This document shows positions 1-49,018 of a stretch of 49,018 bases of DNA, piece by piece. Where the stretch lies: contig DASUHB010000025.1 of assembly GCA_036273715.1 (NCBI GenBank), positions 1-49,018 on the forward strand. The letters run 5' to 3'. The notes below the pieces were generated by a model, which did no database searches, had not been told where the DNA came from, and worked only from the letters and a program-made list of their open reading frames with translations. The position numbers and the translations under genes are program-made. This stretch comes from Gemmatimonadaceae bacterium (GTDB taxonomy: Bacteria; Gemmatimonadota; Gemmatimonadetes; Gemmatimonadales; Gemmatimonadaceae). Within the stretch, counting starts at the first letter, position 1, and each line of letters opens with the position of its first letter.

Positions 1-2
1 AT

Positions 3-3000
3 GCGGCTTTGGTAGATGCGGCCGCGCCCCTCTCCGCCGCCGCCGCGCCGCTCGGCCGCGCGTTAGGCGCGCTCGGAGCGGGAGCGCTGCCGGACGAGGC
101 AGCGGCGCCGGTCACCGAGTGGATAAACTGGAGCCTGCGCCGCATCGCCGAGCACGAGGCCCTTCGCGGCGCACTCGGCGCCGGCGATTCCGACGATGTG
201 CCGCGCGGCCGCGTCACGCTCAGGTACTTGAGCGCGCGCTCGCCGGCCGCCGCCTCGTTAGTCGCGCGCCTCGATGTGCTCGCCCGGCGCGCGTCGGCGT
301 ATGCGACGTCGATGGATTTCCGCTTTCTCTTCGACCCGGCGCGCAGGTTGTTCGCCATCGGATACCAGCAGAGCACGCACTCGCTCGACGGATCGTACTA
401 CGACCTCCTGGCCTCCGAAGCGCGCCTCGCGAGCTTTATTGCCGTCGCCAAGAACGAGGTCCCGGTGGAGCACTGGTTCCGACTCGGCCGCACGCTCACG
501 CACGCGGCCGGCGCGACGGCGCTCGTGTCGTGGAGCGGCAGCATGTTCGAGTACCTGATGCCGGTGCTCGTGATGGAATCGCTTCCGTTCACGCTGCTCG
601 ACCAAACGTATCGCGGCGCAGTGCATCGGCAGATTGCGTACGGCGGAGCACGCGGCGTTCCGTGGGGCGTGAGCGAGAGCGCGTACAACCTGCGCGACCG
701 CAATCTCACGTATCAGTACCGCGCCTTCGGCGTTCCCGATCTCGCGCTCAAGCGCGGGCTGGCTCGCGATCTCGTCGTCGCTCCGTATGCGACGGTGCTG
801 GCGATGATGGTGAATCCGCATGAGGCGCTCGCAAATTTGCGCACGCTCGAGCGCGGCGGCGCGCTCGGATCGTATGGATTCCGCGATGCGCTCGACTACT
901 CGCGTCCCGAGCCGGGCCGGCGGTACGCCGTCGTTAGGACGTTCATGGCGCATCACATCGGCATGGGACTCGTCGCACTCACGAATGTGCTCACCGCCGA
1001 CGTGTGGCAACGCCGGTTTCACGCCGACCCGATGATGCGCTCGGCGAGCTTGCTGCTACACGAGCGCATTCCGCGACGGCTCGAGCTGCAGGACACGCAG
1101 CCGTCGCGTTCCGATGAAGCACGTTCTGCCTCCGACGTGGAGCGCGCGGCGGTTCGTGAGTTCGATACACCGGACACCGTGCAGCCCCACGTCGCCCTGT
1201 TAGGACGTGCGCCCTACACGATCATGGTGAGCCATGCCGGCGGCGGCTACAGCCGATTCGAGGATCTCGCCGTCACGCGGTGGCGGGCGGATGGAACGCG
1301 AGATCACAGCGGGCAGTTCTGCTACCTCAAGGATATCGCGCGCGGGGCAGTGTGGTCTGCCGCGCATCAGCCGGTGTGCGTCGAGGCCGACCGGTACAAG
1401 GCCGTGCTGGCCACCGACCGCGTCACGTTCCACCGCGCCGACGGCGACATCGAAACGCGCACGGAAATCGGCGTTGTCCCTGACGACGCGGCCGAAGTGA
1501 GGCGGGTGGTCGTGACCAACAACTCGGATGCGACGCGCGACGTCGAGCTGACGAGTTACGGCGAGATCGTTCTCGCACCGCCCGATGCGGATCGTGCGCA
1601 TCCGGCGTTCGGGAATCTCTTTATCGAGACCGAGTGGCATGCCTGGTGCTCGGCGATCACGGCCATTCGTCGTCCCCGGTCGGCCAACGAGCGACCGCTG
1701 TGGTGTGTCCACGTGGTCGACACCGGCGCGGAGCGCGTCGGCCTAACGAGCTGCGAGACCGATCGTGCGCGGTTCCTCGGCCGCGGCCGTTCGGTTCGCG
1801 ACCCGGTCGCGCTCGACGTCGATGGACCGCTGTCCGGTACCACGGGCGCCGTCCTCGATCCCATTTTTGCGCTGCGCACGCGTGTTCGATTGGCGCCGGG
1901 CCAATCGGCGTCGGTCGCGTTCACGACGCTCGTCGCCACGAGCCGCGAGCGCGCGTTCGAGCTCGCCGGCCGGTATCACGATCCGCACGCCGCGCAGCGC
2001 GCACTCGACCTGGCGTGGACATCGGCGCAAGTAGAACTGAACGAGCTCGACATCACTCCTGCAGACGCGGCCTCCTTCCAGGAGTTGGCGGGCTCTCTCT
2101 TCTATGCGTGCCCGGAACTGCGCGCTCCCCAATCCGAGCTGCGCCGCAACAACGGGTCGCAGGCCCGCCTCTGGGCTAACGGAATTTCCGGCGACTGGCC
2201 GATCGTCCTGGCGACGATCGACTCGGCCGACGGACTGCCGACGCTGCGCCAATTGTTCGCGGCACACCACTTCTGGCGGCGCCACGGTATGACGGTCGAT
2301 CTCGTCGTGCTGAACGAGCAGCCGCATACGTATCTGCAGGCGCTCAACGAGCAGATCACCGCAACGTTGTTCGCGTCGAGCGACTCGAGCATCACGGACC
2401 GGCCCGGCGGCGCGTTCGTGCGCCGACGGGATTTGCTCAGCGCCGCGGATCTGTTGATGCTGCGTGCGACGGCGCGCGTGCACGTGCCGTGCGACGGCCG
2501 CTCGCTTGGACGGATCATCGAGGCGTCGAAGCCGGCGGACGAACGCGAAGAGGATGATGGCGGCCCGTTCTTGACGCCGTTGCGGGCATCCGGACGTCGC
2601 GCCGCGCAAGCCGTGCGCCCGTTGTGGGATCTGGGTTCTCGTCTGCGCTCGGACGGCAAGGCGAGCGCGGCGCTCGTGTCCGACGTCTCTTCGCACGCGG
2701 TCGACGTGAGGGGCGGCGGCCCGTCGCGACCGCTCGACACCAACGGCTTTGGCGGCATCGCACACGACGGCGCGTATCAGATGAGCGTGTACGGCGATCA
2801 CGTCCCGCCGGCGCCGTGGTCGAACGTGATCGCCAACCCGCACGGCGGTTTCATCGTCACGGAGCGAGGCGGGGGGTTTTCCTGGGCCGGGAGCAGCTAT
2901 CTTTTTCGCCTAACGCCGTGGCACAACGATCCGGTGAGCGATCCGGTCGGCGACGCGATCTATTTGCAAGACGACGAGACCGGCGACGTGTGGAGCGCGA

Positions 3001-5198
3001 CACCGGCGCCGGTCCAGAATTACACACCGTACGTCGTGCGCCACGAGCCGGGACAGTCGTCGTTCGAGCACGAGCACACGCGGATCAGGACGCATCTCGT
3101 GTGCGGCATTGCCGAGAACGACGCGGTCAAGATTTCGGTGCTGCGGCTGACTAACGATGATGGCCGGCGGCGCAGGATCATCCTCACCGCCTACACCGAG
3201 CTCACGCTCGGCGTGCTCCGCGAGCACACGCAACATCAGGTGCGAACGTCGTTCGAGGCGGACCTGGGGGCGATCTTCGCGCAGAATACGTTCGATCCCG
3301 AGTTCGCCGAATGGGTGGCGTTCACGGCGGTGAGCGAACGCGTGATCGGTCACACCGGCGACCGGAGGGAGTTCCTCGGGCGGAACGGCGCGCCCAATGC
3401 TCCGGCGGCACTCGCGCGCGCCGCGACGGGTAGCGGATCCGCGAGCGTCCGGCGGAACCTCCTCGGCGCCGCGGGCGTGGGTCTCGATCCGTGCGCCGCG
3501 CTCCAATGCGAAATCGACATCGGGCCCGGAGAAACGCGAGACGTGGTCGTCATCCTGGGCGCGGCGCCGCGCCGCGCCGAGGCCCGGGAGCTCGCGGCGC
3601 GATACGGTGACGTTAGGCGAGCACAGTCGGCGGTGGCGCAGACCGTTGCCGGTTGGGCGGAACGGCTTTCGGTGATCACCGTGCGCACACCGGAACCGAC
3701 CTTCGATGCGATGCTCAACCGATGGACGTTGTACCAGGCGCTCTCGTGTCGCATGTGGGCGCGCTCGGCGCTGTATCAGAGCGGCGGAGCCTACGGGTTC
3801 CGCGACCAGCTGCAGGACGTGATGGCGTTCGTCTATGCGGCGCCGGAGTTGGCGCGGGAACACATCGTTCGCGCCGCGGGGCGCCAGTTCATCGAGGGAG
3901 ATGTGCAGCACTGGTGGCACCCGGGCAGCGGACGCGGTGTGCGAACGCGGTTCTCCGACGACATGGCGTGGCTTCCATACGTCGTCGATCACTACGTGCG
4001 CGTCACCGGCGACGCGTCGGTGCTCGATGCATCAGCGCCGTTTCTCACGATGCGGGCGCTCGAGCCGGGCGAGCACGAGGCATACGAGGTGCCGCAGGTG
4101 CCGGGGGAGACCGGAACGGTGTACGAGCACTGCATCCGCGCCTTACGGAAGGCGTGCACGGCCGGCGCGCACGGGCTGCCGCTGATCGGGGGCGGCGATT
4201 GGAACGACGGCATGAACCGTGTGGGGGTAGAAGGGCGCGGCGAGAGCGTCTGGCTGGCGTGGTTTCTCATCGCCACGCTGCGCGCGTTTGCGCCGGTCGC
4301 GGCCGCGCGTGGCGACGCCGCGCTCGCGGACGAATTCCTGACGCAGGCCGGCGCGTACGCGCGCGCCGTCGAGTCAGACGGCTGGGACGGCGAATGGTAC
4401 CGCCGCGCCTACTTCGACGATGGCACGCCCTTGGGCTCCGCGTTAGGCGACGAATGCCGCATCGATTCGTTGGGCCAGAGCTGGAGCGTGATCTCGGCCG
4501 CCGGCGATCAAGAGCGGCAGTCGCGCGCGATGCGCTCGCTGGATGCGCATCTGGTGCGCGACGACGCGCGGCTCGTGCTGCTGCTCACTCCGCCGTTCGA
4601 CCACACGCCTCACGATCCCGGCTACATCAAGGGCTACCTGCCGGGCGTCCGCGAAAACGGCGGTCAGTATACGCACGCGGCGCTCTGGGCGGCACTCGCA
4701 ACGGCGCGACGCGGCGACGGTGATCGCGCGTTCGAGATGTTTCAGATGCTCAACCCCCTCACCCGCTCGCGAACGCCGACCGACGTCGACCGATACAAGG
4801 TCGAGCCCTACGTCGTAGCCGCCGATATTTATGCGGCCGAGGGACACGTTGGGCGCGGCGGATGGACGTGGTACACCGGCTCCGCGAGCTGGATGTATCG
4901 CGTGGGCGTGGAGGCGATTCTCGGTGTCGTGAAGCAGGGTGCGATGCTCTCGATACACCCCTGCCTTCCGCGCGATTGGCGGCAGTATGAAATTCGGTAT
5001 CGCTATGGACGAAGTCTGTACATCATCGCCGTGCATGTCACAGACGACATCGCGGCCGCCGTTGCCATCAGCGTCGACGGCCAGGTGCTCGACACACCGG
5101 CGATCCCGTTGGTGGATGATGGCGCGCAGCATGACGTGACGGTGCAGCTGGGCCGCGCCGGGGCCGCTTTCGTCGAAAAACCCCTAATGACGCAATGA
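3..5198 (+). CDS. Cyclic beta-1,2-glucan synthase-like protein, C-terminal part (5' end outside window)
   Basis: The reading frame is open to the left window edge, so only the C-terminal part of a very large protein is seen (about 1730 residues). Residues about 90-360 look like the glycoamylase-like region found in the middle of NdvB/Cgs proteins (GYQQSTHSLDGSYYD, then MAHHIGMG). Two beta-sandwich plus helical segments of the GH94 phosphorylase type follow. The C-terminal (alpha/alpha)6 domain carries GGGDWNDGM near residue 1397, the motif that holds the GH94 catalytic aspartate. In the family, the missing N-terminal part is a membrane-bound GT84 glucosyltransferase that builds beta-1,2-glucan from UDP-glucose, and the C-terminal phosphorylase trims chain length. 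The stop overlaps the next gene by ATGA. The substrate linkage is inferred from domain order; another GH94 glycan phosphorylase fusion is possible. Confidence 0.8.
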   Translation, partial: AALVDAAAPLSAAAAPLGRALGALGAGALPDEAAAPVTEWINWSLRRIAEHEALRGALGAGDSDDVPRGRVTLRYLSARSPAAASLVARLDVLARRASAYATSMDFRFLFDPARRLFAIGYQQSTHSLDGSYYDLLASEARLASFIAVAKNEVPVEHWFRLGRTLTHAAGATALVSWSGSMFEYLMPVLVMESLPFTLLDQTYRGAVHRQIAYGGARGVPWGVSESAYNLRDRNLTYQYRAFGVPDLALKRGLARDLVVAPYATVLAMMVNPHEALANLRTLERGGALGSYGFRDALDYSRPEPGRRYAVVRTFMAHHIGMGLVALTNVLTADVWQRRFHADPMMRSASLLLHERIPRRLELQDTQPSRSDEARSASDVERAAVREFDTPDTVQPHVALLGRAPYTIMVSHAGGGYSRFEDLAVTRWRADGTRDHSGQFCYLKDIARGAVWSAAHQPVCVEADRYKAVLATDRVTFHRADGDIETRTEIGVVPDDAAEVRRVVVTNNSDATRDVELTSYGEIVLAPPDADRAHPAFGNLFIETEWHAWCSAITAIRRPRSANERPLWCVHVVDTGAERVGLTSCETDRARFLGRGRSVRDPVALDVDGPLSGTTGAVLDPIFALRTRVRLAPGQSASVAFTTLVATSRERAFELAGRYHDPHAAQRALDLAWTSAQVELNELDITPADAASFQELAGSLFYACPELRAPQSELRRNNGSQARLWANGISGDWPIVLATIDSADGLPTLRQLFAAHHFWRRHGMTVDLVVLNEQPHTYLQALNEQITATLFASSDSSITDRPGGAFVRRRDLLSAADLLMLRATARVHVPCDGRSLGRIIEASKPADEREEDDGGPFLTPLRASGRRAAQAVRPLWDLGSRLRSDGKASAALVSDVSSHAVDVRGGGPSRPLDTNGFGGIAHDGAYQMSVYGDHVPPAPWSNVIANPHGGFIVTERGGGFSWAGSSYLFRLTPWHNDPVSDPVGDAIYLQDDETGDVWSATPAPVQNYTPYVVRHEPGQSSFEHEHTRIRTHLVCGIAENDAVKISVLRLTNDDGRRRRIILTAYTELTLGVLREHTQHQVRTSFEADLGAIFAQNTFDPEFAEWVAFTAVSERVIGHTGDRREFLGRNGAPNAPAALARAATGSGSASVRRNLLGAAGVGLDPCAALQCEIDIGPGETRDVVVILGAAPRRAEARELAARYGDVRRAQSAVAQTVAGWAERLSVITVRTPEPTFDAMLNRWTLYQALSCRMWARSALYQSGGAYGFRDQLQDVMAFVYAAPELAREHIVRAAGRQFIEGDVQHWWHPGSGRGVRTRFSDDMAWLPYVVDHYVRVTGDASVLDASAPFLTMRALEPGEHEAYEVPQVPGETGTVYEHCIRALRKACTAGAHGLPLIGGGDWNDGMNRVGVEGRGESVWLAWFLIATLRAFAPVAAARGDAALADEFLTQAGAYARAVESDGWDGEWYRRAYFDDGTPLGSALGDECRIDSLGQSWSVISAAGDQERQSRAMRSLDAHLVRDDARLVLLLTPPFDHTPHDPGYIKGYLPGVRENGGQYTHAALWAALATARRGDGDRAFEMFQMLNPLTRSRTPTDVDRYKVEPYVVAADIYAAEGHVGRGGWTWYTGSASWMYRVGVEAILGVVKQGAMLSIHPCLPRDWRQYEIRYRYGRSLYIIAVHVTDDIAAAVAISVDGQVLDTPAIPLVDDGAQHDVTVQLGRAGAAFVEKPLMTQ

Positions 5199-6211
5199 AA
5201 AAGATCGGATTCCTGTCCTTCGGTCATTGGACACCGTCGCGCCCATCGGTCGCGCGATCGGCGCGCGATGTCCTTCAGCAATCGATCGAGCTCGCCGTTG
5301 CGGCGGAACAACTCGGCGCGGACGGCTCGTACTTTCGCGTGCATCACTTTGCCCAGCAGCTCGGGTCTCCTTTTCCGCTTCTCGCGGCCGTCGCTGCCCG
5401 GACGAGTCGCATCGAGATCGGAACGGCGGTCATCGACATGCGGTACGAGAACCCGTTCTACATGGTCGAGAACGCGGGCTCGGCCGATCTGATCAGCAAT
5501 GGCCGTCTCCAGCTCGGCATCAGCCGAGGCTCGCCGGAACAAGTCATCGAAGGCTGGCGTCACTTCGGCTACACGCCGCCCGAAGGGGGAACCGACGCGG
5601 ACCTGGGTCGGCGTCATGCGGAAGTCTTTCTCGATCTGCTGCGCGGCGAAGGATTCGCCAAACCCAATCCTCGACCCATGTTTCCCAATCCGCCCGGGCT
5701 GCTTCGCCTCGAGCCCCATTCCCCCGGACTCCGCGATCGCATCTGGTGGGGATCGGCGTCTAACGCAACCGCTATCTGGGCCGCGCAGCATGGGATGAAC
5801 CTCCAAAGCTCCACCCTCAAGGAAGACGAATCGGGCGAACCCTTTCACGTCCAGCAGGCCCGCCAGATCCGCATCTTCCGGCAAGCCTGGACCGACGCCG
5901 GGCATACACGCGAGCCGCGCGTCTCGGTGTCCCGCTCGATTTTCGCGCTCATGAACGACCGCGACCGCGCCTACTTCGGCCGCGATGAGTCGAGCGATCA
6001 GATCGGGATCCTCGACAACATGCGCGCCATCTTCGGCCGGTCGTATGCGGCCGAGCCGGACGTGCTGGTGGAAGCGTTGCGGGGCGATGAGGCCATCGCT
6101 CTAGCCGACACCCTCCTCCTCACCGTGCCTAACACGCTCGGCGTCGAGTACAACGCGCACGTGATCGAGTCGATCCTGACGCACGTGGCGCCCGCGCTGG
6201 GCTGGCGATAG
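5195..6211 (+). CDS. LLM-class (luciferase-like) flavin-dependent oxidoreductase
   Basis: A 338-residue protein with the TIM-barrel layout of bacterial luciferase-like monooxygenases. The N-terminus MKKIGFLSFGHW is strand 1. ARTSRIEIGTAVIDMRYENP is the typical second block, and GRLQLGISRGSPEQV is the family motif near the flavin phosphate. Enzymes of this family use FMN or F420 to oxidise small substrates; the substrate cannot be told here. The ATG overlaps the stop of the glucan synthase-like gene (ATGA), so the two are probably co-translated, although no metabolic link is obvious. The length is normal for the family. Confidence 0.85.
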   Translation: MKKIGFLSFGHWTPSRPSVARSARDVLQQSIELAVAAEQLGADGSYFRVHHFAQQLGSPFPLLAAVAARTSRIEIGTAVIDMRYENPFYMVENAGSADLISNGRLQLGISRGSPEQVIEGWRHFGYTPPEGGTDADLGRRHAEVFLDLLRGEGFAKPNPRPMFPNPPGLLRLEPHSPGLRDRIWWGSASNATAIWAAQHGMNLQSSTLKEDESGEPFHVQQARQIRIFRQAWTDAGHTREPRVSVSRSIFALMNDRDRAYFGRDESSDQIGILDNMRAIFGRSYAAEPDVLVEALRGDEAIALADTLLLTVPNTLGVEYNAHVIESILTHVAPALGWR

Positions 6212-6237
6212 CTGGTTGCCCGCCCCCAGGGTCAGGG

Positions 6238-7251
6238 CTAGTGGTGGCCTGAACCCGGCGGCGGTTTCGGGTTAGGCGCTGGCTTGGGTGCGGGCGGCGG
6301 CGGCGAAGGTTTATGCTTCGGGTCAGGCGGCGGCTTCGGTGCCGGTGCCGGTGCCGGTGCCGGCGGCGGCGCGGGAGCAGGCGCAGGCTTCGGCGCCGCA
6401 ACGGTAACAATGGCCGCGCTCCCGGACGCGTTGCCACTTCTTGCCGTGATGATTGCGGCGCCCGCGCCGACCGCTTTCACGACGCCCTCGGCGGACACGG
6501 TCGCCGCCGACGGCGTCGCCGAGGTCCACGCGATCGGCGCGCCCTGGATCACGCGGCCTCTCTCGTCCTTCACCTTGGCAGTCAACGTGGTGCTCTTACC
6601 CACGGTGAGCGTGGCAGAAGCCGGTGTGATCATGACGGTCACGGCGACGGGCGCGTGCACGACGACCACGGCGCTCGCGGACTGCCCGTCGCTGGTCGCG
6701 GTGATGGTGGCTGCGCCGGCCGCCACGCCGGTGACGAGTCCACTGGCATTCACCGTGGCGACGTTAGGCGACTTGCTGTTCCACGCCACCGTCCGGCCGG
6801 CGAGCGGCTCATGGTTCTCGTCGAACGGCGTCGCGGTCAGTTGTGCGCTACCGGGCAGCACGATGGTGTCGCGGCCCGGAGACACCGACACCGACGCCAC
6901 GCGCGGCGGGAGCACCGTGATGGTCGAAATGCCGGACGCGCCGCCGGCGCTCGCGGCGATCTGCACGGTCCCCTGCGCGCGGCCGGTCACGACGCCGGCG
7001 TCGGACACCGTTCCCACTGACGCGTTTCCAGTGTTCCAGAAAACTCGTTGGCCGGAGATGGTCTGGCCGCCCGGGCTCGTCACCGTTGCCTGCAGGGCGG
7101 TGGTCTTGCCGACCGCGACGGTGTCGACGGAGGGCGAGACCTTCACCGACCCCACCGGTCCGTTAGGCGACGTGCTCGAGCTGCACGCCGCGGTCGCGAA
7201 CGCGAACCACGCGGCAGCGGCGATTGCGGCGAAACGGGACAGACCTGGCAT
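6238..7251 (-). CDS. Ig-like (BIG2) repeat lipoprotein with Pro/Ala-rich tail
   Basis: A 337-residue exported protein. I place the start at MPGLSRF because it gives a clean lipoprotein signal ending in the lipobox TAAC (Cys23); an upstream in-frame start would add 43 arginine-rich residues. Three bacterial Ig-like group 2 domains follow, each ending in the typical block (TVSDAGVVTGRAQGTVQI, TVNASGLVTGVAAGAATI, TVSAEGVVKAVGAGAAII). The last 60 or so residues are a low-complexity Pro/Ala/Lys tail. Such domains usually mediate surface adhesion or act as spacers. Membrane anchoring through Cys23 and a surface role are inferred. It is convergent with the oxidoreductase gene and divergent from the PfkB gene, with a 245-base gap on the promoter side in which I recognise no clear signal. 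Confidence 0.82.
   Translation of the reverse strand: MPGLSRFAAIAAAAWFAFATAACSSSTSPNGPVGSVKVSPSVDTVAVGKTTALQATVTSPGGQTISGQRVFWNTGNASVGTVSDAGVVTGRAQGTVQIAASAGGASGISTITVLPPRVASVSVSPGRDTIVLPGSAQLTATPFDENHEPLAGRTVAWNSKSPNVATVNASGLVTGVAAGAATITATSDGQSASAVVVVHAPVAVTVMITPASATLTVGKSTTLTAKVKDERGRVIQGAPIAWTSATPSAATVSAEGVVKAVGAGAAIITARSGNASGSAAIVTVAAPKPAPAPAPPPAPAPAPAPKPPPDPKHKPSPPPPAPKPAPNPKPPPGSGHH
6338..6361. repeat. GGTGCC hexamer, four perfect tandem copies
   Basis: Four exact copies of GGTGCC lie in the Pro/Ala-tail coding region of the Ig-like lipoprotein, read there as alternating Ala/Pro codons. Six-base units keep the frame if copy number changes, so tail length could vary between strains without breaking the gene. 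Confidence 0.9.
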
Positions 7252-7496
7252 CAGACGCGTGACGGGTCGGGCCGGCTGGGCGTTGGCGCAACGCCGGCTG
7301 TTCACCCGGCCAACCTTTGCAAGGCATGCGCCGCGAGGTGGGGCAAGCGTGCGCTGACGCGGCGCCGAGCATCGGGCCAATGCGTACCCGATTTTGTGGA
7401 CACCGCAATGACCCCCGGGGTAGCTTCAGCTCTCGGCGCCCGAGCGAATAGAGCGTCGTCGCGCTACCTTTCAGTCTCAACCGCACTCGAACACAC

Positions 7497-8414
7497 ATGA
7501 CCGTCCTCGTCGTCGGCTCCATTGCGCTCGACTCGGTAGAAACGCCCTTCGGCCGCGCCGAGAACGTGCTCGGCGGCTCGGCGGTCTTCTTCGCGGCATC
7601 GGCAAGTTTGCTCACCGACGTCCAGATGGTGGGCGTCGTGGGCAGCGACTACCCGGTGGACCAACTGGACGTTTTGGCCGAGCGCGGCGTGGACCTCACG
7701 GGGATCGAACGCGCCCAGGGCGAATCATTTCGCTGGCGCGGCCGCTACCGCCACGATCTGAATACGGCCGAAACGCTCGAGACCCGGCTCGGCGTCTTCT
7801 CGCACTTTCGTCCCAAGATTCCCGAAGCGTTCCGCGACGCGCCGTTCGTCTTCCTCGGCAACATCGATCCGCGGCTCCAGTTGGACGTGCTGCAACAGGT
7901 GCACAAGCCGCAGCTCGTGGCGTGCGACACGATGAACTTCTGGATCGAAAGCCGCCGTAGCGACCTCCTCGAGCTGCTCGGCCACGTGGATCTCGTCACG
8001 CTCAACGACGCCGAAGCGCGCCAGCTCACCGAGGAAGCGAACCTCGTGAAGGCGGCGCGCTGGATCCAGTCGCACGGCCCCAAGACCGTGATCATCAAGA
8101 AGGGCGAGCACGGCGCGCTCATGTTCGGACCCAGGAGCGTGTTCTTCTCGCCGGCCTTTCCGTTAGAAAACGTGTTCGACCCCACGGGCGCGGGCGATTC
8201 GTTCGCCGGCGGGTTCATCGGCTATCTCGCGCGCTGCGGCACCGTCACCGACACGAATCTCCGCCGGGCCGTGGTGTACGGCTCGGCCATGGGGTCGTTC
8301 GCCGTCGAGCGCTTCTCGATCACGCGGTTCCTCGAGATCGGCGAAGACGACATCGCGGCGCGCGTGCAGGAGTTCCATCGGTTAGTCAGCGTCGAGCAGG
8401 AGATTCCGGCGTGA
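7497..8414 (+). CDS. PfkB-family carbohydrate/nucleoside kinase
   Basis: A 305-residue ribokinase-fold kinase. The N-terminal PfkB signature is near GGSAVFFAASASLL, and the C-terminal signature DPTGAGDSFAGGF holds the anion hole and the catalytic Asp that activates the acceptor hydroxyl. It phosphorylates a sugar or nucleoside with ATP in the cytoplasm; the substrate cannot be read from these motifs. The ATG follows a 116-base gap. The stop overlaps the GTG of purM (GTGA), so it is co-translated with a purine biosynthesis gene, which makes a nucleoside or ribose substrate plausible but unproven. Confidence 0.85.
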   Translation: MTVLVVGSIALDSVETPFGRAENVLGGSAVFFAASASLLTDVQMVGVVGSDYPVDQLDVLAERGVDLTGIERAQGESFRWRGRYRHDLNTAETLETRLGVFSHFRPKIPEAFRDAPFVFLGNIDPRLQLDVLQQVHKPQLVACDTMNFWIESRRSDLLELLGHVDLVTLNDAEARQLTEEANLVKAARWIQSHGPKTVIIKKGEHGALMFGPRSVFFSPAFPLENVFDPTGAGDSFAGGFIGYLARCGTVTDTNLRRAVVYGSAMGSFAVERFSITRFLEIGEDDIAARVQEFHRLVSVEQEIPA

Positions 8415-9436
8415 GCGTGCCGCTCGACTACCGCGACGCCGGGGTCGACATCGACGCGGCCGACGCGGCCAAGCAGCGCATCAAGGCGCTGGTCGAGTCG
8501 ACGTTCACGGCCGGCGCGCGCGGGAAGTTCGGCGGATTCGGCGGACAGTTCCGCGTGCCGCCGGGGATGCGCGCGCCGGTGCTGGTGTCGAGCGCCGACG
8601 GCGTGGGAACCAAGATCAAGGTGGCGATCGAGGCGAATCGCCACGACACGATCGGCCACGACCTGGTGAACCACTGCGTGAATGACATCCTGGTGCAGGG
8701 CGCGCTGCCGCTGTTCTTTCTCGACTACGTGGCGTTCGGCGTGCTGGTGCCCGAGGTGGTCGAGAGTGTGGTGCGCGGCGTGGCGGCGGGCTGCCGGGAG
8801 AACAAGTGTGCGCTGGTGGGCGGCGAGACGGCCGAGATGCCGGGGGTGTACACGCCGCCCGACTACGATCTGGCGGGGTTCATCGTGGGCTGCGTCGAGG
8901 AAGACGCGGTGCTGGGCGCCGAGCGGGTTCGGGTAGGCGATCGGCTCATCGGGCTTGCCAGCTCGGGACTGCACACGAACGGCTATTCGCTGGCCCGCAA
9001 GATCGTGTTCGAGCGGATGCGCCTAACGGTGGGCGCCCGGTTTCCGGGCGAAGACGGATCGGTGGCCGACGTGCTGCTCCGCGTCCATCGCTCGTATCGC
9101 GCGGCGCTCGAGCCGGTGCTTCACCTGGTGCACGCCATGGCGCACATTACCGGGGGCGGTCTCACGGGAAACGTGAATCGGGCGCTGCCGCCCAGCATGG
9201 ATGCGGTGGTCCGGACGGCGTCGTGGCCGGTGCCTAACGTATTCCAAGTGCTGGCGCGCGGGGGCGATGTGCCGCGGGCCGAGATGTTCCGGGCGTTCAA
9301 CATGGGGGTCGGGATGGTCGTGTTCGCGGCGCCCGGCGCCCAGGCCGACGTGATCGCCGCCGCGCGCGCGTGTTCGATCGACGCGTGGGAGTTAGGCGAG
9401 GTGCGCGCCGGTACGGGGCAGGTGACTCTGGCGTAG
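8411..9436 (+). CDS. purM: Phosphoribosylformylglycinamidine cyclo-ligase
   Basis: AIR synthetase, 341 residues, the usual length. It closes the imidazole ring of formylglycinamidine ribonucleotide with ATP, the fifth step of de novo purine synthesis. Visible PurM blocks are SSADGVGTKIKVA, VNDILVQGALPLFFLDY, GGETAEMPGVY and GLHTNGYSLAR. The start is GTG, overlapping the stop of the upstream kinase. The gene contains three GTTAGGC/GCCTAAC heptamers (near 9021, 9232 and 9391), read in different phases (CTA-ACG, CCT-AAC and TTA-GGC). Confidence 0.95.
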   Translation: MSVPLDYRDAGVDIDAADAAKQRIKALVESTFTAGARGKFGGFGGQFRVPPGMRAPVLVSSADGVGTKIKVAIEANRHDTIGHDLVNHCVNDILVQGALPLFFLDYVAFGVLVPEVVESVVRGVAAGCRENKCALVGGETAEMPGVYTPPDYDLAGFIVGCVEEDAVLGAERVRVGDRLIGLASSGLHTNGYSLARKIVFERMRLTVGARFPGEDGSVADVLLRVHRSYRAALEPVLHLVHAMAHITGGGLTGNVNRALPPSMDAVVRTASWPVPNVFQVLARGGDVPRAEMFRAFNMGVGMVVFAAPGAQADVIAAARACSIDAWELGEVRAGTGQVTLA

Positions 9437-9454
9437 TCCAAGGAGGGGTCGAGC

Positions 9455-10471
9455 ATGCAGCGTATCTGGTTCGTCTTCGCAGTTGCCGCAGCGATCGCCG
9501 CGCCGTCGGTGGGGGCGCAGGGGGTCGAGAATCCGCAGTGCAACCAGGTGATCGTGGCGACCGGTCCCGCGGGCGGTCCCGTCCGCAGTGAAGTGGCCGG
9601 CGGCGACGGATGCCAGAAGGCGGTGGACCTGTACCAGTACTTGAACACGCAGTTGGGCACGCTCGTCGCCGGCGGCAACGCGACGTTGGGCCAGGGTGGC
9701 ACGTTAGGCGGGCTGGGCCACTTCAGCATCGGCGCGCGGGTGAACCTGCTCAACGCGAGCATCCCCGACGTGCAGGGCGTGAACGTCGGGCCGGGCGCGC
9801 CCGAGGCCAGCGGATACACGACCAACAACAAGACGGTCGTGTTCCCGGAAATCGACGGCGCGTTGGGCGTCTTCCGCGGCTTCCCGATCGGGCTCACGTA
9901 CATCGGGGGACTCGACGCGCTCGTCAGCGCCTCGTATCTGCCGTCGGTAGAGCAGACGGGCGTGCGCATCGGCCATCCCACCGGCGCCATCCGGTTCGGC
10001 TACGGCGTTCGGTTAGGCCTGCTTCAGGAGACGGCGCTCACGCCGGGCATCTCCGTCACCTATCAGGAACGGAGCCTGCCCATGACGTCGATCTTCGCCA
10101 CCGCCAGCTCCACGGAAAGCTTTTCCGTGCGCGACCTGGATCTTCGCACCAAAGCCTGGCGGGTCGTGGCCAGCAAGAATCTGCTCTGGGTGAGCCTCGC
10201 CGCGGGCTTCGGCCGCGACTACTACGACGCGAGCGCCAAGCTCACCTCCACAGTAGATGGCCAAGCGCAGCCGACGCCGGTGGCGCTCATGGTGAGCCCC
10301 ACCCGCACCAGCATCTTCGGCGACGTCTCGCTCAACGTGATTCCGTTCGTGAAGCTGGTGGCCGAGTTAGGCAGAGTGTCCGGCGGCTCGGTGCGCACCT
10401 TCAACACGTTCGCCGACGACGTCAACCAGTCGCGCTGGTACGGGTCGATCGGCGCCCGCCTTGCGTTCTGA
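9455..10471 (+). CDS. Predicted outer-membrane beta-barrel protein
   Basis: A 338-residue protein with an N-terminal signal peptide ending near APSVGAQG. The rest shows alternating hydrophobic and polar stretches and ends in a phenylalanine (GSIGARLAF), the usual last residue of barrels inserted by BamA. A strong Shine-Dalgarno AAGGAGGGG lies about 7 bases before the ATG. I recognise no specific family; its transport or structural role is unknown. It sits between purM and ribD on the same strand, and its end overlaps the proposed TTG start of ribD by 11 bases. Confidence 0.72.
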   Translation: MQRIWFVFAVAAAIAAPSVGAQGVENPQCNQVIVATGPAGGPVRSEVAGGDGCQKAVDLYQYLNTQLGTLVAGGNATLGQGGTLGGLGHFSIGARVNLLNASIPDVQGVNVGPGAPEASGYTTNNKTVVFPEIDGALGVFRGFPIGLTYIGGLDALVSASYLPSVEQTGVRIGHPTGAIRFGYGVRLGLLQETALTPGISVTYQERSLPMTSIFATASSTESFSVRDLDLRTKAWRVVASKNLLWVSLAAGFGRDYYDASAKLTSTVDGQAQPTPVALMVSPTRTSIFGDVSLNVIPFVKLVAELGRVSGGSVRTFNTFADDVNQSRWYGSIGARLAF

Positions 10472-11636
10472 CCGCCTAACGGAAACCCCGGCCGCGCGGC
10501 GCGATCGCGCGTTCATGCGCCGGGCGATCGACCTGGCCAAACGCGGCTGGGGCCAGACGGCGCCGAATCCCATGGTCGGCGCCGTCGTCGTTCGCGGCGA
10601 CCACATCGTCGGCGAAGGCTGGCACGCGCGGTTCGGCGAACCGCACGCCGAGGCCGCGGCACTCGACGCCGCGGGACCGCTGGCCAAAGGCGCCACCGTA
10701 TACGTGTCGCTCGAGCCGTGCGCGCACCAAGGCAAGACGCCGCCGTGCACGCGCGCCCTGATCGAGGCCGGCGTGTCGCGCGTCGTGATCGGCGCCCTGG
10801 ACCCGAACCCGAAAGCGTCGGGCGGCGCGTCGCGCCTGCGCGATGCCGGCATCGACGTCGTTACAGGAATCGAGAAGCGCCGAGCGCTCGAGGTCGACCC
10901 CGCGTTTTTCTTTTCGTTCGGCGCGAACCGCCCGTGGATCACGCTCAAGCTGGCGCTCACGATCGATGGCGCCATCGCCGACGCCGCCGGCTGCTCGCGC
11001 TGGATCACCGGCCGCCGCGCTCGCGCCGCCGCGCACGAACTGCGCGCCGGCCACGACGCGGTGGCGGTCGGCATCGGCACGGTGCTGTCCGACAACCCAC
11101 AGCTCACAGTTCGGGACGCACCCGCGCCGCGCATTTCCCCGCGCCGCGTTATCTTCGACCGCCACGCACGCACGCCGCTCGACTCGGCGCTCGTTCGCAC
11201 CGCGCGCGACGTCCCGGTAATGGTCGTGGCCGAGCATCCCCCGGCCCGCGCTGCGCGCGCGTTGGAGGCGGCCGGGGTCACGGTGCTGCGGACGAGCTCG
11301 CTATATAATGGATTGGAACATCTGAAGTCGGAGGGTATCCGATCGCTGCTTGTCGAGGGCGGAGCGCGACTTACGGGTGCGCTCATGGAGCAATCTCTGA
11401 TCGACCGTTTGGTTATCTTTCAGGGTCCTATCGTACTCGGCTCGGGAGCGCAGAATGCGTTCGCGTTCACGAACGGAACACCCATTGGACAGGCGCACCG
11501 GTTTCGAGTGCTCGAACGACGCGCATTCGGCGACGACAGCATGATCGTGTGCAGGCGGACTACAGGCGGACAACGCCGGACAGAGCCTGAGAACAGCGAA
11601 AGGCGGACAAGACGGACAAGGCCGGACAGAGCTTGA
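10461..11636 (+). CDS. ribD: Bifunctional riboflavin deaminase/reductase
   Basis: RibD catalyses deamination and then side-chain reduction of the pyrimidine intermediate of riboflavin synthesis. The N-terminal deaminase half shows APNPMVGAVVV, the zinc/catalytic HAEAAAL (His62, Glu64) and PCAHQGKTPPCT with the zinc cysteines. The reductase half starts around TLKLALTIDGAIADA. The chosen start is TTG; ATG at 10515 is the alternative. The last 25 or so residues (arginine-rich, after MIVCRR) are encoded by the repeat arm that fills the ribD/ribE gap and have no counterpart in normal RibD. The 3' third (about 11290-11550) is visibly less GC-rich than the rest. Confidence 0.93.
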   Translation: MRSDRLTETPAARRDRAFMRRAIDLAKRGWGQTAPNPMVGAVVVRGDHIVGEGWHARFGEPHAEAAALDAAGPLAKGATVYVSLEPCAHQGKTPPCTRALIEAGVSRVVIGALDPNPKASGGASRLRDAGIDVVTGIEKRRALEVDPAFFFSFGANRPWITLKLALTIDGAIADAAGCSRWITGRRARAAAHELRAGHDAVAVGIGTVLSDNPQLTVRDAPAPRISPRRVIFDRHARTPLDSALVRTARDVPVMVVAEHPPARAARALEAAGVTVLRTSSLYNGLEHLKSEGIRSLLVEGGARLTGALMEQSLIDRLVIFQGPIVLGSGAQNAFAFTNGTPIGQAHRFRVLERRAFGDDSMIVCRRTTGGQRRTEPENSERRTRRTRPDRA

Positions 11637-11640
11637 GAAT
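11553..11640. repeat. GTCCGGC-type array, locus A, left arm (GGCGGACA orientation)
   Basis: Degenerate tandem units of the form GGCGGACAA / GCCGGACAG run from inside the ribD 3' end to its stop codon. The arm is an imperfect inverted copy of the right arm at 11788-11870: both contain the order GGCGGACAACGCCGGACA, GAGAACAGCGA, GGACAAGGCCGGACAGAGC. The core between the arms (about 147 bases) is less GC-rich, has a small hairpin CGGGCG-TAAG-CGCCCG, and does not resemble the cores of the other loci. Confidence 0.85.
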
Positions 11641-11787
11641 CCCCGGTAGGCAGACGACGCGCAGCCGCGCCGGGATCAACAAAGACGCTGCTTGAGGTAA
11701 GGCAGAGAAAGCGCGGGCGTAAGCGCCCGAGAAATAACTCCTGGAACAATCACTTATGTACTCCGTGTTGCATACGTCTAAGCTTTT

Positions 11788-11870
11788 TCTCCGGCTCTGT
11801 CCGGCCTTGTCCGGCTTCAGTCCACGTGTCGCTGTTCTCCGGCTTTGTCCGGCGTTGTCCGCCTTCAGTC
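11788..11870. repeat. GTCCGGC-type array, locus A, right arm (TGTCCGGC orientation)
   Basis: Inverted partner of the arm at 11553-11640, made of TGTCCGGCCT, TGTCCGGCTT and TGTCCGCCTTCAG units. It ends nine bases before the ribE GTG start, so it occupies the place where a Shine-Dalgarno would be expected; none is visible. An in-frame GTG at 11826 inside the arm would add 18 array-encoded residues to RibE. Confidence 0.85.
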
Positions 11871-11879
11871 GGCCCTAAC

Positions 11880-12482
11880 GTGTTCACCGGCATCATCTCC
11901 GACATTGGCACCATCGAACGGGTAGCGGACGTTCCGGCTGGCCGCGAGCTGCGCGTGCGCTCCGCGTTTGTCCGCCTGTCGGGAGGTGAGAGCATCGCGC
12001 TCAATGGCGCGTGCCTAACGGTACGCGAGCATGGTGACGGGTGGTTCAGCGTGGCGGCCGTGGTCACGACGCTCGAGCGCACGGAGATCGGCTCGTGGGA
12101 GCCGGGGACGCGCGTCAACCTCGAGCGTGCGCTCCGGGCGGGCGACAGGTTAGGCGGGCATCTCGTGCAGGGACACGTGGACGATACCGGCACCGTCGTC
12201 GGCGCGCGCACCGAGGGCGACGCGCGGCTGGTGGACGTCCGCCTTCCGCGGGAGCTGGCCGACCTCGTGGTGCCGCACGGATCGATTGCGCTGGACGGCG
12301 TGAGCCTTACCGTGAACGACATGCCGGCGGTCGATGTGGTGCAGGTGTCGCTCATCGACTACACGCTGCGCCACACCACGCTGGGCGATCTCGCGCCTGG
12401 GCGGCGCGTGCACGTCGAAGCGGACGTGATCGGCAAGTACGTGCAGCGGCTCGTGGCCCCATACCTCGCGGCGGTGCGCTGA
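11880..12482 (+). CDS. ribE: Riboflavin synthase alpha subunit
   Basis: Joins two molecules of dimethylribityllumazine into riboflavin plus pyrimidinedione. The protein (200 residues) is the expected tandem of two lumazine-binding barrels: FTGIISDIGTIE opens the first and LGGHLVQGHVDDTG leads into the second. The GTG start is chosen because the family nearly always begins MFTGI; the reading frame continues upstream only through repeat-array sequence. The stop is two bases before the ribBA ATG. Confidence 0.95.
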   Translation: MFTGIISDIGTIERVADVPAGRELRVRSAFVRLSGGESIALNGACLTVREHGDGWFSVAAVVTTLERTEIGSWEPGTRVNLERALRAGDRLGGHLVQGHVDDTGTVVGARTEGDARLVDVRLPRELADLVVPHGSIALDGVSLTVNDMPAVDVVQVSLIDYTLRHTTLGDLAPGRRVHVEADVIGKYVQRLVAPYLAAVR

Positions 12483-12484
12483 CC

Positions 12485-13693
12485 ATGCCCTTCGGAACCG
12501 TCGAGCAGGCCATCGCCGACATCGCCGCCGGCCGCATGATCATCGTGGCCGACGACGAGGATCGCGAGAACGAAGGTGATCTCATCTGCGCCGCCCAGCT
12601 GGTGACGCCGGAGATCATCACCTTCATGGCCAAGCGCGCCAGCGGTCTGATCTGCCTCGCGCTCACCGGCGAGCGCTGCGACCAACTCGGCCTAACGTTA
12701 GTCAGCGAGAACAACATCGACGCCTATCGCACGGCGTACACGCAGAGCATCGACGCCGCGCCGCGATTCGGCGTGACCACCGGCATCTCGGCGCAGGACC
12801 GCGCGCGCACCATTCAGGTGGCGGTGGATCCGGCGTCGCTGCCCGGCGATCTGCGCTACGGCGGGCACATCCAGCCGCTGCGCGGGCGCGATGGCGGCGT
12901 GCTGCAACGCGTCGGCCATACCGAAGCGGCCATCGATCTGGCGCGGCGCGCCGGGTTGTACCCGGCGGGCGTGATCTGCGAGATCCTGCGCGACGAGGAT
13001 GGCCAGCCCGCGCGCCGGCCCGAGCTCGAGCAATTCGCCGAGCGGCACGGGCTCACGTTCATCACCGTCGCCGAAGTGGTGGCGCACCGGCTCAAGACCG
13101 AGCGGTTGGTGCACCGGGTGGCCGAGGCGCGGCTGCCGACGGAGTGGGGCGAGTGGCGCATCAGCGGCTACCGCAACGACGTCGACCAGCACGAGCACAT
13201 CGCCCTCGTGTTCGGCGACGTGCACGACGGCGAGCACGTGCTGGTGCGCATGCACTCCAAGTGCCTAACGGGAGACGTGTTCGGCTCGCTGCGCTGCGAC
13301 TGCGGCTGGCAGCTCCAGGCCGCCATGCAGATGATCGCCGAGGAAGGCCGGGGCGTGGTGGTGTACCTGGATCAGGAAGGGCGGGGCATCGGACTGCTCA
13401 ACAAGCTCAAGGCGTACGAGCTGCAGGACGGCGGCGCCGACACGGTCGAAGCGAACGAGCGGCTCGGATTCAAGCCCGACCTGCGCAACTACGGCATCGG
13501 CGCGCAGATTTTGCTCGACCTGGGGCTCAAGTCCATCCGGCCGCTGACCAACAACCCGCGCAAGCTCGTCGGGCTCGAGGGCTACGGCCTGACGGTGGAC
13601 GAGCGCGTCCCGATTCGCGCGCCGGCCACGAGCGAGAATCGCGACTACCTCGAAACCAAGCAGACGAAGCTCGGACACCTGCTCGCGCACTGA
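12485..13693 (+). CDS. ribBA: Bifunctional DHBP synthase / GTP cyclohydrolase II
   Basis: A fusion of the two entry enzymes of riboflavin synthesis, 402 residues. Residues 1-200 are 3,4-dihydroxybutanone-phosphate synthase (ADDEDRENEGDLICAA, and TTGISAQDRARTI). The rest is GTP cyclohydrolase II with the zinc cysteine block HSKCLTGDVFGSLRCDCGW and the DQEGRGIGLLNKLKAY loop. Both active sites look intact. It starts two bases after the ribE stop and its own stop overlaps the ribH ATG (TGATG), a tight operon. A GCCTAAC heptamer at 13262 sits inside the zinc-site codons (TGC-CTA-ACG). Confidence 0.96.
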   Translation: MPFGTVEQAIADIAAGRMIIVADDEDRENEGDLICAAQLVTPEIITFMAKRASGLICLALTGERCDQLGLTLVSENNIDAYRTAYTQSIDAAPRFGVTTGISAQDRARTIQVAVDPASLPGDLRYGGHIQPLRGRDGGVLQRVGHTEAAIDLARRAGLYPAGVICEILRDEDGQPARRPELEQFAERHGLTFITVAEVVAHRLKTERLVHRVAEARLPTEWGEWRISGYRNDVDQHEHIALVFGDVHDGEHVLVRMHSKCLTGDVFGSLRCDCGWQLQAAMQMIAEEGRGVVVYLDQEGRGIGLLNKLKAYELQDGGADTVEANERLGFKPDLRNYGIGAQILLDLGLKSIRPLTNNPRKLVGLEGYGLTVDERVPIRAPATSENRDYLETKQTKLGHLLAH

Positions 13694-14172
13694 TGCCCGA
13701 ATTCGCCGGAACTCCCGTTGGGCAAGGCCGCCGGATCGCGGTCGTGGTCAGCCGGTTCAACGAAGCCGTCACCCAGTGCCTGGTGGACGGCGCGATGGAC
13801 GCGCTGACGCGCCACGGCGTCGCCTACGATGACATCGACGTGGTGTGGGTGCCGGGCGCGTGGGAGCTGCCGGCCGCGGCGCGCGCGCTGCTCGCGTCCG
13901 AGCGATACCACGCGCTGGTTGCGTTGGGCGCGGTGATCCGCGGCGACACGCCGCACTTCGATGTCGTCGCGCGCGAGTCGACGAGCGGCCTCGCCAACGT
14001 CGCCGCCGAATACGACACGCCGGTCACGTTGGGCGTGCTCACGTGCGACACGATGGAGCAAGCGGCGGCGCGCGCCGGGGGCACGCACGGCAACAAAGGG
14101 TGGGACGCCGCGATTGCCGCGCTCGAGATGGCGGACCTGCTCGACCGGTTGAACGTGGCGGATGAGGGTTGA
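13693..14172 (+). CDS. ribH: 6,7-dimethyl-8-ribityllumazine synthase
   Basis: Lumazine synthase, 159 residues, the penultimate step of riboflavin synthesis; members form icosahedral or pentameric shells. Diagnostic blocks are VVSRFNEAVTQCLVDGA (substrate loop), VPGAWELPAAA and GAVIRGDTPHFD, which contains the catalytic histidine. The start overlaps the ribBA stop by one base, and its end overlaps nusB by 11 bases, the common ribH-nusB pairing. Confidence 0.97.
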   Translation: MPEFAGTPVGQGRRIAVVVSRFNEAVTQCLVDGAMDALTRHGVAYDDIDVVWVPGAWELPAAARALLASERYHALVALGAVIRGDTPHFDVVARESTSGLANVAAEYDTPVTLGVLTCDTMEQAAARAGGTHGNKGWDAAIAALEMADLLDRLNVADEG

Positions 14173-14587
14173 GACGCGCGCCCGCGCGCGGGCGCTCCAG
14201 GCGGTGTACGCATGGGATGTGCGCGGGGCCGGCAGCCAGGGGAACGCCGCCCTGCCGCGCGTGGCCGAGCGGATGTGGGACGACCTGGCGCTCGCCCGGC
14301 CGCTGCGGGACCGTGCGATGGCCTTGGTGCGGGCGGTGGCGGCGGAGGAGCGGGCGATCGATGCGGACCTCACGGACGTGACCACCAACTGGCGCCTCGA
14401 TCGGTTAGGCGCCGTGGAGCGATCCATCTTGCGGTTAGGCGCAGCGGAGCTGCGGCTGGGCGCCACGCCCCCGAAGGTCGTCGTGCAGGAGTCCGTTAGG
14501 CTGGCCGAGCGTTTCGCCGGGGAGGACAGCGCGCGGTTCGTCAACGGCGTGCTCGACGCGCTCGCCCGTCGGTCAGGCAAGTTGTGA
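14162..14587 (+). CDS. nusB: Transcription antitermination factor NusB
   Basis: An all-helical RNA-binding protein of 141 residues, normal for NusB. With NusE (S10) it binds boxA of rRNA leaders to prevent premature termination. The N-terminus RVETRARARALQAVYAWD is the arginine-rich helix 1, and KVVVQESVRLAERFAGEDSA with FVNGVLDALAR is the C-terminal signature. It carries three GTTAGG heptamers within about 100 bases (14404, 14434, 14495), read both as TTA-GGC and as GTT-AGG. Confidence 0.95.
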   Translation: MRVETRARARALQAVYAWDVRGAGSQGNAALPRVAERMWDDLALARPLRDRAMALVRAVAAEERAIDADLTDVTTNWRLDRLGAVERSILRLGAAELRLGATPPKVVVQESVRLAERFAGEDSARFVNGVLDALARRSGKL

Positions 14588-15723
14588 GCGCGCCCGCACG
14601 GCCGCTCCGCATCCTGCTCGTCAACTGGCAGGACCGCGAGAACCCGCAGGCCGGCGGCGCCGAGACCCATCTCCACGAAATCTTCGGCCGGCTGGCCGCG
14701 GCCGGCCACCGCGTCACGCTGCTCTGCAGCGGTTGGGACGCTTGCGCGCCGCGCACGGTGCTCGACGGCATCGATGTCCATCGCGTCGGTACTCGGTATA
14801 CGTTTCAGTTCATGGCGCGTCGATATTACAAGCGCCACCTGGCGGCAGCAGGCGATGATGTGCTGGTCGAGGACATCAACAAGATTCCGTTGTACACCAC
14901 GCGCTGGACGACGCGGCCGGTGATGGCGTTGGTCCCGCATCTTTTCGGCACCACGGCATTTCAGGAGGTGTCGTACCTGATGGCCGGCATGGTCTGGGCG
15001 CTCGAGCGCCCGCTCGTCCACTACTACAACAACGCGCCGTTCGAGGCGATCAGCGAGAGCACGGCGGAGGATCTGGTGGCGCGCGGCATCGCGCGCTCGC
15101 GCATCCGCGTCATCTATCCGGGGATCGACTCCACGAATTACACGCCGGCGCCGGCACCGGGGGCTCGCGCTCGCCAACCGCTGTTCGTCTATCTCGGACG
15201 GCTCAAACGCTACAAGCGCGTGGATCTCATCATTCGCGCGTTCGCGGCGATGCAGCACCCGACCGCCGCGCTGGCGATCGCAGGGACCGGCGATTACCGG
15301 CCGGAGTTGGAACGGCTCTCGCAGTCGCTTGACCTTGGAGGCAGGGTACGGTTTCTTGGGTTCATCGATGACGCAACGAAGTTGTCCCTGGTGCGCGAAG
15401 CATGGGCGCTCGCGCTGACATCGCCAAAGGAGGGATGGGGGATCACCAACTTCGAGGCAGCGGCCTGCGCGACGCCGGTCGTGGCGTCGGATTCGCCGGG
15501 GTTGCGCGAGTCGGTGCGCGACGGGGAGACCGGGTTTCTGGTGCCGCATGGAGACATTCCGGCGCTGACGGCGGCCTTTGCGCGCCTGGCGGCGGATCCC
15601 GCGCTCGTCGAACGGCTCGGCGCCAACGGGCGCCGCTTCGCGGAGCGGTTCACCTGGCCGGACGCCGCGCGCCTAACGGAACAACATCTCGGGGAGATCG
15701 TTGGAGCGTCGAAGGAGGGGTAG
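14584..15723 (+). CDS. GT4-family glycosyltransferase
   Basis: A retaining GT-B glycosyltransferase, 379 residues. The N-terminal Rossmann domain opens with RILLVNWQDRENPQAGGAE, the glycine-rich acceptor loop. The C-terminal domain has LFVYLGRLKRYKRVDLII and the EX7E motif in SPKEGWGITNFEAAACATPV, whose glutamates contact the donor nucleotide sugar. It likely adds a sugar to a lipid or surface polysaccharide; donor and acceptor are unknown. The GTG start overlaps the nusB stop (GTGA). Confidence 0.88.
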   Translation: MSAPARPLRILLVNWQDRENPQAGGAETHLHEIFGRLAAAGHRVTLLCSGWDACAPRTVLDGIDVHRVGTRYTFQFMARRYYKRHLAAAGDDVLVEDINKIPLYTTRWTTRPVMALVPHLFGTTAFQEVSYLMAGMVWALERPLVHYYNNAPFEAISESTAEDLVARGIARSRIRVIYPGIDSTNYTPAPAPGARARQPLFVYLGRLKRYKRVDLIIRAFAAMQHPTAALAIAGTGDYRPELERLSQSLDLGGRVRFLGFIDDATKLSLVREAWALALTSPKEGWGITNFEAAACATPVVASDSPGLRESVRDGETGFLVPHGDIPALTAAFARLAADPALVERLGANGRRFAERFTWPDAARLTEQHLGEIVGASKEG

Positions 15724-15727
15724 CCCT

Positions 15728-16039
15728 GTGGACATCACCGTACAAGCCCATCACATGGAACTTTCCAACATGCTGCGGACGCGCGCCGAACGCGTGATCG
15801 GCCGGCTCGGCTCGCTGCTCCATCGGCCGGTGGACGCGACCGTGCGCTTCGAGCAGGACGGCAGCACGCGCAAGGTCGAGATCGTGTTGCACACGCCGCG
15901 GCGCCGCGCCCTGGTCGGCGCGGCGCGGCATCGGAGCGCCGGTATTGCGTTAGCCGAAGCAGCGCGGCGCGTCGAAGCGCAGATCCTGCGCCTCAAGCGG
16001 CCCGCGAACGAGCGGCGCCCGAAAACGGCGCGCGCGTGA
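15728..16039 (+). CDS. hpf: Ribosome hibernation-promoting factor, short form
   Basis: A 103-residue HPF/YfiA-type protein (VDITVQAHHMELSNMLRTRA, then VRFEQDGSTRKVEIVLHTP). It binds the 30S decoding region and, in the short form, helps form inactive 100S dimers in stationary phase. The GTG start is set by the strong Shine-Dalgarno AAGGAGGGG seven bases upstream. The stop overlaps hprK (GTGA). Placing hpf at the head of an hprK/PTS cluster is known from several Gram-negative phyla, where rpoN and rapZ are often included; neither is here. Confidence 0.87.
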   Translation: MDITVQAHHMELSNMLRTRAERVIGRLGSLLHRPVDATVRFEQDGSTRKVEIVLHTPRRRALVGAARHRSAGIALAEAARRVEAQILRLKRPANERRPKTARA

Positions 16040-17007
16040 CCAAACCGCTCACGGTGGCGCGTCTGCTCGACCTGCTGCGCGATACGCTGCAGCTCGAGCT
16101 CGTCGGCGATGGCGCGGGACTGGACCGGGTGATCTCGGTGAACGAGGTCTCGAGCCCCGGCCTCGTGCTGGCGGGGTTCGTCGAGCGCTTTCCATCCAAG
16201 CGGATGCAGGTATTCGGCGAGACCGAGATCACGTATCTCCTGTCGCTGCCGGAAGACCGCCGCCGCATGGTGCTCGAGCGGTTCTTCTCGTTCGACGTCC
16301 CGTGCGCGGTGGTCACCAAGCGGCTGGATGTGCCTAACGAGATGCGCGACATCGCCGCCAGCCACGGCGTCGCGGTGCTGCGGTCGAGCCTCAAGACCAC
16401 CGAGTTTTACCGCCGCGTCAAGCCGGCGCTCGACGAGGAATTTGCGCCGAGCACCACGCTGCACGCGTCGCTGGCCGACGTCTACGGCGTCGGGCTGCTG
16501 TTCGTTGGGCGAAGCGGCATCGGCAAATCGGAGTGCGTGCTCGATCTGGTCGAGCGCGGACACCGGCTGGTGGCCGACGACATTGTGATCGCCACCCGCC
16601 GCGGCAACGACGTGCTCATCGGACGCGGGCACGAGCTGCAGCGGCACCACATGGAGATTCGCGGCGTCGGCGTGATCGACATTCCATCGGTGTTTGGCAT
16701 CCGCTCGGTGCGCCAGCAGAAGCGCATCGAGGTGGTGGTGCAGCTCGAGCACTGGGATCAGGCGGATCAGGTGGATCGCACCGGACTCGACGGGGCGACG
16801 GCGACCATTCTCGACGTGCCGATTCCGCGCGTGACGATTCCGCTCAACCCGGGAAAAAACATCACGGTGGTGGCGGAGGTGGTCGCGATGAACCATCTGC
16901 TGCGCTACAGCGGGATCAATGCCGCCGAAGCGTTCAACGAACGACTCATGAGCCGCATGCGCGCCGCGTCCGACGTGCGGCAATATCTGGCGGAAGACGA
17001 TGAGTGA
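16036..17007 (+). CDS. hprK: HPr kinase/phosphorylase
   Basis: HprK phosphorylates HPr on its regulatory serine with ATP or PPi and can reverse this. It is 323 residues, the usual length. The Walker A loop is GRSGIGKSE (158-166), and the HprK signature EIRGVGVIDIPSVFGIRSV follows, containing the K4 loop used for dephosphorylation. The target serine is present in HPr encoded further down the operon. The start GTG overlaps the hpf stop and the end overlaps the EIIA gene by eight bases. Confidence 0.95.
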   Translation: MTKPLTVARLLDLLRDTLQLELVGDGAGLDRVISVNEVSSPGLVLAGFVERFPSKRMQVFGETEITYLLSLPEDRRRMVLERFFSFDVPCAVVTKRLDVPNEMRDIAASHGVAVLRSSLKTTEFYRRVKPALDEEFAPSTTLHASLADVYGVGLLFVGRSGIGKSECVLDLVERGHRLVADDIVIATRRGNDVLIGRGHELQRHHMEIRGVGVIDIPSVFGIRSVRQQKRIEVVVQLEHWDQADQVDRTGLDGATATILDVPIPRVTIPLNPGKNITVVAEVVAMNHLLRYSGINAAEAFNERLMSRMRAASDVRQYLAEDDE

Positions 17008-17422
17008 GACTGCGAGCCCGCCGACGCCGGCGGGTCCCAAGGCGATCGTCCTCGCGCACGGCACGGTGGCCGAAGCGCTGGTGGAGGCGGTCGATCTGAT
17101 CACCGGACGCGGCGACCGGTTCTCGCCGCTCTCCAACCAGAATCTGGGCGCGGCGCAGATCGACGCGCTGCTGCGCGAGCGCATCGATGCGTTAGGCGCG
17201 CGCGTCATCTTCACCGACTTGCCCGCGGGCAGCTGCAACTTTGCCGCCTGCCGGGTGCTCAAGGACCGGCCCGATCTGATCGTCGTGACCGGCGTCAATT
17301 TGCCGGCGCTGCTGCAGTACGCGCTGCGCGACGGCGTGTCCGACGCGGATGCGATAGCGGCCGCCGTCGAGCGCGGCGGGAGCGCGCTGCGCGTGCTCAC
17401 GGGGCGCCCGCGTGCCAATTGA
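17000..17422 (+). CDS. PTS mannose/fructose/sorbose-family EIIA
   Basis: A 140-residue cytoplasmic phosphocarrier of the mannose-type PTS. The phospho-accepting histidine is His20 in IVLAHGTVAEAL, with PAGSCNFAACRVL matching the conserved loop. It takes phosphate from HPr and passes it to EIIB. It overlaps hprK upstream and the EIIB gene by 11 bases. A regulatory role rather than transport is possible, but here EIIB, EIIC and EIID are all present. Confidence 0.9.
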   Translation: MSETASPPTPAGPKAIVLAHGTVAEALVEAVDLITGRGDRFSPLSNQNLGAAQIDALLRERIDALGARVIFTDLPAGSCNFAACRVLKDRPDLIVVTGVNLPALLQYALRDGVSDADAIAAAVERGGSALRVLTGRPRAN

Positions 17423-17900
17423 GCTCTACCGCATCGACGATCGCCTGATTCACGGCCAGGTGATCGTCGGCTGGGGCCAGCCGATGGACCTGGGGTTCGT
17501 GGTGCTGGTGGACGATGAGGTGGCGGGGAGCGAGTGGGAGCGCGAGCTGTACCGCATGGGCGTACCGCCGGAGGTGGCGCTGTACTTCGCGTCGGTGGAC
17601 GACGCGGTGGCGCACCTGGCGGAGTGGCGGGCCGATCCGCGGCACGGCATCCTGCTCACGGGCGACGTGGACACCATGCGCCGCCTAACGGAGCGGGCGC
17701 CGGCGATCCGCGAGGTGAACGTCGGCGGCATCCACCATCGCCCGGGCCGCACGGAGCGGCTGCGCTACCTGTTCCTGAGTCCGGAGGAAGAGCAGGCGCT
17801 GCGCGCGATGGACGCGCGCGGCGTCACGGTCACCGTGCGCGACGTGCCGTCGGCGCGCGCGATGCGGTTAGGCGAGCTGGCGGGCGCCCGCTCGGCATGA
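17412..17900 (+). CDS. PTS mannose/fructose/sorbose-family EIIB
   Basis: A 162-residue EIIB with the family motif YRIDDRLIHGQVIVGWG; His14 is the phosphorylated residue (mannose-type EIIB uses histidine, not cysteine). It transfers phosphate to the sugar as it passes through EIIC/EIID. The start is GTG inside the EIIA 3' end and the stop overlaps the EIIC ATG (ATGA). Confidence 0.93.
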   Translation: MPIELYRIDDRLIHGQVIVGWGQPMDLGFVVLVDDEVAGSEWERELYRMGVPPEVALYFASVDDAVAHLAEWRADPRHGILLTGDVDTMRRLTERAPAIREVNVGGIHHRPGRTERLRYLFLSPEEEQALRAMDARGVTVTVRDVPSARAMRLGELAGARSA

Positions 17901-18583
17901 TCGCCGCCGCCCAGCTGCTCCCGTTCTCGCTCCTCGGCGCCCTGTTGGGCGCGGACGTCGTGAGCTTCCCGCAGGCGATGCTGTCGCGGCCGATCGTCGC
18001 CGCGACGTTAGGCGGCGCGCTGGCCGGCAACGTCGCCGCCGGCGTGCTCACCGGCGCCGTGCTCGAAATGGTCGCCATGGAGACGCTGCCCGTGGGCGCA
18101 TCGCGCTATCCGGAGTGGGGCAGCGCCTCGCTCGTCGGCGGCGCCATCGCCGGATCCCACCTCGTGATGCGCCCGGGCGCCATCATTCTGGGCGTGTTCG
18201 TAGGCATCGCGACGGCCTGGGCCGGCGGGTGGAGCATGTACGCGCTGCGACGCCTCAACGGGGTGTGGGCCGAGCGCGCGCTCCCGGCCATGGAAGCGGG
18301 ATCCCGGCGCGCCGTGATGACGCTCCAGATCAGGTGCCTAACGGCGGACCTGCTCCGTGCCGCGATCGTCACCGCCATCGCGCTCCTGGTGTGGACGCCG
18401 ATCAACGACTTCGTGCTGGCGCACTGGACCGTGGGGCGCGCGGCGTCGCATTCGATTCTCGCCGCGGCGGCAGCCGCGGTGGCGGGAGGCGCGATCTGGC
18501 GGCAGTCGCACGGCGCGGCCGGATCGAAATGGTATCTCCTGGCCGGCGCCGTGTTGGGCGTCGTGCTGGTGATCGTCGCGTGA
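17897..18583 (+). CDS. PTS mannose/fructose/sorbose-family EIIC
   Basis: A hydrophobic permease subunit of 228 residues with several membrane segments (AAQLLPFSLLGALLGADVVS, then AIILGVFVGIATAWAGG, and a hydrophobic C-terminus). The EIIC block GAVLEMVAMETLPVGASRYPE is visible. With EIID it forms the sugar channel. It is slightly short for the family (usually about 250-265). Start and stop overlap the neighbours (ATGA, GTGA), consistent with coupled translation. Confidence 0.88.
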   Translation: MIAAAQLLPFSLLGALLGADVVSFPQAMLSRPIVAATLGGALAGNVAAGVLTGAVLEMVAMETLPVGASRYPEWGSASLVGGAIAGSHLVMRPGAIILGVFVGIATAWAGGWSMYALRRLNGVWAERALPAMEAGSRRAVMTLQIRCLTADLLRAAIVTAIALLVWTPINDFVLAHWTVGRAASHSILAAAAAAVAGGAIWRQSHGAAGSKWYLLAGAVLGVVLVIVA

Positions 18584-19389
18584 CCGGGCCCGATCGCGCC
18601 CCGACGGCGATCGCGCCCGCGCTCTCGTGGAGCGCGCGCATCGCCGTGTTCACGCGCATGTTCGCCGTGCAGGGCTCGTGGAACTACGAGACCATGCTCG
18701 GCCCGGGCATCGGGTTTTGCGCCGAGCCGGCGCTGCGCGAGCTGCCGGGCGGTCCGGACGGTCCGGCCTACAAGGACGCGCTCGCGCGCGAGACGCGATA
18801 CTTCAACGCGCACCCGTATCTCGCGGCGGTGGCGATCGGCGCGCTCGTGCGCGCCGAGCTCGAAGGCAGGCCGGCGGCGCAGATCGAACGCTTTCGCACC
18901 GCGATGTGCGGTCCGTTGGGCAGCCTCGGGGACCGGCTCGTGTGGGCGGGATGGCTTCCGTTCTGCTCGCTCGTCGCGCTGCTCGCGTTCGGCTTGCGGG
19001 CATCGCCGTTGGTCATCGTGATTCTGTTTCTCGGCTTGTACAACGCCGGGCACGTTGCGCTGCGCGCCTGGGGCGTGAACACGGGATGGCGCGGCGGTCT
19101 GCGCGTCGCCGCATCGCTCGGCAGCCCCTTGCTGCAGCGCGGGCCGCAGTATCTGGCGCGCGCCGTGCTGTTCCTGGCCGGACTGGCGCTCCCGTTAGCC
19201 ATTGCCCGCGTGATCGGCCGGCGCGGGTTGGAGATTCCGTCGCACGACTGGACGATCGCGTTGCCGCTCGCGGCGCTCTTCGCGATCGTCCTGGCCGCGC
19301 TTCTCGTCCGCCTGCCCGCGCGCGTAGAAGGATGGCGCGCCGCGCTGGTGGTGCTCGCCGTACTGATCCTCATCTCGATCGCCAGATGA
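18580..19389 (+). CDS. PTS mannose/fructose/sorbose-family EIID
   Basis: A 269-residue membrane subunit unique to mannose-type PTS. FAVQGSWNYETMLGPGIGFC is the hallmark, followed by FNAHPYLAAVAIGALV and several C-terminal membrane helices. Together with EIIC it moves hexose across the inner membrane. Sugar specificity cannot be read from the sequence. The GTG start overlaps the EIIC stop; its TGA overlaps the ATG of ptsH. Confidence 0.92.
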   Translation: MTGPDRAPTAIAPALSWSARIAVFTRMFAVQGSWNYETMLGPGIGFCAEPALRELPGGPDGPAYKDALARETRYFNAHPYLAAVAIGALVRAELEGRPAAQIERFRTAMCGPLGSLGDRLVWAGWLPFCSLVALLAFGLRASPLVIVILFLGLYNAGHVALRAWGVNTGWRGGLRVAASLGSPLLQRGPQYLARAVLFLAGLALPLAIARVIGRRGLEIPSHDWTIALPLAALFAIVLAALLVRLPARVEGWRAALVVLAVLILISIAR

Positions 19390-19655
19390 TCATGGAACGC
19401 TCCGTTAGGATCGTGAACAAGAACGGCCTGCACGCGCGCCCCGCGGCGGAACTGGTGAAGACCGCGTCGAAGTTCCAGAGCGAGATCACGATGGTGCGCG
19501 ACGATCTCGAGGTGAACGGCAAGAGCATCATGGGCGTGATGATGCTGGCGGCCGAGTGCGGCGCCGAGCTGGTGGTGCGCGCCGATGGGCCGGACGCGGA
19601 GCAGGCGGTGCAGGCGATCGCAGATTTGGTGGCGCGCAAATTCGGCGAGCAATGA
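19386..19655 (+). CDS. ptsH: HPr phosphocarrier protein
   Basis: An 89-residue HPr. NGLHARPAAELVKTASKF contains the PEP-dependent phosphorylation site (His16, classical His15) and NGKSIMGVMMLA the HprK target serine (Ser47, classical Ser46). Both sites intact means both EI-driven transport phosphorylation and HprK regulation are possible. The ATG overlaps the EIID stop; a second ATG at 19392 would shorten the protein by two residues. The left arm of repeat locus B begins directly after the stop codon. Confidence 0.96.
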   Translation: MIMERSVRIVNKNGLHARPAAELVKTASKFQSEITMVRDDLEVNGKSIMGVMMLAAECGAELVVRADGPDAEQAVQAIADLVARKFGEQ

Positions 19656-19772
19656 AGCCGGACAGTACGGACGGAGCCGGATACGGCTGAAGGCGGACAG
19701 GGCGGACACGCCGGACACGACCGGACGAAAAGCTGAAGGCGGACAAGACGGGACACGCCGGAGACGACCGGG
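19656..19772. repeat. GTCCGGC-type array, locus B, left arm
   Basis: Units such as GCCGGACA, GGCGGACA and CTGAAGGCGGACA run from the base after the ptsH stop. The block ACCGGACGAAAAGCTGAAGG matches the inverted copies in the right arm closely. The roughly 130-base core that follows (to about 19904) is AT-richer, with no convincing gene in it, and unrelated to the cores of loci A and D. Confidence 0.85.
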
Positions 19773-19904
19773 CGAACTCTTGAGATTTTGTCGACTGATT
19801 TCTCGGGAAATAGAAATGGATATCAATTCCGTTAGAACAAAACTCAATTCGTTGGCGGCATTCGGGTGTGGGGCTGTGAAAGCTCACGTCCAGGCGTGCC
19901 TAGT

Positions 19905-20135
19905 CGTGTCACGCCGTGTTCGCCTTCAATCTTGTCCGCCTTTAGCCGCTTATCCGGCCGTGTCTGGCTCTGTCGGTTTTGTCCGCCTTCAGCTTTCTCG
20001 TCCGGCCGTATCCGGCGCTGTCCGTTTTGTCCGCCTTCAGCTTTTCGTCCGGCCGTGTCCGGCTTTGTCCGGACGTGTCCGCCTTCAACTTTTCGTCCGG
20101 CCGTGTCCGGCCGTGTCCCGCCGTGTCCGCCTGTA
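19905..20135. repeat. GTCCGGC-type array, locus B, right arm with three 48-bp tandem units
   Basis: The longest arm. On top of the roughly 10-base unit there is a higher-order repeat: three tandem copies of exactly 48 bases start at 19987, 20035 and 20083, each beginning CTTCAGCTTT or CTTCAACTTT and ending TGTCCGC. 48 bases is 16 codons, so copy changes keep frame. The last unit contains the probable GTG start of ptsI (20123). The arm is the inverted partner of 19656-19772. Confidence 0.88.
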
Positions 20136-21892
20136 AGCTGGACGGGATTCCCGCGTCGCCCGGCATCATTCTGGGCACGGTGCACCTCCTCTTGTGGGAG
20201 GTGCCCGAGGTGCCGCAGCGCATCGTCGGTGACGACGAGATCGAGCCGGAGATCGCGCGCTTTCACGCGACGCTGGAGCGCGCGCGCGAGCGGCTGCGCC
20301 GGGTGCGTGCGCGTGCAGCGGGGCAGGCCGGCGAAGAAGAAGCGCGCATCTTCGACGCGCAGCTCTTCATCCTCGAGGACACGGAGCTCATCGGGCGCGT
20401 GGAGGGGCTGGTCAGGCAGAATCTGAGCGCCGAGTCGGCGTTCGAGATCACCATGTTGGAGTGGCGGCACCATTTCGCGCGGCACGCGTCGCCGATGATG
20501 CGGGAGCGCGTGGGCGACATCACCGACGTGCAGATCCGCGTCTTGTCGCTGCTGTTAGGCCTGCCCGATCACGACCCGGTGGACCTGCCCAAGGGCGCGA
20601 ACGCGATCCTGGTGACGCACGATCTGACGCCGAGCCTGACAGTGCAGCTGGATCGGGACGCGATCGCGGCGATCGCGACCGACGCCGGCACGCACGTGTC
20701 GCACGTGGCGATCCTCGCCCGATCGTTAGGCATCCCGGCGGTGGTCGGGCTGCGCCGCGCCACCCAGACCTTGCGGGGCGGCGAGCGCGCCATCCTCGAC
20801 GGCGGCGCGGGCACGCTCGTGATCGAGCCCAGCGACGAGGAGATCTCGGCCTTCAAAGAGCGCTCGCGGCGCGAGGTGGCCATGGCCGAGCAGCTCGCGG
20901 GACTCACGGGCGTCGAGCCCGTCACGCGCGACGGCATTCGCCTAACGCTGCGCGCGAACGTCGACCTGCCCGACGAAGCGTCGGCGGCCGTCACCAGCGG
21001 CGCCGACGGCGTCGGGCTCATGCGCACCGAATTCCTCATGGTGGGCCGCACCACGCTGCCCGACGAGGAGGAGCAGTACCGCGCCTATCGGCGCGTCGTG
21101 CAGGCGTTCGCGCACCATCCCGTCGTCATCCGCACCTTCGACATCGGCGGCGACAAACTCCCCGTCGGCGGATATCCCACCGAGGCGAATCCCTTCCTCG
21201 GCTGGCGCGCCATCCGGATGTGCCTCGACGAACAGGACATCTTCCTGGTCCAACTGCGCGCGCTCCTCCGGGCCGCCACGCACGGCGACCTGCGCATCAT
21301 GCTGCCGCTCGTCGTGAGCGTCGACGAAGTGCGCCGCACGCGCGCCCTCATCGCGCAAGCGGCCGCCGAGCTCGCCCAACGCGGGGTCCCGTACCGCGAC
21401 GACGTCCCGCTCGGCGTGATGGTCGAAACGCCGGCGGCGGCGATCGCAGCGGACACATTCGCCGGCGACGCGTCGTTCTTCAGCATCGGGACCAACGATC
21501 TCACCCAGTACACGCTCGCCGTCGACCGCGGGAACGCGAACATCGCCAACCGCTTCACGCCGCTGCACCCCGGCGTACTGCGGTTGATTTACCGCACCGT
21601 GCGCATTGGCGCCGAGCACGGCATCGATGTCACCGTGTGCGGCGAGATGGCCTCGCAACCGCTCATGGCCTTCGCACTCATCGGACTCGGCGTGCGCCAG
21701 CTGAGCGTGGCGCCGCGCGCCGTGCCGCTCGTGAAACGCCTCGTCTGCGCGATCACCGTGGCCGATGCCGAGCAGGCCGCCAACGAGGCGCTGGCCGCAC
21801 GCACGGCGCACGATGCCCAACGCATCCTCGCGCACCACCTCACGGAAACCGCCGCAGGCGATCCATTCCTGCGCGATGGAAGCGTTGCGTAA
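20123..21892 (+). CDS. ptsI: PTS enzyme I (PEP-protein phosphotransferase)
   Basis: EI takes phosphate from phosphoenolpyruvate and passes it to HPr. The body is complete (589 residues, family about 575). LDGIPASPGIILG starts the N-terminal domain, GTHVSHVAILARSLGIPAV holds the phospho-histidine, GLMRTEFLM and GVMVETPAAA belong to the PEP barrel, and CGEMAS is near the C-terminal catalytic cysteine. The start is uncertain: the frame is open back through the repeat array to about 19979, and the GTG at 20123, in the last 48-bp unit, is the closest start to the conserved region. No ordinary Shine-Dalgarno is visible there. Confidence 0.93.
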   Translation: MSACKLDGIPASPGIILGTVHLLLWEVPEVPQRIVGDDEIEPEIARFHATLERARERLRRVRARAAGQAGEEEARIFDAQLFILEDTELIGRVEGLVRQNLSAESAFEITMLEWRHHFARHASPMMRERVGDITDVQIRVLSLLLGLPDHDPVDLPKGANAILVTHDLTPSLTVQLDRDAIAAIATDAGTHVSHVAILARSLGIPAVVGLRRATQTLRGGERAILDGGAGTLVIEPSDEEISAFKERSRREVAMAEQLAGLTGVEPVTRDGIRLTLRANVDLPDEASAAVTSGADGVGLMRTEFLMVGRTTLPDEEEQYRAYRRVVQAFAHHPVVIRTFDIGGDKLPVGGYPTEANPFLGWRAIRMCLDEQDIFLVQLRALLRAATHGDLRIMLPLVVSVDEVRRTRALIAQAAAELAQRGVPYRDDVPLGVMVETPAAAIAADTFAGDASFFSIGTNDLTQYTLAVDRGNANIANRFTPLHPGVLRLIYRTVRIGAEHGIDVTVCGEMASQPLMAFALIGLGVRQLSVAPRAVPLVKRLVCAITVADAEQAANEALAARTAHDAQRILAHHLTETAAGDPFLRDGSVA

Positions 21893-21925
21893 GCCTGAAC
21901 GGACGGCCTGTCCCCTCCATTAAGA

Positions 21926-22025
21926 CGTCCGGCCTTGTCCGGCCTTGTCCGGCTGGTCCGCTCTTTTGAGTCCTCCGGCCGTCTCCGGCGTTGTCGGACC
22001 TGTCCGCCTTCCGGGTTGTCCGACT
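21926..22025. repeat. GTCCGGC-type array, locus C (single arm) before metK
   Basis: GTCCGGCCTT units in the same orientation as the right arms of the other loci, about 80 bases ahead of metK. No clear inverted left arm is left between ptsI and this block; only CTGAACGGACGGCCT at about 21896-21910 looks like a remnant. It may be a collapsed or one-armed version of the element. Confidence 0.8.
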
Positions 22026-22077
22026 TCTCCTCTGCCTGTATCATTCGACCGTCATTTCACTCTCGATCAGACGCTGA

Positions 22078-24720
<2,643 letters not shown>

Positions 24721-24739
24721 CGCCTCCAGGGAGGCACTC

Positions 24740-25285
24740 ATGGTTGAAGTCAAGGTGGCCCGTCTCGGGCTCGATAGCGTGTCCAACTCGTACGTCGTCA
24801 TTCTTCAGGAAAAGGAAGGCGAGCGGCTTCTGCCGATCTGGATCGGTCAGCCGGAGGCGGAGTCGATCGTGATGGAAATGCAGAAGATCAAGCCGCCGCG
24901 GCCGCTCACACACGACCTGTGCAAGCGGCTGATCCTCGGCATGGGCGCGTCGCTCCAGCGCGTGCAGATCACGAAAGTGCAGGAGAACACGTATTACGCG
25001 GAGCTGCATCTCCATCGCGGCGACGACGTGTTCCACATCGACGCGCGTCCATCGGACAGCATTGCGATTGCGCTGCGGCTGGCGGCGCCGATTTTCGCAC
25101 AGGAATCGCTGCTCACCGAGATTTCCGTCGAAGATGCGGACGAGACGACGAGCGCCGGCGACGCGAGCGGCGTGTCGTTCGCGGGTCCGGAGCCCGACTA
25201 CGGGCAGCACGACCTGTCGGCCGAGCAGCTCAAGGCGTATCTGGAAAAGATGCGTCCCGAGGACTTCGGCAAACTCAACCTGTGA
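24740..25285 (+). CDS. Bifunctional nuclease (BFN) domain protein
   Basis: A 181-residue protein. Residues 1-125 match the BFN/DUF151 domain (VARLGLDSVSNSYVVILQE, LPIWIGQPEAESI, DARPSDSIAIALRLAAPIF). The C-terminal 50 residues are acidic linker plus YLEKMRPEDFGKL, usual in bacterial members. Some members have been reported to have DNase/RNase activity; the physiological role is unclear. The ATG follows a good Shine-Dalgarno (GGGAGG). It is the last gene of the metK-ahcY group, with a terminator-like hairpin 40 bases downstream. Confidence 0.87.
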   Translation: MVEVKVARLGLDSVSNSYVVILQEKEGERLLPIWIGQPEAESIVMEMQKIKPPRPLTHDLCKRLILGMGASLQRVQITKVQENTYYAELHLHRGDDVFHIDARPSDSIAIALRLAAPIFAQESLLTEISVEDADETTSAGDASGVSFAGPEPDYGQHDLSAEQLKAYLEKMRPEDFGKLNL

Positions 25286-25297
25286 CGGCCGCGTCTG

Positions 25298-26590
25298 GTG
25301 CCTAACGGAACGGCGCATCGCACGGGGGCGGCCGCGTTGAGCGGCCGCCTTTCTCTTGGCTGGTTGCGCGGCGCGCTGGCGGTCGGGCTCGCCATCGCCG
25401 CCGTTGCGGCGCCCCCTCCCGCACGCGCGCAGGGCTCGACGAGTCTGTTAGGCCCGGACACGAGCACCGCGCCTGATACGCTGCCGCGCCTGGTCAGCGG
25501 CCGCGTGGTGCGGCCGGACTCGACCGATTCCAGCGCCGTCACCGGTGTGCCGGGCATCTGGGTGACACTGCACCGCGTCGGATCCGACACCGCGGGGCCG
25601 ATCGACTCGATGCGCACGGCGGCCGGCGGCAGGTACCAATTCCGGTACCGGCACACGGGGCGCGCTGACGCGATCTACTTCGTGTCGGCGTCATACGCCG
25701 GCATCGCGTACTTCTCGCTGCCGCTGCTCACGCCGCGCGTCACCGGCGACAGCGCCGAAATCATCGTGTACGACACGACCTCGCGAACGTTTCCGCTCAC
25801 GGTTCGCGGGCGCCACGTAATCGTGTCGGCGCCCAACGTCGACGGGTCGCACGACATCGTCGAGGTGTACGAGATCACGAACGACAGCGGGATCACCGCG
25901 ATCTCGCGCGACGATGCGCACCCGACGTGGACCGCGCTGCTGCCGCCGGGCGCCATCGGTTTCTCCGTTGGGCAGAGCGACATCTCGCCGCGCGCGGTGC
26001 GCGACGCGGGCGGGCGCGTCGAGGTGGTGGCGCCGATCGCGCCGGGGCTCAAGCAGCTCTCGTTTTCGTACCGTGTGCCGGCCAAGGATTTTCCGCTCTC
26101 CATTCCGATGACGAAACCGGTGAGCGTGCTCGAGGTGCTCACCGAAGATCCGCGGGCCACGGTGAGCGCGCCCAACCTCAAGGCCGAGGCCGCGGTGGCG
26201 ATCGAGGGGCGCAAGTTCGCGCGCTACGTTGGGCAGAACGAGCCGGCGGATGCGGTGCTGCGGGTGGACAGTCCGGCGAGCGGCACGCCGTCGCATCAAC
26301 AGCGGTATCTGGCAATCCTCGCCATCGCGCTGGGTGTCGCGATGCTCGGCGCGTTGACGTTCGTGTTCGCGCGGCGCCGCGCGCCGCGGATCGCGATCGT
26401 TGGGCATCCGGCGGAGACGCCGGCGGACGGAGACGCGGAACGATTGGCGCGCGAGATCGCGTCGCTGGATGCGCAGTTTGAGCAGCAAGCGGAGCCGTCG
26501 AGCGATGCGCGCGCGGAGTACGAGCAGCGCCGCGATGCGCTCAAGCGATCGCTGGCGCGTGCGCTTGACGCGCGCCGCACGCGAGCGTAG
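25298..26590 (+). CDS. Exported protein with carboxypeptidase-regulatory-like domain and C-terminal membrane helix
   Basis: 430 residues from GTG. A hydrophobic signal segment ALAVGLAIAAVAAPPPARA precedes AQG. Residues about 60-150 read like a carboxypeptidase regulatory-like (CnaB-type) fold (VSGRVVRPDS, MRTAAGGRYQFRYR). A transmembrane helix near residue 345 (YLAILAIALGVAMLGALTF) is followed by a charged, coiled-coil-prone cytoplasmic tail. Function unknown; it may be a membrane-anchored envelope protein. A TTG at 25364, just after a terminator-like hairpin, is an alternative start giving a more compact signal peptide. Confidence 0.7.
   Translation: MPNGTAHRTGAAALSGRLSLGWLRGALAVGLAIAAVAAPPPARAQGSTSLLGPDTSTAPDTLPRLVSGRVVRPDSTDSSAVTGVPGIWVTLHRVGSDTAGPIDSMRTAAGGRYQFRYRHTGRADAIYFVSASYAGIAYFSLPLLTPRVTGDSAEIIVYDTTSRTFPLTVRGRHVIVSAPNVDGSHDIVEVYEITNDSGITAISRDDAHPTWTALLPPGAIGFSVGQSDISPRAVRDAGGRVEVVAPIAPGLKQLSFSYRVPAKDFPLSIPMTKPVSVLEVLTEDPRATVSAPNLKAEAAVAIEGRKFARYVGQNEPADAVLRVDSPASGTPSHQQRYLAILAIALGVAMLGALTFVFARRRAPRIAIVGHPAETPADGDAERLAREIASLDAQFEQQAEPSSDARAEYEQRRDALKRSLARALDARRTRA
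25327..25353 (+). terminator. Intrinsic terminator-like hairpin GGCGGCCGC-GTTGA-GCGGCCGCC
   Basis: A perfect 9-bp GC stem with a 5-base loop, followed by TTTCTCTT. Its position after the BFN gene fits termination of the metK-ahcY-BFN transcript. It overlaps the start of the next reading frame if that begins at 25298. Confidence 0.7.
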
Positions 26591-26614
26591 GATTGAGCAT
26601 CGACAACTGAACTA

Positions 26615-26760
26615 CAGCGGTCGCGGGTTCCGGAAGCCGGTGCAACTCCGGCGCGGTCCCGCCACTGTAACGGGGAGAATCACTCCCGCGCTCTCGAGCC
26701 ACTGACTTTGGTTGGGAAGGCGAGCGCGGCGCCCCGAAGCCAGGAGACGCCTCGCGTCCG
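26615..26760 (+). ncRNA. Cobalamin riboswitch
   Basis: The leader before btuF contains GCCGGTGCAACTCCGGCGCG followed by GTCCCGCCACTGTAACGGGG, the conserved core of cobalamin riboswitches, and the B12 box GAAGCCAGGAGACGC at about 26736-26750. Binding of adenosylcobalamin or another cobalamin would regulate the downstream btuFCDB genes. Boundaries are approximate because the outer stem P1 was not folded by calculation. Confidence 0.9.
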
Positions 26761-26837
26761 CGCCACTCGATCAGACCCTCGGAAGAAGGGCTGGTGGCGA
26801 TGCGCGCGAGTTCCTGAAGCTCCCGCGTTTTTCCACT

Positions 26838-26864
26838 GGGCACTTCCCGCCGCGGGAGGTGCCC
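26838..26864 (+). promoter_or_regulatory. SD-sequestering hairpin (riboswitch expression platform)
   Basis: GGGCACTTCCCG (26838-26849) pairs with CGGGAGGTGCCC (26853-26864) over 12 bp with one G-U pair. The right half contains the Shine-Dalgarno GGGAGGT of btuF, whose GTG follows at 26868. This is the layout of a translational OFF switch: ligand-bound riboswitch permits the hairpin and hides the ribosome site. No U-run follows, so a transcription terminator is less likely. Confidence 0.8.
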
Positions 26865-26867
26865 ATC

Positions 26868-27770
26868 GTGCATCGTGCTCCGTTAGTCCGCTGGTTCGCC
26901 GTCGCCGCACTCGCGTGCTGCGCGTTGGGCGCGTGCACGCGGCGCGACGCGCGGCCGGCGCCGGCGGTCGCCGACGATTTCGGCGACCCCGTGGCCGCGG
27001 GCACGGTCGAGCACCCGGCGCGGATCGTGTCCTTGAGTCCCGCGACGACGGATCTCCTGTTCGCGATCGGCGCGGGCCCGCGTCTCGTGGGGCGGACGCA
27101 CTGGGATCTGTGGCCGGATTCGGCGCGCCTCGTGCCCGACCTCGGCGCCGGCCTCCGGCCCAACGTCGAAGCGGTGCTCGGCGTGCATCCGGACCTGGTG
27201 GTGCTATACGCGAGCAACGATGACCGCGCCGCGGCGAGCCAGCTGCGCGCCGCCGGGGTGGCGGTGATTGCCGTGCGCACCGATCGCATCGCCGACTTCC
27301 GCCGCACGGCGTTTCTGTTAGGCAGGGCCACCGGCGACAGCGCGCGCGCGGCGACCTGCGTGGACACGGTGGATCGGACGTTGGCGCGCGTGCGGTCGGC
27401 CACCGCGAAGCTCGCGCACCCGAGCGTGTTCTGGCACATCTGGGACGAGCCGGTGATCACTGTGGGCGGCGGCAGCTTCCAGACCGAGCTGCTGGAGATC
27501 GCCGGCGCGCGCAATGTGTACGGCGACGATCCGCGGCCGTCGCTGCCGGTGTCGTTGGAGGACATCGTGCGGCGCAATCCCGATCTCATTCTCGTTGGCC
27601 CAACGGGCGCGGCGGTGATCCGGTCGAGCGCCGCGTGGCAGGCGGTGCCGGCGGTGCGCGCCGGGCACGTCGTGGTGATCGATACGTCGCTGGTCGGGCG
27701 GCCGTCGGTACGGTTAGGCGAGGCGGCGGTGGAGCTGGCGCGGGCGCTGCATCCCGGAGCGATCCCGTGA
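26868..27770 (+). CDS. btuF: Cobalamin ABC transporter substrate-binding lipoprotein
   Basis: A 300-residue periplasmic binding protein of the BtuF/FhuD class. The GTG start is set by GGGAGGT eight bases upstream. A lipoprotein signal runs to the lipobox LGAC in ACCALGACTRRD. ARIVSLSPATTDLLFAIGAG and LVGRTHWD, then GAGLRPNVEAVLGVHPDLVV, are the class III binding-protein signature. The riboswitch upstream argues for cobalamin as ligand. The TGA overlaps the btuC ATG by one base. Confidence 0.9.
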   Translation: MHRAPLVRWFAVAALACCALGACTRRDARPAPAVADDFGDPVAAGTVEHPARIVSLSPATTDLLFAIGAGPRLVGRTHWDLWPDSARLVPDLGAGLRPNVEAVLGVHPDLVVLYASNDDRAAASQLRAAGVAVIAVRTDRIADFRRTAFLLGRATGDSARAATCVDTVDRTLARVRSATAKLAHPSVFWHIWDEPVITVGGGSFQTELLEIAGARNVYGDDPRPSLPVSLEDIVRRNPDLILVGPTGAAVIRSSAAWQAVPAVRAGHVVVIDTSLVGRPSVRLGEAAVELARALHPGAIP

Positions 27771-28744
27771 TGCGGCGTCTTTTCTGGCCGTTGGCGTGCG
27801 TGGCGCTGGTGGTGCTCGCGGCGGCGGGGGTGTTCTGGGGCGCGGTGCCGCTGTCGGCGCACGCCATCGGCGCGGCGCTGTTGGGCCGCGGCGATCCGGA
27901 CACGGTGGCCATCGTACGCGCACTGCGGCTGCCGCGCGTCGCCTTGGCGGTGCTCGTGGGGGCGGCGCTCGGCATGTCGGGCGGAGCGTTGCAAGGTTCC
28001 TTGCGCAACGCGCTGGCCGAGCCCTACTTGCTCGGCGTGTCGGGGGGCGCGGCGGTGGGCGCGGTGATCGTCGTGTCGCTTGGCCTCGGCAGCCCGGTGC
28101 TGCTCCCGTTAGGCGCGTTCGCCGGCGCGGCGGCGGCCATCGCCGCCGCCATCGGCGTCGCGCGGGCGGCCGGCGGCCGCGCCGATCCGCGCGTGCTCCT
28201 CATGGCCGGCGTGGTGATCGGCGCGTTCGCCAATGCGGCGATCATGGTGCTGCTCGCCGACGCCCCCGCGGACACGATTCGCGGCGCGTTGTGGTGGATG
28301 ATGGGCTCGGTTGCCGGCGCCGACTGGCAGCAGGTGCGGTGGCTCGCGCTCTATACGGCGATCGGCGGCGCGGTGCTGCTGGCCTTAGGCAGAGACATCG
28401 ACCTGCTCGCGTTGGGCGAAGAGTCCGCGGCCGGCCTGGGCCTGGACGCCTCTGCGGCGGGGCGGCGCGTGTTTCTGGTGAGCTCGCTGCTGGCCGCGGC
28501 CACGGTTGCCGCGGCGGGGCTGGTGGGATTCGTCGGGCTGGTGGTGCCGCACATGGTGCGCGCCGCCGGCCTGCGCCGCCACCGCCCGCTGCTCGCCGGC
28601 TCGGCGATCCTCGGCGCCGCGCTGGTGGTGTGCGCCGATCTGGTCGCGCGGGTGGCGCATCCGCCGGCCGACCTTCCGTTGGGCGCCGTCACCGCGCTCG
28701 TGGGCGTGCCGTTCTTTCTCGTGCAGCTGCGGCGGTTCGCATGA
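27770..28744 (+). CDS. btuC: Cobalamin ABC transporter permease
   Basis: A FecCD-family permease, 324 residues with about ten membrane helices. LRLPRVALAVLVGAALGMSG followed by GALQGSLRNALAEPYLLGVS is the typical family block, and GLVGFVGLVVPHMVR is the cytoplasmic coupling region that touches the ATPase. It starts on the last base of the btuF stop and ends within the btuD start (ATGA). Confidence 0.93.
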   Translation: MRRLFWPLACVALVVLAAAGVFWGAVPLSAHAIGAALLGRGDPDTVAIVRALRLPRVALAVLVGAALGMSGGALQGSLRNALAEPYLLGVSGGAAVGAVIVVSLGLGSPVLLPLGAFAGAAAAIAAAIGVARAAGGRADPRVLLMAGVVIGAFANAAIMVLLADAPADTIRGALWWMMGSVAGADWQQVRWLALYTAIGGAVLLALGRDIDLLALGEESAAGLGLDASAAGRRVFLVSSLLAAATVAAAGLVGFVGLVVPHMVRAAGLRRHRPLLAGSAILGAALVVCADLVARVAHPPADLPLGAVTALVGVPFFLVQLRRFA

Positions 28745-29526
28745 TCGCGTTCCGCGACGTGGTGGTGCGGTATCCGCGCGCGGCGCAGCCGGCGGTGGAC
28801 GGCGTGTCGTTCGAGGCGCGCCGCGGCGCCATCACGGCGCTGGTCGGGCCCAACGGCAGCGGCAAGAGCACGCTCGTGGGCGCGCTGCTCCGGCTGCAGC
28901 CCCACGACTCGGGGGCGATCGCGATCGACGCCGTGGCGCTCGGCGACATGGACCGGCGGGCGTTCGCGCGGGCGGTGGCGGTGGTGACGCAGCGGGAGGC
29001 GCTCGTGTTTCCGCTGCCGGTGCGGGAGTACGTCGCGTTAGGCAGGTACCCGCATGAGGGCGCGTGGCGCGCCGCCGGCCCGGCCGATGACGCGGCCGTC
29101 GGCCGCGCCATCGGCCTGGCCGGCGTCGAGCCGTTGGCCGATCGCCGCACCCACGAGCTCTCGGGCGGCGAGTGGCAGCGCGTGCGCATCGCGCGCGCGC
29201 TCGCCCAGGGCGGCGACGCGCTCGTGCTCGACGAGCCCACGACGTTCCTCGACATCGCGCACGAGATGGCGATGTTCGAATTGTTCTCGCGCCTCGCCCG
29301 CGAAGGCATGGCCATTCTGCTCGTGAGCCACCAGCTCAACCTCGTGGCGCGGTTCGCCGACGCGATGGTGCTGCTCGACCGCGGCCGCGTCGCCGCCGCC
29401 GGTCCGCCTGCGGCGGTGATGCAGGCCGCGGTGCTCGAGCCGGTCTACGATTGGCCGCTCGTCGTCACGCACGACCCGGCGGTAGGCGCGCCGGCGCTCC
29501 TTCCCCTTCGCGGCCGCGCCCCGTGA
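28741..29526 (+). CDS. btuD: Cobalamin ABC transporter ATP-binding protein
   Basis: A 261-residue ABC ATPase. Walker A is GPNGSGKST, the Q-loop VVTQRE, the ABC signature LSGGEWQRVRIARAL, Walker B ALVLDEPTTFLD and the switch histidine LVSHQLN, all intact. It powers BtuC-BtuF uptake of cobalamin across the inner membrane. Iron-siderophore importers are close relatives, but the riboswitch and the btuB-like neighbour favour B12. Confidence 0.93.
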   Translation: MIAFRDVVVRYPRAAQPAVDGVSFEARRGAITALVGPNGSGKSTLVGALLRLQPHDSGAIAIDAVALGDMDRRAFARAVAVVTQREALVFPLPVREYVALGRYPHEGAWRAAGPADDAAVGRAIGLAGVEPLADRRTHELSGGEWQRVRIARALAQGGDALVLDEPTTFLDIAHEMAMFELFSRLAREGMAILLVSHQLNLVARFADAMVLLDRGRVAAAGPPAAVMQAAVLEPVYDWPLVVTHDPAVGAPALLPLRGRAP

Positions 29527-29564
29527 GCGGCCGCCGCATTTCACGTTCGCCGAGGATTCCGTCC

Positions 29565-31502
29565 GTGCGATTCGCCCCATTGCTCGCGACCCCGCTGGCA
29601 TGCGCCGCGCTGTCGTCCGTTAGTCACGCCCAACAGACCTCGCCGGACACGGCGGTCCTCGCCCCGGTGGTGGTGACCGCCACGCGCGTCGACGTGACCC
29701 CCGTCGCGCCGCTGGCGAGCACGACCGTCCTCACCGGCGCCGAGCTCCGCGCGCAAGGTATCTCGACGCTCGGCGATGCGCTCGCTTCCGTGCCCGGCGT
29801 GTTCGCGCCGCAGAGCGGCTCGTACGGCTCGCAGACGTCGCTCTTTCTGCGCGGCGGCGAGAGCGACTACACCGAGGTGCTTGTCGACGGCGTCCCGGTG
29901 AACGATCCCGGCGGCTTCCTCGACCTCGCCAACCTGACGACGGACAACATCGACCGGATCGAAATCGTGCGCGGCCCGACGAGCGTGCTCTACGGCTCCA
30001 ACGCGGTCACGGGCGTCATCCAGATTTTCACGCGGTCGGGGCAGGGGCCCGACCGGTTCACGTTAGGCGTGGACGGCGGCACCTACGGGACGTCCAACGC
30101 GAGCGTGTCCTACGCCGGCGGCTCGGACAAGATCAGCGGCTCGGCCTCCGTCGCGCGGCACCGCACCGATGGGATTTACGCGTTCAACAGCCAGAGCCGC
30201 AACGACATCTACAGCGGCGCGCTCCGCCTGGCGCCCGACGCGGCAACGTCGCTGCAGCTCGTCCTCCGCGACGAGGACGCCGGCGCGCACATCCCGACCG
30301 ATTTTTCCGGCGCCGTGGACGACAGCACCCAGTTCCACCTCGAGCGGCGGCTCCTGGCGTCGCTGGACGCGGATCGCCGCATCACCAACCGCCTAACGGC
30401 GCACGCCCTGTTCGCGGCCAGCGACGAGCACGAGCAGTCGGCGCAGATTCCCGACACGCCCGGCGCCGAATGCGATCTGTGCTACGATTCGCGCGCCGGC
30501 ATCTACCGCCGCTCGGTGGACGGCCGCCTCGACTTCACCGCCGCGCCGTGGGCAGCGCTCGCCGCCGGCGCCACGGCCGAGCAGCAGCGCGCGCGCGAAT
30601 CGGGCGCCGGCCCGCTGCAGCGCACGCTCCACGCCTACTACGCCCAAGCGTTAGGCAACGTCGGCAAGGCGTTTTCGTACACCGCCGGCGTGCGCGCCGA
30701 CGACAACAGCCAGTTCGGCACGTTCACCACGTATCGTCTCGCCGCCGGCTACGTGCTCCTGCCCGGCACGAGCCTCCACGCCTCGATCGGCAACGCGTTC
30801 AAGGAGCCGACGTTCGATCAGACGTCGTCGACGCTGTCCTTCGCGCGCGGAAACCCCGACCTGAAGCCCGAGCGGGCGCAAAGCTGGGAAGCCGGTGTGG
30901 CGCAGGATGTCGCGCACGGCGCGCTCGCCATCTCGGCGACGTATTTCGCCCAACGCTTCCGCGACATCATCCAGTACGACGGCGCGCCGCCTGACACGTC
31001 GCTGCCCAACTATTTCAACCTCACGTCCGCGATCGCGGATGGCCTCGAGTTGAGCGCGCGCACGGCGTCATGGCGCGGGCTCTCGCTCGCGGGCACCTAC
31101 ACCTGGCAGCACACCCGCGTCACCGACGCCGGCATCAATGGTGGCCCCACCGCCGAGTTCGTCGACGGCCAGCGGCTCCAGCGCCGCCCGACCAATCTCG
31201 CCAGTGCGACACTGGCCTATCGTCCGTCGCCGCGCGCCGCGCTCTTCGCCACCGCCGGCTACGTGGGCAACCGCGTGGACGTCGACTTCTTGAACTCGGT
31301 GCGCGTCGAGGCGCCATCGTACACGCTCTGGAATCTCGCCGGCGAGTTGACGATCATGGACGCGCACGGCGCGACGCCCGGCCTCACGTTCACGACGCGG
31401 ATCGCGAATGTGTTTGGCACGCGCTACGCTCCGATCTTCGGCTTCCGCGCACCAGGCATGGCGCTCGACGTCGGATTCCGCCTAACAGCCGGACACGACT
31501 GA
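29565..31502 (+). CDS. btuB: TonB-dependent cobalamin receptor
   Basis: An outer-membrane receptor of 645 residues. The signal peptide ends near SVSHAQQ; a TonB-box-like APVVVTATR follows; the plug shows LGDALASVPGVFAPQSG and IERIEIVRGP-like IDRIEIVRGPTSVLYGSNA; the rest is barrel. The GTG at 29565 is chosen (weak GAGG before it); a GTG at 29523 overlapping the btuD stop is an alternative. The C-terminus is odd: after the expected last strand (VGFRLT) it reads AGHD instead of an aromatic residue, and those codons belong to repeat locus D. Confidence 0.9.
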   Translation: MRFAPLLATPLACAALSSVSHAQQTSPDTAVLAPVVVTATRVDVTPVAPLASTTVLTGAELRAQGISTLGDALASVPGVFAPQSGSYGSQTSLFLRGGESDYTEVLVDGVPVNDPGGFLDLANLTTDNIDRIEIVRGPTSVLYGSNAVTGVIQIFTRSGQGPDRFTLGVDGGTYGTSNASVSYAGGSDKISGSASVARHRTDGIYAFNSQSRNDIYSGALRLAPDAATSLQLVLRDEDAGAHIPTDFSGAVDDSTQFHLERRLLASLDADRRITNRLTAHALFAASDEHEQSAQIPDTPGAECDLCYDSRAGIYRRSVDGRLDFTAAPWAALAAGATAEQQRARESGAGPLQRTLHAYYAQALGNVGKAFSYTAGVRADDNSQFGTFTTYRLAAGYVLLPGTSLHASIGNAFKEPTFDQTSSTLSFARGNPDLKPERAQSWEAGVAQDVAHGALAISATYFAQRFRDIIQYDGAPPDTSLPNYFNLTSAIADGLELSARTASWRGLSLAGTYTWQHTRVTDAGINGGPTAEFVDGQRLQRRPTNLASATLAYRPSPRAALFATAGYVGNRVDVDFLNSVRVEAPSYTLWNLAGELTIMDAHGATPGLTFTTRIANVFGTRYAPIFGFRAPGMALDVGFRLTAGHD

Positions 31503-31644
31503 AGGCGGACAACAGGCGGACAACAGGCGGACAAATCCGACAGGCGGACAAAACGGACAAATCCGGACAATGCCGGATTCACAGCGTAAGGCGACAGGCG
31601 GACAACTCCGGACAATGCCGGAGTACAGCGTAAGGCGGATAAGG
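31487..31644. repeat. GTCCGGC-type array, locus D, left arm
   Basis: Starts inside the last codons of btuB and includes its stop codon. Units are GGCGGACAAC, GGCGGACAAA and CCGGACAATG. A 45-base higher-order repeat is seen: TCCGGACAATGCCGGA occurs at 31562 and again at 31607. It is the inverted partner of 31736-31860. Confidence 0.87.
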
Positions 31645-31735
31645 CACGCACGAAAGTAGAGACGAAAGGAGGTTGAGGAATTTAGTTCTCCTAGCTCGTA
31701 CGAGCGTTATCGGGCTTCGTCTGCCCTCCGCGCTT

Positions 31736-31860
31736 GCTGTTATCCGGCATTGTCCGGCTTTGTCCGTTTTGTCCGCCTGTCGCCGTTACTCCGGCATTGT
31801 CCGGCTTTGTCCGCCTGTCGGTTTTGTCCGTCTGTCGGCTTTGTCCGGTCTTCTCCGACT
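31736..31860. repeat. GTCCGGC-type array, locus D, right arm
   Basis: Units TCCGGCATTGTCCGGCTTTG and TGTCCGCCTGTCG, inverted relative to the left arm with the same locus-specific variants (GGCATT, and CGCCGTTACTCC against GGAGTACAGCG). It ends 13 bases before the recO ATG. The 91-base core between the arms has a strong Shine-Dalgarno-like AAAGGAGGT (31665) and a 12-base palindrome GCTCGTACGAGC (31694). Confidence 0.87.
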
Positions 31861-31873
31861 GGTAGGTTTCTGG

Positions 31874-32641
31874 ATGCTCCTTACGACGGAGGCAATCGTC
31901 CTCCACTGCTTCGACTACTCCGAAACCTCCGTCATCGTCCGCCTGTTGACGCGCGACGCCGGCGTGCAGTCCGCCATGGCCCGGGGCGCCCGGCGCGCCA
32001 AGAGCCGCTTCGGCACCGCCCTCGACCTCTTCGCGCAGGGCGCGGCGCAGATCCACCTGAAGCAGGGCAGGGAGCTCCAGACCCTTGGCGCGTTCGAAAT
32101 CGTGAACGCACGCGCCGAAATCGGCAATGACCTCGGACGATTTGCCAGCGCCTCGGCGCTCGTCGAGCTCGTGCTGCGGTTCGGCGCGGCCGATGAGACC
32201 AACGAAGAGATGTTCGACGCGCTCGCCGACGCGCTCGATCAGGTCGCCGCGTCGGACGCTGCCCGTGCGGGCGAGGCCGGTCTGGCCGGCGCGTGGCGGC
32301 TCGTGTCCCAGCTCGGCTTCGCGCCGTCGCTCGACGCGTGCGCGCTCTGCCACGACGAGTTAGGCCAGGACGCGCCGGCGCCGTTCAGCCACGCCGCCGG
32401 CGGCGTGTTGTGCGTGCGCTGCGCCGGGCGCCACCCCGGTTCGCGCGCGCTGCCGCCTAACGCACGGGCGGCCATCGGCGCATGGTGCGACACCGGCAGC
32501 AGCGCGTCAGCGCCGCTCGTGCCGCGCGAGCTGCGCGCGCACCAGCGCCTGCTGCGCGAATTCCTGCACCACCACGTCGCCGACGGACGCGCCCTCAACG
32601 CTTTCGACGTGTGGGAGCTCGGCGCCTGGAGCACGGCGTGA
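31874..32641 (+). CDS. recO: DNA repair protein RecO
   Basis: A 255-residue RecFOR-pathway protein that anneals strands and helps load RecA on SSB-coated DNA. LLTTEAIVLHCFDYSETSVI is the OB-fold start; GALDLF-like GTALDLFAQGAAQIHLK and LRFGAADETNEEMFDAL follow. A zinc-finger-like ACALCHDEL ... LCVRCAGR is near residue 160. The ATG is chosen from the conserved N-terminus; the open frame upstream is array sequence. The stop overlaps the selB GTG. Confidence 0.92.
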   Translation: MLLTTEAIVLHCFDYSETSVIVRLLTRDAGVQSAMARGARRAKSRFGTALDLFAQGAAQIHLKQGRELQTLGAFEIVNARAEIGNDLGRFASASALVELVLRFGAADETNEEMFDALADALDQVAASDAARAGEAGLAGAWRLVSQLGFAPSLDACALCHDELGQDAPAPFSHAAGGVLCVRCAGRHPGSRALPPNARAAIGAWCDTGSSASAPLVPRELRAHQRLLREFLHHHVADGRALNAFDVWELGAWSTA

Positions 32642-34533
32642 TTCTCGGCACCGCCGGCCACGTCGACCACGGGAAGACCGCCCTGGTCAAAGCGCTCACC
32701 GGCGTCGACACCGACCGCCTCGCCGAAGAAAAGCGGCGCGGCATCACCATCGATCTGGGATTCGCGCCGCTCGACCTCGGCGCCCACGGGGTGTTAGGCG
32801 TCGTCGACGTCCCGGGCCACGAGGCCTTCGTGCGCAACATGCTCGCCGGCGCCACGGGCGTCGACCTCGTGCTCCTCGTCATCGCCGCCGACGAAGGCGT
32901 GATGCCGCAGACCCGCGAGCACCTGGCCATCCTCGACATCCTCGGCGTCAAAGGCGGCGTGATCGCGCTCACCAAGTGCGACTTGGTCGACGACGACTGG
33001 CTCGCGCTCGTGCGCGACGATGTGCTAACGCTGGTTGCCGGCACCGCGCTCGACGGCACGCCGATGGTCGAAACGTCGGTCGTCTCCGGCCGCGGATTGG
33101 ACGTCCTCCGGTCGACCCTCGCGGCAGCGGTGCGCGCCCTGCCGGCGCGCGATGCCGCCGACCTGTTCCGCCTGCCCGTCGACCGCGCGTTCAGCGTGCG
33201 CGGCACCGGCACCGTGGTCACCGGAACGGTGTGGAGCGGGCGCCTAACGCGAGATGCGGCCGTGCGCGTCTTGCCCGGCGGGGCGGCCGCCCGCGTGCGG
33301 AACATCGAGTCCCACGGCGCGGCAGTCGAGGCGGCGCTGCCCGGCACCCGCGCCGCCATCGCGCTCGCCGCCCTGGGCGTGGCGGAGTTAGGCAGAGGCA
33401 GCGTCCTCGTGTCGGACGATGCATGGCTGGCGTCCACCGTGCTGCTCGCCGACGTGGCGCTGCTGCCCGATGCGCCGCGCGCACTCGGGCCCCGCACCAC
33501 CGTCCGGTTCCACCTGGGCACGGTCGAAGTCGGCGCGCGCATCGTCGCCCCGGGCGGCGCGCTCGCGCCCGGAGCACGCAAACACGCGCGCGTCATCCTC
33601 GATGCGCCAGTCGTCGGTCGAGCCGGCGACCGCTTCGTACTCCGCAGCGCGTCGCCGCTCACCACCATCGGCGGCGGCGTGATCGACGACCCGTCACCGC
33701 CGCAGCGCCGAGCGCGCCCGTGGACCGTTGATGCCGCGACGCCGGCCCAGCGCCTGGACGAAGTGCTGCGGCACGCCGGCCCGTTAGGCGTCCTCGTATC
33801 GACCCTTCCCGTCCGCGTCGGCGCACACCCGGCCGACGTCGAAGCGCTGGCCACCGCCGCCGGCGACGCGCGACGCATGGGCGACGTCCTCTACGCCGCC
33901 CCGATCGTGACGGCGCTCGAGCAGCGCTTCGCGTCGCTCGTCGACGACCACCACGCCAGGTTTCCGCTCGATCCCGGCGCGCCGCTGCAATCCGTCCGCG
34001 CACAAACCACCGCCAATCAGGCCCTCGCCGACCTCATCGTTTCGACGCTGCTCGGCCGACACCAGGTAGACGTCTCCAGCGGCCTCGTGATGCGCCACGG
34101 CTGGACGCCCACCCTCGATCAACACGCGCAAACGACACTCGACGACATCGCGCGCGCCCTCGACCAGGCCGATCGCGAACCACCATCGGTGGACGAGCTC
34201 GCCCAAAAGTTCGGGCCCGACAGCATGTCTGTCCTCAAGCTGCTCGAACGCCAAGGACGCGTCGTCCAGGTCGCACCCGATCGCTACTACGCAGCCCCAG
34301 CCCTCGATCGACTCGAAGCGGTGCTCCGATCGGCGTTGGCCGACGGCAAAGATAAATCCCCGTCCGAGCTGCGCGATGCCCTCGGCGTCTCGCGAAAATA
34401 TCTCATCCCGCTGCTCGAATACGCCGATCGCACCGGTCTCACACAGCGACGAGCGACGGGTCGAGTCCTCGGCCCCCGCACTCCGGCAGGGCCGCGCGTA
34501 AGTCCAGAGCGAGAGGGCATTCGCCTTTCTTGA
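32638..34533 (+). CDS. selB: Selenocysteine-specific translation elongation factor
   Basis: SelB, 631 residues: GTPase with GTAGHVDHGKTALVKALTG (G1), RGITIDLGFAPL (G2), DVPGHEAFVRNMLAGA (G3) and TKCDLVD (G4), then EF-Tu-like domains 2 and 3, then winged-helix repeats in the last 250 residues (ALGVSRKYLIPLLEYADRTG) that bind the SECIS hairpin of selenoprotein mRNA. This means the genome probably also has selA, selC and selD, none of which lie in this window. The GTG start overlaps the recO stop. Domain order and length are normal. Confidence 0.95.
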   Translation: MILGTAGHVDHGKTALVKALTGVDTDRLAEEKRRGITIDLGFAPLDLGAHGVLGVVDVPGHEAFVRNMLAGATGVDLVLLVIAADEGVMPQTREHLAILDILGVKGGVIALTKCDLVDDDWLALVRDDVLTLVAGTALDGTPMVETSVVSGRGLDVLRSTLAAAVRALPARDAADLFRLPVDRAFSVRGTGTVVTGTVWSGRLTRDAAVRVLPGGAAARVRNIESHGAAVEAALPGTRAAIALAALGVAELGRGSVLVSDDAWLASTVLLADVALLPDAPRALGPRTTVRFHLGTVEVGARIVAPGGALAPGARKHARVILDAPVVGRAGDRFVLRSASPLTTIGGGVIDDPSPPQRRARPWTVDAATPAQRLDEVLRHAGPLGVLVSTLPVRVGAHPADVEALATAAGDARRMGDVLYAAPIVTALEQRFASLVDDHHARFPLDPGAPLQSVRAQTTANQALADLIVSTLLGRHQVDVSSGLVMRHGWTPTLDQHAQTTLDDIARALDQADREPPSVDELAQKFGPDSMSVLKLLERQGRVVQVAPDRYYAAPALDRLEAVLRSALADGKDKSPSELRDALGVSRKYLIPLLEYADRTGLTQRRATGRVLGPRTPAGPRVSPEREGIRLS

Positions 34534-34558
34534 CACTGCCTTACAGGCGGCCTATGTT
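34530..34558 (+). promoter_or_regulatory. Sigma-70-type promoter TTGACA-N17-TATGTT
   Basis: A perfect -35 (TTGACA, 34530-34535), a 17-base spacer and a -10 TATGTT (34553-34558) lie across the selB stop codon. It would drive the small FlgD-Ig-type gene that starts at 34639, giving a leader of about 75 bases. Consensus-like promoters are rare in this GC-rich window. Confidence 0.65.
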
Positions 34559-34638
34559 CGCCGGCGGTTCGCACGTTGGTACAACCACTGGCAGGAGTGT
34601 CCCCACAGGCTTTCTTTATCGTCAGTCGGAGAAGGCAC

Positions 34639-35136
34639 ATGAAGCACCGCTGGGCAGCGCTGCTTACCGTGCTTGCCCTAGGCACGCTCGTGCCGACTTC
34701 GGCGGCGGCGCAGGGGACCACAATCTCCCCTCCTACCGCTGGCGAGCGAAACCCCGGGGTGCAGCTCGGGCAGAACTTCCCGAACCCCTTCAATCCGGCC
34801 ACGGTCATCCCTTTCACCATCGGAGATCCACCTACCTGCTCGAAAGACGCAGGCCGGCAGCACCGTGTGTCCTTGCGGATTTACAACGTACTTGCACAAT
34901 TGGTCGGGATTCCGGTCCTGCAAGGCACCACCGGATCCAGTGCTGGAGGAGGTTCGACAAGCAATACCGATAGTGGCCGACCCGTGGTGAACGTCACGCT
35001 AACTTGCGGATCGTACACCGCGTTCTGGAACGGCAACTACATGAACACAGCTCGTCAGGTGCCGTCCGGTGTCTACATCTACGTCATCGAATTCGACGGC
35101 CACACACTCGGCAGAAAAATGATTGTGCTGAGATGA
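34639..35136 (+). CDS. Small secreted protein with FlgD-Ig / sorting-type domain
   Basis: 165 residues: a signal peptide to SAAAQG, then GVQLGQNFPNPFNPATVIPF, the hallmark opening of the FlgD-Ig-like/type IX sorting-type domain, and VPSGVYIYVIEFDGHTLGRKMIVLR, its standard end. Normally this domain is a short C-terminal tail of a large exported protein; here it makes up nearly the whole protein, with an inserted Gly/Ser-rich loop in the middle. Four cysteines are possible disulphide partners. ATG with GGAGAAGG upstream. Base composition is less GC-rich than the neighbours. Confidence 0.75.
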   Translation: MKHRWAALLTVLALGTLVPTSAAAQGTTISPPTAGERNPGVQLGQNFPNPFNPATVIPFTIGDPPTCSKDAGRQHRVSLRIYNVLAQLVGIPVLQGTTGSSAGGGSTSNTDSGRPVVNVTLTCGSYTAFWNGNYMNTARQVPSGVYIYVIEFDGHTLGRKMIVLR

Positions 35137-35284
35137 AATTGATCCTGATCCACTGAGCCCGGCCGGTTTTGTGCGGGCGCTCGAAGCGCGGTGCCGACAC
35201 CCAGTCGTCGCCGCGCTTCTGCTTCAGAAGAGGCCTGCGGCTGAGTACGCGACACTCACGCGGCTCATCACCCAGCGAAATGGA

Positions 35285-35671
35285 TCAGGGCCTCGACGGC
35301 GTGGCGATGTGCTGCGGCGCCTGCGGTGTCGTCGCCCGCCTGATCGGCTTGTATCCGCCCGGCGTCCTTGCGTTGCTGATCGCCGTCCAGACCCGCTCCG
35401 CTCGGGCAGGATCGTACGCCATTGCCCGGGCCGCTTGCACCAACTCACCGGTCGTCAGCCCATGACGCCGAAGAATGATGCGCCTCGTCGAATCGCGCAT
35501 GAGACTGTCCAACGTCGTGTCGCCCTGCAGCCGCTGCAACTCGACCATCGTTCTCACAAACGTCGAGTCATCCACGGAAGAGGTCGGCATCTTCGCACCC
35601 GGACAGCCGATGCACGCGACCATCGTGATCGACAAGAGAAACGCCAAGCGACGCGCAATCATTGGCTGCAA
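35285..35671 (-). CDS. Small predicted lipoprotein, unknown function
   Basis: 128 residues on the minus strand. A hydrophobic N-terminus RRLAFLLSITMVACIGC contains a lipobox-like cysteine. The mature part is helical and charged (FVRTMVELQRLQGDTTLDSL, IILRRHGLTTGELVQAARAM), reminiscent of small DUF4296-type lipoproteins, but I cannot assign a family firmly. ATG at 35662 is an alternative start. Convergent with the FlgD-Ig-type gene, in the same less GC-rich patch. Confidence 0.6.
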   Translation of the reverse strand: MQPMIARRLAFLLSITMVACIGCPGAKMPTSSVDDSTFVRTMVELQRLQGDTTLDSLMRDSTRRIILRRHGLTTGELVQAARAMAYDPARAERVWTAISNARTPGGYKPIRRATTPQAPQHIATPSRP

Positions 35672-36006
35672 CGCTACCGAGTTGCCTCACCACACGTCAA
35701 CGGCTCCCGCTGTTCCTCGGTCCTCACGACCCACACATGCCGCCGGCACCAATGCAGTAGGGCGCCAGCGATACGCCGCGACTCGAAATGTGCGAGCGAA
35801 AGTATAGGGGGGTACCCTATAGCCGGATTGCGCCCTCGCCCGCGAGACACTATGTGGATAATGTGTTGACTGCGCCTATGCCGCTGTCGCCATGCCGTCG
35901 CCAAATCCGCCGAAATGGCACATGGATATGGTATAAACGTTGCTTTCTGCGTGTGCACAATAACTTAGGCTAAATCTGTTAAAGCACTTTATCAGGTATC
36001 CAAGCG
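35672..36006. other. Divergent intergenic region before clpB
   Basis: 335 bases, AT-richer than the window average, between a minus-strand lipoprotein gene and clpB, so promoters for both are expected here. It holds an inverted repeat TATAGGG-N5-CCCTATA (35803-35821), an isolated TTGACT (35866), a GATAAT (35857) and a TATAAA (35932), but no well-spaced promoter pair. I see neither a CIRCE nor a HAIR operator, the usual heat-shock repressor sites. Confidence 0.5.
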
Positions 36007-38670
36007 ATGATCAACCCGGATCGACTTACAGTCAAGGCAGCGGAGGCGTTCAACGAGGCCATCGCCATGGCTCGGCGCAACGGAAATCCGCTCGTGTACG
36101 ACGGGCAGCTCTTTCTTGCGCTCCTTGGGCAAGACGAAGGCATCGTCATCCCTTTGCTCCACAAGCTCGGCGCCAACGTCACGGACTTGAGAGCCAGGCT
36201 CGAGCGTGAGGTGGAGCGGTATCCGAAGCAGTCGGGCGGCGCGCAGCCGTCGATGTCGCGCGAGCTCAACCAGGTGCTCGACAAGGCCGAAGAGGAGGCC
36301 AAGTCGCTCAAGGATGAGTACGTGTCGACCGAGCACATGCTCGTTGCGCTGGCATCGGTGCGCGGCACGGAGAGCTACGAGATACTCAAATCGGTAGGCG
36401 CCGATCGCGACGCGCTGCTCGAGGCGTTGCAGGCCGTGCGCGGGTCGCATCGCGTGACGGATCAGAGTCCGGAGAACCAGTACCAGGCTCTGCAGCGGTT
36501 CACGCGCGATCTCACGGACGCTGCCCGCAAGGGCAAGCTCGATCCGGTGATCGGTCGCGACGAGGAGATCCGGCGAGTGATTCAGGTGCTTTCTCGCCGG
36601 ACCAAGAACAACCCCGTGCTCATCGGTGAGCCCGGTGTCGGCAAGACGGCGATTGTCGAAGGCCTCGCTCAGCGCATTGTAAATGGAGACGTGCCGGAGG
36701 GTCTCAAGAACAAGCGGCTGGTGGCGCTCGACCTCGGCGCGTTGATCGCCGGGGCGAAGTTCCGCGGTGAGTTCGAGGAGCGGCTCAAGGCGGTGCTCAA
36801 GGAGATCACGTCTGCGGAAGGCGTGTTCATCGTGTTCATCGACGAGATGCACACGCTGGTCGGCGCCGGCGCGGCAGAGGGCGCTATGGATGCCGGCAAC
36901 ATGCTCAAGCCGATGTTGGCGAGGGGTGAGCTGCGGGTGGTTGGGGCGACGACGCTCGACGAGTATCGGAAGCACGTCGAGAAGGACGCTGCGCTCGAGC
37001 GGCGGTTCCAGCCGGTGTACGTCGGTGAGCCGACGGTGGAGGACACGATTGCGATTCTGCGTGGACTCAAGGAGCGCTACGAGGTGCATCATGGCGTGCG
37101 GATCACGGATGGCGCTGTGGTGGCCGCGGCCACGCTGTCGAATCGGTACATCGGCGACCGGTTTCTGCCCGACAAGGCGATCGATCTGATCGACGAGGCC
37201 GCCTCGCGGCTGCGCATCGAGATCGATTCGATGCCGCAGGAGATCGACGAAGTGGAGCGGCGGATTATGCAGCTGGAGATCGAGCGGCAGGCGCTGCAGA
37301 AAGAGAAGGACCCGGCGTCGGTGGAGCGGCGGACGTCGCTCGAGCGCGAGCTGGCCGAGCTCCGGGAGCGCGCCTCGGGGATGAAGGCGCAGTGGCAGGG
37401 GGAGAAGGACACGTTAGGCAAGGTGGGCGAGATCAAGCAGCAGCTCGAGGCCGCGCGGATCGAGGCCGACCGCGCCCAACGGTCGGGCGATCTTGGAAGG
37501 GCCGCGGAGATAACGTATGGGAAGGTGCCGCAACTGGAACAGCAACTGCGTGAGGCTGAGCAGGCGCTCAAGAACAAGCCCGGCGGCCGGCCACAGTTTC
37601 TCAAGGAAGAGGTCGACGCAGACGACGTGGCGGAGATCGTTGCCCGTTGGACGGGTATACCGGTGTCCCGGATGATGGAAAGCGAACGGGAGCGGCTGAC
37701 GAAGCTCGAGACCGTGCTGGGATCGCGCGTGATCGGGCAGCGGGAAGCCGTGCGCGCCGTGGCCGACGCCGTGAGGCGCTCGCGCGCCGGGCTGCAGGAT
37801 CCGAACCGTCCGATCGGCTCCTTCATCTTCCTCGGCCCCACCGGGGTGGGGAAGACCGAGACCGCTCGCGCGTTAGCCGAATTCCTGTTCGACTCCGAGC
37901 AGGCCATGGTGCGCATCGACATGTCGGAGTACATGGAGAAGCACGCCGTGGCGCGCCTCATCGGAGCGCCCCCGGGCTACATCGGTTTCGAGGAAGGCGG
38001 CCAGCTCACGGAAGCGGTGCGCCGGCGTCCGTACTCGGTGGTGCTGTTCGACGAGATCGAGAAGGCGCACCCGGACGTGTTCAACATTCTGCTCCAGATC
38101 CTCGATGACGGCCGCCTAACGGACTCGCAGGGCCGCACCGTGGACTTCCGCAACACCGTCATCATCATGACCTCGAACATCGGCAGCCAGTTCATTCTGG
38201 AGCGTGGCACCGCCGACTGGGCCGAGGTGGAGTCGCACGTGTTGGGCGCCCTCAGGCAGCACTTCAAGCCCGAGTTTTTGAACCGCGTCGACGACGTGAT
38301 CATCTTCAAGCCGCTCACCATGGAGCAGATCGAAGAGATCATCGAGATCCAGCTGCACCATCTCGAGCGCCTGTTGGCGGAGCGCAAGCTGACGATCGAG
38401 CTGACGCCGGAGGCGAAGCGGTTCCTGGCCGAGGAGGGATTCGATCCGGCGTTCGGGGCGCGTCCGCTCAAGCGGGCGATTCAGCGGTACGTGCAGAACC
38501 CGCTGGCGCTGTCGGTGCTGGAAGGGAAGTTCAACGAGGGCGACCGGATCTTGGTGACGCGTGGGCCTGGCGAGGCGGGCGAGTTGCAGTTCGAGCGCGC
38601 CGAGCCGGTCGAGGCGGCGGCGGGCGGCAACGGCCGCGAGTCGGCGCGCGGTGGAGGCCGGCGTCCGTGA
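36007..38670 (+). CDS. clpB: ATP-dependent disaggregase ClpB
   Basis: An 887-residue AAA+ disaggregase that, with DnaK, pulls proteins out of aggregates. The N-domain (1-150) is two Clp repeats. NBD1 has Walker A GEPGVGKT (about 207-214). The middle coiled coil (about 410-530) is the DnaK-contacting domain that separates ClpB from ClpA/ClpC. NBD2 has GPTGVGKTE (about 610) and the tail ends in a Gly/Arg-rich extension. Pore loop [11 protein letters not shown] and GYIGFEEGG are present. The first 1.4 kb contains no GTTAGGC heptamer, unlike most genes here. The stop overlaps the next GTG. Confidence 0.96.
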
Positions 38671-39146
38671 GCAGCGACGACATCCGGTGGATGCGCGAGG
38701 CGTTGAGCGTGGCGCGCGAGGCGGCGCTCGCGGGCGAGGTTCCCGTGGGCGCCGTCGTCGTGTCCAACGGGCGTCGGCCTAACGAGGTGATCGCGCGCGT
38801 GGCCAACCGGATGGTGCGGGACAAGGATGCGACGGCGCACGCCGAGCTGCTGGCGGTGCGTCAGGCGATCCGGGTGCTGGGCTATGGGCGGTTGGAGCAG
38901 TGCACGGTATACGTGACGCTCGAGCCGTGCGCGATGTGCGCGGGCGCCATGGTGTTGGCGCGCGTTGGGCGCGTGGTGCTGGGCGCCTGGGATGACAAGG
39001 CCGGCATGGCCGGATCGGTGGGCGATCTGCTGCGGCATCCGCGGTTGAATCATCGCCCCGAGGTGGTGGCGGGTGTGTTGGCCGACGAATGCGGCGATGT
39101 GCTCTCGCGGTTTTTCGCGGAGCGTCGGCTGGTGACGCCGACGTGA
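38667..39146 (+). CDS. tadA: tRNA-specific adenosine deaminase (TadA-like)
   Basis: A 159-residue zinc deaminase of the CDA fold. [10 protein letters not shown] holds the zinc histidine and catalytic glutamate, and [12 protein letters not shown] the two zinc cysteines; [20 protein letters not shown] matches TadA. It would convert A34 to inosine in tRNA-Arg(ACG). A guanine or cytosine deaminase is less likely given these motifs. The GTG start overlaps the clpB stop. Confidence 0.88.
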
Positions 39147-39159
39147 TCGTACGCGTGCG

Positions 39160-39678
39160 TCAGAGCGATTTGGCGAAAATCAGTTTGTCGTCGTTGGCGC
39201 GGTAGAAGTTGGGCACGCGCGCGACGAGCGCGTAACCCGCGCGCTCGTAGAAATGAATCGTCGCGCCGTACGATTCCTGCGACGACGTCTCGATGAGAAG
39301 TTGGGAGCCGCGCATCCGTCGCACCTCGCGCTCGGCGTACTCGACGAGCAGCCGGCCGAAGCCGCGGCCTTGCGCCGCGCGGTCGACGGCAATCCAGTAC
39401 AGGTCGAAGGTGGACTCGGTGAGCGGCGTGGGGCCGTAGCAGACGTAGCCTTGCACGTCGGGGCGGTCGGGGTCGGCGCTGGCATCGAGGACGGCGCAGA
39501 GGTAGTCGCTGGCGGCGCCGGTGGCGAGCCAGGCGTCGACGAGCTCGAGGGCGACGGCGATTTCGCCCGGCGTGAACTTGCCGGTGGACTCGAGGATGCG
39601 CGAGACGGCGGGTCGGTCGCGGGCGCGGAGGGGGCGGATGGCGGCATCCGGCCGGCTGCTGCTTAACGGGGCCGTCAT
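39160..39678 (-). CDS. GNAT-family N-acetyltransferase
   Basis: 172 residues with the GNAT core: IRPLRARDRPAVSRIL start, FDLYWIAVDRAAQGRGFGRL containing the acetyl-CoA pyrophosphate loop (QGRGFG), and the closing ATIHFYERAGYALVARVPNF. Substrate unknown. Its ATG overlaps the stop of the permease gene (ATGA on the minus strand), so it is the third gene of a padR-permease-GNAT unit. Confidence 0.88.
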   Translation of the reverse strand: MTAPLSSSRPDAAIRPLRARDRPAVSRILESTGKFTPGEIAVALELVDAWLATGAASDYLCAVLDASADPDRPDVQGYVCYGPTPLTESTFDLYWIAVDRAAQGRGFGRLLVEYAEREVRRMRGSQLLIETSSQESYGATIHFYERAGYALVARVPNFYRANDDKLIFAKSL

Positions 39679-42338
39679 TCGGCGCGAATGGCGACGAGCG
39701 GGTCGACTGCCGCGGCGCGGCGCGCGGGGACCCAGCTGGCGAGGAGCGCGACGGCCAGGAGCAGGAGCGCGACGGCCGCGAGCACGGAGGGGTCGCCGGG
39801 GGCGACGCCGTAGAGCATGTTGCGCAGCACGCGCGTCGCGACGACGGCCGCCGCGGCGCCCACGCCGACACCGGCCAGCGTGAGGCCCAGTCCCTGTCGC
39901 GCGACTCTCCGCCGTACTGTGTTAGGCGAGGCGCCGAGGGCGATGCGGATGCCGATTTCACGGTTGCGTTGGGCGACGGTGTAGGAGATCACACCGTAGA
40001 GGCCGACCGCGGTGATGACCAGGGCGGCGAGTGCGAAGCCGACGAGGAGTGTCATATACGTGTGCTCCGTTCCCGCCAGGTATCCCATCTGCGCCGTGAG
40101 CGGACCGAGGTACGTGAGCCGCGAACCCGGTGCCGCTTGTACCACGGCGGACTCGACCGCCGGCACCAGTGCGAGCGGGTCGCCATGGACGACGCGAGCG
40201 ATCAACGAGAGATTCTGCGCGCCTTCGGCCGCGATCGGGACGTACGTCTCGGGCTCCGCCGTTGGACTTGCCGTGTGGCCCCGGATGTCTTGCACCACGC
40301 CGATGACTTCCAACGGCAGCGGATAGTCTGCGGCGATGATATGGCGACCGAGCGGATCGAGTGAGCCGAAGTAGCGCTTGGCAAGCGTCTCGTTCACCAT
40401 CGCGACATCGCGGCGCGCGAGATCCTGTTCCGTGAATGCGCGGCCGCGCACGACACGAATGCCCAGCGTCGTGAAATAGTGTCTGTCGATGCCGGCGAAC
40501 AACGTATAGGCCTTCGCGGAGTCGGCCGGTACGAGCCCTGGAACGCGAAGGTCGCGGAACGAGATCGCGCCGCCCAACGGGGATGTCGTCGAGACGGACG
40601 CATCCGACAGGTTGGGCAAGGCGCGCAGGCGGTCCGAGATGCGACGAGCGGCCAGCACGCGTGCGACCGTGTCCGTCGCCGGCGAGCCAGGATAGATGCT
40701 CGCTGTGAGGACGCCCTCCTCCGTAAGGCCGGGTCGGAGCTCCATCAGGTGATGGAATGTTTGCACGAGCAACCCCGCGCCGGCGAGCAACACCATCGCC
40801 GTCGCCACTTGTCCGACCACGAGAGCATTTCGCAGTCGACGAGGGCGTCGCCCGACGCTGTGCCGCGCCGTCTCGCTTCTCAAGGTGGCTTCGAGCGCTT
40901 CGCGGGAGACGGTCAGCGCCGGCACGAGTCCGCACACGATACCGACTACCATCGCGGCAACGGCAGCGACAAGGACCACCGACGCATCGAGGGTGACGAA
41001 CGAGCGGCGCGGCAAGTTGAGGGTGGGCTCGGCCGCGACGAACCGGGCGATAAGGGCGGCGGCGCCAAGACCCGCGCCCGCGCCAAGCGCCGCCAACATC
41101 ATCGCCTCGGTGATGAGCTGCCGCACGACGCGGCGGCGCCCGGCGCCTAACGCGAGGCGGACGGCGATCTCGTGGCGCCGCGCCGTTCCGCGCACGAGCA
41201 GCATGTTCGTGACGTTCGCCGTGGCGATGAGCAGGAGCAGGCCGACACACGCGGTCATGATCACCAGATGCGTGGCCACTTCTTCGACCAATGCATCGCG
41301 AACGCGCGGCGCCACGACGCGCAGGTCTGTCAGCGAGCGGACGCCGACCGTGTCGGAGGCGAACCGTGTGCGCAGGTCCGACAAGGCCTGCGCTGAAGAG
41401 ATGCCATTGCGCAGGCGGCCCACCACATGGAATCCGAACGTGTATTCGTTGGTCTTGAATGACTCGATGTCGGGTGCGGCGGACGTCCAAACCTGCGTAT
41501 CTTCGGGGAAGGCGAACCCTTTCGGCATGACGCCGATGATCGTGTAGGTGTCGCCGCCGAATTCGATCGTTCGGCCCAGTGCGTGTGGATCGCCGGCGTA
41601 GGCACGCTGCCAATAGGCGTACGACAAGATGGCGGTGCGATCAGCGGTCGCACCAGCATCGCCGGCACCGAATCCGTGGCCCAGGGCGGGCGCCGTTCCG
41701 AGCACACTGAAATAGTTGGGTGTCACGGCGCTGACCCGAACCACGTCCTTCGCATCCATCCAGAGCGGCCGCTCGGCGAAGCTGTGTTTTCCTAACGGAG
41801 CCTCACGCATCGGCCTGACGGCGCCAATGGCGGCGAAGCTGCGCAGCTCCGTGCGCCAGCGGAGGAATTGCGGCACCGACACGAAGAAGATCGTCGGTTC
41901 GTGTGACGAGTCCGGCCGCACCAACTCGAGGTCGAGGACGCGATCGGCGTCGACGATCGGCAGAGGGCGGATCAGAACCGTGTTGACCACGGCGTAGATG
42001 GCCGTGGCGGCGCCGATTCCGAGCGCCAGTGTGGTGACCGCGACGATGGAAAAGCCCGGCGCGCGCCGGATGCCGCGGAGCGCGAACGCCACGTCTTGCC
42101 GCGTCGTATCGAGCCAGCCGAGCCCCGCGACGCGGCGCATGGCCTCGGCGACCGCGGTGCGGTTGCCTAACTGACGGCGCGCGGCGAACTCGGCGTCCGC
42201 GGCCGGGGCGCCGTCGTGGCGGCGTTGGGCCGCTTCGAGATCGAGATGGAACCGCAGTTCGCGCTCGGCGTCGCGCGCGTGGCGGCGGGCGCCGAACACA
42301 GCGCGGAGACGATAGCGGAGGCCGTCGATCAGCGACAT
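39675..42338 (-). CDS. ADOP-type duplicated ABC permease (MacB/FtsX family)
   Basis: An 887-residue orphan permease. The first 80 residues are the ADOP-specific N-terminus (RDAERELRFHLDLEAAQRRH). Two copies of a MacB periplasmic-core plus FtsX membrane unit follow: membrane helices begin near ALRGIRRAPGFSIVAVTTLA, and the second unit has RRPRRLRNALVVGQVATAMV. The last helices contain NREIGIRIALGASPNTV and ASWVPARRAAAVDPLVAIRAE, the usual end. No ATPase gene is adjacent, as is typical for these 'orphan' permeases. Probably exports a toxic compound or lipoprotein; the substrate is unknown. Controlled by the PadR protein upstream. Confidence 0.92.
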   Translation of the reverse strand: MSLIDGLRYRLRAVFGARRHARDAERELRFHLDLEAAQRRHDGAPAADAEFAARRQLGNRTAVAEAMRRVAGLGWLDTTRQDVAFALRGIRRAPGFSIVAVTTLALGIGAATAIYAVVNTVLIRPLPIVDADRVLDLELVRPDSSHEPTIFFVSVPQFLRWRTELRSFAAIGAVRPMREAPLGKHSFAERPLWMDAKDVVRVSAVTPNYFSVLGTAPALGHGFGAGDAGATADRTAILSYAYWQRAYAGDPHALGRTIEFGGDTYTIIGVMPKGFAFPEDTQVWTSAAPDIESFKTNEYTFGFHVVGRLRNGISSAQALSDLRTRFASDTVGVRSLTDLRVVAPRVRDALVEEVATHLVIMTACVGLLLLIATANVTNMLLVRGTARRHEIAVRLALGAGRRRVVRQLITEAMMLAALGAGAGLGAAALIARFVAAEPTLNLPRRSFVTLDASVVLVAAVAAMVVGIVCGLVPALTVSREALEATLRSETARHSVGRRPRRLRNALVVGQVATAMVLLAGAGLLVQTFHHLMELRPGLTEEGVLTASIYPGSPATDTVARVLAARRISDRLRALPNLSDASVSTTSPLGGAISFRDLRVPGLVPADSAKAYTLFAGIDRHYFTTLGIRVVRGRAFTEQDLARRDVAMVNETLAKRYFGSLDPLGRHIIAADYPLPLEVIGVVQDIRGHTASPTAEPETYVPIAAEGAQNLSLIARVVHGDPLALVPAVESAVVQAAPGSRLTYLGPLTAQMGYLAGTEHTYMTLLVGFALAALVITAVGLYGVISYTVAQRNREIGIRIALGASPNTVRRRVARQGLGLTLAGVGVGAAAAVVATRVLRNMLYGVAPGDPSVLAAVALLLLAVALLASWVPARRAAAVDPLVAIRAE

Positions 42339-42351
42339 GAGCGGGCAGGGA

Positions 42352-42702
42352 TCAGGCGCGCCGCATCACGCGCGCGATGGCGAGCGCCGTGCGTTGATAC
42401 GCGCTTCTGGTCTCGCCGAGGTGCCGGCGGCCCGCGGCGGTAATGGTGTAGTAGCGCGCCTGCCGTCCGGTGGGCGACGCGCGCCAGCGCGAGGTGGCCC
42501 ATCCTTTCTTCTGGACGCGCTCGAGGGCGGGGTAGAGCGAGCCTTGCTCGACGTGCAGCACATCCTTGGAAAGGCGCGCGATGTGCTGGGCGATCGAGTA
42601 CCCGTGCATGGGCCCGATCGTGAGCGTCTTGAGGATGAGCATGTCGAGCGTCCCGGGGACGATGTCGCTCTGGCTCGTGGGTTTGGGCACGCGCGCCGCC
42701 AT
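42352..42702 (-). CDS. PadR-family transcriptional regulator
   Basis: 116 residues with the winged-helix PadR domain (DIVPGTLDMLILKTLTIGPM, HGYSIAQHIARLSKDVLHVE, GSLYPALERVQKKGW, GRQARYYTITAAGRRHL). It is the short PadR-s2-like type coupled to ADOP permeases. The stop lies 13 bases before the permease start, so they form one unit. A palindrome overlapping its own promoter lies just upstream and suggests autorepression released by a small ligand. Confidence 0.93.
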   Translation of the reverse strand: MAARVPKPTSQSDIVPGTLDMLILKTLTIGPMHGYSIAQHIARLSKDVLHVEQGSLYPALERVQKKGWATSRWRASPTGRQARYYTITAAGRRHLGETRSAYQRTALAIARVMRRA

Positions 42703-42711
42703 AGTTAGGTC

Positions 42712-42746
42712 GCCAACATGTTGGCTATCTACCTATGGGCTGTCAA
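42712..42746 (-). promoter_or_regulatory. padR promoter with overlapping 14-bp palindromic operator
   Basis: On the minus strand TTGACA (42746-42741) is followed after 17 bases by CAACAT as a weak -10. That -10 sits inside the perfect palindrome GCCAACATGTTGGC (42712-42725), ten bases from the padR start codon. PadR proteins commonly bind palindromes with an ATGT/ACAT core, so bound repressor would block RNA polymerase. The role is inferred. Confidence 0.72.
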
Positions 42747-42862
42747 GAGCGCCGGCGCGCGCGGCGCGCGCGGCGCGGGCGAGCGGACGGGTGGGGGGCA
42801 GCGTGCGCGGGGCGGCGCGTTGACTCGCGCCCTGCGCCGTGGCATCATTCACGTTCCGTGAA

Positions 42863-42949
42863 GGACGGGTGGCCGAGTGGCTGAAGGCACCGGTCTCGAA
42901 AACCGGAGTACGGGCAACCGTATCGTGAGTTCGAATCTCACCCCGTCCG
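42863..42949 (+). tRNA. tRNA-Ser(CGA)
   Basis: 87 bases. The acceptor stem GGACGGG pairs with CCCGTCC, discriminator G. GGCCGAGTGGCTGAAGGC is the D arm, the anticodon loop is CTCGAAA (anticodon CGA, codon UCG), a long variable arm GTACGGGCAACCGTAT marks it as class II, and GTTCGAATC is the T loop. CCA is not encoded. GTTAGT follows immediately. Confidence 0.96.
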
Positions 42950-43030
42950 TTAGTACGACAGCGCGTCCGCCTGCGCGCGCCGGATCCACGCATCAAGGCG
43001 AACGCGCTGCCACGGCTGCTGCGTCGCGCA

Positions 43031-43077
43031 GCCGCCAAACGGCCAGCGACATCACTCGTCGCTGGCCGTTTGGTGGT
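43031..43077. terminator. Large hairpin, possible bidirectional terminator
   Basis: GCCGCCAAACGGCCAGCGAC (43031-43050) and its complement (43058-43077) form a stem of about 20 bp with a 7-base loop ATCACTC. It sits between the tRNA-Ser gene and the 3' end of the minus-strand Gly-rich gene, so it could end both transcripts. There is no long T-run on either side. Confidence 0.65.
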
Positions 43078-43084
43078 ACTTCAA

Positions 43085-43360
43085 TCAGGTGCTGTGACCG
43101 CCGCCTCCGTGGCCCCCTGATCCGCCGGACCCGCCGGATCCGCCCCGTTGACGGTTGGGGTCGCTCCCTGACTGGCCACCGCCACCGCCACCACTCCCGC
43201 CTCCAGTTCCTCTATCCCGCTCGTGATTGGGATTCTCCCGGCCGCTGCCGCCCATCCCGCCTTCTTCGCGGTGGCCGCGATCGGGGTTTTCGTGCTCGCG
43301 TTCCTTCGGCGTACCGGGATTGCCACTCTGACCGGGCGGTGCGTTTTTCACGTCTCCCAT
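43085..43360 (-). CDS. Small glycine-rich hydrophilic protein, stress-protein-like
   Basis: 91 residues, MGDVKNAPPGQSGNPGTPKE followed by charged and then Gly/Ser/His-rich low-complexity sequence ending GGHGGGGHST. The start is fixed by AGGAGGG eight bases upstream of the ATG; the longer open frame upstream is not credible. The KEREHENPDRGHREEGG part recalls small KGG/GsiB-like stress-induced proteins, but similarity is compositional and function is unknown. Probably disordered. Confidence 0.62.
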   Translation of the reverse strand: MGDVKNAPPGQSGNPGTPKEREHENPDRGHREEGGMGGSGRENPNHERDRGTGGGSGGGGGGQSGSDPNRQRGGSGGSGGSGGHGGGGHST

Positions 43361-43574
43361 GGTCGATCCCTCCTGCTGAAGGTGAGTGCCGGGCGCGCAC
43401 CACGAGATGCGGTGCAACCGTCGCCGCACACCCATGCTATCGGTACGCACACGGCGTGCCTCGCGGCTCGACGCCCCCCGTGTCTTGCGCTTGCACGCCG
43501 GCACGTGTGGCTCCTCTTGTAGAAGAGCGAGGCGAGAGCCGCCGGCGTCTGGCAGCCGGCGCCGGCGCGGTCGG

Positions 43575-44420
43575 CTATCGTCGGAGTGTGACTCGCAGCG
43601 CGACCATGCTGGATCGCAGCACGATGTCGTTGCCGTCTTCGCGACTTGCCTCGTGCTGTGCGAGCACACTTGCGCGATAGCCGAGATCGATCCGCATCGT
43701 TCTCGCGACATCGCCGCGCAATCCTGCAATCAGGCTCGCGCCGCTCTGGCGCAGCGTCACCTCGCCGCCCTCGCGCCGCAGGCTGTTGACGCGCGGCAGG
43801 TACGAACCGTCGGCGTCGGCGAATACGCGGAGCCGCGCGGCAACCGGTAGCTCGATCGACACGCCGGCTAACGGTATGGGCAGTTCCTGCGTCACGAAGT
43901 CCTCGCTCGTTTCGTGCAACGCGCTGCCGGGCGCGAGCGTGCCGTGCAACTGGAAGCTCAGGGCGACGAACGTGATCCCGCCGCGGACATCGAGCTGGCC
44001 GCCGCCTAACGTCAAGACGCGCCGGCTCACGGTGCCGGTCAACGTCATGAATTGTGGGAAGCCGACGGATGTGCGGAGAACGGTTCCGCGCTCGAGCGTC
44101 GCGCCGTTGAACGTGACATCGCGGGGCAGCGTCGTGCGGCCATCGAGCGTCGTGCTCGTGATCGCGAGGTCGGCCCACGTGCGGGCGCCGAGCCGGCGGC
44201 CGACGCCTAACGAGTAGTCGAACACGCGCCGGACGCGCACGTCGGGACCGAATCGCACGCGCGTCCCGGCGGTCGCGTTCTCGCGCACCTGCACCCATCC
44301 GTCCGGCGCGCCGGCGTCGACTCCGGCGACGACCCGCCATCCGGCGATCGAATCCGGCTGCGCGGCGACCCGCCAGATGGGCATCGCCGCGGCCGCAAGC
44401 ACGAGGACGACGCCCCGCAT
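43575..44420 (-). CDS. Predicted outer-membrane beta-barrel protein
   Basis: 281 residues with a signal peptide (VVLVLAAAAMPIWRVAAQ) and many alternating, beta-strand-like segments (TWADLAITSTTLDGRTTLP, RVLTLGGGQLDVRGGITFVA). It ends VALRVTLRR, not in an aromatic residue. Domain family unknown. Alone on the minus strand between the Gly-rich gene and a decayed region. Contains three GCCTAAC/GCTAACG sites. Confidence 0.65.
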   Translation of the reverse strand: MRGVVLVLAAAAMPIWRVAAQPDSIAGWRVVAGVDAGAPDGWVQVRENATAGTRVRFGPDVRVRRVFDYSLGVGRRLGARTWADLAITSTTLDGRTTLPRDVTFNGATLERGTVLRTSVGFPQFMTLTGTVSRRVLTLGGGQLDVRGGITFVALSFQLHGTLAPGSALHETSEDFVTQELPIPLAGVSIELPVAARLRVFADADGSYLPRVNSLRREGGEVTLRQSGASLIAGLRGDVARTMRIDLGYRASVLAQHEASREDGNDIVLRSSMVALRVTLRR

Positions 44421-44862
44421 GAACCGTTAGGCGGTGGCGCTCGAGCGGCCGGCCGAGCAGCGCCTTACGTGGGGCGCATAGCGCGAGTCCATCCAGCTCC
44501 GTACAGCGGTCACGGTATTGGCCGCGAACACGACGGCGATGCCGCCGGCTGCCTAACGGGCGCCGGACATCCGCTGAGAAAGGGCGCGACGACGGCGCGT
44601 GCGGTGAGCCCTATGAGCATGGTTCCCGTGTTGCCCGGGGAATGCCGCATCCAGTGAACGCGGCGGCGGCGCCGATCGACTCGGCGCGCGCCCTATATGT
44701 AGGCGGCGCGCACAAAGCTCGGCAAGAAAAGATCTCCGCGTGGAGATCGTCCAAGCGAGCACAGCGGCGATCCCTAGGTCAGCACTCTCCGGCGCCAAGC
44801 CACGGCGCCGATGACCCGCCCAACGTAGAGCCCGCTGGATCACGCGTGGCAGCAGCACCCTT
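44421..44862. other. Non-coding or decayed stretch upstream of permease remnant
   Basis: About 440 bases in which I see no convincing gene. Open frames here have no recognisable domain or ribosome site. It contains two heptamer sites (near 44426 and 44550). It may be the eroded 5' part of the permease whose 3' end follows. Confidence 0.5.
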
Positions 44863-45240
44863 GACTTCACGGCCGCCGGCGGTGTGTCGCTCATTCCCTG
44901 TGCGCTCGGGCTGGCCGGTGTCATCGCGTTTCTCGTTGCACGGCACACGCGGGAGATCGGCATGCGCGTGGCACTCGGCGCGACCAGGCAGGCTGTCGTG
45001 CGCGATTTCATGCGCGCGGCGGTTCGCCCGGTGGTCATCGGGACGTTGTTCGGCCTCGCCGCGGCGCTGCCCCCGCGGCGCGTCTGTTAGGCGCGTGGGT
45101 GGTCGGAGTGTCGGCGCGGGATCCGGCGTCGTTCGGCGTCGCGACGACCGTGCTGGTGGTGAGTGCGTTGCTCGCCAGCTACGTCCCGGCGCGGCAGGCG
45201 GCGCGCGTCGATCCAGCGGTCGCGCTCAAGGCCGACTGAG
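44863..45240 (+). pseudogene. ADOP/MacB-type permease, 3' remnant with frameshift
   Basis: FTAAGVSLIPCALGLAGVIA followed by RHTREIGMRVALGATRQAVV is the last membrane unit of an ADOP permease, matching the same part of the intact gene at 39675-42338 (NREIGIRIALGA). At the C5 run near 45070 the frame breaks: it meets TAG at 45088, while the shifted frame continues ARLLGAWVVGVSARDP to SYVPARQAARVDPAVALKAD and a TGA, the normal end. The N-terminal 90 percent is missing, so it is a relic rather than a sequencing slip. Confidence 0.82.
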
Positions 45241-45429
45241 CGTCGTGCGGCAGCGTCCGAGAGGGGCCTGTTACGGGCATCGCCGCGAGGATCTCCAGCG
45301 GCGTGTCACGTGGCTGGCAGGTACGCGGTGTACCTTGATTCTGCTTACGATGTACTGCACGGCGCCCGAAGCGGTGCATCGCCGGTCGGTCGCCGTTTAG
45401 CATCGCATCCTTTCATCCGAGGACACGAC

Positions 45430-46377
45430 ATGCTCCGGTCTCGCGTGTTCGCATCGTTCGCCGCATGTGCGGCGTTGTCGCTTGCGAGCTCATCGGTTGC
45501 GGCTCAGGCCCCGCACTATCACGTGGTCAAGCGCATGGTGCTGGGTCACACGCGCGCCGATTACATCATTGTGGATCCCGTTGGGCGCAAGCTCTATGGG
45601 TTAGGCGACATGGTGTTCGACGTGGACAAGGATACGGCGATCGGCACGATCGCGGGCGGCGGCGGCGGGTACGCCATCGCCCACGATGAGAACCGCGGTT
45701 TCGTTCGCGATGGTGTGTTGTTCGACCTGAAGACGCAGGCCGTGACGGGACACGTCGACACGAAGGGCGACGGCATTCGCTACGATCCGGTGACGCACCG
45801 CGCGTTCACATGGGAGGGTCCGAACGCGTGGGTGGTCGACATGAAGACCGGAGCGCTCATCGCAAAGCCTAACATCGGCGTCGGCCTCGAGTCGGGCGTC
45901 GCGGACGGGAAGGGGAAGTTGTTTCTCAACGTCGAGGACTCGGGGTTCGTCGAGCGCGTCGACACGAGGAGCTACAACATTGAGGATACCTACCGCATTC
46001 CGCACTGCGGGCGCGCGCAGGGTCTGGCGATGGACAATGCGTCGCGCCGGCTCTTCATGGCGTGCGACAGCGAGATGGTGGTCGTCAACGCCGACAACGG
46101 CAGCGTCGTGTCGCGCATCCACGTGCCGAGCCGCGCCGACGAGAACGCGTTCGATCCGGGAACGAAGCTCGCGTTCAACGCGAACCGCGTGGACAGCACG
46201 ATGACCGTGGTGCACGAGGATTCGCCGGACAAGTTCACGGTCGTCGAGAAAGTGCCGACGGGCGGCGCGGCGCGCACCTGTGCGGTGGATGAGAAGACGC
46301 ACAAGGTGTATGTGTTCTACTACGAGGGAACGTCGCGGGAGACGGCGCAGCTGGTGCTGGCGGTGTTGGCGCCCTGA
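45430..46377 (+). CDS. Secreted YncE-like beta-propeller protein
   Basis: 315 residues. The signal peptide (FASFAACAALSLASSSVAAQ) is followed by repeated propeller-like strands: YIIVDPVGRKLYGLGDMVFD, GYAIAHDENRGFV, IRYDPVTHRAFTWEG, GLAMDNASRRLFMACDSEMV, CAVDEKTHKVYVFYYEG. Such proteins occur in the periplasm and often bind partners or ligands; the function is not known. The start ATG is chosen at the signal peptide; no strong Shine-Dalgarno is seen (GGACACGAC). Confidence 0.78.
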   Translation: MLRSRVFASFAACAALSLASSSVAAQAPHYHVVKRMVLGHTRADYIIVDPVGRKLYGLGDMVFDVDKDTAIGTIAGGGGGYAIAHDENRGFVRDGVLFDLKTQAVTGHVDTKGDGIRYDPVTHRAFTWEGPNAWVVDMKTGALIAKPNIGVGLESGVADGKGKLFLNVEDSGFVERVDTRSYNIEDTYRIPHCGRAQGLAMDNASRRLFMACDSEMVVVNADNGSVVSRIHVPSRADENAFDPGTKLAFNANRVDSTMTVVHEDSPDKFTVVEKVPTGGAARTCAVDEKTHKVYVFYYEGTSRETAQLVLAVLAP

Positions 46378-46511
46378 TCTCCGGATCGATGTGTTGCCTG
46401 GTCTAACGAGGGCGGCGCCCCGGGGGACGCAGCGCATCGCCGGCTATGCATCTGGCGGCGCACCGCACGCCGCCATAAGTTAGGCGCGGTTCCCCATCTC
46501 CGAGGTCGGTC

Positions 46512-46910
46512 ATGCAGCGCAGTCGTAACCTTCCCGCGGTGTTAGGCGCGTGCCACGCCGCGAGCATCGCACTGGCGGCGGTGTTGTTCGCCGTGTACGT
46601 ACCGGCAACGAGTGCCCAGCAGCCGACGGCGCCGGCGAAGCCGGACTCCTCGGGCGCCGCAATGGAAACCATGTTGCGGTCGATGATGGATCAGCAGACC
46701 GCGCGCATGGGGCAACTCGCAGCCGTATCGCTGACTGCGCGTTTGGCGGTGCTTGCCAAGCCCGACGCGGCGCAGAACCTGGCGACGTTCGTGCGCAATC
46801 TGTACGACGCGCTCATGGCGAAGGGGTTCAGCAAAGACGAGGCGCTCAAAATCGTGACGGCGTTCGGTGGTGCGGCGACCGGCTCGAGCTCGGCCTCGCC
46901 CGGACCGTAG
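46512..46910 (+). CDS. Small exported protein, unknown function
   Basis: 132 residues with a hydrophobic signal (ASIALAAVLFAVYVPATSAQ), then a helical mature part (METMLRSMMDQQTARMGQLA, NLATFVRNLYDALMAKGFSK) and a Gly/Ser/Pro end. The FSKDEALKIVTAF segment looks like a short amphipathic helix. No family recognised. It stands between the propeller gene and a terminator hairpin. Confidence 0.6.
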   Translation: MQRSRNLPAVLGACHAASIALAAVLFAVYVPATSAQQPTAPAKPDSSGAAMETMLRSMMDQQTARMGQLAAVSLTARLAVLAKPDAAQNLATFVRNLYDALMAKGFSKDEALKIVTAFGGAATGSSSASPGP

Positions 46911-46962
46911 CGCGAAACGCAACGCGCCGGCAACGCCCGCACGTGGCGATTTCAACCAAGAG

Positions 46963-46986
46963 GAGCCCGCTGTATTCGGCGGGCTC
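46963..46986 (+). terminator. Intrinsic terminator-like hairpin
   Basis: GAGCCCGC, an 8-base loop, then GCGGGCTC, followed shortly by TTAGTTTT. It lies 53 bases after the small exported protein gene and 27 bases before tRNA-Ser(GGA), separating the two transcripts. Confidence 0.65.
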
Positions 46987-47012
46987 GCGTCATTAGTTTT
47001 GGGTCTGATTCA

Positions 47013-47099
47013 GGATGGGTGGCCGAGTGGTTTAAGGCGCACGCCTGGAAAGCGTGTGGGGTGTAACAGCCCTCGCGAGTTCGAATCTCGCCCCATCCG
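47013..47099 (+). tRNA. tRNA-Ser(GGA)
   Basis: 87 bases. GGATGGG pairs with CCCATCC, discriminator G; D arm GGCCGAGTGGTTTAAGGC; anticodon loop CTGGAAA (anticodon GGA, codons UCC/UCU); long variable arm; T loop GTTCGAATC. CCA is not encoded and GTTAGGC follows directly. Its 3' half is the likely attachment site of the integrase encoded next to it. Confidence 0.96.
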
Positions 47100-47110
47100 T
47101 TAGGCCCTGC
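47079..47110. other. Probable att site at the tRNA-Ser(GGA) 3' end
   Basis: Tyrosine integrases next to a tRNA usually recombine within the T arm and acceptor of that tRNA. The integrase gene points toward this tRNA, 94 bases away. The matching second copy (attR) should lie to the right, beyond the window; none is present inside it. Exact limits are a guess. Confidence 0.5.
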
Positions 47111-47192
47111 AACGAGTTACGGGCTCGTGCGGGGCCGTGTTGTATCGGTGTGTGAGGCGCGATGTGTGAACTCATGTGTGAACTCCGAAAAG

Positions 47193-48383
47193 TCAGGCCG
47201 TCCCGGATTTCCGAATCGGCTTCCGCTGCGCTAGCGCGTCGCGCATGGTCGCCTCGTCGGGCCGAATGTAGCACTCAATGACCGTATCCGCGCTCTTCCA
47301 GCCGCCTAACTCGCACAGGTCCTTGAGCGGCACGTGCTTCAATTCGCTCGCGAACGTCCGTCTGAGACTGTGCCAGCCGCGGCGTGCGACGTGCGGAATT
47401 TTTGCGTGCCGCTCGGCTTCTTCCCACCACCACGAGAACGTGTCCCGATCGCAGGGCCGACCCGGATCGCCCGGCTCAGCGAATATCCATGCATCGCCGA
47501 TACTGAGTGTCGAACGGCGCCGCGCCGCGAGTAGCTCGCCAACTGCGTCCGTCATCGGCGTCTCGTGCTCGAATTGAATCTTGTCGCTCTCGGCTCGCCA
47601 ACGGATGAGCCGTGCGTCGAGCTGCACATCCGACCACCTCAGCTGCCGGATCGAACCGATGCGGTGTCCCGTCTCGTGCGCCAGCACGAGTGCGAGCTCG
47701 AAATACGGATGCACGCGCGGCGCGGCCGCGAGCATCGCCTGGTATTCTTCGTCCGACAACATCGGCCGCACGGGTGCCGGCTCCCGCGGCAGCTCGAACC
47801 CCTTGAGCGGATTGCGGTCGAGGAAGACGCCACCGGCGCCGTTGGATGCCGTGGTCGCCCAATTGAGCACCGCGAGGAGCCACTGCAGATCGTAGGCAAT
47901 CACCCGGTTGCGGACAGACCGGCGTTTCTTCTGGTGTTCCGTGCGAATCGCGCCACTGCGGCGATCACGAATGAAGCGGTCCCACTCGCGACGACTGAGC
48001 AGCCGTGCCTCGGTGTCGGTACCGAACGCACGAAGGAACATCTCAGCGCATGCACGGTCGTGCTTCTGTTTGCCTAACGACTTGTCCGGAGTCACTTCTT
48101 TCGCGTAGTTGTCAAACAGCACGCCGAGCGTCGCATGCTCTCGTGTCGGTGCTTCTGCGCGTCTGAGCCGAGCGGCCAGCTCCTCCGCCGCGGCCTTCGC
48201 CCGATCGCGATCGCATACCCCGAGTCCCACGCGACAGATCTTCGGCTTGAGGCCGCGTCCGACCTGTTCGTAATACTCGAGAAAGACTCGCCCCGTCGTC
48301 GCGTGTGCGAACGCGCGCACGCGGTTCCTACCTCGCTCGCCAGTGGAATAGCTCCACGGCTTCGATCGTTTCGCATCAGTCAT
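47193..48383 (-). CDS. Tyrosine-type site-specific integrase
   Basis: A 396-residue phage/island integrase. An N-terminal arm-type DNA-binding region and a SAM-like core-binding domain (LGVLFDNYAKEVTPDKSLGK) precede the catalytic domain. Catalytic residues are visible in order: Arg in HETGHRIGSIRQLRW, His and Arg in HSLRRTF, Trp in LGGWKSAD (usual His position) and the nucleophile Tyr in IECYIRP. It would integrate or excise an element at tRNA-Ser(GGA). Its ATG overlaps the stop of the HTH gene upstream (ATGA). Confidence 0.93.
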   Translation of the reverse strand: MTDAKRSKPWSYSTGERGRNRVRAFAHATTGRVFLEYYEQVGRGLKPKICRVGLGVCDRDRAKAAAEELAARLRRAEAPTREHATLGVLFDNYAKEVTPDKSLGKQKHDRACAEMFLRAFGTDTEARLLSRREWDRFIRDRRSGAIRTEHQKKRRSVRNRVIAYDLQWLLAVLNWATTASNGAGGVFLDRNPLKGFELPREPAPVRPMLSDEEYQAMLAAAPRVHPYFELALVLAHETGHRIGSIRQLRWSDVQLDARLIRWRAESDKIQFEHETPMTDAVGELLAARRRSTLSIGDAWIFAEPGDPGRPCDRDTFSWWWEEAERHAKIPHVARRGWHSLRRTFASELKHVPLKDLCELGGWKSADTVIECYIRPDEATMRDALAQRKPIRKSGTA

Positions 48384-48754
48384 CGCCGTTCCCCTTGATA
48401 CGAGTTGGCGACGGACTGCGCGATCTGCGAGCGGGATGTGGCACCTGGCGCAACTGTGCGCAAGGCTCCGGCCTTGTGCGGCAGATCCGCACGGCGAATC
48501 GCCGGCGAATGTTTCCGCCCCGCGTTCGGAATCGCGCCTTCGCGAATGAGGCGCGCGAGATGGTCGACGCTGTATCCGCTCTCGCGCGCGGCGGCGTCAA
48601 GTGACAGTGCTTCGCCGAGCTCCGCGCGCAGCGCAGCCTCGAGATCGTCTGCGCAGTGCTCGAGCGCGCGAGCCGAGGCGTCACCGCCGTACTCACGGAG
48701 CTCGCCGGCGCGTGCGCGCCACGCTGTCAGCAGCTGCGCGAGCGAGTTAGGCAT
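48380..48754 (-). CDS. Excisionase-like helix-turn-helix protein
   Basis: 124 residues. An N-terminal helical part (RARAGELREYGGDASARALE) is followed by an HTH of the excisionase/MerR-like type, LDAAARESGYSVDHLARLIR, and the wing EGAIPNAGRKHSPAIRRADL. Its place, directly before and overlapping the integrase, suggests a recombination directionality or regulatory factor. It overlaps the upstream partial gene by eight bases. Confidence 0.72.
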   Translation of the reverse strand: MPNSLAQLLTAWRARAGELREYGGDASARALEHCADDLEAALRAELGEALSLDAAARESGYSVDHLARLIREGAIPNAGRKHSPAIRRADLPHKAGALRTVAPGATSRSQIAQSVANSYQGERR

Positions 48755-49018
48755 GGGCCTCGAGTTCGATCGCCGGCTCTTCGCGGGCGTAGTTCGTGAA
48801 ATCGCGGAGGGCAGGACCGCTCTTCTCCGTGACTGGCATCCACGGACCGCCGGCCCGCGCCCCTTTCGGTGGTGCGGCGCGCTGCATTGCCGTCAAGGCA
48901 AAGCTCCTAAGCGTGGCCGCCTTCCAGAGCTCCGCGCTCGCGATGAAATCGCGGATCGCACCCGCTAACTGCGGTCCTGTCGGCGCCGCGTCGTCGAATG
49001 CCTCACGCCGGAGAATGA
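48747..49018 (-). CDS. Partial gene of the integrated element (N-terminus outside window)
   Basis: The frame is open at the right window edge and reads about 90 residues to a TAA at 48747: LAGAIRDFIASAELWKAATL, MQRAAPPKGARAGGPWMPVT, then ALRDFTNYAREEPAIELEAH. It has no recognisable domain. The 8-base overlap with the HTH gene argues that the frame is real and co-translated. Confidence 0.55.
   Translation of the reverse strand, partial: ILRREAFDDAAPTGPQLAGAIRDFIASAELWKAATLRSFALTAMQRAAPPKGARAGGPWMPVTEKSGPALRDFTNYAREEPAIELEAHA

Follow-up and report, generated by a model that had tools for sequence, protein, structure and literature searches.

The closest described counterparts of the repeat considered here are the GGGAATC / GGGGA(C/T)T heptamer arrays of Xanthomonas and Nostoc, which, according to the accessible text of the original report, are mostly intergenic (Rehm et al. 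2015, PMC4692102). The G-rich strand of these arrays is the sense strand near stop codons, some of which are overlapped by the array, and the antisense strand before start codons. For Xanthomonas, convergent inverted pairs are given in 70 and 75 cases, array length varies between species, and in the same portion of the text no role in gene regulation was identifiable in that genus (PMC4692102). In Mycobacterium tuberculosis, the tandem repeats at rnc-fpg1 (ETR-F/VNTR3239, which the source discusses with MIRU) widen a junction of a few bases to ~280-360 bp; the array ends at the downstream start codon, and its length correlates with expression of the downstream gene (PMC2734929, as far as the available text goes). 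REP and BIME elements, as portrayed in the accessible parts of two further papers, are intergenic palindromes of small size (20-40 bp for REPs), some of which lie 15 nt or less from a stop codon and can lower translation there (PMC12306157; PMC3733652).

Here we describe an insert between ptsH and ptsI of a Gemmatimonadaceae bacterium (genome G000), which may best be read as a variant, specific to its lineage, of the inverted G-rich gene-end arrays of Xanthomonas. The nearest named contigs are from Gemmatimonadaceae, at 75% identity or less. The window, i.e. the whole stretch of DNA analysed, comprises 49,018 nt of this genome, and five congeners (G001-G005) were used for comparison; all are draft assemblies. 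Genes were called with a home-made codon model trained on 13 long window frames, Pfam tests covered ptsH and ptsI, and the remaining gene names are labels given by eye. A search of the open-licence PMC literature found no description of these repeats in Gemmatimonadota.

Layout of the insert between ptsH and ptsI

An insert of ~470 bp (19656-20132), composed of a CGGACA array, an AT-richer core and a TGTCCG array, separates ptsH from ptsI. It begins directly after the stop codon of ptsH (19386-19655, forward strand; stop TGA at 19653-19655), a gene identified by the codon model and by Pfam PTS-HPr (E 2.7e-33), and it ends just inside ptsI (20123-21892, forward strand), which is identified by the Pfam PEP-utilisers N, mobile and C domains and by the codon model, its start being taken from the relatives as well. 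The left arm (19656-19776) is CGGACA-rich and contains ~2-3 degenerate units (TRF 19686-19776, period 47, 88%), and the core (19777-19885) has a GC content of 0.45-0.49 in 100-bp windows. The TGTCCG-rich right arm (19886-20132), recognised from TRF, unit identities and inverted pairs I1-I11, holds the three 48-bp units that the initial annotation had placed upstream of ptsI, at 19987, 20035 and 20083. This part of the annotation was borne out, as the spacing is exactly 48 bp and TRF reports a period of 48 within 19932-20132 (3.8 copies, 84-86% matches). Between units 2 and 3, 43 of 48 bases agree; a small indel offsets unit 1, which has ungapped identities to the other two of 24/48 and 26/48, and a weak fourth unit starts at 19939 (34/48). 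A sub-repeat of ~10 bp, TCCGGCNNTG, recurs inside each 48-bp unit, and the window contains 6 occurrences of the unit-like pattern, where 100 shuffles contain 0.00 on average.

The left arm is the inverted counterpart of the 48-bp array, with paired arms of 66 nt that are 86% complementary and a further pairing of 46 nt at 89%. The RNA of positions 19650-20140 has a predicted folding energy of -262.8 kcal/mol, where 100 shuffles average -188.75 (z -9.51) and none was as stable. No sigma-70-like promoter was found in 19300-20300. At the gathering threshold, Rfam gave nothing at the array, its matches in the window being a cobalamin riboswitch and two tRNAs. The riboswitch (26609-26768, 73.2 bits) is followed by a gene predicted at 26859, and a TonB-receptor-like gene (29565-31502, labelled by eye) lies ~2.8 kb on.

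The junction between ptsH and ptsI was then compared across relatives. Of 41 genomes searched for EI, 40 contain a match, in some cases only to a fragment or a related PEP-utilising enzyme. A junction script was given 34 loci, of which 11 were left unread (L031, L042, L043, L047, L048, L049, L051, L060, L061, L063 and L064). In 20 of the 21 other loci for which both genes were readable by the script, 14-28 nt separate the ptsH stop from the EI motif GIPASPG downstream; the exception, L057, has 219 nt from stop to GIPASPG, a reading of distance only. The two loci with inserts (L030, that of G000 itself, and L140 of G005) stand outside these 21. In the five cases read by eye (G002, G003, G018, G020 and L060), the stop and start codons share bases, as TAGTG or TGATG. 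Since the junction is tight in nearly all readable relatives, the ptsH-ptsI insert is considered to be derived. The same junction of G005 carries an insert of ~310 bp with CGGACA/TGTCCG motifs, which ends before a retained TAGTG, and in G004, where the flank is 95% identical, CGGACA and TGTCCG arrays of different content follow ptsH up to the contig end; no match was found for the first part of the G004 ptsI. The insert at this junction thus differs among all three genomes.

MIRU are direct repeats that are not known to have an inverted partner, and Supply and co-workers are said to have found in 1997 that they enter stop-start overlaps; REPs have a RAYT (Y1 transposase) partner. In common with MIRU-type elements, the present array lies in a tight gene junction and is absent from nearly all readable relatives, but its complementary left arm sets it apart from a purely direct repeat. 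It resembles the rnc-fpg1 array in being a lineage-specific tandem array that widens a tight junction and ends at the downstream start, whereas the available text on rnc-fpg1 describes direct repeats and does not mention an inverted partner (PMC2734929). Unlike the small palindromes of the REP class, each arm is here a variable array of tandem units, ~120 bp long on the left and ~247 bp on the right, and no Y1 match was found in G004 or G005. With the Rehm-type arrays, as far as the accessible text describes them, the repeat shares a tandem, intergenic and strand-polarised arrangement, often in inverted pairs, and a length that varies between species. It departs from them in its unit, which is of ~10 bp (CGGACA) nested in 48 bp and not the heptamer GGGNATC or GGGGA(C/T)T, in arms of hundreds of bases, in a fixed phase at the stop-codon join and in its position within the tight ptsH-ptsI junction. 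Inspected by eye for the runs expected of a G-quadruplex, the CGGACA unit contains GG but lacks GGG. As the heptamer unit is absent, the repeat is regarded as a variant that works like the Rehm-type arrays and not as a member of that family; nor, the defining feature of each having been looked for and found missing, is it assigned to MIRU or REP.

The predicted start of ptsI

The initial annotation had pointed out that the frame through the units is open into ptsI, and had proposed that a change in copy number would alter the leader or the N-terminus of EI. The ptsI frame is indeed open upstream as far as the last stop at 19943. However, all three forward frames are open across 19987-20130, so that the open ptsI frame is no evidence of coding; among 2000 base shuffles of the array, all three forward frames were open in 600 and none in 26. 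The codon model picks GTG 20123, within the last repeat, as the start of ptsI, and Pfam places the beginning of the EI N-terminal domain at the G of GIPASPG, i.e. after the array. Read by eye, the EI of relatives begins 5-6 codons ahead of GIPASPG, and a start at GTG 20123 yields MSACKLDGIPASPG, one codon more than in G018 (MDRKIQGIPASPG). These predictions argue against a repeat-encoded N-terminus, and on the codon model EI is likely to start at GTG 20123, with a start codon taken from the last repeat. With this predicted start, a change in unit number would alter the leader and its structure and not the EI protein; as the start lies in the last repeat, its use may still depend on the array.

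By eye, no purine-rich Shine-Dalgarno sequence is present upstream of GTG 20123, whereas the final ptsH codons of G002 and G018 contain GGGGAG. A simple Shine-Dalgarno score is 4/6 for G000 and equally for three relatives, and the missing site in G000 is therefore to be taken as a reading by eye. The start codon has a predicted openness of 0.13 when the transcript reads through and 0.21 when transcription starts in the core, compared with 0.54 for the G002 junction.

A dispersed repeat family of variable length

The pattern TCCGGCNNTGTCCGGC was searched in 179 genomes of the family and gave 34 matches in G000, 15 in G004, 19 in G005 and 10 in G052, with 0-3 matches each in the other 175 and 4 matches in total for the reversed control. 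The CGGACA/TGTCCG repeat is therefore dispersed in G000 and in two of its five congeners (G004 and G005). G052 belongs to another genus (g32) and has the pattern at, for example, C10:25371-25471; its two listed genus mates have none.

In the stretches fetched, 36 clusters were found in G000 (among the matches listed), 24 in G004 and 18 in G005; the G000 catalogue covers the fetched places among the matches listed (125 counted) rather than the whole genome, and some stretches fall below the cluster threshold. What had been annotated as a minisatellite at ptsI is thus a tandem array adjoining the gene, as described, but it is half of an inverted, dispersed insert and belongs to one of these 36 clusters. 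Both orientations of the motif are present in 23/36, 12/24 and 15/18 clusters of G000 (among the matches listed), G004 and G005, respectively, and 13 of the 36 listed G000 clusters have the motif in one orientation only. The order runs from CGGACA to TGTCCG and not the reverse in 23 vs 0 cases in G000 (among the matches listed), 12 vs 0 in G004 and 17 vs 3 in G005. Summed over the three genomes, the orientation changes stand at 52 vs 3, which is the strand polarity of the Rehm-type arrays. The clusters spare predicted genes, with 0/36 inside a gene in G000 (among the matches listed), 1/24 in G004 and 0/18 in G005.

The join to the upstream gene has a fixed phase. GGCGGAC, with at most one mismatch, lies 0-2 nt past the stop at 23/39 stop-facing edges in G000 (among the matches listed), 17/25 in G004 and 9/22 in G005, against 0/31 (G000, among the matches listed), 0/15 and 1/13 start-facing edges; one G004 edge (L228) is counted twice in these figures, duplicates being absent from the 47 abutting edges used for stop codons. 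The stop is TAA in 25 of those 47 genes abutting an element compared with 10 of 102 other gene ends. In yajQ, the last residues FGNYR are unchanged and the stop TAA is joined to GGCGGACA in G000 and G004, an end that recurs at stop codons, while the repeat-free yajQ genes of G001, G002 and G003 stop with TAG, TGA and TAG. The TAA is not always new, since recG of G001, which lacks the repeat, also uses it. Folding is uneven across the family: z is below -3 in 19 of 36 G000 clusters (among the matches listed; 20 shuffles each), and some one-sided clusters fold no better than shuffles (L151, z +3.2; L204, z +2.1; 20 shuffles each). L151 (G000:C52, 1744-1995) is a one-sided array with 12 TGTCCG-type matches; it lacks an inverted counterpart, ends 14 nt from a stop and folds worse than its shuffles.

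Three sister copies detected by TRF lie in the window. Both arms are present between the ribD-like and ribE-like genes (11547-11880) and between the TonB-receptor-like and recO-like genes (31488-31860), and only the TGTCCG orientation was detected between ptsI and the metK-like gene (21893-22007), where the 3' end of ptsI is altered; apart from ptsI these names are labels by eye. In G000, array-encoded residues (window 11452-11636) take the place of the ribD-like C-terminus found in G002 and G005, and the ptsI 3' end differs from that of G002, an old-end-like stretch being located past the ptsI-metK array. Damage to these coding ends is more in keeping with a tolerated repeat than with a designed switch. 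Growth of the array from a native TTGTCCG word was considered and set aside: it fits ptsI-metK, where the ptsI 3' end of G002 has GGGTTGTCCGAC, and the word is absent from the ptsH-ptsI junctions of relatives that were printed. The ribD-ribE junction of G005 (L171, G005:C68, ~4560-4960) holds a long palindrome of unrelated sequence, with arms containing AAGGGATAACGAAAGTGATCGTTC.

Orthologous inserts of G000 were compared with 10 of G004 and 3 of G005, and all 13 differ in length, from 378 vs 380 bp, a trivial difference of 2 bp, to 326 vs 197 bp. The expectation that array length is not fixed held in these draft assemblies, and the constant copy number in all relatives that would have told against the annotation was not seen among G000, G004 and G005. 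Sequence identity over aligned columns is 75-98.7%. The upper value belongs to the insert at 31554-31857, which is more similar to its counterpart L225 than are its 95% identical flanks, showing that not every copy changes fast.

Origin and possible consequences of the arrays

Could the array be an in-frame coding minisatellite, with a copy number that changes the EI N-terminus or tunes EI expression? The ptsI frame open back to 19943 and the varying array lengths between congeners agree with this, as does the tandem array before Mycobacterium tuberculosis fpg1, for which the accessible text gives a correlation with expression (PMC2734929). Yet all three forward frames are open, the EI domain starts after the array, relatives lack any such extension and the array forms a single arm of an inverted repeat that is dispersed in the genome, which makes a coding minisatellite very improbable; tuning of the leader without a change in protein may occur and is part of the preferred reading too. 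An assembly artefact in repeat DNA is scarcely credible, as same-motif inserts occur at ptsH-ptsI in three separate genomes and at other orthologous junctions, even though the draft genomes consist of 81 to ~750 contigs and G004 contigs end near the array and inside ptsI, leaving unit numbers uncertain.

A MITE-like element that has ends like AAGGCGGACA ... TGTCCGCCTT, is mobilised in trans by a transposase and inserts at stop codons or close to them would account for the defined end phase and TAA enrichment at the joins, and for the yajQ site, which is empty in G001, G002 and G003 and in G000 and G004 has the insert directly behind a last codon that has not changed. Moreover, in a single case, that of the G005 ptsH-ptsI insert, the flanking GCTAATG and GCTAGTG differ at one position and may represent a 7-bp target duplication. 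Such an element is nevertheless unlikely, because the four copies in the window have cores that, by eye, seem unrelated, the TAA of recG in G001 occurs without a repeat, and the Y1 transposase (PF01797), not supported as the mobiliser, matched in one of the six genus genomes, in G000 and with an internal stop, and in none of G001-G005 (incomplete genomes), the repeat-bearing G004 and G005 included. More doubtful still is a stem-loop under selection to terminate transcription or to stabilise mRNA, a role that has been proposed for REP-type palindromes. Elements do lie directly after stop codons, part of the copies have strong stems, and in the G000 stretches, among the matches listed, convergent junctions make up 8/33 of those with an element and 5/65 of those without. 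Against this, an intrinsic terminator (short GC stem and U-tract) was represented in 19300-20300 by one weak site where shuffles led to an expectation of 0.9, a terminator between ptsH and ptsI would cut the operon, 5 of the 33 element junctions (G000, among the matches listed) are divergent, and the coding ends of ribD and ptsI are damaged.

We favour, as fairly probable, the reading in which a lineage-specific inverted insert, with the array as its downstream arm, uncouples ptsI from ptsH, akin to the inverted arrays of Xanthomonas and without a change in protein. Judged from sequence, the insert is two largely complementary arrays around a core, with similar clusters dispersed in the genome and lengths that vary at orthologous sites. 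In the ptsH-ptsI transcript the arms would pair into a long stem-loop beginning at the ptsH stop, and ribosomes would hardly pass from ptsH to ptsI, unlike at overlapping stop/start junctions. Translational coupling is most efficient at small distance, and predicted structure just past the upstream stop correlates with weaker coupling (PMC12548453, a review, in its accessible part). The ~470-nt separation and the stem-loop should largely abolish it here, and ptsI is probably uncoupled from ptsH by the insert. EI would then be translated from the weak, repeat-derived GTG 20123, behind a leader without an obvious Shine-Dalgarno sequence. Gain or loss of units would change the stem and the leader, and perhaps the EI:HPr ratio, but not the EI protein, and the repeat family is probably largely neutral or selfish, being tolerated where reading frames are spared.

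A similar layout, built from other units, was read in loci of other Gemmatimonadaceae. G021 has inverted arrays of (GGGACTC)n ... (GAGTCCC)n and (CCACGCT)n between genes (L167, 10213-10368 and 11345-11428), with an array directly 3' of the stop of a mutase-like gene, and in G019 the unit GGGCGTAT lies directly 3' of the stop of a leucine-dehydrogenase-like gene. The units of G020 and G002 are GGCGGAGGAC and TTGGTGG/CCACCAA, respectively, and that of G007, GGGAATC, is the unit given for Xanthomonas in the accessible text (PMC4692102). At three G007 places among the matches listed (C2, C13 and C46), plus-strand arrays are followed by minus-strand ones within 100 bases. Three GGGANTC in a row were matched in 12 of 179 genomes, with 429 matches in G021, 120 in G007, 45 in G010, 40 in G132 and 0 in G000-G005; the reversed control gave 9 in G052 and 2 in G084. 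For G052, G010 and G132 the evidence is by pattern count only.

Some G021 arrays (CCACGCT, GCTGCGTG) are C-rich or mixed on the left, contrary to the polarity rule, and long inverted repeats are equally numerous in family and control loci (8 in 410 kb from 70 family loci; 8 in 468 kb from 74 control loci), which argues against the claim that such repeats are special to Gemmatimonadaceae. The inverted repeats of the control loci include short palindromes and two that are themselves inverted tandem arrays, of AT-rich units that are TTAAGA-like in L091 (Omnitrophica, 35-253) and CACTAATG-like in L094 (Opitutia, 1396-1489). In a 6-mer scan, the 99 family loci yielded 37 hits, of which 18 fall inside predicted genes, the 74 control loci yielded 4, and three block shuffles of the family loci had none; as the scan yields false positives in GC-rich coding DNA, the examples given are restricted to those read as arrays. 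In view of the inverted-repeat count and the polarity breaks in G021, the case for a wider pattern is one of examples and not of rate. It is tentatively suggested that Gemmatimonadaceae share a stop-anchored pair of inverted tandem arrays, each lineage with its own unit, built or rewritten by an unrecognised process and sometimes placed inside operons such as ptsHI. The process might be, for example, stop-anchored template switching, or selection for palindromy alone, whatever the sequence.

Overall, what began as a minisatellite upstream of ptsI becomes a testable case of repeats reshaping an operon, in which a tight ptsH-ptsI junction has been opened by an array expected to form a hairpin, and ptsI seems to borrow its start codon from the repeat. 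The comparison suggests that the strand-polarised, inverted stop-codon arrays of Xanthomonas recur in Gemmatimonadaceae with different units, and it makes the origin and upkeep of such arrays accessible to comparison.
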